Shown piece by piece: positions 1 through 64,000 of a DNA stretch of 64,000 nucleotides. Below the pieces are notes generated by a model. That model was not told the DNA's origin and ran no database searches. It worked only from the letters and a program-made list of their open reading frames with translations. The position numbers and the translations under genes were made by a program. Each line of letters starts with the position of its first letter. The stretch's first letter is position 1. The stretch covers positions 106,874,099 through 106,938,098 of the forward strand of contig CP092863.1 in the NCBI GenBank assembly GCA_030710605.1, given 5' to 3'. This DNA comes from Cordylochernes scorpioides. Taxonomy: Eukaryota; Arthropoda; Arachnida; Pseudoscorpiones; Chernetidae.

Positions 1-549
1 CACTGGAATGCGGCCAAGCGTGTCCTCCGCTATCTAAAGGGCACTTTATGTTTGAAAATAACTTACGAGAAAACTAATGAGACCCTTTATGGTTGTGTCG
101 ACGCTGATTGGGGTGGAAACCTCGCGGATAGAAAATCTCAAACGGGACTTGTTTTCTTCTTAGCAGGAGGTCCAATAGCTTGGGAATCGAAGAAGCAGCA
201 GACTGTCGCTCTTTCGAGCACGGAATCAGAGTACATAGCACTTTGTGAAGCGGGAAAGGAGGCAGTCTATCTTAGAGCGCTGTTGGATGAGATGGGATTT
301 GGTGAATTATTGAATGAACCTACGGTTTTAAAGACTGATAACCAGGGCGCTCAACAGCTGGCGAGAAATCCAGTCCATCATGCCAGAACTAAACACATTG
401 ACATCAAATGGCATTATATTAGAAGCATTTGCAGCGATGGTCTTATCGAGGTCGTTCACACACCAACCCAGGAAAATTTTGCCGACATCCTTACTAAAGG
501 TCAGCCAAGAGTCTTGTATGATAAACATGTTGCTGGATTGGGAATGTAG
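1..549 (+). CDS. Ty1/copia Pol C-terminal end, RNase H domain (5' cut by window)
   Basis: The frame is open from the first base and begins HWNAAKRVLRYLKGT, the stretch that joins reverse transcriptase to RNase H in copia Pol. RNase H landmarks follow in order: DADWGG with the first catalytic Asp, SSTESEYIAL with the Glu, KTDNQGA with the next Asp, then HARTKHIDIKWHYIR and the copia ending FADILTK. This domain removes the RNA strand of the RNA/DNA hybrid during reverse transcription. The stop at 547-549 is followed by a purine-rich tract (551-563) and an LTR, as expected for the 3' end of a copia element. The frame has no internal stop, so this part is well preserved. Integrase and RT lie left of the window. 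Confidence 0.93.
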   Translation, partial: HWNAAKRVLRYLKGTLCLKITYEKTNETLYGCVDADWGGNLADRKSQTGLVFFLAGGPIAWESKKQQTVALSSTESEYIALCEAGKEAVYLRALLDEMGFGELLNEPTVLKTDNQGAQQLARNPVHHARTKHIDIKWHYIRSICSDGLIEVVHTPTQENFADILTKGQPRVLYDKHVAGLGM

Positions 550-563
550 AAATTGAGGGAGGG

Positions 564-771
564 TGTTGGAATAATCAATTTCAACATTCTACTCTTCTTT
601 TATTTGTTTTTGACCAGTTGACCGCCATGTATATAAATTATTTCTATCATTGTCGTATTGGAGTATGTAAAGCAAGCTGCTTTAACTTTATGTAAAATTA
701 GAGCATAACTTAATAAAACTTTCTATCTTTAAAGACAATTTCCCGGCATTCTCCTTCCTATTTTTTCAACA
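564..771 (+). repeat. 3' LTR of the copia element (208 bp)
   Basis: Starts TGTTGGAA directly after the polypurine tract and ends TTTTCAACA, giving imperfect TG...CA inverted ends. It contains a TATA-like TATATAAATT near 631 and AATAAA near 711. The length fits small copia LTRs. The 5' LTR is outside the window, so identity between LTRs cannot be judged. The right boundary rests only on the terminal inverted repeat. Confidence 0.75.
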
Positions 772-1208
772 ACAAGTTCCACACCTTCGACCTGACATCG
801 TCGAGACAATGCTCAAGGCAACAAGCCACAATCAACTTCACAGAAGCTACAAGCGTCTACAAGCTCAACATGGAGCGTCTTCAACGTCAGCAGGAATACA
901 AGCCAAGACCAAGTCTCCTGACTGAACTTTCACACAACTGTAAGTTTTTAAAAAAACCTACCTTAACTTTATCCTCAAGTTCACAACTTGATTCCCCATA
1001 ATTTTTGTACTTATATTTTAACTTTAAGCATTTTAAAATCAATTTTTACCTTGTTATATCATTTTTTATTCAATTTTTAAAACGTTCACACTCTCATTTT
1101 TATCAAATTTACTTTTATTTTTAATCAGATTATAAATTTCAAGTTATTACTCTCAATTTTACTTTTAAAAAAATCGTTATTTTTATATTAAAAAAAAATT
1201 GAAGATAT
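772..1208 (+). other. Leader-like C/A-rich segment with a consensus splice donor, then AT-rich intron-like DNA
   Basis: Positions 772-939 are C/A-rich and differ sharply from the AT-rich surroundings. An ATG at 870 opens 23 codons (beginning MERLQRQQEYK) that run straight into ACT|GTAAGT at 939/940, a consensus splice donor. A second frame is also open for about 45 codons from 773. From 941 on the DNA is A/T-rich and intron-like. Bases 1128-1161 match, on the opposite strand, the last 34 bases of the window, which belong to a large LTR element. Whether this is an upstream exon of the kinase ORF or the leader of an LTR element is open. Confidence 0.4.
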
Positions 1209-2291
1209 TTGAAGATTATTGAAGATAGTGAAAAGAATAATTTGGATTTGCATGATATGAATTTATCTCATTTTGTCGTTTTTCATCCTGAATATGGAGG
1301 GAAATCTCTAAAGAAAGTATTGGAAAATGGAAAACTTTCGCCAGAACAATTAACGAGCATTCTTTGTCAGATTTGTATTTTGGTGAGTCATGCTGAGCAA
1401 AACATCGGGTTGGTTCACAGTGATATAAGTCCCAGAAATATTCTGATACGACCGACTGCTCAAAAGGTTTTGAACTACGACATTGGAGGAGAGAATTATG
1501 AAATCCCAACCAACAACTGCATTGCCAAGTTGAAAGATTTTGAGATATCTCGACTTGTAAAGAATGATAATCCTAATCCGAGTGTTTTTTACGAGAATGT
1601 TTCTCAGCTAATTTGGACCCATAATAAAATGCAACTTGTATCGAGGGAAACTGTTTCTAGAACTGTAATTACTCCAATATTATATACTCCGGCCAGTTGT
1701 CAAAAAAAAAAACAAGTGCCTACTCCAGAGGAAAATCTTAATTTAGGAGGCAAGTCTCCAGAAAAGTCTGGTAAAAGTGCTGAACTGGAAAGGATTGCGA
1801 ATCCGGTAGATTATAGGAATATTATGTTGAGTAGTTTGAGATCTCTAAAGATTTCAGAATCCTATGACTGTTCAAAACCTGCAGACGATGCCTCTAAACC
1901 TGCAGACGATGCCTTTAAGCCTGCAGACGATACCTCTAAGCCTGCAGACGATACCTCTAGGCCTGCAGATGATACCTCTAAGCCTGCAGACGATACCTCT
2001 AAGCCTGCAGACGATACCTCTGGGCCTTCAGACGATACCTCTGGGCCTTCAGACGATACCTTTAAGCCTTCAGACGATACCTCTAAGTCTTCAGATCTTC
2101 AACGAAATAAGAGATCTTCAAAGGAATCCCATCACAGGAGTGATGAGAGGTCATGGAGGGGGAGTCTGTCGCATACCTCGAGATATTTGCATAATATTGT
2201 TTTGTTTTATATATTTTTACATTTTGTTTCTTATGAAAGGTTGATATATTTGCATGTCCGCGAGAAGCGCGATGTATATATATATAGGTAG
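1209..2291 (+). CDS. Haspin-like protein kinase, C-lobe fragment with repeat tail
   Basis: The first in-frame ATG is at 1257; the frame is open from 1203. The protein shows a catalytic loop HSDISPRN (His, Asp and Asn in HRD-type spacing; haspin has HRDLHWGN), and KDFEISRL where haspin has the DYT motif in place of DFG. The segment between these (VLNYDIGGENYEIPT) also follows haspin spacing. Haspin phosphorylates histone H3 Thr3 in mitosis; the role here is inferred from the family only. The glycine loop and the VAIK lysine of the N-lobe are absent, so the gene is 5'-truncated or needs an upstream exon, perhaps joined from the donor at 940. After the kinase core come eleven 7-residue repeats (SKPADDT type) and a charged tail. 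The last 30 residues are hydrophobic and may not be real coding sequence. Confidence 0.6.
   Translation: MKIIEDSEKNNLDLHDMNLSHFVVFHPEYGGKSLKKVLENGKLSPEQLTSILCQICILVSHAEQNIGLVHSDISPRNILIRPTAQKVLNYDIGGENYEIPTNNCIAKLKDFEISRLVKNDNPNPSVFYENVSQLIWTHNKMQLVSRETVSRTVITPILYTPASCQKKKQVPTPEENLNLGGKSPEKSGKSAELERIANPVDYRNIMLSSLRSLKISESYDCSKPADDASKPADDAFKPADDTSKPADDTSRPADDTSKPADDTSKPADDTSGPSDDTSGPSDDTFKPSDDTSKSSDLQRNKRSSKESHHRSDERSWRGSLSHTSRYLHNIVLFYIFLHFVSYERLIYLHVREKRDVYIYR
1872..2096 (+). repeat. 21-bp coding minisatellite, about 10.7 copies
   Basis: Tandem 21-bp units encode SKPADDA/T with variants FKPADDT, SRPADDT, SGPSDDT and a final SKSSD. Unit length is a multiple of three, so copy changes keep the frame. 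Most differences between units are single bases; the last four units share Ser in place of Ala, which suggests local duplication. Confidence 0.9.
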
Positions 2292-2566
2292 GAAAAGTAA
2301 TAAAGTTAGAGTTTCTATTGTCATAGATCTTCTCATGTCTCGTGAATCTCGTTCTTCTAATATAGAACATCACAATATATATATATATATATGAGAAAAT
2401 AATATATATATATATATACATGTATTGGCGAAACCGCTGGGAGGGTTCACCACTGATAAGCCAAGCCCTCCCAATATTTTGCCATCGAAGTAAGGACAAT
2501 AGAAAAGTTTGTTTTATATTTGAAATAAACATTCGTGCTTTAATGCTTCCATGTATTATATATATA
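2292..2566. repeat. (AT)n and foldback-family G fragment
   Basis: Two (AT)n runs (about 2376-2417) are followed by a fragment of a dispersed foldback family, here called G, marked by GGCGAAACCGCTGGGAGGG and a TGATAAGCCAAGCCCTCCC segment near 2428-2480. The same family occurs near 12.6, 16.5, 16.9, 22.3, 23.2, 32.7, 36.6, 45.6, 57.7 and 58.9 kb. It ends in ATATATAT, where the next LTR is inserted. Confidence 0.7.
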
Positions 2567-3283
2567 TGGTAATTTAAACCAACAACCCCATATTGTGTAT
2601 ATAACTTATAATAAGATTTAATGTTGTATAATAGAAACACATCTGTAAATGATTATACGTATTAGTGACATGTGTCTTTACATCATCATATGTAATGTAA
2701 TTTGTACAAACAGGATAAATAAATAAAAATCTGTAATAGATTTAAGAGTTGAGCTAAGCAAGAGATGGAAGTCATAACGTCAAAATCAGATAGATTTACA
2801 ATTCCCACAACAAGACCACCCACACTGTCGCCCACACCCACGCCCCTGGCGCATAAGGCCCCCGTCTTAACCTATAAATACAGTCACTTTACAGTGACTT
2901 GACAGTTTAGTTCACCCTCAACGCAAGCTCACGTCGGTTGTCACCAAGGTCCTCCTCATTCACCATGTAGACTTGTAAGGACTCTTCTATCTCCATCTTT
3001 CGCTCCTAGCTCAACTTTTATCTGTTAACGGAACTTTCTTAGTGCAATTGTGTCTTCGTTTTTTGTGTGGACATTCCCAAACTTTCCAATCTGCCTCGAC
3101 CACGACTGCCTGTATTTTGTGAGAACTTTTAAAGGTCTTCCAAAGTGCAGAGAGGTACTGGAAAACTCTACATCCTGACTGTTCCTCTCGGTTAACACAG
3201 TATAGCGAGAGTCGGCACTTCATCATCACAAAGTTAATCGACAAGATTCTCTACAAGAGTCAACAGTAACTCAACTTATTACA
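2567..3283 (+). repeat. Solo LTR, family B (717 bp)
   Basis: Starts TGGTAATTTAAACC and ends CTTATTACA, flanked on both sides by TATATA, which fits a short TA-rich target duplication. It has TGTATATAAC near its start and AATAAATAAA about 150 bp later, giving a compact promoter and poly(A) region. Other copies are at 6228-7101 and 60246-61078, both on the minus strand. No internal region adjoins, so it is a solo LTR formed by LTR-LTR recombination. Confidence 0.8.
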
Positions 3284-3544
3284 TATATATGACACGTTAT
3301 GGCCTTATAATTACCATGTATATAATGCTTATGACCGCTCGGTCAGGATGTTTATATAAATAATATATATATGGCATTTTGACGTATATATTTTGACGGG
3401 AGAAGAGACGCCTTATGCTTCTATGGATCAATTTCCACCCGGCAAATTTTCCTTCTATATATTGAAATATTGGCATTTTGTTATAATTAAAATGTTTTAT
3501 TTTATTTTAAATTCAAAATAAGCCTTTCAATTAATATATATATA
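3284..3544. other. AT-rich spacer
   Basis: AT-rich DNA with short (AT)n runs. I see no gene or recognised repeat here. Confidence 0.4.
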
Positions 3545-3705
3545 CAGTTAAACTTGTCTATAGCGCCCCCTCTAATTGGCGCCTTCCTCTCTGGAGCGCC
3601 CGATTTTAAACATTAAAATATAAGCATTTTACATTAAAAGTGACCTGTCTATAGTACACTATTTTGGTGACTCCCAAGAGGAGGCGCTATAGACAGGTTT
3701 AACTG
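3545..3705. mobile_element. pogo/Tigger-like MITE (161 bp)
   Basis: Perfect TA duplications (3543-3544 and 3706-3707) flank terminal inverted repeats that begin CAGTTAAAC(C/T)TGTCTATAGCGC. The centre is AT-rich and non-coding. The ends and the TA target fit non-autonomous pogo/Tigger elements of the Tc1/mariner superfamily. No transposase is present. Confidence 0.75.
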
Positions 3706-3726
3706 TATATATACAAGTATATATAT

Positions 3727-4873
3727 ATATTATATTTAAAAAAAAAAGATATATTTTCTGCTTGAATTTTGATCATGTTGATGATTATGCTATGGTGGTG
3801 CAGTCGTGGCATGAATCTTCTTGAAAGTAAAATAATAAAAATAGTATAGATTAAAAATTGCTTTAATTGAGCTATAAGACGGGGAAGAGAGAAAATATCT
3901 TTATTTTACGGGGCTGCTAACCAGTAAGACGGGGAAGAACAACAATGAGATTTTATATGGTAAGCGTGACCTCTGGCGGTCGATTAAAACAGAGTATTTA
4001 TTTCTATGAAATTATAACTTTAAATAAAATAACATTTTAACATATAACATTTTTAAATAAAATATTTCAATATAACATTCAATATCACAGGGGGGAAATA
4101 ACTATAAACAAGCGATTGAAATTATTGTAAACAAGAGAGAAAAGGTTAAAACGGGACAAATTATGTAAAAGGCAGATGCAAAGTACCTTGAAATAGAAGA
4201 TGGGCTGGATTTGAAGATCTCGGGAGATGGCCGGCGTTGGGCGGAAGGTGTGATGGCCGGAGTTGGCTGTAGATGGAGATGGCCATGTCTGCTTGGAGAT
4301 TAGTATGTTTTCTTGTAGAGGCTATGTTTGCTTGGAGATGGACTATGTTTGGTTAAATTAGATTGTTTTTGGTTGAAAAATGAACTATTTTTGATAGGAA
4401 AATTTGCATATTTGAATTCGAAATATTTGTTTTGTCATTTTGAAAAAGCAGGTAAAGATCCTGTCAGCTAATATTATATTTAAAAAAAAAAGATATATTT
4501 TCTGCTTGAATTTTGATCATGTTGATGATTATGCTATGGTGGTGCAGTCGTGGCTAAAATATTGAAAGAATAATAATAAAAATGGTTTTGATCAGAAATA
4601 GTTTTATTTGAGTAAAGTAATATATAAGAACATAATTTGATTAAAGTACCGCCTGGCTTAAGGCGTAAGAATAAAAAAAAAATGAAAAGATTATTTACAT
4701 AATTACAAAGTTTTGGGTCGGCCAACGGGGAAGAACAACAATGAGATTTTATATGGTAAGCGTGACCTCTGGCGGTCGATTAAAACAGAGTATTTATTTC
4801 TATGAAATTATAACTTTAAATAAAATAACATTTTAACATATAACATTTTTAAATAAAATATTTCAATATAACA
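3727..4873 (-). mobile_element. TRIM-like element with about 350-400 bp terminal direct repeats
   Basis: Two direct repeats, about 3727-4078 and 4472-4873, share long blocks such as GATCATGTTGATGATTATGC near the start and GACCTCTGGCGGTCG near the end. They bound about 390 bp with no open frame. Read on the minus strand each repeat begins TGTTATATTG, and the internal part then begins TTAGCTGACAGGATC, which echoes the GACAGGAT leader word of the large LTR elements here. The two repeats differ by indels, so the element is old. Solo copies lie near 34.2-34.5, 45.8-46.2 and 48.7-49.45 kb. Confidence 0.6.
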
Positions 4874-5000
4874 TATATATATATACTAGACGGGATTGAC
4901 CCGTGTGTATATCTACCCGAGTGATATATATTTAGATAAGATTTTTTTTATAATTGTTTGTTATTAGCATTATCTATTTGTTTGCATCAGCATAATTTGA
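4874..5000. other. (AT)n and short GC-palindrome remnant
   Basis: A short (AT)n run is followed by CTAGACGGGATTGACCCGTG, which resembles a worn Helitron 3' end like those near 9.5 and 10.0 kb. Too short to assign firmly. Confidence 0.3.
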
Positions 5001-5365
5001 AACTCCGCCTTTGCCGGTCCCAAGCCCGGATGAAAAAGGAGGAGGGAGAGCAGTAACAAGCTCGCTAAAAAAACCTGGGTTCAGCTGGCCCGGCTGATAG
5101 TACCCTGTAAGGGCTTCTAATCTATGAATACAGGATGAGCAGCGTTTGTACTCCATGTTAGGAGCGGCTGCACATGGCGTCTGTTCCTCATGTCAGAGGC
5201 GGCCATTTCTTTTGATGCTAAGTCGGCCTGCCACTGAGTAGTGCTCCCAGTCTTAATGACAAAGGCAGACGCATTCTACTTCACCCAGTCATAATGGTTG
5301 TCAAATACCATCAAGGGTCACAACTTGATATCCTAATGATTGAGTGGAGATAAGAAAGAAGAAGA
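5001..5365 (+). mobile_element. 3' end of a LINE (RTE/CR1-like) with GAA-rich tail
   Basis: GC-richer, non-coding sequence with GCCGGTCCCAAGCCCGGATG near 5014, ending in GATAAGAAAGAAGAAGAAGAAG. Similar 3' ends with this motif and tail are common on LINEs of invertebrates. No RT coding sequence remains, so it is a 5'-truncated copy. Assignment to a clade is uncertain. Confidence 0.45.
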
Positions 5366-5602
5366 AGAAGCATAATTTAATCTAATTTTTATAGAGGGCG
5401 CTGTTCGTGAGCTAAGTAAAATAATTTGAATATATAGTTTTAATAATTGATTTATATATTTTTTAAAATAGCCTATCGTCTTCCACGTATTTTTTTTACC
5501 TATGTATCGAAATTTTGGTTTTAATTAGTGAACTACTGCGAATTTGTATACCGGACATACAAACAAACAAACATACAAACATTCATTTATATATATATAA
5601 AT
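5366..5602 (+). other. AT-rich DNA ending in a CAAACAAACA LINE-type tail
   Basis: Ends with GGACATACAAACAAACAAAC followed by ATACAAACATTCATTTATAT, a tail form often seen on RTE-like LINEs of arthropods. Only the tail is recognisable. Confidence 0.3.
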
Positions 5603-6217
5603 ATCGTATATTTTAACCTGTATAATAATGACACTTTTAGTATATGCCACATATCTCCCAATTAGTTAGAGCCGATGCCTTAAAATATCCTACCTTCTAT
5701 TAAAATGTATAGTTTCTATTTGCTACCACCCCCATATTTTGTATATATGCTATATCTTTATTAATATAACCTGTACACCCTTATTTGTATTTAAACTAAA
5801 AATGGTGACATCTAAATATAAAGATCCAAAGAGTGTTCGGCCAGCTGGTGGCAGGGACAGAGGGTTGGTAAGAGGAAAATGCCAACGCCCATTTGGGGCC
5901 GGCCCCCAGGGACTCTTTATAGACGACCCCTGAAAACAGGACAGATTTTTGGCAGGGGGTCATCAGTTCTAGGGTGTGGCCATCGACATACAGCTTCTGT
6001 CTCACACAGTCTCTCCCTCCATGTCTCGGGGATAAGCATCCAAGTTCGTGTCATGACCTCTACCTCTGTCCCGTGGGCTGTCCCCGATCCCTCTATGTGC
6101 TAACATCTAGCCCTGCCTCTGCTTCTTGTTGTCCGCGTGTGGGAAGAACATCAACACTCGCCTCACGTACACGAATGCCAGTTCATCCATAGTTCGGCAC
6201 ATTGCAACAATATTACA
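5603..6217 (+). repeat. Solo LTR-like repeat, family A, copy 1
   Basis: About 615 bp that recurs at 10855-11469. It ends GCAACAATATTACA inside an (AT)n tract. It holds a TATA-like TTTTGTATATATGC and GC-rich non-coding DNA. Short open frames here are in different frames in the two copies, so they are not genes. The left boundary is approximate. Confidence 0.55.
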
Positions 6218-6227
6218 TATATATATA

Positions 6228-7101
6228 TGTGATGATGAGTTGCTGTCGACTTATCTGTGATGAGATCCTGTCGACTCATGTAATGTAGGTGAGGATTCCA
6301 GTAGCTTTTGTAGAGATCCTGTCGACTACTGAAATAATGTTGAAGTCCTGGTAGCTCTTGTTGTACTGTGTTGACCAAGAGGAACAGTCAGGATGTAGAG
6401 TTTTCCAGTACCTCTCTGCACCTTGGAAGACCTTTAAAAGTTCTCACAAAATACAGGCAGTCGTGGTCGAGGCAGAGTGGAAAGCTGGGGATATCCACAC
6501 AAAAAACGAAGACACAGTTGCACTAAGAAAGTTCCGTAAACAGATAAAAGTTGAGCCAGGAGCGAAAGATGGAGACATAGAAGTTTCTTACTCGTCTACA
6601 TGATAGTTGAGATCGACATAAGGTACGACCGACGTGAGCTGACGCTAAGGGTGAACTAAACTCAACTGACTGAACTGTACTGAGCTGTCAAGCCACTGTA
6701 AGGTGATGATTTATAGGTTAAAGACGGGGTGACCTAATGTGACAGGGGCGTTTGAGAAAGGGCGCCTTCACCTGTCCAGGTGTGAGAGGGGTCTCTGCAT
6801 TCCACCACATGTGACAGTGTGGGTGGCCTTTCGTGGGAACTGTGAATCTACCTGATTTATGACTTCCCTCTTTAGACTCTGTTGTTTTGGCAATACTATG
6901 CTCGATCCCTGCTTTAGCTCAACTTTTAAATCTATTATAGATTTTATTTATTTATCCACTTTGTACAAATTACATTACATAGGGTGATGTAAAGACACAG
7001 ATTAATCATGCGCATAATTATTTATAGATGTGTTTCTATATACAACATGGCAATCTTGTTATAAGTTATCTACAGTATGGGGTTGTTGGTTTAAATTACC
7101 A
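6228..7101 (-). repeat. Solo LTR, family B, minus strand (874 bp)
   Basis: Read on the minus strand it starts TGGTAATTTAAACC and ends CATCATCACA, with TATATATA on both sides. It matches the LTRs at 2567-3283 and 60246-61078. Near its minus-strand 3' end it holds GTCGACAGGAT twice (about 6271 and 6314), the word also found in the leaders of the large LTR elements. Confidence 0.78.
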
Positions 7102-7496
7102 TATATATATATATGTCATAATATATGCTCTTCCAGTAATAATAAAGAAAACCTACAGTCAACCCAGAGAGAGAGGGCGGGTAAGGATTGGTCACTTGAG
7201 ACAGCAGCGACATTCCAAGGGGCGACAACTGGGGCCCCGTTACTTAGAACCTCAGGACTAATTAAGACAGTTGGTGATTGTGTGCGATACGGAACGGCCG
7301 GCCGCTCAGCGGTGGCTGGCCCGTCTATCTCTCGCGGGTTGCCTGGGTTATTCCTCTTCTAAACTTGTGGTGTGTGATTATTTCTCTTTCCCCACCTTAT
7401 TATTATATTGTCACATTGAAAGTCGACAGGATCTTATCACAGAAGAGTCGACAGGATAAGACCTGGCCGGGAAGCAAATCCCTCATATACCAGAGT

Positions 7497-7664
7497 ATGA
7501 AGAAAACAAGAAGCCAAGCCACGATGATCGGCCAAACCCAACTCAACTGTAGCCACTTTACTTCGAGCTCTCACCCCCTTCCTCGCCAACCTTTGAACCG
7601 TTACCCTGAAGAAGTGATCACCTACGACGGAGATGAAGCTGCCGCCCACTTCTCCCAGCACTAG
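7497..7664 (+). CDS. Truncated gag-like ORF of LTR element C (55 aa)
   Basis: Starts at the first ATG after the leader and ends at a TAG after TYDGDEAAAHFSQH. The motif YDGxxEAxxF also occurs in the gag-like ORF of the related element at 44005-44412 (RYDGSYEAQSFF), so this looks like the same protein cut short. A basic, low-complexity N-terminus is usual for Gag. It is too short to form a capsid, so mobility would need proteins from elsewhere. Confidence 0.45.
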   Translation: MKKTRSQATMIGQTQLNCSHFTSSSHPLPRQPLNRYPEEVITYDGDEAAAHFSQH

Positions 7665-9470
7665 ATCTGCCCAAGAACGATCGCCGCGCCAGAGCAGGAC
7701 ACCTTCCACCACCATGGACTCCGCCATACCCCTGCCGTAGCGGCACGTGTGGCCCACAACACTGGCACGTACAGTACCTACAGACAGAACCCTCCTTCAA
7801 TGAACTCAATGAATCTACTTTCTCTCTAAACCAACATAACCTGTAAGTGAAATTGTTTTACCTCTACCATTCATTTTTAAAGAAGTCATTCCTTGTAAAC
7901 TTTGAAGCCAATATTTCCTATAATTAGTTTAGTTCAATTTATTCTCTCCACGCCTATTAACAATGATTTTATTCTCAATACTATTTATCTAGATATTTGT
8001 ACCTTAAACGATTAGAAACCTTACCAATCGAATTAATAATAGACATTTTACTGAAATATTTTTATTTTAAAGTCATTCCTTAAAATTGGCATTCTATCTA
8101 TGCATGCTTTACGATTTTAATAATAACAACAATAAATTTCATAATAGTGCTCAATCACAATAGGACTCCAGTACCTAAACATCTTTACCCTTTTGTATAT
8201 GACCTTCTCTCCTACTTGTAAGCACGGCTCACGAAATATAATTTCTTTCCCTAAACGACTCAAAATTAACTCTGTAATTCAGGCGTCGAAGAATTCCAAC
8301 CATCACGTAAGCCTTGCTTGCAACCAACCTTTAGTAACCTTTATTAATCTCCCCCTGAATGTCCCACTCATCCTTACAACTTGTCAACCTTCTACCAGCT
8401 TATGACCTTCTATAGAATTATTGATTAATCAAAAATTGAACTACTATATTGCCATTTCAAAATTCTAATCTTCACCCTTGATTTATGATAATATATTTTG
8501 TAGTTGCTCTCTAGCATATCCACCGGCCCACACCATCTAGCCAATGGTGTGTTCGTCACAGGATGCAGATTGACTAACTGCTAGATGTTTATCAACTCCC
8601 TTTTGTTCGCACTTGAACAATCTGCATCGAGCGGCACAGTCCGTTCCTTCTTCTCGCGCCACACGTTCGCCACACGGACCCTGTCTTCAAATCTATGTTT
8701 GTCCCTTGTCCCAATCAGCACGATATAACCTACTTCCGATATTTCCCACGGATGTACGTTAAATATCGTCGCTGATTTTGTCCGGTCCGTCATCACTTCG
8801 CGCAAACATGGGTTTTACGTTCAACCCATCGCGAAATCATCGCCTCGCACAAGCTCCCACGACGGTTCAAACACCTCCTGTCCGAGCAGCTTGTCACTTG
8901 TAAAGGACAACGCCGTCCTCGTCCCAATTTTTGGCACTGTGCGCGCACACTTTCCTTCAATTAGCTAAAACTACTAGAGTCTCATAGTATCGAAATAATT
9001 AAAGTGGAAAGGCCCAAAGCAAGTTTCCCCTCGCTTTGTTCGCCTATATTCTACCTTAGTATCTCGAACTATTTTATCTTCTCAAATTAACTATAAGTCC
9101 ATGCGACTTCCTCACCTACACACGGGACTTTTCCCATCGGACTCGCTACACAAGTAACTGCATAGATAAGGTAGAATTGCCCAAAGCAAGTTTCCCCTCG
9201 CTCTGTTCGTCAAAATTCTAACATTGTATGTAGTTCTATATTTACCTCAGTCCTGAGCTCACGCAATTTCCAGCCTCAACCTCATTTCTCGTACTCTACA
9301 TATATAGCATAGAAAACCCATGCCAAGTCTTCCCCATGCCATGTCCGCCTGAAAAATATCTTAAAGTGTAGAGTTCCCCAGTCTTAATGATCTTCAGAAT
9401 TTCATCATATGTATGTGACTCTTCTTCTCGTTGTTCACACTCCTCCATATCACTTCCCTTATAATACGCT
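7665..9470 (+). other. Non-coding internal region of LTR element C
   Basis: C-rich, non-coding DNA with a splice-donor-like GTAAGT at 7842. A block of about 30 bp, CCCAAAGCAAGTTTCCCCTC and following, occurs at about 9012 and again near 9179. The related element at 61-64 kb also has an internal duplication with similar spacing and the words GCAAAGCGAGG. I see no gene. Confidence 0.5.
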
Positions 9471-9725
9471 AGACGAATGGCCCGGGCAACGCCCGGGTTT
9501 TACCCGAGTGCGTATATATTTTAAAAACGTTTTAATTCAAATACTATTCGTTACAATTATAAATTGGCGCCATGGATGTCACTCTTGTGAAACGTCCCGT
9601 TCCAAACTGTGTGTTTTTAAAATGTTTTAATTAAAATACTATTCGTTACAATTATAAATTGGCGCCGTGGATGTCTCTCTTGTGAAACGTCCCGCCCCAA
9701 ACTGTGTGTGTCTTGAAAATATAAA
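9471..9725 (-). mobile_element. Helitron 3'-end fragment, second subfamily
   Basis: On the minus strand this ends in CGGGCGTTGCCCG, a hairpin, then CATTCGTCTAG, matching the Helitron 3' signature of a hairpin about 10 nt before CTRR. The stretch from about 9533 (ATTCAAATACTATTCGTTAC) is repeated from about 9631, so the copy is internally duplicated. No Rep/helicase is present. Confidence 0.5.
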
Positions 9726-10020
9726 AATAAAAATGTGAATTTTCATAAAGATTTCATCATGTCGATTTTTTTTTTTGCATTTCACCTACTAAATCGATAG
9801 AGATAATTACATTTGCAACATGAACTTAGGTATATTGACTAAATAGAAAACTGCATAGTAATAAAGATCATTTTCTAAGGCACCATATCGTTTTTTTTTT
9901 CAATAAAATCGAAACAAAAATTAACGATAAATAACGATAATTGCCTTAAAAATAAATTGCCTTAAAAAAAAGAAACATTCGCGGTGATTTTGTCTTGCAT
10001 TCGTTTATACAATTATTATA

Positions 10021-10135
10021 TACGAATGACCCGGGCAACGCCCGGGTTTTACCCGATTAAATGCTTTTATTCAAATACTATTCGTTACAATTATAAATTG
10101 GCGCCGTGGATGTCATTCTTGTATAATATATAAAT
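10021..10135 (-). mobile_element. Helitron 3'-end fragment next to tRNA-Gly
   Basis: The same hairpin (CGGGCGTTGCCCG on the minus strand) and the same flanking block ATTCGTTACAATTATAAATT occur here. CTAG has decayed to a TATA-like end. The tRNA-Gly gene begins less than 40 bp further right, so the tRNA may lie within a Helitron copy or simply beside one. Confidence 0.45.
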
Positions 10136-10161
10136 GAGTTTTAAAAATTGTAAAAAAAAAA

Positions 10162-10232
10162 TGCATCGGCCGGGAATCGAACCCGGGCCACCCGCGTGGC
10201 AGGCGAGCATTCTACCACTGAACCACCGATGG
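10162..10232 (-). tRNA. tRNA-Gly (GCC anticodon)
   Basis: On the minus strand the 71-nt sequence reads as a full cloverleaf: A box TGGTTCAGTGG, anticodon loop with GCC flanked by CTCGCCTGCCACGCG, B box GGTTCGATTCC and acceptor 3' strand CCGATGC plus A. The length equals the usual eukaryotic tRNA-Gly(GCC). A run of nine or more T residues just past the 3' end is a good pol III terminator. The only flaw is a C-C mismatch at acceptor pair 1-72, where G-C is usual. It is probably a working or very recently working gene. It sits inside LTR element C beside Helitron debris. Confidence 0.88.
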
Positions 10233-10854
10233 TTATGAAAAATCCCATCCGTGAGCTTCAGACAGACAGAATAAGGCAAATATATAAGTAGATTAGATTT
10301 TGTTGTATATAGCCTTTTATAACCTTGATATTTTCAAAATTTCCCTCGAATATCACTCTCCGGTGTTGTAAAACTGCATGTAAATAATATTTACTTGTGT
10401 ACTATACAATATTTTATTTACATAAAACTATGTCACCATAACCTTAATTAATTTCAACTGCAAAATTATTTTCTCTATTCCTGGCTTCACCAGCTTTAAG
10501 TATACTCAAACCATGTTCAGCCTTCTTCAACGGGGGCCATATGTCATAATATATGCTCTTCCAGGAATAATAAAGAAAACCTACAGTCAACCCAGAGAGA
10601 GAGGGCGGGTAAGGATCGGTCACTTGAGACAGCAGCGACATTCCAAGGGGCGACAACTGGGGCCCCGTTACTTAGAACCTCAGGACTAATTAAGACAGTT
10701 GGTGATTGTGTGCGATACGGAACGGCCGGCTGCTCAGCGGTGGCTGGCCCGTCTATCTCTCGCGGGTTGCCTGGGTTATTCCTCTTCCAAACTTGTGGTG
10801 TGTGATTATTTCTCTTTCCCCACCTTATTATTATATTGTCACACACATATATAT

Positions 10855-11469
10855 ATCGTATATTTTAAACTGTAAAATAATGACACTTTTAGTATATGTC
10901 ACATATCTCCCAATTAGTTAGAGCCGATGCCTTAAAATATCCTACCTTCTATTAAAATGTACACTGTTTCTATTTGCTACCACCCCCATATTTTGTATAT
11001 ATGCTATATCTTTATTGATAATACCTGTAAACCCCTATTTGTATGTAACACTAAAAATGTTGACGTCAAAATAAAAATCCAAAGAGGGGTCAGCTGGGGA
11101 CAGCTGGGTATAGAGGAGGAAAATGCCAACGCCCATGTGGGGCCAGTCCCGAGAGACATTCTTATTGACGACCTCCCTGTAAACAGGACAGATTTTGGCA
11201 GGGGGTCAGCAGCAGATGGTTCTAGGAGGTGTCTCTCGGCAGACGGCTTCTGTCTAACACATACTCTCTCTCTCCATGTCTCGGGTATAAGCATCAAGTT
11301 TTTGTCATGGCCTCTACATCTGTCCCGTGGGCTGTCCCCGATCCCTCTATGTGCTAACATCTAGCCCTGCCTCTGCTTCTTGTTGTCCGCGTGTGGGAAG
11401 ATCATCAACACTCGCCTCACGTACACGACTGCCAGTTAATCCATACGTCGGCACATTGCAACAATATTA
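10855..11469 (+). repeat. Solo LTR-like repeat, family A, copy 2
   Basis: Matches 5603-6217 along its length. It begins in an AT tract directly after the 3' LTR of element C and ends GCAACAATATTATA in another AT tract. Non-coding. Confidence 0.55.
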
Positions 11470-11477
11470 TATATATA

Positions 11478-11810
11478 TACCAAAAAGAGGCACATCTTTA
11501 TTTAATGATCACATGAATATCATCCTCCCTCAACTTTCTATTATATATATGTAGATATGGTAAAGTAGGTGTGACAGGTACTGTCGATGAAGGAGAAGGA
11601 TTTCCAAGAAGAAAAAAAAGTTTGATTGATCTGTCAGTGACACGCTTGCCGCCAACATCAACAACTAACTTTGTCACCAAACTGTGTCGCAAGTAGGTCG
11701 CTACTTTATGACAACTCCTTCTAGGTGAAGTAGGCGTAGAGGTCTCATTGATCTCTAGCGCGAGATAACGTATTTACATATTTACATTACACTAGAACAG
11801 GGGTCTGCAA
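11478..11810. repeat. Foldback element fragment shared with 13.1 kb
   Basis: Bases from about 11483 (AAAAGAGGCACATCTTTATT) to about 11612 recur at about 13080-13207 with few changes. The remainder up to the SINE is AT-rich and unclassified. Confidence 0.45.
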
Positions 11811-12117
11811 ACTTTTTTTTTTAAATATCCCTAGTACACGTGGTACAGGCCATGATATTCATGGTGGGTATTTAGCGACTGCTTTTACTGTAAGCGCACC
11901 ACATGTCTTCACATGTGACAAACAGTTCGATTTTGCACTTACAAATGTGCCAGAGCCCCGTTTGGTTACTTGCACTCGCTGGTGGGGCTGGACTTTTGCA
12001 AGAATCGGGGGCCATTGGAGCATTTTTTTTTAAATCAGAAAAAAGTGTCCAATGCGGTAATCGAACCCAGTTCGTAGTGGTCGAAAACCAAACGGTTTAA
12101 CGAGCCTCCCACCGACC
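11811..12117 (-). mobile_element. SINE family 1 (tRNA-derived), copy a
   Basis: On the minus strand a tRNA-like head starts GGTCGGTGGGAGGC, with an A-box-like segment and a B box close to GGTTCGATTAC. A body of about 230 bp follows, holding CCACATGTGGTGCGCTTAC-like text, and it ends CTAGGGATATTTAAAAAAAA. Other copies are at 22726, 33385 and 45311, with older ones near 18.7, 19.6, 34.8 and 56.1 kb. Confidence 0.8.
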
Positions 12118-12500
12118 GACTTCTTCCTTCTTCCTACTTTTGAGTTGGAAGAGTCAAAAATTATCTTTCACAAAAATTTCAAAGTTTTTAAAGAGCTACA
12201 AAAATGTTCTTGCCAACTGTCGTGTCGATCCGGACCACGAAAGAAAATTAAGGCAACAAGACTATTACTAAGGCTGGACTCCCTAACTTTATGCTTACGT
12301 CCTATTTATAGCACAAAGACATTAAATTAAAACTATGTAAATTGTACGCAAAGAACAGATATGCAAATACACAACACCATCAATAAATAGTACTCGCATA
12401 AATGATATCTGCATATAGAACTATATAAAGAGCCTATTTTAAACGCGCAAGATTATTTTTGAAATTAAACAATTTCTACTGCCCTTACTGCAATGGAAAA
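12118..12500. other. AT-rich spacer
   Basis: No gene or recognised repeat seen; the short frames carry no known motif. Confidence 0.4.
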
Positions 12501-12720
12501 ATTAAAGGGAGGGCCTGGATCATCAGTGGTGAACTCTCCCAGCGGTTTCGCCAGTTTAATCTACCATTGTAGATTAAAATGCTAGATTAAACTGACGAAA
12601 CCGCTGGGAGGGTTCACCACTGATGAGCCAGGCCCTCTCATTAATTTTTCCATTGCAGTAAGGGCAGTAGAAATTGTTTAATTTCAAAAAGAATCTTGCG
12701 CGTTTAAAATAGTTTCGAAT
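12470..12720. repeat. Foldback family G, near-complete hairpin copy
   Basis: The left arm (about 12478-12568) and right arm (about 12572-12690) are inverted repeats, each holding GAAACCGCTGGGAG and CACTGATGA(G/T)CCAGG. The outer arms include TTCTACTGCCCTTACTGCAA. CUGAUGA and GAAA boxes occur in an order compatible with a permuted hammerhead (see findings). Non-coding. Confidence 0.75.
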
Positions 12721-13076
12721 TTTGATAACAGATGGCGCGCTGGTGCATCATATATAAAGAGCCGCAGCTTCACATCCAAAGAGCCGCATGTGGCTCAGAA
12801 GCAGCAGTTTACCGACCCCTGCACTAGAACATCAACCCACAGTCCTATCACATACAACAGAACAGCTCAAGATTAGTAAAACCTACAAAACTTCGATATA
12901 TTCTCAACCAAATATATCGTATGTAGACTTACGCACTAAAATCGACCATTTTATAATAAAATACCAAGACGTCAATTCGCTAAATTATACAAAAATACTC
13001 TCAAAAAGCCCATAATATCAATATTGTAACGAATAAATAATTCTATAACTTATATACTTATGTACATATGTACCCA

Positions 13077-13600
13077 AAAAAAAAGAGGCATATCTTTATT
13101 TAATGATCACAGGAATATCATTCTCCCTCAATTCTCTATTATATATATGTAGATATGGTAAAGTAGGTGAGACAGGTACTGTCGATGTAGGAGAAGGATT
13201 TCCCAGAAGGTTAATTGATATGTGTATGAAAATACAGAATATACCTTTGTATTTATGAAACCATCATGTATATATTTGTTAGTATATACTTTGTAGATGT
13301 ATATATTTTGTTAGTTTAATTGTAGTCACCTAGTTGTGTGCTCTGACGTCTTAAATAAATTATATTTTTATGTATCATTGATTAATAGATTTAAAGCGTT
13401 CGAGGATGCGTTTCTTTATAAGTTTTAATAAAGGCGAGCTTTCGGGTCAATAACCCTTCTACCCGTATACACATATCAATTAACCTTCTGGGAAATCCTT
13501 CTCCTACATAGACCCGAAAGCTCGCCTTTATTAAAACTTATAAAGAAACGCATCCTCGAACGCTTTAAATCTATTAATTACATTCTTTAGAGGATTTCAA
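13077..13600. repeat. PLE-related foldback with GAAAGCTCGCC in both arms
   Basis: Segments near 13390-13475 and 13500-13575 are inverted copies of one another (GAGGATGCGTTTCTTTATAA on the left, its complement on the right). Each arm holds CCCGAAAGCTCGCC, the 3' half of the hammerhead seen in the PLE at 51.7 kb. The CUGANGA half is mutated (GGGTAGA) in one arm and missing in the other. Probably a dead, PLE-derived inverted repeat. Confidence 0.55.
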
Positions 13601-13654
13601 CCTTCTTTACATGTATCATTGATATGTCCATTACTATACGCGCTTCTCTCTATA

Positions 13655-13835
13655 AATGCAATATATTAAAAATAAGGAAGGCATCTCCTGACCACGAGCA
13701 CATGTGCTTTTTAGATGGCAGAGCGCCATCTAGTGGAACAAAAAAAAATTAAATGGCGCTCTGCCATCTAAAAAGCACATGTGCTCGTGGTCAGGAGATG
13801 CCTTCTTTATTTTTAATATCAACACCTGAACCACT
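13655..13835. repeat. Near-perfect hairpin, arms about 66 bp
   Basis: The left arm, with GGCATCTCCTGACCACGAGC, and the right arm, its complement, are almost identical over about 66 bp, separated by about 20 bp of A-rich loop. The arm also carries the small palindrome AGATGGCAGAGCGCCATCT. It belongs to the foldback family B group (shared GGCATCTCC start). Confidence 0.85.
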
Positions 13836-13934
13836 TTTATTTTTTCTATTGTTTTTTCATAGGCAATATAATAAAGAATTATAACCATGATATGAAAAAA
13901 TAGTACAAATGTGATATTGTACTGGGATAAAGTG

Positions 13935-14170
13935 CATAAATTAAGAAAAAGGCATCTCCTTATCGTGCAACTGAAAGTTGCTGATGGCTTGCGCCATCTA
14001 TCGGAATAAATTTCAACTATTCTCGTTGATTTTTAATTGTTCCAGAATTGGCCAAATACCCATGATGAGGGCCAACAGCCCGAAACGAATCCGTGGTTAG
14101 CTTTTCTTGATTAATCAAGAATTTGTCCAATTCTGGAATAATTAAAAATCAACGAGAATAGTTGATATAT
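13935..14170 (+). repeat. Foldback family B copy with decayed hammerhead
   Basis: Starts TTAAGAAAAAGGCATCTCCT and CGTGCAACTGAAAGTTGC, then GCGCCATCTATCGGAATAAA. The centre holds ATGATGAGGGCCAACAGCCC followed by GAAACG, which equals the hammerhead of the copy at 37.5 kb except for C3 to A and a broken stem III. Flanking inverted arms (CCAGAATTGG and its complement) bracket it. Confidence 0.6.
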
Positions 14171-14439
14171 AACCATGAGTAATAAGTAAAATATATTTTT
14201 AAAAAGTAAAAATAAAATGACAAAGCATTTTAATGTTATAGATAGAGAGATTGCAAGAAACGAATTTTCGATCTTATATTTGATATTTAGTTGTCGTTGC
14301 TCAATGCAACCACTGAGATAACAAAACATTGCACACTGATAGGATTATTAAGATCATGTGATTTTAGAAAGTCAGTTAGCGAACAAATAAGTCAGACACC
14401 ATAAATATATGTGTGAAAAAATATGATAACATAAATAGA

Positions 14440-14780
14440 AAAATGGTCAGGTGTTGATATATAAAAAGAATATCCTGACCGCTCATAAGAACATTTTAGA
14501 AATCAGAGTGCCATCTAGTGGAGCAAAAATCAACTAAACGTTTATTTAACTTTTCCGTGATATTTGGTCAACCAAATTCCTTGATAAATCAAGCCAACAG
14601 CCCGAAACGCGTACGTGGTTGGCTTTTCTCGATTTATCAAAAATTATTTATTTATTATATATTTATATTCTAAATATTTTATTGAATAAACCTAAATTAA
14701 TGTTATGTTATATTTATTCCGTTAGATGGCGCCATGCTATCTATAAATACTCATATGAGCGGTTATTAGATGGCTGTATT
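14440..14780. repeat. Foldback family B copy, partly deleted
   Basis: Contains GCCAACAGCCCGAAACGCG then TACGTGG, the 3' half of the family hammerhead, with the CUGANGA box deleted. It is flanked by TTGATAAATCAAG and its complement. Confidence 0.55.
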
Positions 14781-15580
14781 TTTTAATATATATGTATATA
14801 TAAAGGAACGCGTATATAAACAAACGTTCCTAGTCATGAAACGCTCGCATTTCTTTGCTAGAAGCCTATAAAAGAGCCGTTTTCTCTTGAAAGCTTGCAT
14901 TCTAAATAAAAAAGATACTCATCGTGAAAAACAATATTTTATAGTTTAATTCCTTTGAAAATTTCCCCTTATATATATCATAAATATTTTTAAAAAGTTA
15001 CCCGAATATTATAATTAATAAATTACTTGGTGTAAGAGAAGCTTTCAATTCGAATCCATAGATGGCGTTAGTTGTTTAAACCACGCAGACGATGGGAGGA
15101 AGTATCAGCATGGGAATCGCACCACATTCCTACAAATTCCAATTTACATACTGGCTGATATGGAAATATTGATTCCAGCTCGATCAATTCAATTGGTAGA
15201 TGGCGCTTCTCCTAGTCTATTTGCGTGATTTACCTAGGGGACAAATGTTTACCTCAGCTACCTCCCTGAGGGATTCGTAGATGCTTCGAGCTACAAGAAA
15301 TTTTCACATATTTGCATAATGTACCTCTAGTGGTAGCAAAGCTGCTGCAATAACGTCAAATATAGTTTACTTATTCTAATCTAACTTAGGAATGTTGGAT
15401 AGAAATCTAGTAATTCAAAGTGACTTCGATTTAAAAAGTTCATTGAAACAAATTTAAAGGGAATAAATGTTTTAATGGTTCCTCAATTCATTAATAAGTC
15501 CAACCTCCAACTGCAGCAAGTGAAAATAACTGAAATGTAATATATAATTTACCTTTAAATATAAAAAAAATAATAATATC
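14781..15580. other. AT-rich DNA without recognised features
   Basis: I see short non-coding stretches with words such as TAGATGGCGCT, which recur in foldback elements, but no gene. Confidence 0.4.
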
Positions 15581-15583
15581 TTT

Positions 15584-15765
15584 ATTATGGACAAAAGCCT
15601 CTCTGAATCGTACAAAGAAACGTTGCTGATGACATGCGCCATCTATCGGAATAAATATCAACTATAAATCTAATTATTATGGACAAAAGCCTCTCTGGAT
15701 CGTGCGAATAAAGGTTGCTGATGGCATGCGCCATCTATCGGAATAAATATCAACTATGAACGTTG
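15584..15765. repeat. Tandem duplication (about 95 bp, two copies)
   Basis: Two direct copies share TTATTATGGACAAAAGCCTC and TGCGCCATCTATCGGAATAA. The shared end matches foldback family B. Non-coding. Confidence 0.7.
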
Positions 15766-16530
15766 ATACATTTCAGTTTAAGAATATTTGTTATTACCTT
15801 TTCTTGATAATAATGAATTTTTTTCATTGATTTATCGGTAAGTCTCTAGACCACTTTGTTTGGTAGTTGGGGTACGCTAACCAGGGTCGACAGCCTGAAA
15901 CGCCAATATATAGTTGAATTTTATTGATTTATTAACACTTTCGACCCGAGGGACGCGCGTCCTTGCCGATTTTGCATCAAGCTTGAAGGACGCGAATTCA
16001 TGTCCTCGATTTTCAAAATTAAATATAAAATCGCCGGCGACCGACATGACTTCGCGTCCACCAGGATCTTGTCCCTTCTTGTCTATCTATCAGTGGGTTG
16101 GGGGGGATGTCAGCTGACCCAATGTACCTGTAAAACATCACGTAAGACCGCAGCAGTCCCTATTGCCTGCCTATACAACTGTGGAATCGCCCGTCCTCAA
16201 AGTGTCAAGAGAGGGTATTTGGCCGATATAATGGAATAAAAAATATATATCGATGTTTAGTTGATTTTTTAATCCGATAGATGGCGCTAACAACAGCAAC
16301 AATCATCCATACATAATAAAATAGTCTAGTACCATAAATATTAGAGGATCGAACTATTCAACGCTATGGATGTTACACAAATAACGAGTTTTTACCATTA
16401 TTTTGAACTAAATTCTTATAAGAGAAAATTGGGAAGTCTTGGCTCATCAGTGGTGAACCTTCCCAGCGATATTGACAATGTAATCCACCAGATCTAAGCT
16501 ACAACTATCGTATGCTGTTTATATAGTATC
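15766..16530. other. Mixed debris including a family B remnant and a family G arm
   Basis: Near 15870-15910 there is a worn family B centre (GACAGCCTGAAACGCC). Near 16440-16500 a single family G arm (TTGGCTCATCAGTGGTGAAC). Otherwise no gene is seen. Confidence 0.4.
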
Positions 16531-16534
16531 TGAA

Positions 16535-17065
16535 AAAAGAGGTTACCTGGCCGACATTCATAGTTCTGTAAAAAATAGAAACTTCGGCCAATTAGAGTTT
16601 TTTTTTTCTCAACGTTTCAACAAAAATATTTTGTCTTCGTCAGGAGAAATAAATAGAAATAAAGCATTTGGCAAGGTTTTAAAAATAGCATATATATATA
16701 TTTATAATTGTATGAAATTCTACTGTTCTCAAATCTTATGTCTATAGTTCATCTAAAATACCCATTCCAAAAGTCTAGCAACAGTATCACTATAAAAGGA
16801 AGATCGAAAAATGCAATATAACAGCGGTATGGTAGATTAAACTGGCGAAAACGCTGGGAGGGTTCACCATTGATAAGCTAGGCCCCCCCATTAATTTTTC
16901 CATTGCAGTAAGGGCAGTAGAAATTGTTTTAATTTCAAAAAGAATCTTACGCGTCTAAAATAGTTTCGAATTTTAATAATAGATGGCGCGCTAGTGCATC
17001 ATAACAAAAGATTTTGTTGAAACGTTGTAAAAAAAAAAAACTCTAACTGGCCGAAGTGTCTATTT
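16535..17065. repeat. Foldback family A, with a family G copy inside
   Basis: The two ends are inverted: CTGGCCGACATTCATAGTTC ... CGGCCAATTAGAG on the left and CTCTAACTGGCCGAAGTG on the right. A hammerhead lies in the left arm (16605-16649, minus). The right arm (about 16993-17020) keeps only TTTTGTTGAAACGTTG. Between them lies a family G copy (about 16835-17003) with GCGAAAACGCTGGGAGGG. Confidence 0.65.
16605..16649 (-). ncRNA. Hammerhead ribozyme, foldback family A
   Basis: Read on the minus strand: stem I strand TTTCTC, core CTGACGA (fits CUGANGA), stem II with CAAAA paired to TTTTG, GAAA, then CGTT giving the self-complementary stem III ACGU and U as the UH residue, then GAGAAA. TTTCTC and GAGAAA pair perfectly over six bases. 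All core bases fit the hammerhead consensus. Very short self-complementary stem III is known for PLE-linked hammerheads, which cleave best as dimers. Cleavage is not shown. Confidence 0.78.
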
Positions 17066-17700
17066 CTCACAGAACTATATAGTATATCTGTACTTGGTGG
17101 TTAATGACATTATATGTTTCTGTAATTGTAGATATTTCACAAATATTTTTCAGCTAATAGCATATTGATGAACCAAGCATTCCCAATATTTTCTCTGGTC
17201 TATTCATTAATTATATAAAAATCGGGTAATTTATAATTAAACATAATTATGAATAACACTGATAACGGGAATAAATGATCAATTTTGTGCGAGTTATATA
17301 AAGAATTTACTTCAATTTTTTATTAAGGTATTTAAGACGTTTCGGCGAAACGCTTTCGCTCTTTTTCACCTAAGGTTGAAGCATATTATTTACAATTCAA
17401 TTATAAATACAACCTATAAAATGGCGTTTCCATTATCAATTTCGATTAGGAACATATATGATACATATATGGAACATATATGATAGTCGCTAGGCCTAAC
17501 GAGGGGGACTGGAGTCCCGCCGTCGTTTGGGTGGAGCCTCTTCAGGGTGAGTGGGTGTTCCTTTCTGGCCCGGGCACCAAAAAAAAAAGGGGAAAATTAT
17601 TGTTAGAATATATCTGTGCTTTTATTATTTTTGACCACTAACTGGAATTTTTGTTTTTCTAGCAGCCTTGATATATAAATTTCTTATTTTACATAAAATA
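17066..17700. other. AT-rich DNA with a worn hammerhead-like segment
   Basis: Near 17333-17390, on the minus strand, GTGAAAA, a GCGAAA/TTTCGC stem and GAAACGTC recall a hammerhead, but core bases C3 and G8 are changed. No gene seen. Confidence 0.35.
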
Positions 17701-17860
17701 TTTTTACCTAAAGTACGGTGTAAGCGGAACACTGTGGGTTCGATTCCCATCCCTGGACACTTTTATTTTTCCGTTTCTAATTACTATTCACAATTCATCC
17801 TTTCATACCTCATCCTTAAGGTTAGAAATAATCGTTATTTCTCCTTGGTATAAATTTTGA
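17701..17860 (+). mobile_element. SINE family 2, 5'-truncated copy
   Basis: Begins inside the tRNA-like head (GTAAGCGGAACACTGTGGG then TTCGATTCCCATCCCTGGAC) and continues with the SINE 2 body (CTTTTATTTTTCCG ... CCTTTCATACCTCATCC). Compare the full copies at 32783 and 48856. Confidence 0.7.
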
Positions 17861-18730
17861 TTAAGTTGTAAATGTTTTCATTAAACTCTATATTTCCTTC
17901 AAATGAAGAAAACTTTGCCTATATATTTTAACATAACAATGAAAACACCAGCACACAACTACAACGAAGTAGGCTGTACAATGGAAAAGCTATAGCTTGA
18001 ATACAACGGAAATCTCGCTTCTGTATTCAATCAATAAAACCGGAAGTCAGTGTACTAATGAAACAGACGATTTCCGGCTGGGATTCATCTCATTACACTG
18101 GCTGTTCCATCCATCACCCCTCCAGCATATCTCACTGATAGCGCCGCCTAGGGGTGTCCGCTAGAATTAATCGACTTGGCGCCCTCTTTTAATCTAATTA
18201 AGGGTTAATTAAAAGAGATCCACGTTTGATTAATTAGGTCATGTAATGAATAGGTAAGTGGCTGGAACCAGATAACCCTCCACTTGATTGCTATCTAAGT
18301 TGGTAATGGATGTTGGGTGCTTATACGCCGCGTGGTTTCCTCTTTCAACCTTCTCCAATTGTAGTCTCTTCATCCTATTCTTCTCCTTAAAGAATACCTT
18401 GGAGAATGTGAAAATAGTATCTTCAATACTTCCTTCTTATATGCAAATTGGAATATCTATTCAAGAGTATTTTAGATAAGGCATTTTTTGATATTCGTAG
18501 CACCCCTTGTCCCATTTAAGATATACCGATATTTATCAAGTTTATTTTAAATTTTACTTACCGTTTCGTGAGTTTTTTTTTTTTTGGAAAATTCTCTAAA
18601 TAAAATTGCCCTTTTCTTTCTTGAATCCCATTGTAATTTTATATTTATATTTATAATGGAATTAGCTATATCTATTGAATATATAAAAAAGAGACTTTAT
18701 CTATCTCTATCCATATACACTACTAGTTAC
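17861..18730. other. AT-rich DNA, no recognised features
   Basis: A GC-richer part near 18000-18180 has no frame or motif I recognise. No gene seen. Confidence 0.35.
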
Positions 18731-19065
18731 AGTACAAGAAAGGGGTTGGCGAAGGAGTGATATAAACTGTAGATTTCCAACAGCCACGACCTGTGATCGA
18801 ATCCCGCTTTGGAAACTTTTTTTCTGAATAAAAAATTGATCCAATAGCCACCGATTCTTGCCAAAGTCAAATAGTACCAGTGAGTGCAAGTAAACAAATG
18901 GAGCTCTGACGCACTTGTAAGTGCAAAGGTCGAAATGCTTTCGATATGTGTAAACATGTGATGTACTTAAAATGTACTAAAAAACTTAAAAGCAGTCGCC
19001 AATTACTACCCATCAAGAATATCATGATCTGTACCATGTTTACTAGGGATTAAAGAAAACATTAC
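18731..19065 (+). mobile_element. SINE family 1, old diverged copy
   Basis: The head GGGGTTGGCGAAGGAGTG and B-box-like GATCGAATCCC, followed by body words GCACTTGTAAGTGCAAAG and TGTACCATGTTTACTAGG, follow the order of the younger SINE 1 copies. Many substitutions point to greater age. Confidence 0.65.
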
Positions 19066-19159
19066 AAGAATCATTCAACATAGGATGTTCTATTATGATG
19101 CATTAGCGCGCCATCTGTTATGAAAATTCGAAACTATTATAGACGTGTATGATTATTTT

Positions 19160-19355
19160 AAAAGAATGTCTTGTACTCCTGGTACCCTAGACATGAAGGT
19201 TGCTGTCCTACTAAGCCCAGCTAAATGTAGAGCACTCCCCAAGTCCTGTTAACTGCCTCAACATGGCGGGGAGGTGACCAGGACAGTATGTCTTGTACTC
19301 CTGGTACCCTAGACATGTAGGCTGCTGTCCTACTAAGCCCAGTTAAATGTTAACA
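19160..19355. repeat. Direct duplication around TGTCTTGTACTCCTGGTACC
   Basis: A block of about 65 bp (TGTCTTGTACTCCTGGTACC ... CTACTAAGCCCAG) occurs at about 19167 and 19289. Non-coding; origin unknown. Confidence 0.7.
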
Positions 19356-19639
19356 GTTGTATTCCTACCTTTGTGTGATGTTTCCATCAACAGGAAATAC
19401 AACCAATTACTCTGTATGTGGATTCTACTATTCTCACTAATGCTGTACCATATTAGAGAAGTGTGGACTTCTAGACATGGTCTAAAGAAGATGAGCATCA
19501 CCCCTACATTCATTTAATTGACATTCCTCATATGATATATTCGCTAAATGCTACTAAAGACGTGCTAATCATGGTGAATAAGCATTTACAATTGATTATG
19601 CTGTAAGATTACACCAAATGTCTTCTACACACAAGGCTA

Positions 19640-19810
19640 TTACAATTTGACAAGATTTTCATTTGGTTATTTGTACTCACTGATAGTGTTCGACTTGATA
19701 AGAAACGGGGCCTATTGAAACAATGTTTAAAGAAAAGAAAGGACCCGAAGATGGGATTCGATCGCAAGTCGTTTCTATGTAAACCATTATTACGCCACCA
19801 ACCCTCTTAT
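19640..19810 (-). mobile_element. SINE family 1, old 3'-truncated copy
   Basis: On the minus strand a head with GGTTGGTGGCGTAATAATGG and GATCGAATCCCATC is followed by the first half of the body. Strongly diverged. Confidence 0.5.
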
Positions 19811-20243
19811 TTGTAATCTCTTAATGCCCTCTATAGAGAAGGTTTTTTACCTTCCACGGACTTAATGACGTCATCATCTCTGACAAAACTGCTCTCTCTG
19901 CTGGTAAATGTTTTTATTTAAACTCTCTCTAAATAGGTCTTTTGTGTGTGTTGGTAAAATTCAATTATCTTAAATAGGTGTATTTAATATTTATATATAT
20001 ATACTACTGATATTTATTTAAGAAAAATGTGCGAATAAGCGTAAATAACAATTGTTATAATCTTTAGGTATAATAAAACGATAAGAGGCGCAAACAATAT
20101 GTTTCCTTATTTACATATGAGATAGCTTTCGGACATGTCTTTCCACAGACATTGAATAGGTAAATATTTTGAAAATAGAGCAATCCATGTTTAATTCATT
20201 AGATAATAGAAAGGCATATATTGGATTTAATAAAAGATTTATT

Positions 20244-20287
20244 TGCCAATATTTCGGTTGGCTGAACACCAAACCTTTATCAAGGCA
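20244..20287 (-). ncRNA. Hammerhead-type ribozyme, family C, left arm
   Basis: Minus strand: stem I TGCC, core TTGATAA, a spare A, stem II GGTTTGG...CCAACC, GAAA, TAT giving self-complementary AUAU, U as UH, then GGCA closing stem I. Relative to consensus only C3 (now U) and G8 (now A) differ, and these two bases pair with each other in active hammerheads. Confidence 0.6.
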
Positions 20288-20355
20288 TTACATTGTATAT
20301 TGCGTTATATATAATAACACTATGCGGCGCCCAGTTTATGTATACAAAAATGTAA

Positions 20356-20399
20356 TGCCTTGATAAAGGTTTGGCGTTCAGCCAACCGAAATATTGGCA
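20356..20399 (+). ncRNA. Hammerhead-type ribozyme, family C, right arm
   Basis: Stem I TGCC (20356-20359) pairs with GGCA (20396-20399). Core TTGATAA at 20360-20366, stem II 20368-20387 with a five-base loop and one bulged T, GAAA at 20388-20391, AUAU at 20391-20394, UH residue at 20395. Same C3U and G8A changes as the left arm. Confidence 0.62.
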
Positions 20400-20519
20400 A
20401 ATAAATATTTTATTAAATCCAATATATGCTTTTTATTATTCAATAGGTAAATATGTATCAAGATAAGCACCTCTCCCGTTAAAAAGGCCTTAAAATGATG
20501 CGTTTTTAAAGGGAGAGAT

Positions 20520-20740
20520 GCTCGCTAGATCACTTGAGTTGCTCGCTAGATCACTTGAGTTGCTCGCTAGATCACTTGAGTTGCTCGCTTGATCACTTGA
20601 GTTGCTCGCTAAATCACTTGAGTTGCTCGCTTGATCACTTGAGTTGCTCGCTAGATCACTTGAGTTGCTCGCTAGATCACTTGAGTTGCTCGCTTGATCA
20701 CTTGAGTTGCTCGCTAGATCTCTTGAGTTGCTCGCTTCTA
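20520..20740 (+). repeat. 21-bp minisatellite, about 10.5 copies
   Basis: Unit TTGCTCGCTAGATCACTTGAG repeats with variants CTTGATCAC and CTAAATCAC. All three forward frames stay open across it only because the unit is 21 bp, so the apparent repeat protein is not taken as a gene. Confidence 0.9.
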
Positions 20741-20789
20741 GGCTCAGGCACTCTAATCCTTACTATGCCCTTTTCTCTCTCACTCTCTC

Positions 20790-21240
20790 CCTATCTCATA
20801 ACTTTTTCGCCGGCTTTTATAGTCGTATAAGGCCACGTGGACGGACTCTGTGGCGCATCCCTTGGCGCGCGCCATCTAGAGCCGTCTTCCTGAATCACAT
20901 TCGTACATGTGCAACTATCTTTCCGAAACTTTATATTGTCTTCTGGCATGAAATTAGGCCTTTCCACTTCACTTTGGCCAATATAACCGATTTCATAATT
21001 TCTCTCGTAAGATGTTATGAAATCGAAGCCGTCCCTGTACTGATGATGGCAATAGACTGAAACTATGGTATACAGGTTGTTGGCTTTTGTCTGAATTTTC
21101 CAAAACTGGTGTTGTGGAACATTCTTTATCATCACTATAACGTTCTATACTGGAGGATGAACCAAAATGCATTGTTTATGGCATTTTGAAAGGAAGAGTT
21201 GCCTCATTTGGTACGTTAATGTCATCCTTCCTCAGTTTTA
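20790..21240 (-). other. Coding-like stretch of unknown origin
   Basis: A minus-strand frame (20791-21135) is open for 114 codons, and a second minus frame is also open with a Ser-rich text ending SLLPSSVQGRL. Base composition is more balanced than the flanks. I recognise no domain. It could be an exon, a retrotransposed fragment or chance. Confidence 0.2.
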
Positions 21241-21247
21241 TGTTATA

Positions 21248-21565
21248 CTAGCCGAATGACCCGGGCAACGCCCGTGTTTTACCCGATTGAATGTTTTGAT
21301 TCAAATACTATTTGTTACAATTATAAATTGACGCCTTAAATAATTGCATATGTTAGTTAATAACTATAGCCTATGTGCTTTATCTGTCTATGTACTGTTG
21401 GCTTCCGTAGGCGTCTCTGGGGGGGGGGGGGGGGCAAAGGTGACGTGACCGTAGCCAACCATTAGGAGGGCGCCATTCCAAAAAAAAAAAAAGCAAACGG
21501 TGACAGAGATGAAAACTGACTGATTGATTAGGAGATGAGGAATGACGCTCGTAACTGTATATAGA
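21248..21565 (-). mobile_element. Non-autonomous Helitron (318 bp)
   Basis: On the minus strand it starts TCTATATACAGTTACGAGCG and ends with hairpin CGGGCGTTGCCCG, then GGTCATTCGGCTAG, with T as 3' flank. A 5' TC and a 3' hairpin followed by CTRR inserted before T are Helitron hallmarks. It holds a 16-base G run near 21420. Copies with the same ends are at 35463-35896 and 58426-58822. Confidence 0.75.
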
Positions 21566-22159
21566 ATCTGAATATGGATATAGATATTCCTGTGGGAAGA
21601 CAATACGTTTTCGAAAGCTAGCTATTATGCAATTAAGAAAACTATGTAAACATCATTGTTTTATCTTAAAATGTTCTATATTTTATCATTTTAAACTTAT
21701 TTATGGGTCTATTAACAAGATTCTGCCCTCCTACACAAAAAATATATGTTTCAAAGAACAAGTAAATATTGAACTCATGGAATTCGTGTAATTTTTACAC
21801 AAGAGGATAAGAAACAACAACAACACAAGTAAATATGAGTTCACGATTTTTTTTTTCGAAAATATTACTTGTTTAAACAAGAAAAAAGCTAAAAAGAAAT
21901 ACATTTAAACTTTTCTTTACTTAAATGAGTCTGAAAAATAATACAAAATATTTTAAAATTTTATGGATAGTGAACTAAATTTAGAACCCATTTCTCCGAA
22001 AATTCGTAAAATATCTTTGTTTTTCCTCTCTCAGAAATATATTAAAGTTGTGTTCTATGAAGCTTGTTATACTAATGGTTGGGTCGAATATGTAAAATGG
22101 TTGAAGATATTGAATCGCACACAACATTTATTTTCTGGTTAATTTCATATCTGTTGTAT
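21566..22159. other. AT-rich DNA, no recognised features
   Basis: No gene or known repeat seen. Confidence 0.4.
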
Positions 22160-22164
22160 ATATA

Positions 22165-22450
22165 TATATATATATCACGATGCACTAGTGCGCCAACTGT
22201 TATTAAAATTATAAATTATTTTAGACGCGTAAGATTCTTTTTGAAATTAAATAATTTCTACTGCCCTTACTGCAATGTAAAAATTAAACTGGCGAAACCG
22301 CTGGGAGAGTTCACCATTGATGAGCCAGGCACTCCCATTAATTTTTCCATTGCAGTAAGGGGGCAGTAGAAATTATTTAATTTCAAAAGGAAAGTCTTAC
22401 ACGTCTAAAATAGTTTCTAATTTTCATAAATAAATATAATAATTTGTTGA
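22165..22450. repeat. Foldback family G copy
   Basis: Contains ACTGGCGAAACCGCTGGGAG and TTGATGAGCCAGGC, flanked by inverted outer arms TACTGCCCTTACTGCAATG and CCATTGCAGTAAGGGGGCAG. Confidence 0.7.
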
Positions 22451-22459
22451 TATATATTT

Positions 22460-22684
22460 GTTTCATGTGTAAAAGAAACATCGATGCTTAAATGTTTTCA
22501 TTTTTTAATTAGATATTAATTATATTGCTTCTATTGTTTACATTTGTTGCCAGGTAGTTTTATATCATAATTTGTTGATATAAAACTACTGGCAACAAAA
22601 TATTTACATAATAGAGGCAATATAATTAATTTCTAATTAAAAATGAAAACATTAAAGCATCGATGTTTCTTTTACACATGAAAC
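22460..22684. repeat. Long palindrome (about 225 bp)
   Basis: The left arm beginning GTTTCATGTGTAAAAGAAAC and the right arm ending with its complement pair over about 100 bp, around the core GATATAAAACTACTGGCAAC and its partner. Small differences show it is not an assembly mirror. No terminal target duplication was found. Confidence 0.8.
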
Positions 22685-22725
22685 AAACTTCTACTGTTCT
22701 TACTGTGATGAAAAATACAAATTCT

Positions 22726-23034
22726 TTTTTTTTTGCTTATCCCTAGTACACGTGGTACAGGCCATGATAATCATGGTGGGTAGTTAGCGACTGCTTTTTC
22801 TACTGTAAGCGCACCACATGTCTACACATGTGAAAGCAGTTCGACTTTGCACTTACAAATATGCCAGAGCCCCGTTTGGTTACTTGCACTCGCTGGTGGG
22901 GTTGGACTTTTGCAAGAATCGGGGGCCATTGGAGCATTTTTTTTTTAAACAATAAAACTGTCCAATGCGGGAATCGAACCCGGGTCGTAGTGCTCGAAAA
23001 CCAAACGGTTTAACCAGCCTTCCACCGACCCCCT
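22726..23034 (-). mobile_element. SINE family 1, full copy with target duplication
   Basis: A 309-bp copy whose minus-strand head reads GGGGGTCGGTGGAAGGCTGG and B box GGTTCGATTCC. It is flanked by ATACAAATTCT at 22715-22725 and 23035-23045, a clean 11-bp duplication. It ends in a T-run on the plus strand (poly-A tail on the minus). LINE-driven mobilisation is inferred. Confidence 0.88.
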
Positions 23035-23045
23035 ATACAAATTCT

Positions 23046-23400
23046 AAGTTTCCACACTCTTCAACGTAACATATAGAAACAGAATCGTTCAATTGTATAA
23101 GCAGAATTGTATAAACAGAATAGTCCAATACAGTATTAGGGCTCTAAAAGGGCGGTCTGGTAGATTAAATTGGCGAAATTACTGGAAGCGTTCACCACAG
23201 ATGATCCAAGCTTTCACATAATTTTTTCATCGCAGTAAGGACATTAGAAGTTTGTTTTATATGTAAAAGAAATATTCGTGCTTTAAATGTTGTCACTTCT
23301 TGTATATAGATGGCGTGTTATTATCTAATAAAGAATTGTGTCATAGGTACAGTTTTGTATTAATTGGCTTAACGTAAATGTGGCTGTAAACATAGAGAAT
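23046..23400. other. Family G arm and AT-rich flank
   Basis: Near 23160-23260 a diverged family G arm (TTGGCGAAATTACTGG ... GATGATCCAAGC). Nothing else recognised. Confidence 0.45.
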
Positions 23401-23607
23401 ATTAACTTTATTATTAACTTTATTAACATCATGAAACGCGATATCCCAAACTCAGGGATATTAGCGTCAATACATTAAACTGCATTACAGCAATTCGGCT
23501 ATATACAATCCTGTTCAATTCATTATTTTACAAAAATTAACTAAAGAAAAATGTCCAAAGAGAAAAACAAACAACAAAGCAAAAACACACAGAGTTCTTT
23601 TTTTTTT

Positions 23608-24951
23608 CTAAGATTCCTTCTCTTTTTTCCAATTCAAGAGAAAGTTGTATATGTATTTACAAAATTGATCAAAATTTTTATACTTTTCTTTTTTGTCTAC
23701 AAATTCATCAAGCTGTCCAATACGACCAAATCTATTTTCCCTAAAATCCTGAAAAATTGGGCACTCCAGAAGTAGATGTCTCGCGTCTTGAATTTCACCT
23801 CCGCAGAAGCATCCTGGTTCCTTCACGGCGCCGATAGTTGCCAAAAATTTCCCAAAATTGCCATGATCTGTAATGAATTGGATATTATAAAAATTTGGAC
23901 GGAAAAATCTTGGAATTCCTAATACGAAAAAGCTTCTGAAAATTTCATTAGTATTCTCAAAAATTTCATTCATTTTTGCATGTAAGAATGATTTGACTAT
24001 ACTTGGAGCATGGGGTTCGTAAGTAATTAGATCTTCAATGGACAGTTGAGCTAGATCAAATTTGATTATTCTGGATTCTATATAGTCTGTTAAGAGTGGA
24101 ATTTTTGCCAAGCTATGCACACAGTTTGATGAAGTGGTTTTGTATGCTCTAACTGCCCATAAAATGATCTGGTACTGCATAGAGTTCAGTTTTTGTTTAC
24201 AACGATTGTTTAAATATTTGAACCAAATTTCAGAACCGTATGTAAGTACAGGCCTAATTATTGTTTTGAATAAAGTTAACCTCTTTTGAGTGTCTAAACC
24301 CCACATATTGCCACTTAGTGAACATAATAAATTTTTCATACGTCCTGCCTTACACAGAATATCATTAACATGCGGTGTAAAGTTAACTTTGTTTTTCCAT
24401 TTGTGATTAGAAAATTTCATTCCCAGAATTTTTACTTGCTTGACCGGCATTATTATATTGTTATTAACCTTAATAGGTATTTTTTGTCTGTTATGTAGGT
24501 ATAGCATATTAGTCTTCTCTGTACTGATCGTTAATTTATTTCTATTACACCATTGGATCACATAATTTAAGGTGTATTCACTTGCGGTTTTTAGTCCTTC
24601 AATAGTCTTATTCCAGCAAATTATTGTAACGTCGTCTGCATAACATATAATATCTGCATTCATTGAATCAAAATTTATCAACAAATCATTTAGCAAAATA
24701 TTCCATAGAAGTGGAGATAAAGGTCCACCCTGTGGACATCCTTTAGTTAGTTTCTTATAAAAAGTTTCTGATTCGTATGTAAATTTCACCTCCCTTTCAT
24801 TATTCAAATAAGATTTTATGATCCGTATTAAATCTGAAGGAACATCATCATTATCCATTCTTTTTATAATAGCAGGCCACCATGCATTGTCGAATGCACC
24901 CGCAATATCTATAGCTATCAAGGAAGTCAATTCTTTTTGTTTATGTTTCAA
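23608..24951 (-). pseudogene. LINE ORF2, C-terminal part: RT palm, thumb and zinc knuckle
   Basis: Open for 447 codons. It begins inside RT with DIAGAFDNAWWP (first catalytic Asp), then GCPQGGPLSPLLWN and CYADDV (YADD at about residues 104-107). AFDNAWW is typical of the R1/TRAS/LOA group. Near residue 385 CFCGGEIQDARHLLLEC forms the C-terminal Cys-Cys-His-Cys knuckle found in that group. It has no start of its own: it is the right-hand half of the ORF at 25466-27196, cut off by the nested 3'-end copy. The reading frame itself is undamaged. Confidence 0.88.
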
Positions 24952-25475
24952 TATTAACTTTACTTTATTAACATCATGAAACGCGATATCCCAAACTCAG
25001 GGATATTAGCGTCAATACATTTCACTGCATTACAGCAATTCGGCTATATACAATCCTGTTCAATTCATTATTTTACATAAATTAACTAAAGAAAATTGTC
25101 CAAAGAGAAAAACAAACAACAAAGCAAAACACACAGAGCAAGCATCGCAGTTCTTTTTTCTAAGATTCCTATTCTTTTTTCCAATTCAAGAGAAAGTTGT
25201 ATATGTATTTACAAAATTGATCAAAATTTCTATACTTTTCTTTTTTGTCTACAAATTCATCAAGCTGTCTAATACGACCAAATCTATTTTCCCTAAAATC
25301 CCGGAAAATTGGGCACTCCAGAAGTAGATGTCTCGCGTCTTGAATTTCACCTCCGCAGAATCATCCTGGTTCCTTCACGGCGCCGATAGTTGCCAAAAAT
25401 TTCCCAAAATTGCCATGATCTGTAATGAATTGGATATTATAAAAATTTGGACGGAAAAAATCTTGTTATATATAT
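24952..25475 (-). mobile_element. 5'-truncated copy of the same LINE nested in its RT
   Basis: About 520 bp that duplicate 23401-23920: the 3' UTR (AACGCGATATCCCAAACTCA), the C-terminal coding end and the terminal AATAAAG-type repeats. It lies in the same orientation within the RT region. ATATT occurs at both junctions and could be the target duplication; the TA-rich sequence makes this uncertain. One Cys codon of the knuckle differs (TCATCC for GCATCC on the plus strand). Confidence 0.8.
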
Positions 25476-27196
25476 ATAAATATAGTTTCTATAATTTTAT
25501 CCATTCCAGTAATTGTTGATCTAGATTTCATAAAACCATGCTGCCTTGAGCTCATTAAATTATTCTCTAAATAATAGTTACTTAATTTATTTTTTATTAT
25601 ATTCTCAAATGTTTTAGATAGATTAGATGTCAATGATATAGGTCTATAACTTTTATTTATTTCATAATTCGTTTTGCCTGGTTTTGGAATTATTTTTAAG
25701 AATGATTTTTTCCATTCATCCGGATAATATCCCATTTCTATACATTTATTGAATAATTTATGCAGAATTGGGATTATTTTTATTTTAGCCTGTCTAATCA
25801 TATTGTTACTAATGTAATCAGGGCCCGGTGCTTTTTTATTATTTGTTTTTAAAATTGTTTCCTCTATTTCCTTAGATTCGATATAAACACTACTTTTATT
25901 TTTATATTTAGGCGTATAATTTCTAATCAAAATATGATCATCTTTATCCAAACCTCCAATATCATCCTGAAATAGATCGTTCATTAAACTTTTTATTTTG
26001 TCGGTCTTTAAATGATCTGGTAAATTATCTATTAGTGGTAATCCTAAATTTCTATTTTTCGATCTCAATGACTTGAATATCCTGTAAGCATTACCAAATG
26101 AGTTATTTGAATGACTTTCTTCTATAAAAATTCTCCAACTCGCTCTTTTTGCCTTTTTACATTTATTTAAATATTTATTTCTCATTGATTTATAGGTCTC
26201 TTCAAGGACGTTTCCATGTCGGTAATACAAATTTCTAATATAGTGGAAATCGTTTTTCATTTTCTCCAGCTTCCCATCCCACCAGTAGGTATTTGTTTTA
26301 TGATTTCCGCTTCTTGTCTTGACATTTAGTGACAGATAAGCTGCCTCTTTAATTATTTGTGTGAGAGTCTTTACAATGTTGTCAATATCTTTGATTTTTG
26401 ACGCGTGGTTTATCATGGTGATAATATTATCTACGTCTTGTATTGCTATTTTTTCGGTAAATGTTTTCCAATCAGCATCTTTTTCTATAAATTTCCATGT
26501 TGAGTTTTGAACTGTCCTTTGCCTGTTAAAATTGTGATAAATGTCAAAGGTTATTGCTACGTGATCTGAAATGTGCGTCAATATAGTCGTCTTCCAGTTT
26601 TGTACCAAACTTATTGATTTTTTGTTTGAAATCGTAAGATCTATAAAGCTAGAATTTCGGCAGGTGGGTATCTTAAGATTATGAATAAATAGGTTATGTT
26701 CATCTATGATGGAGTGGAATTTGAAACCATTGGAGTTTGTTGTCGGATCAAACCAGACTGGGTGTCTAGAATTAAAGTCACCACATAGTATAATAGGTTG
26801 TTGATTGTAGGTGTCCAGAAGCTCTTGGATAAATTTTCGATGAGTGTCATTAAATCTATGTGGATGTATATAAAAGTTTGCGATAATAGTATTTGATTTT
26901 GCTGAATTTAAAGAAGTGGTTGTACAAAAGGAGTTTGTGAATTTATTGATTTTATTAAATTTTAAACTCTTATTCATAAAGATCGTTGCAGTGTAAATTT
27001 GTTCATCTGTCGTTGATTGCACTATTTGAGATTCCAAATCGAAAATTACATCTCTATCAATCAGATAAGGTTCCTGTATTAGGATGATATCTGGTGGGTT
27101 GTCTTTTATAGAAGCTTGAAGCTCATTCAGTGCCAAGATACTTTTTCTTACATTTTGTTGTAAACATTTAATTCCTTTTCCCTGCATGATATTCAA
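25466..27196 (-). pseudogene. LINE ORF2, N-terminal part: APE-type endonuclease and RT fingers
   Basis: Open for 576 codons. The endonuclease shows QQNVRKS near residue 13, IQEPYL with the catalytic Glu at 42, CGDFNSRHPVW with Asp140 and Asn142, and SDH at 210-212. The RT begins with KKAPGPD (454-460), KSYRPISLTSNLSKTFE (about 515-531) and RQHGF (551-555). The frame then runs into the nested insertion after MDKIIETI and stops. Function in an intact copy: nick the target and prime reverse transcription from its 3' OH. The ATG lies 35 bp past the ORF1 stop. Confidence 0.88.
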
Positions 27197-27231
27197 ACTA
27201 AATAAACAATAATCTTAGCTGCGAAATTTGC

Positions 27232-28200
27232 CTAATTGTCGGTTGGATGATATCTCGTTCGTTGGATAATTCTGTCTATCTGTATTTTGTATAGAGGACA
27301 GTCCGAGGAATTAGCTCTATGATTCGGCGAGTTTCGAAATTTAGGATGTTTTAGACAGTTATAACAATTGCAAATTTTTGAACAGTCATGAATTCCTTGC
27401 GCGCCGCATAATTTGCATATCTCGACGTTAGTACAATCGGCCAATTTATGGTTGGGATTAAATTGAAGGCATTTCTGACATTGTTTTACTAGAATCTTAT
27501 CTTCCACAAAACAGCGTTCAAAGTCAGTATATAATTTATTATTCATATTTTTAAGGATCTGGTAAACCTTTGGAGAAACCCTAAGAACTATGTTGTGGTG
27601 GGGCGTGTTCGATTTCATGCTAAACAGAACATGGCTATCATTTTCCATTTCGTTCAATTCAGGGTTCATACTGCAGATTGTTTTAGTAAAATTAGCGGTT
27701 TCTGTAAGTTTATTAACATTTTTGACGACTACTGTAGGATCTCTTGGTTTGGGGATAAAAATTTTGCTGATATTTGCGAGTTCCTCTGCCCTGCCTAACT
27801 CATCATTTAGAGATTCCATGTCTGATTCTGTAGGGGTCTTTATTATTACAGATTTCCTAGCATTTATAATTTTGTTAATCTTTATTTTTTTTCCTTCGTC
27901 CCTAAGCTTTTTAACTTTGCTTGATATATTTTGATACATTTTTGTATTATCTTCCACATTTATAGGTGTTGCCACTATTGTGAACTCCTTATGTAAATTT
28001 TGTTTTTTTTTAATGTAATCTTGTGATGTTTCTGTACGAGTTACTTGAGCATATGTTGGAGTTGTTTTAACTAATTCATCTTGGATCCCTTTCAGTTTTT
28101 GGTCCATAACATCTGTAATTGTTGTTTTCATTAGTTCCAATATATCTTGGTTATTTATTTCTTTTAAAGTTGAAATACCATCCTTGGTTTGCCTAACCAT
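27232..28200 (-). CDS. LINE ORF1, gag-like RNA-binding protein with zinc knuckles
   Basis: A 322-residue intact frame beginning MVRQTKDGISTLKE. The C-terminal third holds closely spaced knuckles: CQKCLQFNPNHKLADC (CX2CX6HX4C), then CKLCGAQGIHDC and CNCYNC...H...C. Paired or triple CCHC knuckles in ORF1 are usual in the R1/TRAS and jockey groups, where the protein coats the element RNA. The N-terminal part is Lys-rich with no recognised fold. It is followed after a short gap by ORF2 on the same strand. Confidence 0.85.
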   Translation of the reverse strand: MVRQTKDGISTLKEINNQDILELMKTTITDVMDQKLKGIQDELVKTTPTYAQVTRTETSQDYIKKKQNLHKEFTIVATPINVEDNTKMYQNISSKVKKLRDEGKKIKINKIINARKSVIIKTPTESDMESLNDELGRAEELANISKIFIPKPRDPTVVVKNVNKLTETANFTKTICSMNPELNEMENDSHVLFSMKSNTPHHNIVLRVSPKVYQILKNMNNKLYTDFERCFVEDKILVKQCQKCLQFNPNHKLADCTNVEICKLCGAQGIHDCSKICNCYNCLKHPKFRNSPNHRANSSDCPLYKIQIDRIIQRTRYHPTDN

Positions 28201-29254
28201 ATAAGAATATAATATATAGACTAAAAATAAAAATAATCAATGTATTAAAAAAATACGACAATTTTAAATAATGATTTTAGTGTAAAAATATCATCAAACG
28301 TTTTTATTAATATTGAAAATACTTACCGCATCATTATTTTTACGAGGTTTTGACAAAAGTAAAATACAAAGAAGCAATAAATTTCCATTGAAATTCTTCC
28401 AAAAACATTTTTTCCAAGTAGGTAACCTAATAATGTCGATAAAATGAATTTAAGAAGGTTTTGTAAAACCCGAAAGCTTGAGAAGAAATTATATAATTAA
28501 GCAAGGAACTCATCCTTGGAAGACGTTTTATTCTATATATATTTTGCAGGGGATTTTACTTTTCCATGTCTACTTTTTATTCTTTTTATTTGCAGAATCC
28601 GTAGTAAATCGATGTATAAGACTACATGTCTTAATAAAGGATTTTGTGTGTATAATTTTTAATCAGTGGGGAGTGATACATATAAAAAGTAAATAGGCAC
28701 GAGTATTACAATACCAGATGAAACATTGCACTATTTTCTACCATTTCTAAGTTTAAAAATCCAGATGGCTTACGAAATTGTAGGCGGAAAGTTATCAAAA
28801 AAATAAATGTTTTCATATATTTTAGTCTGCCAAACGATGGCTGCGAGGGATCGTCTGCTACGTTTGCCAGTGGGATTATGGGAAGGTGATGCTTCCCAAT
28901 CCCATCATGCCTCAGCACCCATTATTTGGGCAGGATGTATTTATCAACGGTATCATGTTGGGGAGTTTTTAAAATAGGGAATACAATAGATGGCAACATA
29001 AACGATTGAATCGTTTTTTTAGGGAATTCATAATTTATTTATATTATTGTCGTGAATTATAAAAGTTATTCTGTTGAACGCAAAATTATCTTTAACATAA
29101 GGAAATAAAAAACCATCTCTCTTCTCTATATATATACAAAATAAAACGCTTGATTAAATTTATTAGAGTTTAAATATTGATTTTTAAAATTATATATTAT
29201 ATGTATATTATTATATAAATATTAAATGATATTTTGATCCAATAATTGCCTTTT
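28201..29254. other. AT-rich DNA, no recognised gene
   Basis: Near 28700-28930 the DNA is less AT-rich and a 70-codon minus frame exists, but no motif is seen. The last bases before the gap (TTTTGATCCAATAATTGCC) match the terminal part of foldback family C. Confidence 0.4.
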
Positions 29255-29354
29255 NNNNNNNNNNNNNNNNNNNNNNNNNNNNNNNNNNNNNNNNNNNNNN
29301 NNNNNNNNNNNNNNNNNNNNNNNNNNNNNNNNNNNNNNNNNNNNNNNNNNNNNN
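29255..29354. other. Assembly gap, 100 N
   Basis: Exactly 100 N, the usual placeholder for a gap of unknown size. Distances across it are not reliable. Confidence 1.
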
Positions 29355-31070
29355 ATGAAGGGTTTTAGATAGAGTGCCATTATATTTTACCCTGATGTAT
29401 ATATTTTTAAGGGAATCATTTATCCAAGTGATAGCTTTTCCATCAATTTTGAAATGTTTGTATAATTTTGTAATTAACTTGTTTTTCCATACCTTATCAA
29501 AAGCTTGTGTAAGGTCTAAAAAGCAGCTATGGTGTGGTTAGTTGGCTTTTGTTTTGTGCATCTTTTACCTTTTGTGTGAAAAATAAGAGTTGGACTATTG
29601 TCCCATGTCCTTTCCTAAATCCATATTGTTCTTCTGGTAAGAGATTTCTTGTGTCGGGGAGGTAGGTGAGTCGTCTGAATATATTTTTTTTCCATTAATT
29701 TAAGCAAATATTTGTGAGGGAGATAGGTCGGTAGTTTTTTTGGGTCATCAGCAGATTTGTCAAGTTTTTTAATGGAATTATTGTTACATTTTTACAGTCT
29801 TGAGGCAATTTTCTAGTTTTCCCAGGAGTTATTGAAAATATTAAGAAGTCTTTCTTTGCCAATTTTGCCCAAGTTTGATATCATTCGGCCATGGATTCCA
29901 TCTGGCCCAGGAGTCTTGTTTAGGTCAGTGTTTTCTAATGCATAAGCTAGCTCTTTCATATTGATTTTTTTCATGGAAAATATTATGAGTGCTGGTGACA
30001 TTTTTACAGTCATGAATAATCTTTCGGGCCTTTTTTCAACCTTGATTTTACTACTTATTTGATATGAATTACCTAAAAGATTGGCAGCAATTTTGTCATT
30101 AGTTGCTGGTGTACCATCTGTATTCTCAATCATATTTGTGTTTTCAGTTTGTGGCTGGACTCTGTCAATTTGTTTTGCCAAATTCCAAAGTTTTGTATTT
30201 GGGTTTCTTGGGTTCAGGTTTTTCACAAGTTTGTTTCCATTTTTCCCTTTTCACATTTACGTATAATATTTTTATTTTTGCAATCACAATGTTCAGTTCA
30301 GTTCTACAATTTGTTTGGTTTTGGGTGCACTTTTTTGTAGTTCATTTCTTTTAGTTATAAGTGTTTGAATATTTTTTGCCTGGTGTGTATAATTTGGAAT
30401 CCATTTCTTAATATAACCTCTTGGTATTGAAACTTTGGCTGCTTTAATAATGGTGTTTTCGAAAGATATCATATTAGCCTTTTTGAAGTTCCATAATTTT
30501 TCTTAATTGAGCTAGTTTTGGTCTTGGTGCTAATTTCTATCAAATTAGGCAAATGATCACTTTCAAAACCTTTTAATATTTGCTATTTGCATTTGTGGAA
30601 AATGTCAGGATAGTAAAAACTTATTATATAAAGTTGGAATCCTCTGATAAGTATAAGTAAACATAATACTTATAGTAAAAACTTATATCAAGGGCTTGTG
30701 CAGTATTATAGCTGTAGGAATGATGGGTAGGATTCCCATCATTTAAGCACATGAAGGCATTGTCGTCAAATATGTTTGATAGTATTTTGCCTCTTGGGTT
30801 TGGCGTAGAACATCCCCATAGTTTATGCTTGGCATTAAGGTCACCTAAAATAATAGTGTTGTCTGTAAGAAATTGAGCCATTGTTCCATCGTCAATAAAT
30901 GTATTGTTTGGAGGGTGATACATATTGTATATGTTGATGGCTTTGTTTTGATTGAGGTAGACTTTGATACCTTGGGTTTCGAGGTCTAATGTGTTTGGAA
31001 TATTAACGGCTATGTCCTCATAGTACAAATTCTTGATTAAAAATGCTAGGCCACGCCCTTTAAACAGCAT
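29355..31070 (-). pseudogene. I-like LINE ORF2 remnant: endonuclease and RT, minus strand
   Basis: Minus-strand fragments in order: endonuclease (30624-31070; GLAFLIK, LGDLNAKHKLWG), a SDHLP motif near 30540, a linker, then RT (29813-30226; KTPGPDGIHGRMI) and, further left, NYRPISLTN, EEQYGFRKGHGT and LDLTQAFDKVW close to the gap. Several frameshifts and stops separate the pieces, so it is dead. Its 5' end at 31070 abuts, head to head, the RNase H part of what looks like the same element on the plus strand. Confidence 0.8.
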
Positions 31071-31873
31071 ATACAGATGGATCTTCAGACCTTACCCTGA
31101 GTAATGGAGGGGCCGGAATTAACATAATACTGCAAGATGGAACAAACATCAAAATCAAAGAAGGAGCAGGACAGATTTCGTCAAACTTCACTTGTGAACT
31201 GACAGCTATCTGGAAAGCCCTTGATGTATGCCATAACCAACCATCCCTGCATCAAGCAGAAGGAATTTTAATATACAGCGACTCCATATCCGCTCTAGAA
31301 GCAATTCAGAAGGGCAATACTAAAATCACACAGAAAATACACTCGTTACTTACCCAACTGGAACCATTGGAGAATAACTGCATTCTACATTGGATCCCTG
31401 TCCATGCTGGGATCGGGAGTAATGAAATGGCATTTGAATTGGCAAAGGAAGCCAGAAAGTTGAGCCAAAGGAAAGAACAAATGCCATTATTTGACGCTGA
31501 TTCTTTGTCAGAATACAAGATAATTAAACAAAAAAACAAGAAAAGATCAAAATGCTAAATAAACTCTGAGAGAAAAATGACAAAAACTATAACAAGACTT
31601 AGAACAAAACACTATAAAGGAATGACAATACATCCAGATGGCACAAGAACTTATAGGGCATGCAACAATTGTCCTGGGGTGGAACTTACACCTACCCACA
31701 TATTCTCATGTCCAGCAATGGCCGCAGCCTTGCAGAAATTTGACATAGACCCAGAGCAGCAGCTTTACACACCCAAGATAGTGGACATTGCTGCTGATGT
31801 GATGGAGACGCATGGTACATCTGAGGCTCTTTATTGGACACGACAACAACAACGGCATTCCAGAGTAAAATAA
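31070..31873 (+). pseudogene. I-like LINE ORF2 remnant: RNase H and C-terminal zinc motif, plus strand
   Basis: Starts YTDGSSDLTLSNGGAG at 31070 with the first RNase H Asp, then CELTAIWKAL (Glu) and IYSDSISAL (Asp), WIPVHAGIGSNEMAFELA. The usual fourth acid (NExADELA) is Phe here. One in-frame TAA at 31556-31558 breaks it; the same frame resumes and ends with CNNCPGVELTPTHIFSC, the C-terminal Cys/His motif, and a CAACAACAA-rich 3' part. RNase H after RT marks the I group of LINEs. The head-to-head join with 29355-31070 fits a 5' inversion made by twin priming. Confidence 0.8.
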
Positions 31874-32585
31874 ATTATCAGAGATAGATACATATTTTTC
31901 AAATGAATTAAAATAAATATAATCGATACTGAGTGAGAGTTGAATTAAAAATATTAGAAATTTATTATCTTCGGAAACAAACCGTATCTAAAATATCAAT
32001 TTTCTTTTTGCTACATGTTTTAATTTGCATTTACCTATTTTACATATCTCTGATTGTATTTGAAAATCGTTACCAATTCTTCATACTTTTGGCGAAGTGG
32101 TGTTTTATTAATTTGTTATTTGATATTATTATGGTTCTTTCCTGGTATTCAAAAAGGAAAAATACGTGTCGATCAGTTATATTTTTCAATTTATCAAACA
32201 ATTTGGCCGATGAATCTCTGATTCTGGTAGAGCGCCATCTGGCGAATAAAATTGTAACTAAAATCAATTTCGAATTTTACATTATTTGCCATAAAAAATC
32301 CCATTGCATCCTGAACACAATGGTGTTTACCGCATTGCTCTAGCGCGAATAATCGCGGAGTTATTAATTTTTAAAGTTGTGCGGGACTTTTGGATCACCC
32401 CTGTATATAAAGTGCATCGTAGTATAGAGATTTGAGAGATTCGTACAAAAGAATCATTTAGGAAAAGTTTGAAATATATTTTCACGCTGTTAATTAGAGA
32501 ATTACATTTATAAATTCAAATCGCCATCTATCGATCAAATGTGTAACAATTATATTTACCGCCAATATGTTTCTTTTTAATAATA
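31874..32585. other. AT-rich DNA, no recognised gene
   Basis: A 136-codon plus frame (31933-32343) is hydrophobic and AT-driven with no motif. Nothing else recognised. Confidence 0.4.
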
Positions 32586-32782
32586 TCATCAAATATTATC
32601 TCTACAGACCTTACTGCAATCATAAAAAGTTATTGAATGAGAGGGCTTGGCTCATCAATGGTGAACTCTCTCATTAATTTGGCGAAACCGCTGAGTAGGT
32701 TTACGACTGATGAGCCAAGCATCCTCATTCAATAACCTTTAGCATTGCAGTAAGGTCTGTAGAGATAATATTTGATGATATT
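32586..32782. repeat. Foldback family G, complete hairpin copy
   Basis: The outer arms TCTCTACAGACCTTACTGCA and its complement enclose TTGGCGAAACCGCTGAG and ACTGATGAGCCAAGC. The outermost stem pair is U-A here where other copies have C-G. Its right arm was the target of the SINE 2 insertion at 32783. Confidence 0.78.
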
Positions 32783-33034
32783 AAAAAGTAGCCTAGTGGA
32801 CATGGCATCTGCCCGGTAAGCGGAAGGTTGTGGGTTCGATTCCCGCCCCTGGTCACTTTTATTTTTCCGTTCGCCATTACTCTTCATATTTTCACCCTTT
32901 CATACTTCATCCAAAAAAGTTAGAAATAGTAAATATTTCTCTTTGAAATAAATATTGATTTTTCACAAAAAAAAAAAAAAACTTATGCGGTGAAACTTTA
33001 AGTGTTGTTTTATAATCATACGCCGCAGTCCTTT
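32783..33034 (+). mobile_element. SINE family 2, full copy with perfect 18-bp target duplication
   Basis: A tRNA-like head (GTAGCCTAGTGGACATGG, anticodon-loop text CCCGGTAAGC, B box GGGTTCGATTCCC) is followed by a body and a poly-A stretch near 32970, then GCGGTGAAACTTTAAGTG. The flanks ATAATATTTGATGATATT at 32765-32782 and 33035-33052 are identical. The head lacks the first acceptor bases. An anticodon of GGT (Thr) would result if it folds as tRNA. Confidence 0.88.
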
Positions 33035-33052
33035 ATAATATTTGATGATATT

Positions 33053-33384
33053 GTTAAAAGGAAAAACATTGCCAGTATATTGTTACAAATTACATTTATA
33101 AATTATTGCAAATAGTATACAACGCCATCTGTATTTAGAATATAGAACTAATTGGCACCGATATCTTTTCAGTAATATAGCGCTTTAGAGAGAAATTATA
33201 CTATTAATGAATTTATATAAGATTAGAATATTTTATTCTTGTGAATTTGTTATAATTACTCTAGTATCGGTAGTAGCATGTTAGGTATTGTATGTAAATT
33301 TATTTAATGTTTTGTTTGTTCGTTTATTCAATGTATAGAAGATATGTAAAATAGGTGGGGATATAAAAGGACAAATTGTGATAA
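33053..33384. other. AT-rich DNA, no recognised features
   Basis: No gene or known repeat seen. Confidence 0.4.
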
Positions 33385-33690
33385 TTTTTTTTACTTATCC
33401 CTAGTACACGTGGTACAGGCCATGATAATCATGGTGGGTAGTTAGCGTCTGCTTTTTACTGTAAGCGCACCACATGTCTACACATGTGAAAGCAGTTCGA
33501 CTTTGCACTTACAAATGTGCCAGAGCCCCGTTTGGTTATTTGCACTCGCTGGTGGGGTTGGACTTTTGCAAGAATCGGGGGGCCATTGGAGCATTTTTTT
33601 TTTAAACATAAAAAGTGTCCAATGCGGGAATCGAACCCGGGTCGTAGTGGTCGAAACCAAACGGTTTAACCAGCCTTCCACCGACCCCCC
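33385..33690 (-). mobile_element. SINE family 1, full copy with target duplication
   Basis: A 306-bp copy with head GGGGGGTCGGTGGAAGGC and B box GGTTCGATTCCC on the minus strand. Flanks AAATTGTGATAA (33373-33384) and AAATTGTTATAA (33691-33702) form a 12-bp duplication with one difference. Confidence 0.87.
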
Positions 33691-33702
33691 AAATTGTTAT
33701 AA

Positions 33703-34209
33703 TAAAGGAAGGAAGTAGTCAGAAGCTGATCAATGAGATAGTGTGGCTTGTCTTGAGCTTCTTACCTAACTTCCTTTAAAGTTTCATTGTCACAGTTTGG
33801 AATTCTTCAATTCTCTCCACGTGGTTCCACGGCAACTGATTGTCAACCACAACTAGGACTGTCGGCTTTAAGGCGTCGACTAAATTGAAAAAAAGATTTG
33901 ATAAAATTTGAGAATGCTTAGATATGCAGTGGTAAAAAAAAGTGATTTTGCCTTCATCATTACTTGGAAAAAGTGGTCTCTAATCATAGATCATGGGGGA
34001 CCGTTGTTTGTGTGTTGTTGTTCTAATATTTATATTGTGTTAATTTAACTAAAGACAAAAGATCTATCAACATATTTCTCAAAACGACCATAATTTTAAT
34101 ATATCAAAGGTATATAAATATATTACATAAGAGATTTTATGCTGTTAATTTTGGTATATTAATGAGATATAGAATTATTACTTGCTGATATAGAGTTGAG
34201 CATTTGCTT
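33703..34209. other. Unclassified non-coding DNA
   Basis: No gene or known repeat seen. Confidence 0.4.
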
Positions 34210-34527
34210 GAGGTTGGTATACATGAGTATTTAAATTGCAGTCATGGTAATATAATAAAACATATTATAATAACAATTTGCTTTATTTGTGCTGATAAAG
34301 TATATAAAATACATAATTTTGAGAAAGTACTACCTTACTTAAGGCGTGAAGCATGAAGAAAACAAAATACTTACTTACATATCTACAAAATATTTGAGCC
34401 GGCCAACAGGAAACAACAACAATAGGTTTATATAGGGAAAGCGGCGACCTCTGGCGGTCGTATTTACAGAGTAGTTTACATTAGATATTATAATTTTAAA
34501 ATAAAATAAAATTTTTATATAATATAT
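34210..34527 (-). repeat. Solo terminal repeat of the TRIM-like family
   Basis: Shares CTTACTTAAGGCGTGAAGC-like text, GAGCCGGCCAACAGG and GACCTCTGGCGGTCG with the terminal repeats at 3727-4873. Ends in an AT tract. Confidence 0.6.
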
Positions 34528-34770
34528 ATTAAGAAAAAGGCATCTCCTTATCGTGCAACTGAAAGTTGCTGATGGCTTATTGCAGAATTGGCCAAATACC
34601 CATTCTTGATTAATCAAGAAAAGCTAACCACGGAGCTAACCAAGTAGTTTATATTTATTCCGATAGATGGCGCAAGCCATCAGCAACTTTCAGTTGCACG
34701 ATAAGGAGATGCCTTTTTCTTAATTTATGCACCTTATCCCAGTACAATGTCACATTTGTACTATTTTTTC
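34528..34770. repeat. Foldback family B hairpin copy
   Basis: The left arm AAGAAAAAGGCATCTCCTTA and its complement on the right (near 34705-34725) close a hairpin that contains TTGATTAATCAAG. The hammerhead region is deleted. Confidence 0.7.
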
Positions 34771-34841
34771 ACATAATATATATATATGTTGAAAATTCGA
34801 AAAGCCTATATTTACGGATTGGTATATTATAATCAATTAGA

Positions 34842-34940
34842 ATTAGGGTTTGGTAGAGAAGTGGTATAAACCGTCGAATTTTGACAGTTGCGACTTGAGA
34901 TCGAATACCGCATTAGACATTTTTTTTTTCAGAAGAAAAA
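34842..34940 (+). mobile_element. SINE family 1, short old 5' fragment
   Basis: GGTTTGGTAGAGAAGTGG and GAGATCGAATACCGCATT match the tRNA-like head of SINE 1 with many changes. The body is missing. Confidence 0.4.
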
Positions 34941-35462
34941 TTTGTCTAAATGGCTTTGAAAACAGATGGCGCTTAGTTTTCAGTGTCAATTTTGACGGGA
35001 AAGGTGACCTTTTTATTTTATAGATTGTTAGAGAGAGTGACAAAATAGATTGAGTGCTGATTAACGTTTTCCAAAATATAATAATAAAACAAAAAAATAT
35101 TAAAAATACACTCATGAACCAAACTTAAAGACGTTTCATATTTTGATATCACTCTACCATTCAAAAATCTCATGTGAGCTGTTAGGTTATGCCTCTTTTG
35201 TTTTTAATATCAACACCAGACCCTAAATAAAAATATATATTTTTTTCTATTTTTCACATGTTCAGCGTATTTACTCAAATATAGCCTTAAATACCCATTT
35301 ATAGATTTCTCAGGAAGCCTTTAAGACAAAATATTTGATATATAAGGTTGCTTAATTTAAGGCACTCTGAGGATATGCAAATATTTGTTAAAATTAAATG
35401 ATCATTCCTGAGATATACAAGTTAATGATTGTCACTACATTGTTAATGTATATAAAGACATA
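34941..35462. other. AT-rich DNA, no recognised gene
   Basis: Short frames without motifs. Nothing recognised. Confidence 0.4.
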
Positions 35463-35896
35463 TCTATATACAGTTACGAGCGTCATTCTTCGTCGCCTCT
35501 GTCACGGTTTGCTTTTTTTTTTTTTTGAATGGCGCCCCTCCTATTGGTCGGCTACGATCACGCCACCTTTGTACCATCATGCCCCCCCCCCCCCCCCCCC
35601 ACCCCCCCCCCCCCCCCTCTCGCATTTTCGTTTTTGTAACTATTGTGTTGGAACGGGTCGCTCCTTAAATAAATGAATATATTAGTTAATAACCAAATGT
35701 AATCCTCTCTTTCTTTTTCCCAGTAAGAGACGCCTACGGAAGCCAACAGTACATGGACAGATAAAGCACATAGGCTATAGTTATTAACTAATATATGCAT
35801 TTATTTAAGGCGCCAATTTATAATTGTAACAAATAGTATTTGAATCAAAACATTCAATCGGGTAAAACACGGGCGTTGCCCGGGTCATTCGGCTAG
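35463..35896 (+). mobile_element. Non-autonomous Helitron (434 bp)
   Basis: Starts TCTATATACAGTTACGAGCG after an A and ends with hairpin CGGGCGTTGCCCG, GGTCATTCGG and CTAG before a T. These are the Helitron end rules (A|TC ... CTRR|T). A long C tract at 35582-35616 lies inside and may be a polymerase-slippage or assembly-prone site. No Rep/helicase ORF. Confidence 0.8.
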
Positions 35897-36500
35897 TATG
35901 AAATAATCTTATATATGACTATAGAAATTTTCTAATATAGAAGCCAACAAAACTATTCGATTTTACAGAGACATAAAACCCATTACAAGAAAGAATAGTG
36001 TTGTTAAAGAAACAATATTTGTAGAGAATATAAAAAGATGGCGTAGAGTTATATATAAAAAATAACAGAGCAACCAATGTTCCAACACCCTTAATAGACC
36101 CAGCTTACAATTAAATTTAAATTCATCAGTTGTCAGGAGAATTGCTTTAGAAGGAATTGGAAGTCTCAAATTGGAGAACTATTGAGTTTAGATCAAATGA
36201 GAGCAGACGATAGTTTCCATTTTTGGCGCCAAAATTTGGCATGACATACAGAATTTAATATTTTAAATATTTCTTTTTTTTCTTTCTCAATATTATAATT
36301 CGTAAATATTTGTTTTATCTACTGATAATAATAAAAATATTGCAAAAATTAATAATTTAATTTAAAAAAAACATTTTGTAAAAAGTTATTTTTGTTAAAG
36401 CTATCTTATGCACACATACAAATAAGGTTAGGTTCTATTATTATAAATTGTTATTAATTTTTTATTTAGGAATATATTAAAATACGAAACTATTATAGAC
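35897..36500. other. AT-rich DNA, no recognised features
   Basis: No gene or known repeat seen. Confidence 0.4.
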
Positions 36501-36635
36501 ACGTAAGATTCTTTTTAAAAATAAAACAATTTCTACTGTCCTTACTGCAATGGAAAAAAAATTAATGGGAAGGCCTGGCTCATCAGTGGTGAACCCTCCC
36601 AGCGGTTTCGCCAGTTTAATCTACCATACCCATGT
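36480..36635. repeat. Foldback family G, single arm
   Basis: Minus-strand ACTGGCGAAACCGCTGGGAG, CACTGATGAGCCAGGC and CCATTGCAGTAAGGACAG match other family G copies; the other arm is missing. Confidence 0.7.
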
Positions 36636-36639
36636 TATA

Positions 36640-36958
36640 ATAAAGTAGAACTGCTCTTCACTGAAGGTTAATAACGAGTTTACAAAGTGGGAAGAGGAGC
36701 TTCTTTTTATTAGCATGCACACAAGCTTTCGGACATGTCGTCCTTCATCAGGTAAGAGTAATAAACGCGCTGAGGATCCATATATACACAAAGCTGAAAA
36801 GAAAATTTACATAACTGCAAAAGATAAAAGTATTTAAAGATAAAAATAAGAACCAAATATGCTAAAAAGATTATAGGGATTAAATGCTAATGAATCTGGA
36901 CTAAGTACATATGCACTATGAATGGTGTTAATCAAGGGCAGGTAAATGCAACCTATGG
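36640..36958 (-). other. 3' region of a second PLE, with hammerhead
   Basis: Non-coding minus-strand DNA between the stop of the PLE nuclease fragment and (AT)n/family G debris. It contains the hammerhead at 36718-36754. Confidence 0.6.
36718..36754 (-). ncRNA. Hammerhead ribozyme in PLE 3' region
   Basis: Minus strand: TAC, core CTGATGA (perfect consensus), spare A, stem II GGAC-gacat-GTCC, GAAA, GCT giving self-complementary AGCU, U as UH, then GTG. Stem I is short (C-G, A-U, U-G). The order and the AGCU stem III equal those of the PLE hammerhead at 51.7 kb. Confidence 0.75.
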
Positions 36959-37183
36959 CTATTCACACAACATATGGTATTGTTCTGGTATATCTATATG
37001 CCTGTTGATGCTGTTTGTTTTTATTGACACAAATGCCTCTAGTAAAAGTCTTTGGTACTTATTATTGATATTGTTGTATAGAATGGATGGCTTTGTTAGA
37101 TTGAATGTATGACCGGTTTGCATAGAATGACTGTAAATAGGGGAATTTAGGTTTTTATTAGAGATGTTTCTGGAATGCTCAAC
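36959..37183 (-). pseudogene. Penelope-like element, C-terminal GIY-YIG nuclease fragment
   Basis: Minus-strand translation from 37183 starts VEHSRNISNKNLNSPIYSHS and later reads NKYQRLLLEAFVS and SINRHIDIPEQY before a TAG. It parallels the nuclease end of the PLE at 50.5-54.2 kb (REHNRNI, NKYQRLVLEALVS, SFNRKIDLPPQY), including the Glu of LEA that is probably catalytic. It is 5'-truncated: RT and the GIY half are missing. A distinct, older PLE subfamily. Confidence 0.75.
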
Positions 37184-37289
37184 CAGATGGCGCGCTAATG
37201 CATCATAAGAATTATTTTATTGAAATTTCACATTCACTTCAATTATTTTATCATTTTTATAGATGGATAATAATTTCTTGGACATAAAC

Positions 37290-37740
37290 ATATCCAAGGT
37301 CAGGTGTTGGTATTAATGGTCAGTGATTGATATTAAAAATAAAATAGGGGCAATTCCTGACCGCTCACATGGGAATTTTAGATGGCATAGCACGATCTAG
37401 TGGACCAAAAATCAAATAAGCGTTGATTTAACTTGTTCCCTGATATTCGTCAACCCATTTTCTTGATAAATCAAGGAAATCCAGCCACGAACGCGTTTCG
37501 GGTTGTTGGCCCTCGTCAGCGTGGTGCAGGCTGTACCTCAACGACAAAAAAATTGGTTCCAAAAGCTTTCCTGAGAAACGAGGGCCAAAAACTCGAATAA
37601 CGTTCGTGGTTGGCTTCTCTTGATTTATCAGGGAATCATCAGGGAGCAAGTTAACGGTTAGTTGATTTTTATTCCACTAGATGGCGCTCTTCTATCTAAA
37701 ATGCTAATCTGAGCGGTGAGGATATGCCTATTTTGTAATA
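37290..37740. repeat. Foldback family B with intact hammerhead
   Basis: Inverted arms share TCCTGACCGCTCACATGGG-like text, CTAGATGGCGCTC and TTGATAAATCAAG. One arm holds the hammerhead at 37485-37524; the other (about 37550-37612) holds a mutated partner with an insertion in CUGACGA. Ends in the AT tract where the mariner is inserted. Confidence 0.7.
37485..37524 (-). ncRNA. Hammerhead ribozyme, foldback family B
   Basis: Minus strand, 40 nt: CCACG, core CTGACGA, stem II GGG-ccaacaa-CCC, GAA, ACGCGT (six-base self-complementary stem III), T as UH, CGTGG. CCACG and CGTGG pair over five bases with no mismatch. Every core position fits consensus. It is the best single hammerhead in the window. 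Confidence 0.82.
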
Positions 37741-37750
37741 TATATATATA

Positions 37751-39055
37751 CAGGGTGTACCAGGTAAATTGGGAATTTCAACAATGGTATTTTAACTGAA
37801 ATTTTTTGCAAGTAAAAATTAAAATATCCGAATGAAATTTGACACAGTAGTAGATAAAAGGATATAGTTTTTATTTATTCAATGTAGTTTCCATTATTAG
37901 CTACAACAGTCTCGAGGCGAGTGCGGAATGAAGCACAGGCCTTGGCGACGATGACCTTGTCCATTTGGGTCATCACCGTGTGAACTGCTTTCTTGACAGA
38001 CTGGATGGTGGTATGAGGAGCTTTGTTGACATCTCTCTCAACAACGCCCCATACATAGTAGTCGAGGGGATTGCAATCTGGAGAATTAGGGGGCCAAATA
38101 TCAGGACCCCAGTGACTAGGGACGTTAAGTGTCAGCCACGATTGTGTCTTTTTTTGCTTTATGGGCTGGAGCTGAGTCCTGTTGGAAGACATACTTCCTT
38201 CCTGCGGCCACCATGTCCATCCAAGGCTTCACAACGGTCTCCAGAACATTGATGTGGGTGTCAGCGTTCATCCTAAGGCATTTCTCAAAGAAATGGGGAG
38301 GCATGACATCACCTTCACTGCTGATAACGCCAAGGACCATTACGGAGGCAGGAAATTTCGTGTGCATCACGACAGGTATCTCTGAGGGGTCTTTACAGAT
38401 CCAGCGATCATTCCTGGGATTTACCTTTTGGTCCACGTCAAAGTTCTTTTCGTCAGAGAAGAACCTTAGCATGCCAAAAGAGTCGTGTTTCAGGTTGTTG
38501 AGGAGGGCAGCAGCCTTTCCTTTTCTGTTATTCTTCATATTCTCAGTCAGCAACTGACCTTTCCGAAGGGCATAAGACTTGAGACCAAGGTCCTCATGGA
38601 TAGTTCTGACAATTGTCATAGAGCCAACGTCCATTTCCTTGGCTATGGCCCTCATGCTCTTCCCAGGGTTTCCATCAATCTTCTCCTTGACATTTTTGAC
38701 AAATTCTTCGCCTCTTACCCTGTCCGATCGACGCGAGTGCTTTTTCCTTGTAGCTATCCCCTCTTTGTTACTGTCGGCCTCATCAAACTGCTTCTTGACA
38801 CGATAAATAGTGGTTTTGGGCAACTTAAGAAAATCCACTATCTCTTTGGGGCTCCTTCCGGCGCGCAGAGCAACGATGATGGCAGCTCGATTTTCAAATT
38901 CTCGGTTACTCTTCATCACTACACTGCGCACACATGTACTGTTGCATTTTACATGAATATGGCTAGGTAATGAAAAAAAAAACAAGTTTTTAATCTCAAG
39001 TAGTTTTTGTTTTATGGACTGTCAAAGTTAGTCCCAATTTACCTGGTACACCCTG
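37751..39055 (-). mobile_element. mariner-like DNA transposon, maT/DD37D type (1305 bp)
   Basis: Terminal inverted repeats of 24 bp (CAGGGTGTACCAGGTAAATT and GGGA) with TA on each side (37749-37750 and 39056-39057). It carries one transposase gene on the minus strand. Ends are intact; the gene has one frameshift. Inserted in an AT tract next to foldback family B copies. Confidence 0.9.
37875..38916 (-). pseudogene. Transposase, IS630-Tc1-mariner superfamily, DD37D, one frameshift
   Basis: The likely start is MKSNREFENRAA at 38916. Two helix-turn-helix regions follow (RAGRSPKEIVDFLKLPKTTI and SMRAIAKEMDVGSMTIVRTI). Catalytic residues: Asp in FFSDEKNF, Asp in FQQDSAPAH, and a third Asp in PDCNPLDYYVWG, 37 residues after the second, which is the DD37D spacing of the maT group. 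The frame breaks once, within a run of seven A at about 38150-38156 (minus strand AAGCAAAAAAAGAC); the next frame then runs to a stop at 37875. A one-base homopolymer indel may be a true mutation or a sequencing error. The enzyme would cut and paste the element at TA. Confidence 0.88.
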
Positions 39056-39057
39056 TA

Positions 39058-39240
39058 TGTTTGTGCGAAAAAACAATAACAAATATAAAAAAGGTCAGGT
39101 GTTGATAGTAAAAACAAAAGAAGGCATATCCTGACCAGGCTCACATGAGGTTTTCTAGATGCAGAGCGCCATCTAGTGGAACAAAAATAAACTAAACCTT
39201 TATTTAACTTGTTCCGTGATATTTGGCTAACCCATTCCAA
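39058..39240. repeat. Foldback family B fragment right of the mariner
   Basis: GGTCAGGTGTTGATA, GCATATCCTGACC, AGAGCGCCATCTAGTGGAAC and TTCCGTGATATTTGGCTAACC follow the order of other family B copies. It is truncated before the hammerhead. Confidence 0.6.
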
Positions 39241-39635
39241 TTATATATACATATATGTACTGTGTAAAATATTTGAAAAGTCCATCTAACTTTCATTTAA
39301 TAATCGTGTATTTCGTTATATAAGCGATAAAGGGATTATTTCGAAAGCTTTTGAAGTTTTTTTTTAAATAAAAAGGCATTAAGCTCGTCATTATTATTTT
39401 CGAAATTGAGGCACCTATATGCATAATTCCTTTTATGTAATTATATATTATTCTTGATCTCTGCCCCGAGTTAGGAAAGATGGGATAGAAGGAGATGGCT
39501 TTGGAGAAAATGTTATAAATTTTTGAAACAGAACCTCTATATACAATATACATAAACACATATAGAGTAAATGAAGAAATACTTTTTAAAATATGAATAA
39601 AAACATTTATAAGAATTATATGATCAATATATATA
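39241..39635. other. AT-rich DNA, no recognised features
   Basis: Ends in (AT)n, the target of the next LTR element. No gene seen. Confidence 0.4.
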
Positions 39636-40429
39636 TGTGATATCTTGGGACCTCTGGGACCAGTGTTACCTGATGCTCGACGAACCTCGATGTCAACTCT
39701 CCCGTGCAGTCGTGGTGGAAGGCGACACAGCTGGGCCAAAGGTGAAATAAACAAACAGAGATTCCACTAAAAGCGTCTGACGTCAAGAAGGAATGGGATG
39801 AGGAGAGAGAGATTTTAGAGCAAGTGTTACCGTTGAGTTCCAAGCGAAGACTGACAATTCTAGGTCCTTGATTTAACACCAAGACTCAGTTTCTCTCTGA
39901 TTGGTTGAGAGATGATCACATGCTTTTTCCCTATTGGTTGACCTATTTAGATGCTTCTTTCCTAATTGGTGGGACTTTTTCACGTGGCCGTAGGCTATTG
40001 GTTGACCTACTTAGGTGATGTCTTCTCGCGGCTTTCTTTGATTGAAAATACGTCCTGTCTTGGCCCGGAAATTGGGCGTCACTCTTAGATTTTATGGTTT
40101 CCTCGATATCAGATACGCCCTGTCCTGTCAGGAAGTATTGACTTGTAAATTATTTATAGTTGGGCTGGTTTTAAGCCTCTTTTGCTAGGCCTTGCTTCGA
40201 CTTCTGTCCTAAACCTGATTTGTTTTAACCTTAACTTTCTCCTGTCTCTCTCCATTCCTTCTATCTGTACAGTTGCAATACTTTATTAGTTTCTTACGCG
40301 GTACAGATTGATGTTAGTTGAGGCTTTCTATGTGCAGTACATAAGAAGTTATATACAGTCATGGGGTGGAACATGTGGTAGTGGATATTTAGACTATTTA
40401 CAACAATTCCATGGTCTTAAATCATCACA
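39636..40429 (-). repeat. LTR (3' in minus orientation) of the large element
   Basis: Begins TGTGATATCTTGGGACC and ends GTCTTAAATCATCACA on the plus strand. Contains four ATTGGT/ATTGGC words (inverted CCAAT) between 39898 and 40005. The short frames inside occur identically in the other LTR and are not genes. Confidence 0.9.
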
Positions 40430-43400
40430 GATGGCCCCGGATGTGAGAGGGTTCATATGGAGGGATTTAAGAGAGCGGAATAGGAAGACTGTTATTAAGG
40501 AAGTAATTTTTTAAAAATTAATTAAAGTGAGTTGGTATATAACATGGGGTTGATTTCTGTATATCCATAAGAGATGATAAAACATAAACAACTAATATTA
40601 AACATACAAGTAAAAATAAAAATATGAATAAAATATTTAATAGGGAACATATAATGATTATAGGTAAAAATATAAATGATTGGATGGGTAAATCATGATC
40701 TTTTCGTGATGGGCGTTAGAAAGGGTTGAGGGGTTAGTTATTACTTGGTTGAGGCAAGGTCACTTTGACTCAAGTCCCAAACCATTTAATGTGCACGGCG
40801 CGGAAAACCTAGGCCATGTTTCACATGTAAATTTAAGGACCGAATAAAGTTACAGTACCACAATCGAAAAGTAAGATAAGGGGATTGTTATGGGTTTTAG
40901 TAATTAGTCGTTAAGACGTACGCATGCAGGATAAATGAGGGCGAAGATCAGTGACCAGAAATCAAAGTTTTAATTAGAGTCGTCAGGGGCTTAGCGAGAA
41001 AAAGAGTAAAATAAAAAATAAAAAAAATGTGCCAGCGTGTGGCATGAGAGTGCCCTGGAATAAAAAAAATATACAATTTGCACGTATCCAATCCAGAAGT
41101 TGGGATAGGTAAATCTGGGGGACGGTGTGTCAAGATTGTTAATTACGAAATCAAAGTAGGTCAAGTCTAGCCTGCGAAGGAGTTAAAAGTTCCTGCGGAA
41201 AAGGAATGTTAGTAATTCTTAAGAAGTAACCTTTAAAGTGGTTGCTTAAGAGGTTATTGAAGATTGCCCTGTTTTTAGATCATGATTTTTAGTTTGATTA
41301 TAAAAGAATATATCATTGAGATATGAAATTGCGAAAGTAAGGCTTTGCATATAGCGTTAAAGGATTTGAAAAATCGAAAATAGAATTGCGAAGTTAAATG
41401 CAAAGTAATCTTTAAAAAAAAGTAAAAATAGTGATGATATGATACAAAGATTAACACACTACAGCAGTATATAAGGGGTAATAGAAAGTGAAAATATTAA
41501 ATGAAAAAAAAATAATGAGCAATAATATACTCGATAGCATTGACATGGTAGCGGAAGGTGAAACAATGTAAATAACATCTAATTTATAAAGTGAGAAAAA
41601 ATATAAAATGATAAATGCAAATTAGTGATATAAACATGAAATATAAACTTGAGATTATTAGATATGATATGAAAGATAAAATATAAAGTTGATTATAAAA
41701 TAGAGTCATGAAGCAAAAGTAAATAAGTTTTGGTAAAGAAAAATAATAAAAAAAAGACAATAATCTAAACTAATTGGTTGACGTAAAAAAAACAATTATA
41801 AGAGCTATATAATGATTATATAAAGGATATTAAAATGAAAAATTTAAAAAAAAATGTTCATCGAGAAAGAAGAGCAAGTAAGATTATATATAGAAATTAT
41901 ATATCGTGAAAGAATGGAAAGTTGTAGGCCAAATGTAATGTTCCTTTTTTTTTTTTTTTTTTTTTTTAGGATGGGTGGAGAGAGCTTTAAATTGTCCTCG
42001 ATCGATATCTTTGGTCTTGTTGGCCTAAGTTTTTCTAACTTATCGAATTTGTTTTATGTTTGACGTGACTCGTGGATCACATTGTTTCCAACTGTGAAAC
42101 TCATCGAGTCCTAATGTTGTCGTTTTTTTTTTAAACTTATGTGGGTGTGTGTGATTTTTGTAAGTAAAATGTTGTCCTTGGATCTAAGTGTCGATGTTAA
42201 GTTGACAAGTTAATTGAGGGCGAGAGAATGTTAGTGAACAGATTTGTTAGTAAATGTAAAATAACGTGTTAAGCAAGTTTTAGTAGCTAAACGGGATATC
42301 GGCGTAGATTAAAAATAAAAGGCGCGCACTAATGTTTGATTTAATAGGTAGCGAAAATCCATTAGAGTGACATCGGGGTGGCGACGGGCGTAACAAAATG
42401 TCGGCTATTTGTTTGTCCATCTCCAGCGGAAGAAGAGGGAGCGAAGCTATTTTTAATGCGATTCCGGATTTAGGTCAGGGGGGAGCGAGGGGGCTTGCTT
42501 TCTTTCAACTTATTGGAAGTTAATTCAAACTACGTTCGGAGATATTAATTCTATAATTGTAAACGCAAAAGCGTTTTGATTTGTCACGTTTGGTGACAAG
42601 CGTTATGGGATTGACATAGGGAGATACAGAGGTTGAATTATTCCGTGTGTTCAAGCATTTGTTAGATTTGTGTTTGTATTTCGAAAATTCGGATATTGTA
42701 TCTGTTATTAAATCGAATGGTTTTTGGCGGACTTAGTAAAAATGTTATTCATGGATATCGGGTTAGAATTGAATGAAATTGCGACTATCGACGTGGACAA
42801 TGTGTGGTTAAATAAATGTGTCACAGGCGTGGTGAAGGCGTCTTTGGCCTGAAAATTGAAAGAGTTTAGTGGTGTGGCGCTGTGACACGAAGCGAAAAAA
42901 TTGTAAATGAAAAGGTGTTACGTGAAGTCTTTGTTTTGTACAAAATCTAACCTGTTACACTAAGAATAACAAATTTACTAAAGTCATGATTGCTGGTTGT
43001 ACGAACATATCGAGAATTTTTATATTGTTAGTGGATATGGCATGTTTAATGTGAGAGAAAAAAAAAGATTGTGTGTGTTTAGTAGGGCGACGTTATAAAG
43101 CTTGTGTGTCTCGAAATTGGATTTGGGTGTTAAGTCGCGCACTAAAAATTTGTCAATTGGAAAAAGTTATGTGAGAGGGTGTTGTATATTTTGTTGAGAG
43201 AGATTTGTCGATATTTAACTATGCGTGTAAAAGGAAGGTACGAGGGAGTGTAGTTATGTGGGAATTTAACGATTGGAATAGTTTTGGAAGGCTGTGATTT
43301 AAGTTACTTCTGTCCAAAGATATGAAAGAAAAGGACATAGGGGGCGTTGAAAATGGGATTAGGAACATTATAATGAGGTTAAATAAGAGTGTTGGAGTTC

Positions 43401-44004
43401 ACCACGTGTGAGCAACTCGTTCCAGGAGGGGAAAATTTAGAAAATGGGACAGTTGTATTAACCTGTCCATGGGACACGTGTTGCTTGCACGAGGTGAATT
43501 TGTACAAGGTAGTTGGTAGAGGTACATTATCTTGATACAGGAGTAGCTGAGAACAGTTTATAATTAGTAGAAATCTTTTTATGGAGTTAAGGGATAATAT
43601 GATAAAAGGCAAGGGGGTATCTATAATATGGAATTTTAGATTCTGCGTTATGTTACCTATTTTTACGTTTAAAAAGATATAACCTATGGTGAAAATATTG
43701 TTAGCTATGGCATTAATAGTTAAGTTAAATGGATGGACAGGTATTTTTCTTTTACAAACTGATTTCTATTATTTTAAAAGTATTCTGCCTAATTATAGCG
43801 ATAGATGCTCCTGTATAAAGTAGTAGAGTAGGTTTACATTATTGGACAGTGTGTTCAGCTCGAACGAGCAATAGTTCAACAAAAATTATAGAAGGAGGAA
43901 CCTACTGTGGTGCTGTCTTGTATGTCGGGACAGTCCTGGTCTTGTGTCGTGGTTGGCGGATTCTTGGGAAGGTCAGAGTTCATTGTTTGCGCTGGGCTCG
44001 TGGT
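40430..44004 (-). other. Non-coding internal region of the large LTR element
   Basis: No RT, integrase or protease motif and no frame over 100 codons. The blocks at about 42770-43200 align with 62980-63380 (for example GTCACAGGCGTG, GCGTCTTTGGCCTGAAAA, CAAATCTAACCTGTT), and the start (GATGGCCCCGGATGTGAGAG) aligns with 61081. So this is a shared, preserved non-coding body and not random decay. A 20-base T run sits at about 41946-41967. Confidence 0.7.
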
Positions 44005-44412
44005 TTAGAGATGGTCGGGGGAGCAGGTAACATACGCTCGCGTGTTGGTAACTCGGAGGGGCGCTTGCAGGAGGTTTGCTGGCTTTCTCAGGCTTGTAGA
44101 GTATTGTAGTTGGGCCCGATCTGCTTGGGCGTCGTAGTTGGTGAAGAAGCTCTGCGCCTCGTACGAACCATCGTAGCGATTCCACCTCTCGCGATGTCCG
44201 GTCACGGCAGAAAGCTGATGTAGCGTCGTCGTCAACCTCCCTCGGACATCTGACACCGGCGGCGGGGGTGTGACGTCTTCCTGGCCGGGGACAATTTCCT
44301 GCGTCTTACCGAAGGTTGTTTCTTTCTTCGGAAAAGTGGGGCTTCCGCCACTTTCGGAGTCGGGATCGGACTCCATTGGTTCCTTTGGCTCCTCCTCTCT
44401 TCCCTGTTCCAT
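44005..44412 (-). CDS. Gag-like N-terminal ORF of the large LTR element (135 aa)
   Basis: Starts ATG about 80 bp inside the 5' LTR edge (minus orientation). An acidic, Pro-rich N-terminus (MEQGREEEPKEPMES) is followed by RWNRYDGSYEAQSFFTNYDA. The pattern of an aromatic, YDG, then xxxFFxxY about ten residues on, resembles the start of the capsid region in Ty3-like Gag. It stops after SPDHL, well short of a full Gag with zinc knuckle. The related element at 7.1 kb has a shorter version. Recognition of Gag is by pattern and position only. Confidence 0.5.
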   Translation of the reverse strand: MEQGREEEPKEPMESDPDSESGGSPTFPKKETTFGKTQEIVPGQEDVTPPPPVSDVRGRLTTTLHQLSAVTGHRERWNRYDGSYEAQSFFTNYDAQADRAQLQYSTSLRKPANLLQAPLRVTNTRAYVTCSPDHL

Positions 44413-44493
44413 CTTTCTGTACAGACAGTGGTCTATTTGCTTACTTGTACCTTGGCGTCCACTATCCTGTCGACTCTTCGTTACGGGGGAGTC
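44413..44493 (-). promoter_or_regulatory. Leader with candidate primer-binding or packaging word GTCGACAGGAT
   Basis: Between the 5' LTR and the ATG the minus strand reads GACTCCCCCGTAACGAAGAG then TCGACAGGATAGTGG. GAAGAGTCGACAGGATA is shared word for word with the leader of element C at about 7441-7457. I could not match it to a tRNA 3' end; no TGG-initial primer site is seen. Confidence 0.45.
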
Positions 44494-45287
44494 TGTGATA
44501 TCTTGGGACCTCTGGGACCAGTGTTACCTGATGCTCGACGAACCTCGATGTCAACTCTCCCGTGCAGTCGTGGTGGAAGGCGACACAGCTGGGCCAAAGG
44601 TGAAATAAACAAACAGAGATTCCACTAAAAGCGTCTGACGTCAAGAAGGAATGGGATGAGGAGAGAGAGATTTTAGAGCAAGTGTTACCGTTGAGTTCCA
44701 AGCGAAGACTGACAATTCTAGGTCCTTGATTTAACACCAAGACTCAGTTTCTCTCTGATTGGTTGAGAGATGATCACATGCTTTTTCCCTATTGGTTGAC
44801 CTATTTAGATGCTTCTTTCCTAATTGGTGGGACTTTTTCACGTGGCCGTAGGCTATTGGTTGACCTACTTAGGTGATGTCTTCTCGCGGCTTTCTTTGAT
44901 TGAAAATACGTCCTGTCTTGGCCCGGAAATTGGGCGTCACTCTTAGATTTTATGGTTTCCTCGATATCAGATACGCCCTGTCCTGTCAGGAAGTATTGAC
45001 TTGTAAATTATTTATAGTTGGGCTGGTTTTAAGCCTCTTTTGCTAGGCCTTGCTTCGACTTCTGTCCTAAACCTGATTTGTTTTAACCTTAACTTTCTCC
45101 TGTCTCTCTCCATTCCTTCTATCTGTACAGTTGCAATACTTTATTAGTTTCTTACGCGGTACAGATTGATGTTAGTTGAGGCTTTCTATGTGCAGTACAT
45201 AAGAAGTTATATACAGTCATGGGGTGGAACATGTGGTAGTGGATATTTAGACTATTTACAACAATTCCATGGTCTTAAATCATCACA
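44494..45287 (-). repeat. LTR (5' in minus orientation) of the large element
   Basis: Same sequence as 39636-40429. Its right edge lies in (AT)n (TATATATAT), directly followed by a SINE 1 fragment. Confidence 0.9.
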
Positions 45288-45310
45288 TATATATATATAT
45301 ATATATATAT

Positions 45311-45498
45311 TGCTTATCCCTAGTACACGTGGTACAGGCCATGATAATCATGTTGGGTAGAAGGCGACTGCTTTTACTGTAAGTGCACCACATGTCTACA
45401 CATGTGAAATCAGTTCGACTTTGCACTTACAAATATGCCAGAGCCCCGTTTGGTTACTTGCACTCGCTGGTGGGGTTGGACCTTTGCAAAAATCGGGG
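45311..45498 (-). mobile_element. SINE family 1, 5'-truncated copy
   Basis: Matches the 3' part of SINE 1 (CTAGTACACGTGGTACAGGC through TTGCACTCGCTGGTGGGG and CAAAAATCGGGG); the tRNA-like head is missing. Confidence 0.8.
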
Positions 45499-45499
45499 T

Positions 45500-45765
45500 A
45501 TATAGAATATCAGCATATGAAAATTCGAAACTATAATAGACGCGTATGATTCTTTTAATAATTAAACAATTTCTACTGTCCTTGCTGCAATAGAAAAATT
45601 AAAGAGAGAACCTGGCTCATCAGTGGTGAACCCTCCCAGCGGTTTCGCCAGTTTAATCTACCATGGTAGATTGTAAATTGTTCAATTTTTAAAAAGAATC
45701 ATACGCGTCTATAATAGTTTCGAATTTTATAACAGATGGCGTGCTAATGTATCATAATAATAAAA
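45500..45765. repeat. Foldback family G copy
   Basis: The arm CCTGGCTCATCAGTGGTGAA, CCCTCCCAGCGGTTTCGCC and flanks ATTCGAAACTATAATAGACG and its rough complement near 45710 match the family. Confidence 0.7.
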
Positions 45766-45766
45766 T

Positions 45767-46165
45767 ATATATATATATATATGATCAATTTATATTATAT
45801 AAAATATTAGATTTCTGTTGATATTTGATTATGTTGAGGATTATTTTATGGTAATATAAATCGTGGTTAAAATCTTGAAACTATAATAATAAAAATATTG
45901 AAGATTAGAAATGGCTTTAATTGAGCTTATGGAATATATAAAAACATAATTTGATAAAAGTACTGCCTGGCTTATGGTGTAAGAATCTAAAAAATGAAAA
46001 ACTTATTTACTTAATATATAAAAGATTTGAGCCGGCCATCGGGAAACAATAACAATAAGTTTTTATAGGGGAAGCGTGACCTCTGGCGGTCGATTTAGCA
46101 GAGTATTTGAATCTATGAAATATAATTTTAAATAAAATAATATTTTAATATAACATATATAAATA
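45767..46165 (-). repeat. Solo terminal repeat of the TRIM-like family
   Basis: TTTGATTATGTTGAGGATTA, GAGCCGGCCATCGGG and GTGACCTCTGGCGGTCGATT follow the order in the terminal repeats at 3727-4873. Confidence 0.65.
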
Positions 46166-46849
46166 TATATATTTAATTTCCGTAAAAGGTTTTTTTATAA
46201 CAATCCCAGTAAGCATTAATAATAATCACACCCTATTTTTTCCCTAAAAAAACAATATCTGTTATTGAAAATAAAGGTTTTATAATAAATTAAGGTTATA
46301 TACCTTATACAAATTTTCCCTAATGTAAATTTATGATACACAGAATGTATATAATAAACAAAATACAAACTGTAGTAATCGTTTGCTCCACAATTAAAGT
46401 GCCAAATTTCCATTTATGAAAATGGTCAAATTCTATTAAATTCACATTTCAATGTTACAAAACAAGCGCTGTGTAACTCTGATTATGAAATAATTTATTT
46501 GATTTATTAGAGTGCTTGTAATTACGTTCTTCTAGGATCATTTATCAAAATGGTCAAATACTTTTAAATATATATTTTTTTAATCAGAGAAGGATTTAAT
46601 TAATGCGATAGCGTTGTACAATTGTTCTAATTAATGTACACGCCATTTTTAGATTTCTGTTCTTTTACACAATGGTGTCATTGATCATTTTAAACTGTAA
46701 TTTAACAAGTGATATTTGTTAAGAATTATTAATGGCGTAAGTGGATGTGTTTTGATATTGTTAATTGCCTATTTTTTAATTTATTTCTCGATTTTGCTTT
46801 CTATACTGAATACTGTTTTAGCGAAATTGATAATTTACACAATAAAAGG
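46166..46849. other. AT-rich DNA, no recognised features
   Basis: No gene or known repeat seen. Confidence 0.4.
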
Positions 46850-47430
46850 TATCTCTTGATTGTGTAACTAAAAGTGTCTAATAGGATACGCCATCTGTCG
46901 GGATAAATATGAGCTTTATTTCTTTATTTAGACTTAGAGCGCTATGTCCCCCTAGGGACAACCTCAATTTAAAAATAAACAAAATTTTTAAAGAAGAGAA
47001 AGAATAAATATGAGCTAAACGTTAAATTGTAATTATTCCAGAATTGACCACAAATACCTTTCCTGATTAATAGAGAAAATATAACCACGTACGCGTTTCG
47101 AACTGTTGGCCCTCATAGCTTTTTTTGATCAATCAAGAAATGGTATTTGGTCAATATATACTCCGGTTCCAAAATAATTTATTAGGTACCGCTCAACAAG
47201 AGCAACCTAGCTTATGATATTTACAATGCATTATATATGAACAGGTTCTTCAAATATACAGTTTATTTACATATTTAAATAATGAATTTATATTATTTAC
47301 ATAGTTACATATTTGAATAAATAAAAAATAAACGATTAGTTGATATTTATTCCGATAGATGGCGAAAGCCATCAGAATATTTTAGTTGCACGATTAGGAA
47401 ATGTCTTTTTTTTTTTTTTAATATTATTCA
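46850..47430. repeat. Foldback family B copy with nested LINE tails
   Basis: Starts with AAAAGGTATCTCTTGATTGT and ends with CGATTAGGAAATGTCTTTTT, its inverted partner. A worn hammerhead (GAAACGCGTACGTGG, with CTATGA for the core) lies near 47085-47125 on the minus strand. An 88-bp LINE tail sits at 46916-47003, and a second insertion-like block with TACCGCTCAACAAGAGCAAC starts near 47190. Confidence 0.6.
46916..47003 (-). mobile_element. 88-bp 3' tail of an R1-like LINE with 13-bp target duplication
   Basis: ATAAATATGAGCT lies on both sides (46903-46915 and 47004-47016). The insert (GCGCTATGTCCCCCTAGGGA, A-rich) resembles the extreme 3' end of the R1-like element at 23.4 kb in layout (a C/G-rich short palindrome next to the tail). 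Confidence 0.7.
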
Positions 47431-47930
47431 CCTTATCCCAGTAAAATTTCCCTTTTGTGCTATTTTTCACATTGTTTGAAATTTTCACGCTCTTTCGATC
47501 TAAATACCAGTTTCATGATTTTTCAGGATGCCCTAATGGCCAGCTTATTTGGTAGTTGAGGTACAGCTTGTACAAGCTTGACGAGGATCAACAGCTCAAA
47601 GCTCTAGCGGAATCTGTTCTAAAAATGATAAATAATTTAGCGCTATATATTGCTGAAAATTATATGTACTTTTAACACTACTCTTTTGAAAAATAGGTAT
47701 AAATATAAACTATTAATACAGCCCTACTTTTTAAAAAGTTTTATTCATTGTAGTATAAAAATATAAGAGAGATTTATAGAAATAGGTTTTAATTAATAAA
47801 ATTTAAAAAGAAAAGTAAAAGGTTAAGTAAATTGTGTGTGTTATATCTCCTAAATGAACTCTTTTAAAATAGTCTACACCCACAATAAAACATTAAAACA
47901 TTTGTGGCCCTGAGTTTGTTGTTGACACAT
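47431..47930. other. AT-rich DNA with a worn hammerhead-like remnant
   Basis: Near 47567-47615 CTTGACGAGGATCAACAGCTC then AAAGCTC recalls a hammerhead with lost GAAA. No gene seen. Confidence 0.35.
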
Positions 47931-47934
47931 TAAT

Positions 47935-48170
47935 ATTAAGAAAAAAACATCTCCTTATCGTGCAAATGAAAGTTGCTGATGGCTTGATAGATGGCGCAAG
48001 CCATCAGAAACTTTCAGTTGCACGATAAGTAGATGCCTTTTTCTTAATTTATGCACCTTATCCCAGTACAACTGAAATATTGGTTAAATAAATGATTTTT
48101 TGATCCAATATATGCCTTTTTATTTAAAGATTTATTTATGGATTGCTTTATTTCCAAAATAATATATTTA
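47935..48170. repeat. Foldback family B hairpin fused to a family C end
   Basis: AAAACATCTCCTTATCGTGC and its complement near 48005-48040 form a short hairpin. After CCCAGTACAA the sequence switches to CTGAAATATTGGTTAAATAA, the 3' half of the family C hammerhead, and continues with the family C end (GATCCAATATATGCC). Confidence 0.6.
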
Positions 48171-48690
48171 TATATTAAAAAGAAATTCATTGTGAAAAAC
48201 TATTTTAGTTTTTAAACGGTTTTCAATAATTTTATATTGTATATATTTATATAAAAATTTATAATTTAATATATAATACACACACAGGGATATATGCCGT
48301 AGATGGTATAGGTAATGGATAATTTTAGGGTTAACCGCATTTCCAGGCAGAAGATGAGATTGCAGGAGCTGACGGAGCAAGAAGTAGCTTATCTAAAAAC
48401 CTTAGTCACAGCCTGGGTCATCAATAGATCCTGGCTTATACTGGCCCCACATATATATATATACTTTTCTTCTCTATATACGAAATATTTCTCCTTTTTT
48501 AAGGGATATATTTGAGTTCAACTCTTTATCTTCAGGCTATACCTTTTAACCTATTTATTATATTTTGAAAGTTTGAATTGTAAAATAAGTAGCTTATCTA
48601 TAACTTTAGTCACAGCGTGGGTCATCAATAGATCTCTCTCTCTCTCTCTCTCCTGGCTTATACTGGCCTCACACACATATATATATATAT
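48171..48690. other. AT-rich DNA, partial duplication, (TC)n
   Basis: A segment with GTAGCTTATCTAAAAACC and GGTCATCAATAGATC at about 48384-48435 recurs with changes near 48588-48635. A (TC)n run lies at about 48631-48652. No gene seen. Confidence 0.45.
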
Positions 48691-48855
48691 ATTCATATGT
48701 TATATTAAAATCTTATTTTACTTAAAATTATATTTCATAGATTCCAATACTCTGCTAAATCGACCGCTAGATATCACGCTTCCCCTATATAAAAAAAAAT
48801 CATTGTTGTTGTTTTCCGATGGCCGGCTCAAACCTTTTGTACATTATGTGAATAA

Positions 48856-49239
48856 AACGACACTTGAAGTTTCACCGCATGAGTTTCTTTTCAACGACAA
48901 ATTAAAATTTTATTTTAAGGTGAAATATCGACTATTTCTAACCTTTTTGGATGAGGTATGAAAGGATGAATTATGAAGAGTAAAGTGTCCAGGGATGGGA
49001 ATCGAACCCACAGTGTTCCGCTTACCGGGCAGATGCCATGTCCACTAGGCTACCCTGGACATATTTTTTCCGTTCGTCATTACTCTTCATAATTCATCCT
49101 TTCATACCTCATCCAGAAAGGTTAGAAATAGTCGATATTTCACCTTAAAATAAAATTTTAATTTGTCGTTGAAAAGAAACTCATGCGGTGAAACTTCAAG
49201 TGTCGCTTTACAATTACATGCCGCAGTGTATTATATTGT
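48856..49239. mobile_element. Inverted SINE 2 dimer sharing one tRNA-like head
   Basis: The arms 48860-48985 and 49062-49215 are near-exact inverted copies of the SINE 2 body (for example ATGAGTTTCTTTTCAACGAC and its complement), with one tRNA-like head between them. ATTATGTGAATAA (48843-48855) and ATTATGTAAATAA (49240-49252) flank the whole unit, so it appears to have inserted as one piece. Confidence 0.82.
48987..49058 (-). ncRNA. tRNA-like sequence (Thr GGT-type loop), SINE 2 head
   Basis: Minus strand: acceptor strands TCCAGGG and CCCTGGA pair over all seven bases; D stem GCC/GGC; anticodon stem TCTGC/GCGGA around loop CCGGTAA (anticodon GGT, position 33 C not T); T arm GTGGG-TTCGATT-CCCAT. 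The fold is complete, but a GGT anticodon is not a normal eukaryotic nuclear Thr tRNA and U33 is lost, so it is read as a SINE head and not a working tRNA. Confidence 0.7.
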
Positions 49240-49455
49240 ATTATGTAAATAAGTTTTTCATTTTTTTTTATTCTTACGCCTTAAGCCAGGCAGTACTTTT
49301 AACAATTTTTTCTATATTCCATAAGCTAATTAAAGCAATTTCTGATCAAAACTATTTTTAGTATTATACTTTCAAGATTTTTGCCACGACTGCATTACCA
49401 TTGCATAATCCTCAATATAATTAAAATTCAACAGCACATAATCTCATTTTTTATA

Positions 49456-49684
49456 TTTATAACATATATATATACAGTTTTCTTCTCTGTATATAAGACA
49501 TATTTCTTCTTTTTAGCGATATATTTGAACTTCAAATTTTAAATTTACACCTTCCTCCCAAGCTATACCTTATAACCTATTTATTATATTTTCAAAGAGT
49601 TTAAATATTGTAAAAGAAGTATATCATTGTAACGTTATATTATAATCGTATGTTTTTTAATAATAATATTCTTATCGTAATGAT
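49456..49684. other. AT-rich spacer
   Basis: No gene or known repeat seen. Confidence 0.4.
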
Positions 49685-50010
49685 AGAGGTTGCCTGGCCG
49701 GGGGCATTCATAGTTATTCAAATTAAAGATACTTTGGTCAGTAAATCTTTTTTATTGTCTCGACGTTTAGATAAAAATATTTTGTCCTCGTTAGGAGAAA
49801 ATTAAAACATTTGGCAAAGCGTTAGAAATTATTTTAAGGCTGCAAATATCGCGTGAGAATGCCCTTGCACACACACACACACAGCTTTAGAATAATTTTC
49901 AAAGATTTGCCAAATGTTTTAATTTTTGTTCGCTCTTGACGAGGATAAAAGATTTTTGTCGAAACGTTGAGACAATAAAAAAGATTTACTGACCGAAGTA
50001 ACTATCTTGT
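49685..50010. repeat. Foldback family A, both arms with hammerhead remnants
   Basis: The left arm (TTGCCTGGCCGGGGGCATTC ... GTCTCGACGTTTAG) and right arm (CTCTTGACGAGG ... CGTTGAGACAATAAAAAAG) are inverted. The left-arm core reads CTAACGA with TAAA for GAAA. A (CA)n run lies at about 49868-49882. Confidence 0.65.
49932..49974 (+). ncRNA. Hammerhead-like sequence with one core change
   Basis: GCTC, core TTGACGA, a stem of ATAAAA/TTTTTGT type, GAAA, CGTT (ACGU stem III, U as UH), GAGA. Only C3 differs from consensus (U), and G8 is unchanged, so the C3-G8 pair is a U-G wobble here. Probably weak or inactive. Confidence 0.5.
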
Positions 50011-50215
50011 GGTTTCTTCTATCTGCTTATGTTTTTGATTTTTGTTTAATGTATATTTTAATTTAATGCTCTTTTTCTTAATTGTTTATTTTCTTTTTGA
50101 CAATTCTGTTACCTACTCTACTACAATTATTGTAAATAGTTTCACGCGCAAATATCCAGATCGGATATAGCGTGTCTTGTTTGCAACTGGTAATAAATAA
50201 GTATATTTAATTTGA
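50011..50215. other. Flank and target site of the PLE
   Basis: AT-rich. Ends with TATTTAATTTGA at 50204-50215, which recurs at 54535-54546. Confidence 0.6.
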
Positions 50216-50480
50216 CATCATATCGCCACGCTGTAAGATTCAAAGGAAAAACAGGGTAACGTGGTAAGATTCTTTAATAGAACACGACGAGCTTTCAGGC
50301 AGCAACTGCCCTTCTTCAGGTCTTATACAAGTGTAGACAAAGAAGTGCCATATTTATAAGCGAAAATATTTACATATATACGCGCAAGGAATAAGGAATT
50401 TTACATACTGAAGATTGGAAAGGGGAATTTGCATATTTACAAATAAAAATAAAACAAACTCTGTGTGAGAAATAGAGGCA
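50216..50480 (-). repeat. Inverted pseudo-LTR segment at the PLE 5' end
   Basis: Complement of the 3' UTR of unit A plus the first about 20 bases of unit B (CATCATATCGCCACGC at the left edge). Because it contains the tail-to-head junction, the template must already have been tandem or circular. Confidence 0.85.
50286..50322 (-). ncRNA. PLE hammerhead ribozyme, inverted copy
   Basis: Same sequence as 51747-51783 on the other strand: GAC, CTGAAGA, stem II around GGCAG/CTGCC, GAAA, GCTC, GTC. Confidence 0.7.
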
Positions 50481-50490
50481 AAATGTACAG

Positions 50491-51504
50491 ATGAGAGGCT
50501 CCCCTATGGGCAGCCCTCTTTCCACAATAGCAGCTGAGATTGTTATGTCTAATCTGGACCGGTGGTTAGTTTCCCATAATCATTTGGGGATCGAGATGTG
50601 GTCGAGGTACGTTGACGACATTTTTTGCCTCCATCGTGATACCGACCATCTCCCCATACTCACGGTTTTAAACTCATACCATCATGATCTCCCTTTTACT
50701 CACAACCCATCCTGTTTTAATTGCATCCCGTTTTTAGACGTTTTAGTCATCAACATTAATGGCACTTTTCAGACCACCGTATTTCGCAAGCCTAACTTCA
50801 CTCCCTCCTATTTACACTTTTTATCACATGCCCCGGTTTCTCACAAAATCTCCACGGTAAAAACTCTCTCCAAACGGGTATATACTCATTGTTCCCTTGC
50901 CTTATTTAGAACGATCGAGAAGCGTACCGTTTACACCCATCTTTTATCCGCCGGTTACCCTCATAATTTTATTGACCGCCATTTTTACGTTCCGAACCAC
51001 AAAAAAGTTACACCTCCGCTGTATAAAAACGTCTGTGTCCTTCCTTTTTCGACCACGAACTCTGATATTGCGTTATTTTTACGAAAATTCGGTATTCGCA
51101 CGTTTTTCAAAAATTCGCCTTCTCTAGAAGCATCCTTACGGCACCCCATAACAAAAAGCTCCATCAAACTTAACCCTCTATCCCTCAATAACGGCATCTA
51201 TAAAATATCATGCAACGATTGTGAGCAATGCTACATTGGTGAAACTGGTCGAACCATCGCCACTAGAATCCGCGAACACAACCGTAATATACGTTCCAAA
51301 GATCGAAAATCTCTCATCTTTCAACACATGGCAGATTTCGACCATTTCTTTAATTTAGACGATACGATTTCTGTATACAGGGATATTGGAAACAAGTACC
51401 AACGCTTGGTTCTGGAAGCACTGGTGTCCAACTGTACTCCCAGTTTTAACCGGAAGATTGATCTCCCACCGCAATATACAATATTTTACGGCCTCACTCG
51501 CTGA
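50491..51504 (+). CDS. PLE protein, RT C-terminal part and GIY-YIG nuclease (unit A, 5'-truncated)
   Basis: An intact 337-codon frame starting at an internal Met in the RT palm. RT: RGSPMGSPLS, then RYVDDIF with the catalytic pair at residues 42-43, FLDVLV and FRKPNFT. Nuclease: NGIYKISC at about 234-241, CNDCEQCYIGETGR (Cys pair, YIG at 248-250, Arg254), RIREH at 259-263 and LEA with a probable catalytic Glu at 309. PLE proteins reverse transcribe at a nick made by the GIY-YIG domain. The fingers and N-terminal domain are missing because the copy begins at 50484. Unit B has the same end. Confidence 0.9.
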   Translation: MRGSPMGSPLSTIAAEIVMSNLDRWLVSHNHLGIEMWSRYVDDIFCLHRDTDHLPILTVLNSYHHDLPFTHNPSCFNCIPFLDVLVININGTFQTTVFRKPNFTPSYLHFLSHAPVSHKISTVKTLSKRVYTHCSLALFRTIEKRTVYTHLLSAGYPHNFIDRHFYVPNHKKVTPPLYKNVCVLPFSTTNSDIALFLRKFGIRTFFKNSPSLEASLRHPITKSSIKLNPLSLNNGIYKISCNDCEQCYIGETGRTIATRIREHNRNIRSKDRKSLIFQHMADFDHFFNLDDTISVYRDIGNKYQRLVLEALVSNCTPSFNRKIDLPPQYTIFYGLTR

Positions 51505-51835
51505 TATGTTTCTGGGTTTTATTGTTATTTACGGTTTAATTTTTATCTCCGTGTTTTGCCTTCAGGTTTAATTTTTATCTCCGTTTTTTGCCTCTATTTC
51601 TCACACAGAGTTTGTTTTATTTTTATTTGTAAATATGCAAATTCCCCTTTCGAATCTTCAGTATGTAAAATTCCTTATTCCTTGCGCGTATATATGTAAA
51701 TATTTTCGCTTATAAATATGGCACTTCTTTGTCTACACTTGTATAAGACCTGAAGAAGGGCAGTTGCTGCCTGAAAGCTCGTCGTGTTCTATTAAAGAAT
51801 CTTACCACGTTACCCTGTTTTTCCTTTGAATCTTA
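51505..51835 (+). repeat. PLE 3' UTR / pseudo-LTR between units
   Basis: Non-coding. Shared with 54209-54534 and, inverted, with 50216-50480. Holds the hammerhead at 51747-51783 and ends TTTTTCCTTTGAA. Confidence 0.85.
51747..51783 (+). ncRNA. PLE hammerhead ribozyme (unit A junction)
   Basis: GAC (51747-51749), core CTGAAGA (51750-51756), stem II with GGCAG/CTGCC around TTG (51757-51772), GAAA (51773-51776), self-complementary AGCU (51776-51779), C as UH residue (51780), GTC (51781-51783) pairing with GAC. Hammerheads in PLE pseudo-LTRs are established; this short stem III type is expected to act in dimeric RNA. Confidence 0.78.
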
Positions 51836-51847
51836 TAGCGTGGCGAT

Positions 51848-54208
51848 ATGATGTCTGATCCTAACCTTGAATATCTTGCCTTTTATAAGCGGCAGCTGAA
51901 CAAGAAGTCTTTGCAGCTCGCCCGTTGGCGCTGTCATCTTGCCTTTAACCTAAAATGTTCCCAGGCCTCCTTCATACCACCCTCTCTTAGGATTAGGGAT
52001 CCAGTACAAAACCATTACTCCGCTGCAATTATACACAGAACCGAAGAACAGCTTCTTAACTCGAGAATTAGAGGCTCCCGTGCTATGATCCGTTTTTTAC
52101 AAAAAACCATCAGAGGTCTGCTTTGCCTGCTCTCTCCCAGAATCCCTTCCAATGATCTCGGCTCTCTTGTACAAGGCATAACCGCCCGAGTTAAACTTCA
52201 GAACTCTGAGATTGAACTCCGGCACCAGAGGAAGCTGGAATTCTGGCACGTGAAATATGGTTTTCCCTTGCGCACCCCGCTCCCCCTCTGAAGATACCAT
52301 TGTTAACCTAACCGACATCGTATTTTCAGACAAGCAGATATCCCTACTAGAGAAAGGCCTTAGTTTTCGGTTGCCCAATGAACCTGATCTTTTATACACG
52401 ATTAGCTGTATTGAATCTTCCCTCCAGCACCAGTCCCACACAGACAAACATCACATCCGTTCTACCATAGCCAACAAACTTCTTGCTGCTTACAAGAGTT
52501 CTTCATCTCGCTCCAATTCCGTCAAGAGCGATCTTGCCTCCTTGAAAGCCCTCAAGAGCCATCATGATATCCTCATCACTAAATCAGATAAGGGCTCACA
52601 AGTAGTTGTGTTAAAAGTTGATGATTACAAGAAGAAAATGTCTGATATCCTTTCAGACTCCGATACCTTCCAAGAGATTTCACCTGAACGTGTTTGTGCT
52701 ATTTCTGGTGCCTACAAATCATCACTCGGATTGCTCAGAAGAAACGAATGCATTACTCCCGATCAGTTCCAGCAGTTTACCTCCAATCTTTCCAGGGTTC
52801 CATATATATATATGGCCTACCAAAAACCCATAAGCCCAGTGTCCCCCTTAGACCCATAGTTGCTTACCATCTGTCACCCGCCTTACCGCTAGCCAAATAC
52901 CTTTCTAGCCTTCTAAAACCCCTGGTCAAAACTCATAATCTTTACTCGGTACAAGATCCATCTGAATTTTTTACAAGATTAAAGAATGTCCCCCAACCTC
53001 GTGGTCTCACCATGTCGACTTTTGACGTGACATCACTCTTTCTGTGCCTCCAGCATTCTCTGATCATAGATGGCCTTGAGCAACTTCTTTCTTCTTCCAC
53101 TCTTCCTAGTAATGATCAAAAAACCATCTTGGATCTATTCACCATCTGCCTTGACATGAATGCTTTAGAATTCAATGGCTGTTTCTTTGTACAGATGAGA
53201 GGCTCCCCTATGGGCAGCCCTCTTTCCACAATAGCAGCTGAGATTGTTATGTCTAATCTGGACCGGTGGTTAGTTTCCCATAATAATTTGGGGATCGAGA
53301 TGTGGTCGAGGTACGTTGACGACATTTTTTGCCTCCATCGTGATACCGACCATCTCCCCATACTCACGGTTTTAAACTCATACCATCATGATCTCCGTTT
53401 TACTCACAACCCATCCTGTTTTAATTGCATCCCGTTTTTAGACGTTTTAGTCATCAACACTAATGGCACTTTTCAGACCACCGTATTTCGCAAGCCTAAC
53501 TTCACTCCCTCCTATTTACACTTTTTATCACATGCCCCGGTTTCTCACAAAATCACTACGGTAAAAACTCTCTCCAAACGGGTATATACTCATTGTTCCC
53601 TTGCCTTATTTAGAACGATCGAGAAGCGTACCGTTTACACCCATCTTTTATCTGCCGGTTACCCTCATAATTTTATTGACCGCCATTTTTACGTTCCGAA
53701 CCACAAAAAAGTTACACCTCTGCTGTATAAAAACGTCTGTGTCCTTCCTTTTTCGACCACGAACTCTGATATTGCGTTATTTTTACGAAAATTCGGTATT
53801 CGCACGTTTTTCAAAAATTCGCCTTCCCTAGAAGCATCCTTACGGCACCCCATAACAAAAAGCTCCATCAAACTTAACCCTCTATCCCTCAATAACGGCA
53901 TCTATAAAATATCATGCAACGATTGTGAGCAATGCTACATTGGTGAAACTGGTCGAACCATCGCCACTAGAATCCGCGAACACAACCGTAATATACGTTC
54001 CAAAGATCGAAAATCTCTCATCTTTCAACACATGGCAGATTTCGACCATTCCTTTAATTTAGACGATACGATTTCTGTATACAGGTATATTGGAAACAAG
54101 TACCAACGCTTGGTTCTGGAAGCACTGGTGTCCAACTGTACTCCCAGTTTTAACCGGAAGATTGATCTCCCACCGCAATATACAATATTTTACGGCCTCA
54201 CTCGCTGA
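51848..54208 (+). pseudogene. PLE protein, full-length unit B with two frame breaks
   Basis: Three overlapping frames join to one PLE protein. N-terminal part 51848-52291 (MMSDPNLEYLAFYKRQ, a basic domain). The frame shifts by one base near 52262-52275, at TGGTTTTCCC, where the text should continue ...FPCAPRSPSEDT. The second part ends at 52859 after a break in a CATATATATATATGG microsatellite near 52801-52814; the third part reads IYGLPKTHKPSVPLRPIVA, the classic PLE RT motif, then FDVTSLF (first Asp), RGSPMGSPLS, RYVDDIF, and the GIY-YIG domain to 54208. Both breaks are small indels; otherwise the copy looks fresh. Confidence 0.9.
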
Positions 54209-54450
54209 TATGTTTCTGGGTTTTATTGTTATTTACGGTTTAATTTTTATCTCCGTGTTTTGCCTTCAGGTTTAATTTTTATCTCCGTTTTTTGCCTCTA
54301 TTTCTCACACAGAGTTTGTTTTATTTTTATTTGTAAATATGCAAATTCCCCTTTCCAATCTTCAGTATGTAAAATTCCTTATTCCTTGCGCGTATATATG
54401 TAAATATTTTCGCTTATAAATATGGCACTTCTTTGTCTACACTTGTATAA

Positions 54451-54487
54451 GACCTGAAGAAGGGCAGTTGCTGCCTGAAAGCTCGTC
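54451..54487 (+). ncRNA. PLE hammerhead ribozyme (unit B 3' end)
   Basis: Identical in all core parts to 51747-51783: GAC, CTGAAGA, GGCAG/CTGCC stem, GAAA, GCTC, GTC. Confidence 0.78.
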
Positions 54488-54546
54488 GTGTTCTATTAAA
54501 GAATCTTACCACGTTACCCTGTTTTTCCTTTGAATATTTAATTTGA

Positions 54547-55170
54547 TTTAATTTGCTTATATTTTCTTTTATATGTAAATAGGATGTGTGTGTTATAATT
54601 AAATTGAAACTGCCCCTTCTTATGATTATTTTTATTTCTTTTTCCAGGTGTTCATATGCTTTTTTATGTGTAAATTTATATATTCTTATTATATATATAT
54701 ATTTTTATTATAGTATTTGATATGAAAAAAATAGTACGAATTGAGAGATTGTACTAGGTTTAAAAAAATCAACAAATAGTTGATATTTATTCCAACAAAT
54801 GGCGCAAGCCATCAGCAACCTTTAGTTAAATGACCAGGAGATACCTTTTTTTTATAAGTATATAATATATATTATAAATATGGTATGTATTTGGTTATAT
54901 ACTCGTATTTCTCTTACTATAATATTTAAAATACTTTTAAAAAGTATTTTAAAAAAAGGTTTATTTTCCAATTTATTAACATTGGCAAGCCTTCGAGTTA
55001 AAACTCTTCCACAGGTGTTTCTATCACGCGATGGAATATGACAATATATTCATTATTACCAATTTACTAAATTTGACTCCAATTATTCAATCGATACAAA
55101 GAATTTCATGGAACAAAAATCTAGGGCAGACAAGTTCACCTTTATATTAAACGGTAAACAATTCTCTCTA
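54547..55170. other. AT-rich DNA with family B fragment and hammerhead remnant
   Basis: A short family B end (GTTGATATTTATTCC, GGCGCAAGCCATCAGCAAC) lies near 54775-54855. On the minus strand near 54970-55025 CACCTGTGGA, AGAG/CTC stem and GAAGGCTT is a hammerhead with A6 and A15.1 changed. No gene. Confidence 0.4.
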
Positions 55171-55173
55171 CCT

Positions 55174-55245
55174 GCCGTGATCGTCTAGTGGTTAGGACAT
55201 TAAGTTGTGGCCGAAATAACCCAGGTTCGAATCCTGGTCACTGCA
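55174..55245 (+). tRNA. tRNA-His-like (GTG), probably a pseudogene
   Basis: GCCGTGATCGTCTAGTGG and GGTTCGAATCC match eukaryotic tRNA-His over both promoter boxes, and the anticodon loop TTGTGGC keeps GTG. A T9 run follows, a good terminator. But the anticodon stem has two mismatches (A-A and A-G) and acceptor pair 3-70 is C-T, so folding is impaired. Likely a tRNA-His pseudogene or a tRNA-derived insertion. Confidence 0.7.
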
Positions 55246-55451
55246 CTTTTTTTTTAAATGTTTGTATAGAGTCTCTCTCTCTTTCTCTGTTGATAGCCAG
55301 TGTAAATATTTGTATTTTTTTGTATATATGCAAATTATATCTTTGATTTATATTTGTTGGCGGATGTTTTAGAAGAATTTTTGATGATTTGCATTTGTTT
55401 AGATAGATTCATTTTTCTAATTTTCTTTTTTAATCGATGTAGATAGTTAAG
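55246..55451. other. AT-rich spacer
   Basis: Nothing recognised. Confidence 0.4.
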
Positions 55452-55640
55452 ATGGGATTTAAAAGTCATTTGGTTCAGTCGCTGTGTGGTTGTTGCCAAG
55501 ATATAGGCTTCCTTCTTGAGGAACACGTGAACCCAACCCCTGGAAAGTTGCGTATTGCATTGGATCTACGCGGTCCCAACACTCTCTTTCAAAATATTGT
55601 TTCTACTTTCATTGGTTTATTCAGAAACTTTACAGCGTAG
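55452..55640 (+). CDS. Small ORF of unknown nature (62 aa)
   Basis: ATG to TAG frame beginning MGFKSHLVQSLCGCCQ with a balanced composition unlike its AT-rich flanks. No domain recognised, no splice or poly(A) signal I can tie to it. It may be a remnant exon or chance. Confidence 0.2.
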   Translation: MGFKSHLVQSLCGCCQDIGFLLEEHVNPTPGKLRIALDLRGPNTLFQNIVSTFIGLFRNFTA

Positions 55641-55849
55641 AAATTAATTCTATTTTGACGTAGGAGATATACGCCTTTATTTTTAATATTCTATTAGATG
55701 GTTAGAATATACCTCTAGGTTTACCTCAATGTTTAAATTGTTGATTGGGAATGATCTATTTGTTTCGCTAATATAGGAGATAGGAAAAGGTCCTGCAGAG
55801 ATAGAATAGACACTGTTTACCGCACACTTTTCTGTTTACGTATAATACT

Positions 55850-56145
55850 ATTTCTCCTACTGTCCTTATATTACAATGATAAAAAATATATTGCGAGGGC
55901 CTGGCCTCGAGAGGTTTTACCTTTTTAATCTAACCATACCGCTTCAAAAACAGTATTACGCAATATTCTGTTCAAATATACAGGGCTCTTTAGAAGGATT
56001 CTTTGTTAAGGGTTTTAAAGAAACACTAAGCTTTGAATACTTTAGAAATATAAATTCATAGACAAAACTTAAGGAAGTGGAAACTCTTTGATGCCGTCGG
56101 CAGTTATTTTTTATCAACATAGTATATCCCGCAATTGCCAAAATT
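55850..56145. other. Family G-like remnant and AT-rich DNA
   Basis: TTCTCCTACTGTCCTTATATT and GCGAGGGCCTGGCC echo family G but the centre is lost. No gene. Confidence 0.35.
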
Positions 56146-56545
56146 TCAGAAACTTACAAGTGTGCTATAGCCCTGTTGGTTACTTGCACTCATTGCTAGG
56201 GTTTGGAATTTAGCAAGTTTTTCCAAAATCGCTTTATTAGGTACCGCTCAACAAGAGCAACCTAGTTTATGATAATTGAAACAATGAATAATATATGAAG
56301 GTTATTCCCCTAATAAAATAAAATGTTAACGTGGGATTCAATCCCGGTTCATGGCTGTCGGGAATCGAGGGTGTTACCCATTCGTCCACTGACTTTTTTT
56401 TTTTTTTTAGAATTTAGCATGAAATGGGGGCCATTAGAGCAATAGTTAGAAAAATCAGAAATAGATGTCAAATGCGAAATTCGTTATCAGGTCGTGGATG
56501 TGGAAATTCGAATGTTTATACCTCTGCTCCAACGAACCCTCCTTG
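56146..56545 (-). mobile_element. Old SINE family 1 copies, one nested
   Basis: A worn body (TTACTTGCACTCATTGCTAGGG) and head (CAATTCGCATTTG... region near 56470-56540) frame an inner block with a second tRNA-like head at about 56326-56396 (minus strand GTCAGTGGACGAATGG, B-box-like GGGATTGAATCCC) and another TACCGCTCAACAAGAGCAAC block near 56245. Nesting order is uncertain. Confidence 0.45.
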
Positions 56546-56870
56546 TTGGTCTTACTATAAAGAAAAAAGAAGCCGTTGAAGAGAATGTAGCTAGAAAGAT
56601 AGCCTTCTAAATGTAAAATAAAAGATACTCGTTGTTAAAGTTCATTTTATAGACTCTTAATAAATTCACTTATCAATTCGATAAAATAATCCCTTGAATT
56701 AATATTAAAATAAGAACATTAGGTCTCCAGGGAAAAGTTTATTTTTAAAATATTTTTATTTAAAAATATCTCGAGCTTTCGGGCAAGTACGCCCTTCTAT
56801 GGGAGAAATATTTTGCATACGTAATACGCCAATAAAATAAGATTTAAACTTAAATAAAGTCCTTTAGTTG
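56546..56870. other. Unclassified DNA with PLE-type hammerhead remnant
   Basis: Near 56762-56812, minus strand: stem I TTTCTC/GAGA, core CCATAGA (three changes), GGGC/GCCC stem II and GAAAGCTC. It is a decayed PLE-type hammerhead. Confidence 0.45.
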
Positions 56871-57135
56871 TTTACATTTGTTTCAAGGTATAATCAACGC
56901 GGGCTTCTGTTGCACGTTCTTCACTTGGGGGTTATGGGGTGGGCTCAGAGAATATAATGTTATAAACTTCCGGAATATCTATTCTTCTGTTAATGCTATT
57001 GTGCTTTCTGGATATGATGGATTCTATTATAAGTCTCTGTAGTCTCTATTGGGGATGTTGGAGTAATGGGTCTTTGGTTCTGATAGGGAGAAGGAATGGC
57101 CCGTTTCTCTTATATGTTTTATACTTTTTCCCTGG
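56871..57135 (-). pseudogene. PLE nuclease C-terminal remnant, third subfamily
   Basis: The minus-strand text with EPKTHYSNIP and later ALTEE, IFRKFI, parallels the plus-strand remnant at 59452-59735 (EPKTHYSNILKKQQ, SINRRIDIPQIY). Frames are broken and stops present. A dead 3' piece. Confidence 0.5.
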
Positions 57136-57179
57136 AGGCTTTATGTTTTTATTTTAAAATTCACTTCTCGCAACTATAA

Positions 57180-57850
57180 TGGTTTATATGATACATTAGC
57201 GTGCCATCTGTTATGATAATTCGAAACTATTATAGACGCGTATGATTCTTTCAAAAATTAAACAAATTTCTCTACTGCCCTTATTTTTTTTTTATTTCAA
57301 CACACAAACGCGATATCCCGGCTAGGGATAATTGCGTCGATTTACATTATTTTTAAACAGAAATAGTTATAAAAATTTTACAAAAAAAAAAAAACAAAAA
57401 AAAGTAATCGAAATAAAAAGAGAAAAAAAAATATATATATATATATTAGGAACCTGAACCTTTCAGGTTTGAAAGAAAATCATAAATAGATTTACAAAAA
57501 TAGTTAAACTTATGATAATTCTCTCTGCTATTTAAAAATTGATATAGATCTATAACATTATTTATTGTCTGTTGTCTAGCGGTGAAGAAGAGTGGGTATT
57601 CCAGCAGTAGGTGTCTCGAGTCCTGGAATTCGTTGCCACAATGACAGCTAGAGTCTTCAATCGCGCCAATTTTCTACTGCCCTTACTGAAATGACAAATT
57701 TAATGGGAAGGCCTGGCTCATCAGTGGTGAACCCTCCACCCCCCACCACTGATGAGCCATGCCCTCCCATTAATTTTTCATTGCCCTAAGGGCAGAAGAA
57801 TATTTTTTAAATAGAATTATACGGGTCTATCATAGTTTCGAATTCTCATA
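57180..57850. repeat. Foldback family G copy split by a LINE tail
   Basis: Left outer arm (ATTCGAAACTATTATAGACG) to 57283, then the LINE insertion, then GCCTGGCTCATCAGTGGTGA and CCACTGATGAGCCATGCCC and the right outer arm to about 57845. Confidence 0.75.
57284..57671 (-). mobile_element. 5'-truncated R1-like LINE with 13-bp target duplication
   Basis: TCTACTGCCCTTA flanks it at 57271-57283 and 57672-57684. The minus-strand coding end reads SSCHCGNEFQDSRHLLLEY, matching the C-terminal knuckle of the LINE at 23.6 kb, with the last Cys replaced by Tyr, followed by a UTR with ACGCGATATCCCGGC-like text and a T-rich (A-rich on minus) tail. A different subfamily from the 23.4-kb element. Confidence 0.82.
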
Positions 57851-58425
57851 TAATGGTTTATATTTTTCTCTTCTTTCGTGGATAGCTATCAGAGGACTGA
57901 CAATGGGGAAATACACAATAGGGTTAGGATACCATTGTTGAAATTAGAAACAAATTTATTTTCAATTTGTAGAACCTCATTAAAATGCGTCCTTGGTTGA
58001 ATTAGCTCAAAGTAATTGACTGAAGGTTTCATTGTTCACACCGGGGGAGCAGCCGTGGAGCTCCTAAGGATATTGTGAAGGGTGAATAGGGCGCTAGATC
58101 AGGGGATTAGGGGGGACTTTGTTTAACTCCCCCTTCTCTTGTTTGTGTTGTATCTGATACCTACTTTGAATAGCACACTACAACCTCCCCCTGAGCACAA
58201 ATCCTCTTCACACCTTTTACAAATTTATAAATAGCCGAAAATAAAGCGAATTTCGCATTTTTTATATAACATAAGACATTATATCGTGGATAGAAACGTA
58301 AATTTTGATAACTTTGGTAATATTTCGATTAGCAGAACGCCATTCATCTTTAAAGTAAACAACGTCATAATGGACAAGTAAAACATGAAATAAACACTTT
58401 GCAGTACCTTGTAATTATATGTATA
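57851..58425. other. Unclassified DNA
   Basis: No gene or known repeat seen. Confidence 0.4.
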
Positions 58426-58822
58426 CTAGCCGAATGACCCGGGCAACGCCCGTGTTTTACCCGATTGAATGTTTTGATTCAAATACTATTTGTTACAATT
58501 ATAAATTGGCGCCTTATATAAATGCATATGTTAGTTAATAACTATAGCCTATGTGCTTTATCTGTCTATGTACTGTTGGCTTCCGTAGGCGTCTCTTACT
58601 GGGAAAAAGAAAGAGAGGATTCCATTTGGTTATTAACTAATATATGCATTTATTTAAGGAGCGACCCGCTCCAACACAATGGTTACAAAAACGAAAAAGC
58701 GAGTGGGGGGGTCAAAGGTGGCGTGATCGTAGCCGACCAATAGGAGGGCGCCATTCCAAAAAAAAAAAGCTAACGGTGACAGAGATGACTGATGAAGAAT
58801 GACGCTCGTAACTGTATATAGA
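58426..58822 (-). mobile_element. Non-autonomous Helitron (397 bp)
   Basis: Minus strand: starts TCTATATACAGTTACGAGCG, ends hairpin CGGGCGTTGCCCG, GGTCATTCGG, CTAG, with T as 3' flank. Same family as 21248 and 35463. Confidence 0.78.
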
Positions 58823-59228
58823 ATACCTTCTACAGACCTATAAGCTTATGTCCATAGGTTTCACTAAACACTCCTAAACTGCCTTCCATAGTAAATACAT
58901 GGTATATCCCAAACCAATCCAATACAATAGTAGAGCCGTCTAGAGATTAATTTGGCGAAACCGCTTAGAGGGTTCACTACTACTGAATCAAGCCCTCTCA
59001 TTCAATAACTTATATCATTGCAGTAAGGTCTGTAGAGATAATAATTGATGATATTATTGAAAAGAAACGCATTGCCAGTTAATTTATTTGTTACAAATTT
59101 TATCGATATATGGCAATTGAATTTTATAAATTTAATTTACTTTGCAGTATCTTGTTTGCCGTCTACCTATTAAAATATTGGGTAAAATATAAACTACACT
59201 CATAGACGAAACTTAAAGCAGTGGAAAG
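58823..59228. repeat. Foldback family G arm and spacer
   Basis: TTTGGCGAAACCGC then a worn CTGATGA region and TCATTGCAGTAAGGTCTGTA near 58945-59035. The rest is AT-rich. Confidence 0.5.
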
Positions 59229-59405
59229 TGATGATGTTGTTGTTGTTGTGTCCAATAAAGAGCCTCAGATATCTCTGTACATCTCTATCACAGCAATGTT
59301 CTCTATCTTGGGTGTGTATACTGTATTGTTGTTGTTGTTGTCGTGTCCAATGAAGAGCCTCAGATATCTCCGTACATCTCTATCACAACAATGTTCTCTA
59401 TCTGA
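59229..59405 (-). repeat. Tandem duplicate of an I-like LINE 3' end
   Basis: Two copies, about 105 bp apart, of GTGTCCAAT(A/G)AAGAGCCTCAG next to GTTGTTGTTGT. On the minus strand this equals the 3' coding end of the I-like LINE at 31815-31850 (ACATCTGAGGCTCTTTATTG, then CAACAACAA). Confidence 0.7.
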
Positions 59406-59451
59406 AAGTGATGAGGTATATGATTATATACTAAAGATATTGAATGCACAA

Positions 59452-59735
59452 ATGCAAAACCAAATATGTAGGTAGAACTTGAATATAAGAATATCAGAAC
59501 AAAAACGAAAATTCGACACAGTCAAGACAATAGATCTTTAGTATACCAACATATAAGAGAACCAGGTCATTCCTCCTCCCTTTCAGAACCAAAGACCCAT
59601 TACTCCAACATCCTCAAAAAACAACAGATACTTATCATAGAATCCATGATATCCAGAAAGCACAATAGCATTAACAGAAGAATAGACATTCCGCAAATTT
59701 ATAATATAGCATTCCCTGAACCCACCCCATAACTT
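59452..59735 (+). pseudogene. PLE GIY-YIG nuclease remnant, third subfamily
   Basis: CKTKYVGRT starts the YIG half of the nuclease; after frame changes come SLVYQHIREPGHSS, EPKTHYSNILKKQQ and HNSINRRIDIPQIYNI before a stop. The order matches the PLE nuclease end at 51.2-51.5 kb. Stops and shifts show it is dead. Confidence 0.6.
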
Positions 59736-59929
59736 GCAAAAAGAATAATTCCCTCTGAATAGCAATAATGAACACCAGATGCACATCTCTGTAATAATAA
59801 CTACGGCTTGACATGTAATCTTCGCTTCCTTAGTTATATCCCAGAAGTCTATCTTTGTTTGTTTGTTCCTTTATTTAACATATATATTTTGGATAATTTT
59901 ACCGCCATTTGTATAATAATTGAAATATA
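59736..59929. other. Spacer
   Basis: No gene or known repeat seen. Confidence 0.4.
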
Positions 59930-60008
59930 CATATATTTTAAAATAGAGCAATCCATAAATAAATCTTTAATTAAAAAGGCATATATTGAATCAAAATATC
60001 ATTTATTT

Positions 60009-60050
60009 TACTAATTTTTCTGTTGGCTAACGCCAACCTTTCTCAAAGTA
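60009..60050 (-). ncRNA. Hammerhead-type ribozyme, family C, left arm of copy 2
   Basis: Minus strand: stem I TACT, core TTGAGAA, spare A, stem II GGTTGGC...GCCAAC, GAAA, then AAT, T as UH, and AGTA which pairs perfectly with TACT. Again U3 and A8. Stem III is imperfect here (A15.2 faces A16.2). Confidence 0.5.
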
Positions 60051-60149
60051 CTATGTATTATAACATATTAATGTTTGTCATCAACAACTTAATTCTATTG
60101 ACGTTATGTGGCGCTGAGTTTGTTGTTGACACACATTAATATGTTATAA

Positions 60150-60192
60150 TACCTTGATAAAGGTTGGCTTTCAGCCAACTGAAATATTGGTA
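60150..60192 (+). ncRNA. Hammerhead-type ribozyme, family C, right arm of copy 2
   Basis: Stem I TACC (60150-60153) pairs with GGTA (60189-60192); core TTGATAA (60154-60160), spare A, stem II GGTTGGC-tttca-GCCAACT, GAAA (60181-60184), AUAU, U as UH. U3/A8 as in the other copies. Confidence 0.6.
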
Positions 60193-60245
60193 AAATAATG
60201 ATTTTTGATCCAATATATGTCTTTTTAATTAAAGATATATATATA

Positions 60246-61078
60246 TGTAATGAAATGAGAATTCCAGTAGCTTTTGTAGAGATCCTGTCGACTACTGAAA
60301 TAATGTTGAAGTCCTGGTAGCTCTTGTTGTACTGTGTTGACCAAGAGGAACAGTCAGGATGTAGAGTTTTCCAGTACCTCTCTGCACCTTGGAAGACCTT
60401 TAAAAGTTCTCACAAAATACAGGCAGTCGTGGTCGAGGCAGAGTGGAAAAGCTTGGGGATATCCACACAAAAAACGAAGACACAGTTGCACTAAGAAAGT
60501 TCCGTAAACAGATAAAAAGTTGAGCTAGTAAGGCAAGATGGAGATAGACGAGTTCTTCCTAACTACATGTTGGATGAGATCGACATAACATACGACATAC
60601 GACCGACGCGGCTTGCACTAAGGGTGAACTAAACAAAACTGTACTGAACTGACAGAACTGTCAAGAGACTGTAAGGTGATGATTTATAGGTTAAAGACGG
60701 GGCGACCTTATGTGACAGGGGCGTTTGAGAAAGGGCGCCTTTACCTGTCCAGGTGTGAGAGGGGTCTCTGCATTCCACCACATGTGACAGTGTGGGTGGC
60801 CTGTCGTGGGAACTGTGAATCTACCTGATTTATGACTTCCATCTTTAGACTCTGTTGTTTTGGCAATACTATATGTTCGATCTCTGCCCTAGCTCAACTC
60901 TTAAATCCATTACAGAGATTATTTATTTATCCACTTTGTACAAAGTACATTACATATGGTGATGCAATGACACAGATTAATCATGCGCATAATTATTTAT
61001 AGATGTGTCTCTATATACAACATGACAATCTTATTATGAGTTATATACACAGTATGGGGTTGTTGGTTTAAATTACCA
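60246..61078 (-). repeat. LTR, family B, 3' LTR of the large element at 61.1 kb
   Basis: Minus strand: starts TGGTAATTTAAACC, ends TTTCATTACA, 833 bp, right beside an (AT)n tract. Its start abuts a GGGCCCATC tract at 61081, like the tract before the 3' LTRs of the other large elements. GTCGACAGGAT occurs near 60283. Confidence 0.75.
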
Positions 61079-64000
61079 TAGATGGGCCCGGGAGTGAAAG
61101 GGTTTATCCGGGTTTAGGCGGGTAAAGCCTCTCTAACACAGGTAAGTAATTAAATTTTATTTTAATTAATTTAAACTGTGAGGGTTAAAAAGAGCTATAA
61201 CAATATGATATTTGTTGGATATATAAAAGTGAAATAAAAATGACATTTTGTTTGATTAACAAAAAAGATGATTAAAATAAAATGATGACATAAAAATTCA
61301 CATTCTAAGAGAATATTGGTGGGCGTTGGACAGGGTTAGTAGTTAAAGAATAAGCAATTGTGAGATTTACACATGCAATCAAATACTTAGGTCCAGGTGC
61401 AAAGCGAGGATATGGACTTGAGCGTCTTCCTAGGCAATGTTTCACCTGTGATCCTGTATAGGGTAACAGTGCTTTGTCACAATTGTAGTGTTATTGGGTT
61501 GAAAAGTTGTTGAAGAATATGTAATTGTTAGAAGTGCCCATGTAAACCAAATACTCAGATCCAGGTGCAAAGCGAGGATATAGACTTGAGCTGTCTTCCT
61601 TGGCAATGTTTCACTTGCGATCCTATATAAGGGTTACAGTGTTTTGTCACAATTTTAGGATTATTGGGTTAAAAGTTGTTGAAGAAAAGTTGCTTATTAA
61701 TATGATTGAGAAAGGAGTGAAATAGAGCCATGCGATAAGTAGAATTGTAGCGACAGTATGTGATCTGACTTGACTCGAAATCAAAGGTTGAATGTGGTCC
61801 GCTAGAGCTGAAAAAAAAAAGTTGAAAGTTGACAAAAGTGAACGCTTTGTGTATGCGTTGGTGATTTGCTCTGCGGGTGAAATGAAATAAACTCTTGAAG
61901 CTTGTTCAGACCAGAAGTTTGGACTTGTAAGTCTGGGGAACTGTGTTCAAGGCGTTTGTTGAATTACGAAATCAAAAAATTAATTGTCAAGCAGTGCTGT
62001 CGTTTTTCTACATTGATGTGACGCAATGACTGAAAAGATAGTGATGAAAAATATAGGGGATTGGTTAAAGAATATGATTGTTGAAAACGATTGTTGTAGA
62101 TGCCCGATAGTGGATGATAAACTTTGTCAAATAATAAAGGTATTTAAACAAATAAAATATAGTGAATAGAAATATAGAAATATGATTGCGGGTACAAAAA
62201 GTGGACAAAATTAAACCTGTAATATATAAAATATATAATAAATAATAAAATAAAAATAATTTTTGAAACAATTAGATGTTTTACAATACTAAAATAATAT
62301 CATGAAAAATAAAAGTAAATTTGATTAAAGGTTTTTTTTTTTTTAATGTTGGATTAAAAAAATTGTTTATATAATTGAAAGGTAAGAATAAGAATAATTA
62401 TTCAAGATTTTATACAAAATTTATAATATAATTGAAGGTTATTAATGATTGGATAAATTTTAAGTAGTGTAAAATTGAACAAAAATTGTCTCTTTTGACG
62501 AAAAGTTACAGTTGTGGTGTGTAACTAGATTATATCCCTTTGGTAACATCGGTGTTTCTATGACTCTGAAACTGGAAATACGTGAAATGATCTTTTCGTT
62601 TGTCCTCAATGCTGGTATGTAGAGAATGATTTCTCTTTCGCGCGTTAAAAAGTCTATATAAGACTTAACCAAATTGTTTTAATTGGTGTTATCGATTTAA
62701 CATGTAAAATGTTTAATATATGTTGTGTTGTGATATCTCGTTGGTGAGATTTATGAGATTCTCGAGGGAATCTAAATGGTTGGTTTGAAACATTTGTTTA
62801 AAATGGCGATCATGAAGCTAGCGGTCAAGATGACTGCTTGAGGGGGGAGAGAAGATATTCTCCTTTTGTTGAGTTGGCAATTTTCTGCTATAATTGAAAG
62901 ATATGATTTTCTCGGTGTTTGTAGTTGTTGTGTTTCGAAGTTAGTTTAGAAAAAAATATTATTCAGTGTTGTCAGGTTTAGATGTGTGGTGAAAGTTCGA
63001 CTTTCAACGTGGACACGCTTTGAGTTGAGATGTGGTGTCACAGGCGTGAAGGCGTCTTTGGCCTGAAAAGTGAAAAAGTTTTGTGGTGTGGCACTGTGAC
63101 ACGAAGTGAGAAATGTGAATGAAAAGGTGTCACGTGAAGTCTTAGTTTGGTACAAATCTAACCTGTTTAACCATGAATAACAAATTTAATAAAGTCATGG
63201 GTGGTTGTTGTATGAAACACATCGAGAGAATATTTGACTGTTAGTGGATGTGGCACGCTTAATGTGAAATTATTTTATTGTGGCGACGATATAGAGCTAA
63301 GTGGAGCTTGTGTGGCTCAAGATTTGGATTTGCGTGTTAAGTCGCGCACAAAAAATTGTTGCCAATTGGAGAAAGTGATGTGTGAGGGTGTTGTAACGTT
63401 TGTTGATGATTAAATATGCATGTAAAAGGAAAGATGAGGGAGTGTATTTATCCTCGAATATTAACGATTGTAATAAGTTTGGCGGTCTGCGACTTAATTT
63501 AGCTACTGGCGTGGTAGTTGTTTTTCCTAGTGGTGTTTTTGAAGATATTGTATCTTTCGATTTTTGCAATTTAAAAAAAATGCGTTTCACCTATGCTAAT
63601 TTACATATAAGATTTGAATATATTTTTCAAATCGTTGATTATGGTAGCGTTAAAATGATTCTTGTAAAAGGGCAATGTCGTGAGAGTTACAAATAATTTA
63701 AATTGGGCGCTTACTTAAAATGGTGAACATTACCAAATTTTAAGAATTGATAAAGATATTGGTCTTTTGGTATAAAGATAACTAATAAGTAAAACAAAAA
63801 TAAGTTGAGAATTATGATGAATGAGATTTTTTTAAAATAATAATAAGGATTTTTTTTTCAAGTTGTAGACTTGGATAGTACCATTTTAGATAAATTTTGG
63901 ATAGACATGTAAAATTAGTAAATTGGTAAAAATGCGTGATGGGCGAAATTTTTTTTTTTTTTTATGAGTAAAATTGAGAGTAATAACTTGAAATTTATAA
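61079..64000 (-). mobile_element. Large LTR element, internal region (runs off window)
   Basis: Aligns in several blocks with 40430-43400: GATGGGCCCGGGAGTGAAAG at the edge, GGTGGGCGTTGGACAGGG near 61319, and the long block at 62980-63380. An internal direct duplication of about 130 bp (GGTGCAAAGCGAGGATAT ... TTGTTGAAGAA) lies at about 61385-61515 and 61558-61685. No RT, integrase or gag seen in this part; a 98-codon plus frame at 63400-63696 is antisense to the element and lacks motifs. Its 5' LTR is beyond the window. Confidence 0.65.

Follow-up and report, generated by a model that had tools for sequence, protein, structure and literature searches.

Minimal type I hammerhead ribozymes have been described in Penelope-like elements (PLEs), where they lack helix III and may act as dimers (PMC6155905, PMC7761336) and where their role is described as unknown (PMC7761336). 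The Penelope elements themselves carry inverted pLTRs, an optional 31-bp tail and target duplications of 8-10 bp; their palindromic junctions have been attributed to self-priming, and non-coding sequence is found between the pLTRs (PMC3846280). The cleavage target of PLEs is reported to be A/T-rich, and the tail to lie between two start sites of the reverse transcriptase (RT; PMC11167929). Among hammerheads more generally, a natural covariation from C3-G8 to U3-A8 was reported by Perreault et al. in 2011, in a paper that states that U3-A8 hammerheads have been shown to be active in vitro (PMC3088659).

Here we describe two short palindromic insertions in a 64,000-nucleotide stretch of the Cordylochernes scorpioides genome (assembly GCA_030710605.1, contig CP092863.1, positions 106,874,099 to 106,938,098; the window). 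The analysis establishes the layout of their hammerhead motif and the anatomy of the insertions, a U3-A8 exchange that is fixed in the family, and a subfamily in which U4 is replaced by C in both arms (U4C).

Two insertions with inverted arms

Four arms had been singled out by the original prediction as a hammerhead family, and their positions and letters were found to be as given there. They belong to two insertions, E1 and E2, each with a pair of inverted arms (Table 1). On re-reading, the stem I strands are likewise those predicted: TGCC/GGCA in both E1 arms, TACT/AGTA in the E2 left arm and TACC/GGTA in the E2 right arm. The core reads TTGATAA in three arms and TTGAGAA in the E2 left arm, which is decayed, with a G.A opposition as its first stem II pair and a 4-mer, AAAT, that is not self-complementary. 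The E1 arms (85 nt each) are 96% complementary and separated by 54 nt. No reading frame of at least 150 aa overlaps E1 or E2. By eye, a tandem array with a unit near 21 bp (GCTCGCTAGATCACTTGAGTT) lies just downstream of E1, at 20519-20735. Half an E2-type element, apparently broken by another small palindromic repeat, lies at 47900-48150.

Table 1. Features of E1, E2 and the Penelope-like element in the window
Feature	Position	Strand	Remarks
E1, short palindromic element, very probably non-autonomous and Penelope-type	about 20168-20441	.	ends compared with genome copies
E1 tail	about 20168-20199		
E1 inverted arms	20210-20294 and 20349-20433		
E1 left target-site duplication, AATAGGTAAATAT	20155-20167	.	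13-nt direct repeat
E1 right target-site duplication, AATAGGTAAATAT	20442-20454	.	13-nt direct repeat
Hammerhead motif, E1 left (inverted) arm	20244-20287	-	TGCC TTGATAA A stem II GAA ATAT T GGCA
Hammerhead motif, E1 right arm	20356-20399	+	layout as in E1 left arm
E2, sister-subfamily element	about 59936-60233	.	ends approximate; target-site duplication degenerate
Decayed hammerhead motif, E2 left arm	60009-60050	-	TACT TTGAGAA ... AGTA
Hammerhead motif, E2 right arm	60150-60192	+	TACC TTGATAA ... GGTA
PLE: inverted pLTR arm, 5'-truncated unit, longer unit	50216-54535	+	
PLE flanks, ATTTAATTTGA	50205-50215 and 54536-54546		by eye
PLE frame, first	50491-51504	+	GIY-YIG 28.6 bits (cut-off 22.6); RVT_1 21.6 bits, sub-threshold (cut-off 29.6)
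PLE frame, second	52694-54208	+	RVT_1 31.6 bits and GIY-YIG 26.5 bits, both above cut-off
PLE hammerhead, inverted arm	50286-50322	-	GAC CTGAAGA A stem II GAA AGCT C GTC
PLE hammerhead, middle pLTR	51747-51783	+	
PLE hammerhead, right pLTR	54451-54487	+	

The window also holds a PLE, whose frames end 243 nt 5' of a hammerhead and whose inverted left arm is 99.6% identical to the right end over 249 nt and reaches further outward. Apart from E1 and E2, the Penelope-type motifs of the window have C3-G8 (CTGAAGA, CTGACGA, CTGATGA), except for one with U3.G8 (TTGACGA) that is perhaps a decayed copy. The latter, with ACGT and T, lies in the right arm of a palindromic element at 49727-50003, whose arms are 77% identical to each other's reverse complement; the CTGACGA motif at 16605-16649 (minus strand) is related to it. 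The CTGATGA motif at 36720-36754 (minus strand), with AGCT and T, belongs to a separate family.

Compared with the classical hammerhead, the E1/E2 motif carries an additional nucleotide after A9, before stem II begins, and a 5-nt segment takes the place of stem III, of which there remains no more than a single A-U pair or a 4-mer that could pair between molecules. The PLE motifs of the window depart from the classical form in the same two respects. In the arm alignments, G12, A13, A14 and A15.1-U16.1 are features of the family; U4, G5, A6 and A9 are kept in E2 and the older E1 copies, and U4 is C in the youngest E1 group sampled. The 4-mer is self-complementary in each family: ATAT in E1 and the E2 right arm, AGCT in the PLE and ACGT in the third family. 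The motif is also placed alike, in a terminal repeat near the end of the element (about 40 nt from the right end in E1, about 50 nt in the PLE). An early reading that these arms hold no hammerhead, based on the extra nucleotide, the missing stem III, the lack of an Rfam match and U4C, was dropped because the PLE in the window shares the layout.

To quantify the resemblance, a descriptor was used that had been devised after the E1/E2 layout was seen and that allowed any spacing of 0-2 nt after A9 and any length of 3-13 nt for the stem III segment. It gave seven matches in the window, representing five distinct sequences (the PLE motif three times), all of them with one extra nucleotide and a 5-nt segment; the mean over 20 dinucleotide shuffles was 0.45 matches, with scattered spacings. 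The E2 right arm is among the seven, and both E1 arms match at a looser stem II threshold, at which all nine window matches again have this spacing; the E2 left arm was not recovered at either threshold. At the stricter of the two thresholds, a scan of 356,672 bases (the window and the sampled loci, partly overlapping) found 39 distinct motifs, 35 of E type and four others, all four inside the window. Taken alone, the 42-44-nt motif folds better than its own shuffles (z -1.7 to -3.4).

The Rfam hammerhead models reached threshold nowhere in the window, and none of the 17 matches obtained for the E1 region at E<=10 was to them; a genome-wide Rfam search (2.62 Gb, 24 contigs) returned no matches, the control models being equally silent. 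Because the four non-E hammerheads are divergent, differ in stem II length and aligned poorly, the descriptor scan, pattern counts and pair counts were used in place of a covariance model search. The proposed hammerhead family thus stands as one of the Penelope minimal kind, on the strength of a spacing shared with the PLE motifs and the excess of matches over shuffles. In our judgement E1 and E2 are very likely non-autonomous Penelope-type elements whose motif is a Penelope-type minimal hammerhead.

Copies, insertion anatomy and the U3-A8 exchange

Both elements have many relatives. An exact 39-mer of one E1 subfamily (U4C, the youngest sampled) occurs 4,918 times genome-wide, and a 35-place E2 pattern 13,395 times; the reversed control of each gave 0. 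Individual copies were chosen for their similarity to E1 or E2 rather than at random, with 40 places scored out of 1,851 first-look candidates for E1 and 40 out of 3,366 for E2.

In the E1 set, a tail pattern of about 32 nt beyond the short end is present at one end in 37 of 41 sequences, and at both ends in none of the 38 listed. In the E2 set the tail is at the left end in 28 of 29 sequences, one copy has it at the right and another at both ends, and the inner junction between the arms differs from copy to copy. Target duplications in the E1 set are A/T-rich and 11-19 nt long where they lie above the 95% level obtained by swapping flanks among copies, as in 13 of 37 cases (11 of 33 without duplicates, since three of the 13 represent one duplicated locus); most single duplications fail this null, and they are blurred by A/T-rich flanks. 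Some copies lack an inverted arm in the roughly 200 nt upstream and start their similarity at different points, as if 5'-truncated. The anatomy of E1 and E2 is thus of Penelope type, with inverted pLTR-like arms, an optional tail and a short, variable, A/T-rich target duplication. An origin as a transposon with terminal inverted repeats or a MITE was rejected, since the tail makes the two ends unlike and the duplications are not of constant length. A microRNA-like precursor was also set aside: the MIR4208 match scores 64.6 bits against a gathering score of 140 and was attributed to chance similarity in a long hairpin rich in A/T.

No autonomous parent with an E arm was found in an upstream walk with 40 places scored or in the parts of two candidate loci, L118 and L119, that were read. 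The stretches of L118 (1.4 kb) and L119 (1.1 kb), judged by frame length, contain no frame above 96 aa, and the open reading frame with RT and GIY-YIG that marks an autonomous PLE is absent from E1, E2 and the seen parts of both loci. L118 is another short E1 palindrome adjoining unrelated sequence. L119 belongs to a longer copy with two inverted 39-mers 1.66 kb apart; unless a separate insertion is involved, the 1.1 kb seen between them is non-coding and for the most part palindromic itself. By eye, positions 1-650 of L119, which lie inside a longer E1-type palindrome, form an extended and almost perfect inverted repeat without coding sequence.

Three further observations concern relationships among copies. 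A 95% identical E2 copy with the same left flank lies about 164 kb upstream of E2 (L070; contig C1, 106769482-106769766), which suggests a local duplication. E1 arms are 0.942 alike within an element and 0.913 alike in left-right comparisons between elements. In raw counts across 32 E1 elements, 45 sites carry the same change in both arms and 95 a change in one arm only, and the corresponding figures for 27 E2 elements are 7 and 96; the changes common to both arms are partly explained by shared subfamily letters.

The prediction that all four arms carry U at position 3 and A at position 8 holds for the whole family. The two letters occur together in 118 of 120 deduplicated arms, in which positions 3 and 8 are pairable, and among the roughly 100 listed matches to the E2 pattern only three deviate from TTGATAA. 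The 120-arm set excludes the duplicated loci L033, L052b, L061, L064, L068 and L070, the right arm of L065, the left arm of L075, and L059 and L066; the E2 of the window enters it as locus L069. U3-A8 is therefore a fixed feature of the E family. As a natural exchange it is not new, the change from C3-G8 to U3-A8 having been reported in 2011 (PMC3088659).

Core letters and pairing among the copies

In E2, the core letters TTGA, AA, GAA, A15.1 and U16.1 are retained in 46 of 55 arms. Variation falls mainly on N7, which is changed in seven of 55 arms (six elements), compared with three changes in 329 at the other positions (Fisher 7e-5, for a difference noticed on inspection). U4, like N7 a T in the family, was chosen as a control before the genome-wide count, and in the same E2 context there are 1,855 N7 variants versus 190 U4 variants. 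Most of the N7 variants listed are A, so the excess would stem largely from one source lineage and few events; with that restriction, it agrees with N7 as a free core position.

In the 65 E1 arms N7 is invariant and position 4 varies. U4C is present in both arms of 13 deduplicated E1 copies, which have a mean identity of 0.956 (arms 0.978 alike) and are more alike than the 14 TTGATAA copies (mean identity 0.920, arms 0.926 alike); the U4C copies are therefore the youngest of the sampled E1 groups. U4 is part of the classical conserved hammerhead core, and for this reason cleavage is predicted to be lost in U4C E1. Judged from sequence, then, cleavage in the youngest sampled E1 subfamily was probably lost while spreading continued. 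The suggestion that the fold was kept after catalysis was lost accordingly fits this subfamily. For E2-type arms, the chances that they cleave at all appear evenly balanced.

A stronger form of this idea is that the Penelope-type fold cleaves in no E subfamily and is a relic that persists either as a passenger or because the RT/endonuclease recognises the hairpin. It is compatible with the Penelope-type identity of E1 and E2 and opposes only the part of our reading that concerns cleavage. The greater likeness of the copies with U4C in both arms, the thousands of exact U4C 39-mers, the lack of any pairing excess among copies (below) and the report that PLE insertion in vitro needs no cleavage (PMC11167929) all speak for it. 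Against it stand the E2 core letters, retained in most arms and varying mainly at the sole free core position. We regard a universal relic as a serious contender, somewhat short of an even chance. A stepwise version, in which the hammerhead is being dismantled while its carrier spreads, U3-A8 arising first and the replacement of U4 following, with the fold serving as a recognition or priming hairpin for the Penelope RT or the C4 core cleaving in an altered way, seems to us unlikely.

The proposal that positions 3-8 and stem I are kept under pairing constraint found no backing in the covariation counts. Genome-wide, a 37-letter E2 context is found with C3 and A8 at 70 places and with U3 and G8 at 134; C3-G8 doubles number 0 where about 0.7 would be expected, a figure that uses about 13,000 U3-A8 occurrences from the 35-place pattern rather than from the exact 37-letter context. 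Among the 120 arms, two-sided changes that keep pairing number one in stem I (shuffle mean 0.41, P 0.34; one further two-sided change is broken), two in stem II (shuffle mean 0.86, P 0.20) and none at the 3-8 pair. The outer stem I pair is lost in 21 of 55 E2 arms, and one-sided changes break the inner pair in eight of 55. It is important to note that such counts mostly record mutations in dead copies, and therefore test selection on copies, not on source genes.

Direct selection on the genomic copies for pairing in stem I and at 3-8 thus appears improbable: compensated changes do not exceed those of shuffles, the 3-8 counts show no excess, and many E2 arms have lost the outer stem I pair. What can be said for it is that the step from TGCC/GGCA in E1 to TACC/GGTA in E2 is compensated, and that subfamily changes in stem II preserve G.U pairing in the hammerhead sense. 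The former is a single event. The matched stem I changes originally noted do pair; they come down to a single difference between the E1 and E2 subfamilies (G-C in E1, A-U in E2) and a double change confined to the left arm of the E2 in the window.

Proposed mechanism and comparison with known systems

In the model that we favour, E1 and E2 are short, non-coding, non-autonomous elements that would be mobilised in trans by a Penelope-like reverse transcriptase/endonuclease. An insertion is built from two inverted copies of a single pLTR-like arm; a tail of about 32 nt may be added, as a rule at one end only, and the target duplication is A/T-rich. Each arm provides a Penelope-type minimal hammerhead with U3-A8 for the core pair C3-G8. 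In a single-arm transcript, two motifs could pair via their self-complementary AUAU and then cleave as a dimer, which older E1 copies and E2 may do; when the whole element is transcribed, its arms would pair together and mask the motif. In the youngest sampled E1, with U4 changed to C, cleavage is probably gone although the subfamily went on spreading.

Folding predictions bear on the masking step. The whole E1 RNA is predicted to form a long hairpin (-156 kcal/mol), E1 arms of 120 and 102 nt fold little or no better than shuffles (z 0.0 and -1.3), and the best predicted fold of the right arm is without stem I. The ribozyme could therefore act only in one-arm transcripts or while the second arm has yet to be transcribed. 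The spread of the U4C subfamily fits the in vitro finding that PLE insertion proceeds without a need for cleavage (PMC11167929).

Closely related, abundant subfamilies with U3-A8 and U4 (E2, older E1) and with U4C (young E1) constitute a natural experiment. If U4C RNA is non-cleaving, thousands of copies would show mobility without cleavage, in line with the in vitro results (PMC11167929).

Two further readings concern the identity of the elements. Metazoan retrozymes are, like E1 and E2, non-autonomous hammerhead-bearing animal elements, some with a weak helix III (PMC7229834), and the high copy number and non-coding nature of E1 and E2, together with the weak helix III and palindromic tetraloop of axolotl retrozymes (PMC7229834), could be taken to place them there, as tandem-repeat elements with canonical type I hammerheads spreading via circular RNA. 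We find this very improbable. Known retrozymes are described as small repeats with canonical type I motifs, tandem in coral (PMC7229834), whereas the arms of E1 and E2 are inverted, the ground on which a retrozyme was rejected, their motif has Penelope-type spacing, and stem III is missing as well. An equally remote reading, that an ordinary MITE has arms with a fortuitous small palindrome, could appeal to the silence of the Rfam models and to the departures from the classical consensus at positions 3, 8 and stem III, but is countered by the exact spacing common to the PLE hammerheads of the same window, far above shuffle expectation, by the tail and by target duplications of varying length.

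Non-autonomous Penelope-type elements thus remain the preferred reading, and the closest described systems support it. The minimal hammerheads of PLEs (Cervera & de la Pena 2014; Luense et al. 2017; via PMC6155905 and PMC7761336) share with E1 and E2 the lack of helix III, the location in terminal repeats and the suspected dimers. Compared by description, the E family differs in having U3-A8 instead of C3-G8, in the U4C of its youngest sampled subfamily, and in that the motif sits in non-coding inverted-arm elements in which no open reading frame was found. The hammerheads of Perreault et al. (PMC3088659) have the same exchange as the E family, in passages that leave unstated whether they are Penelope-type. 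The rotifer Penelope elements described in 2013 (PMC3846280) resemble E1 and E2 in their inverted pLTRs, a tail of about 31 bp, short duplications, palindromic junctions and non-coding sequence between pLTRs; in contrast to them, the E elements are mostly a few hundred bases long, non-coding where seen, and present in thousands of copies.
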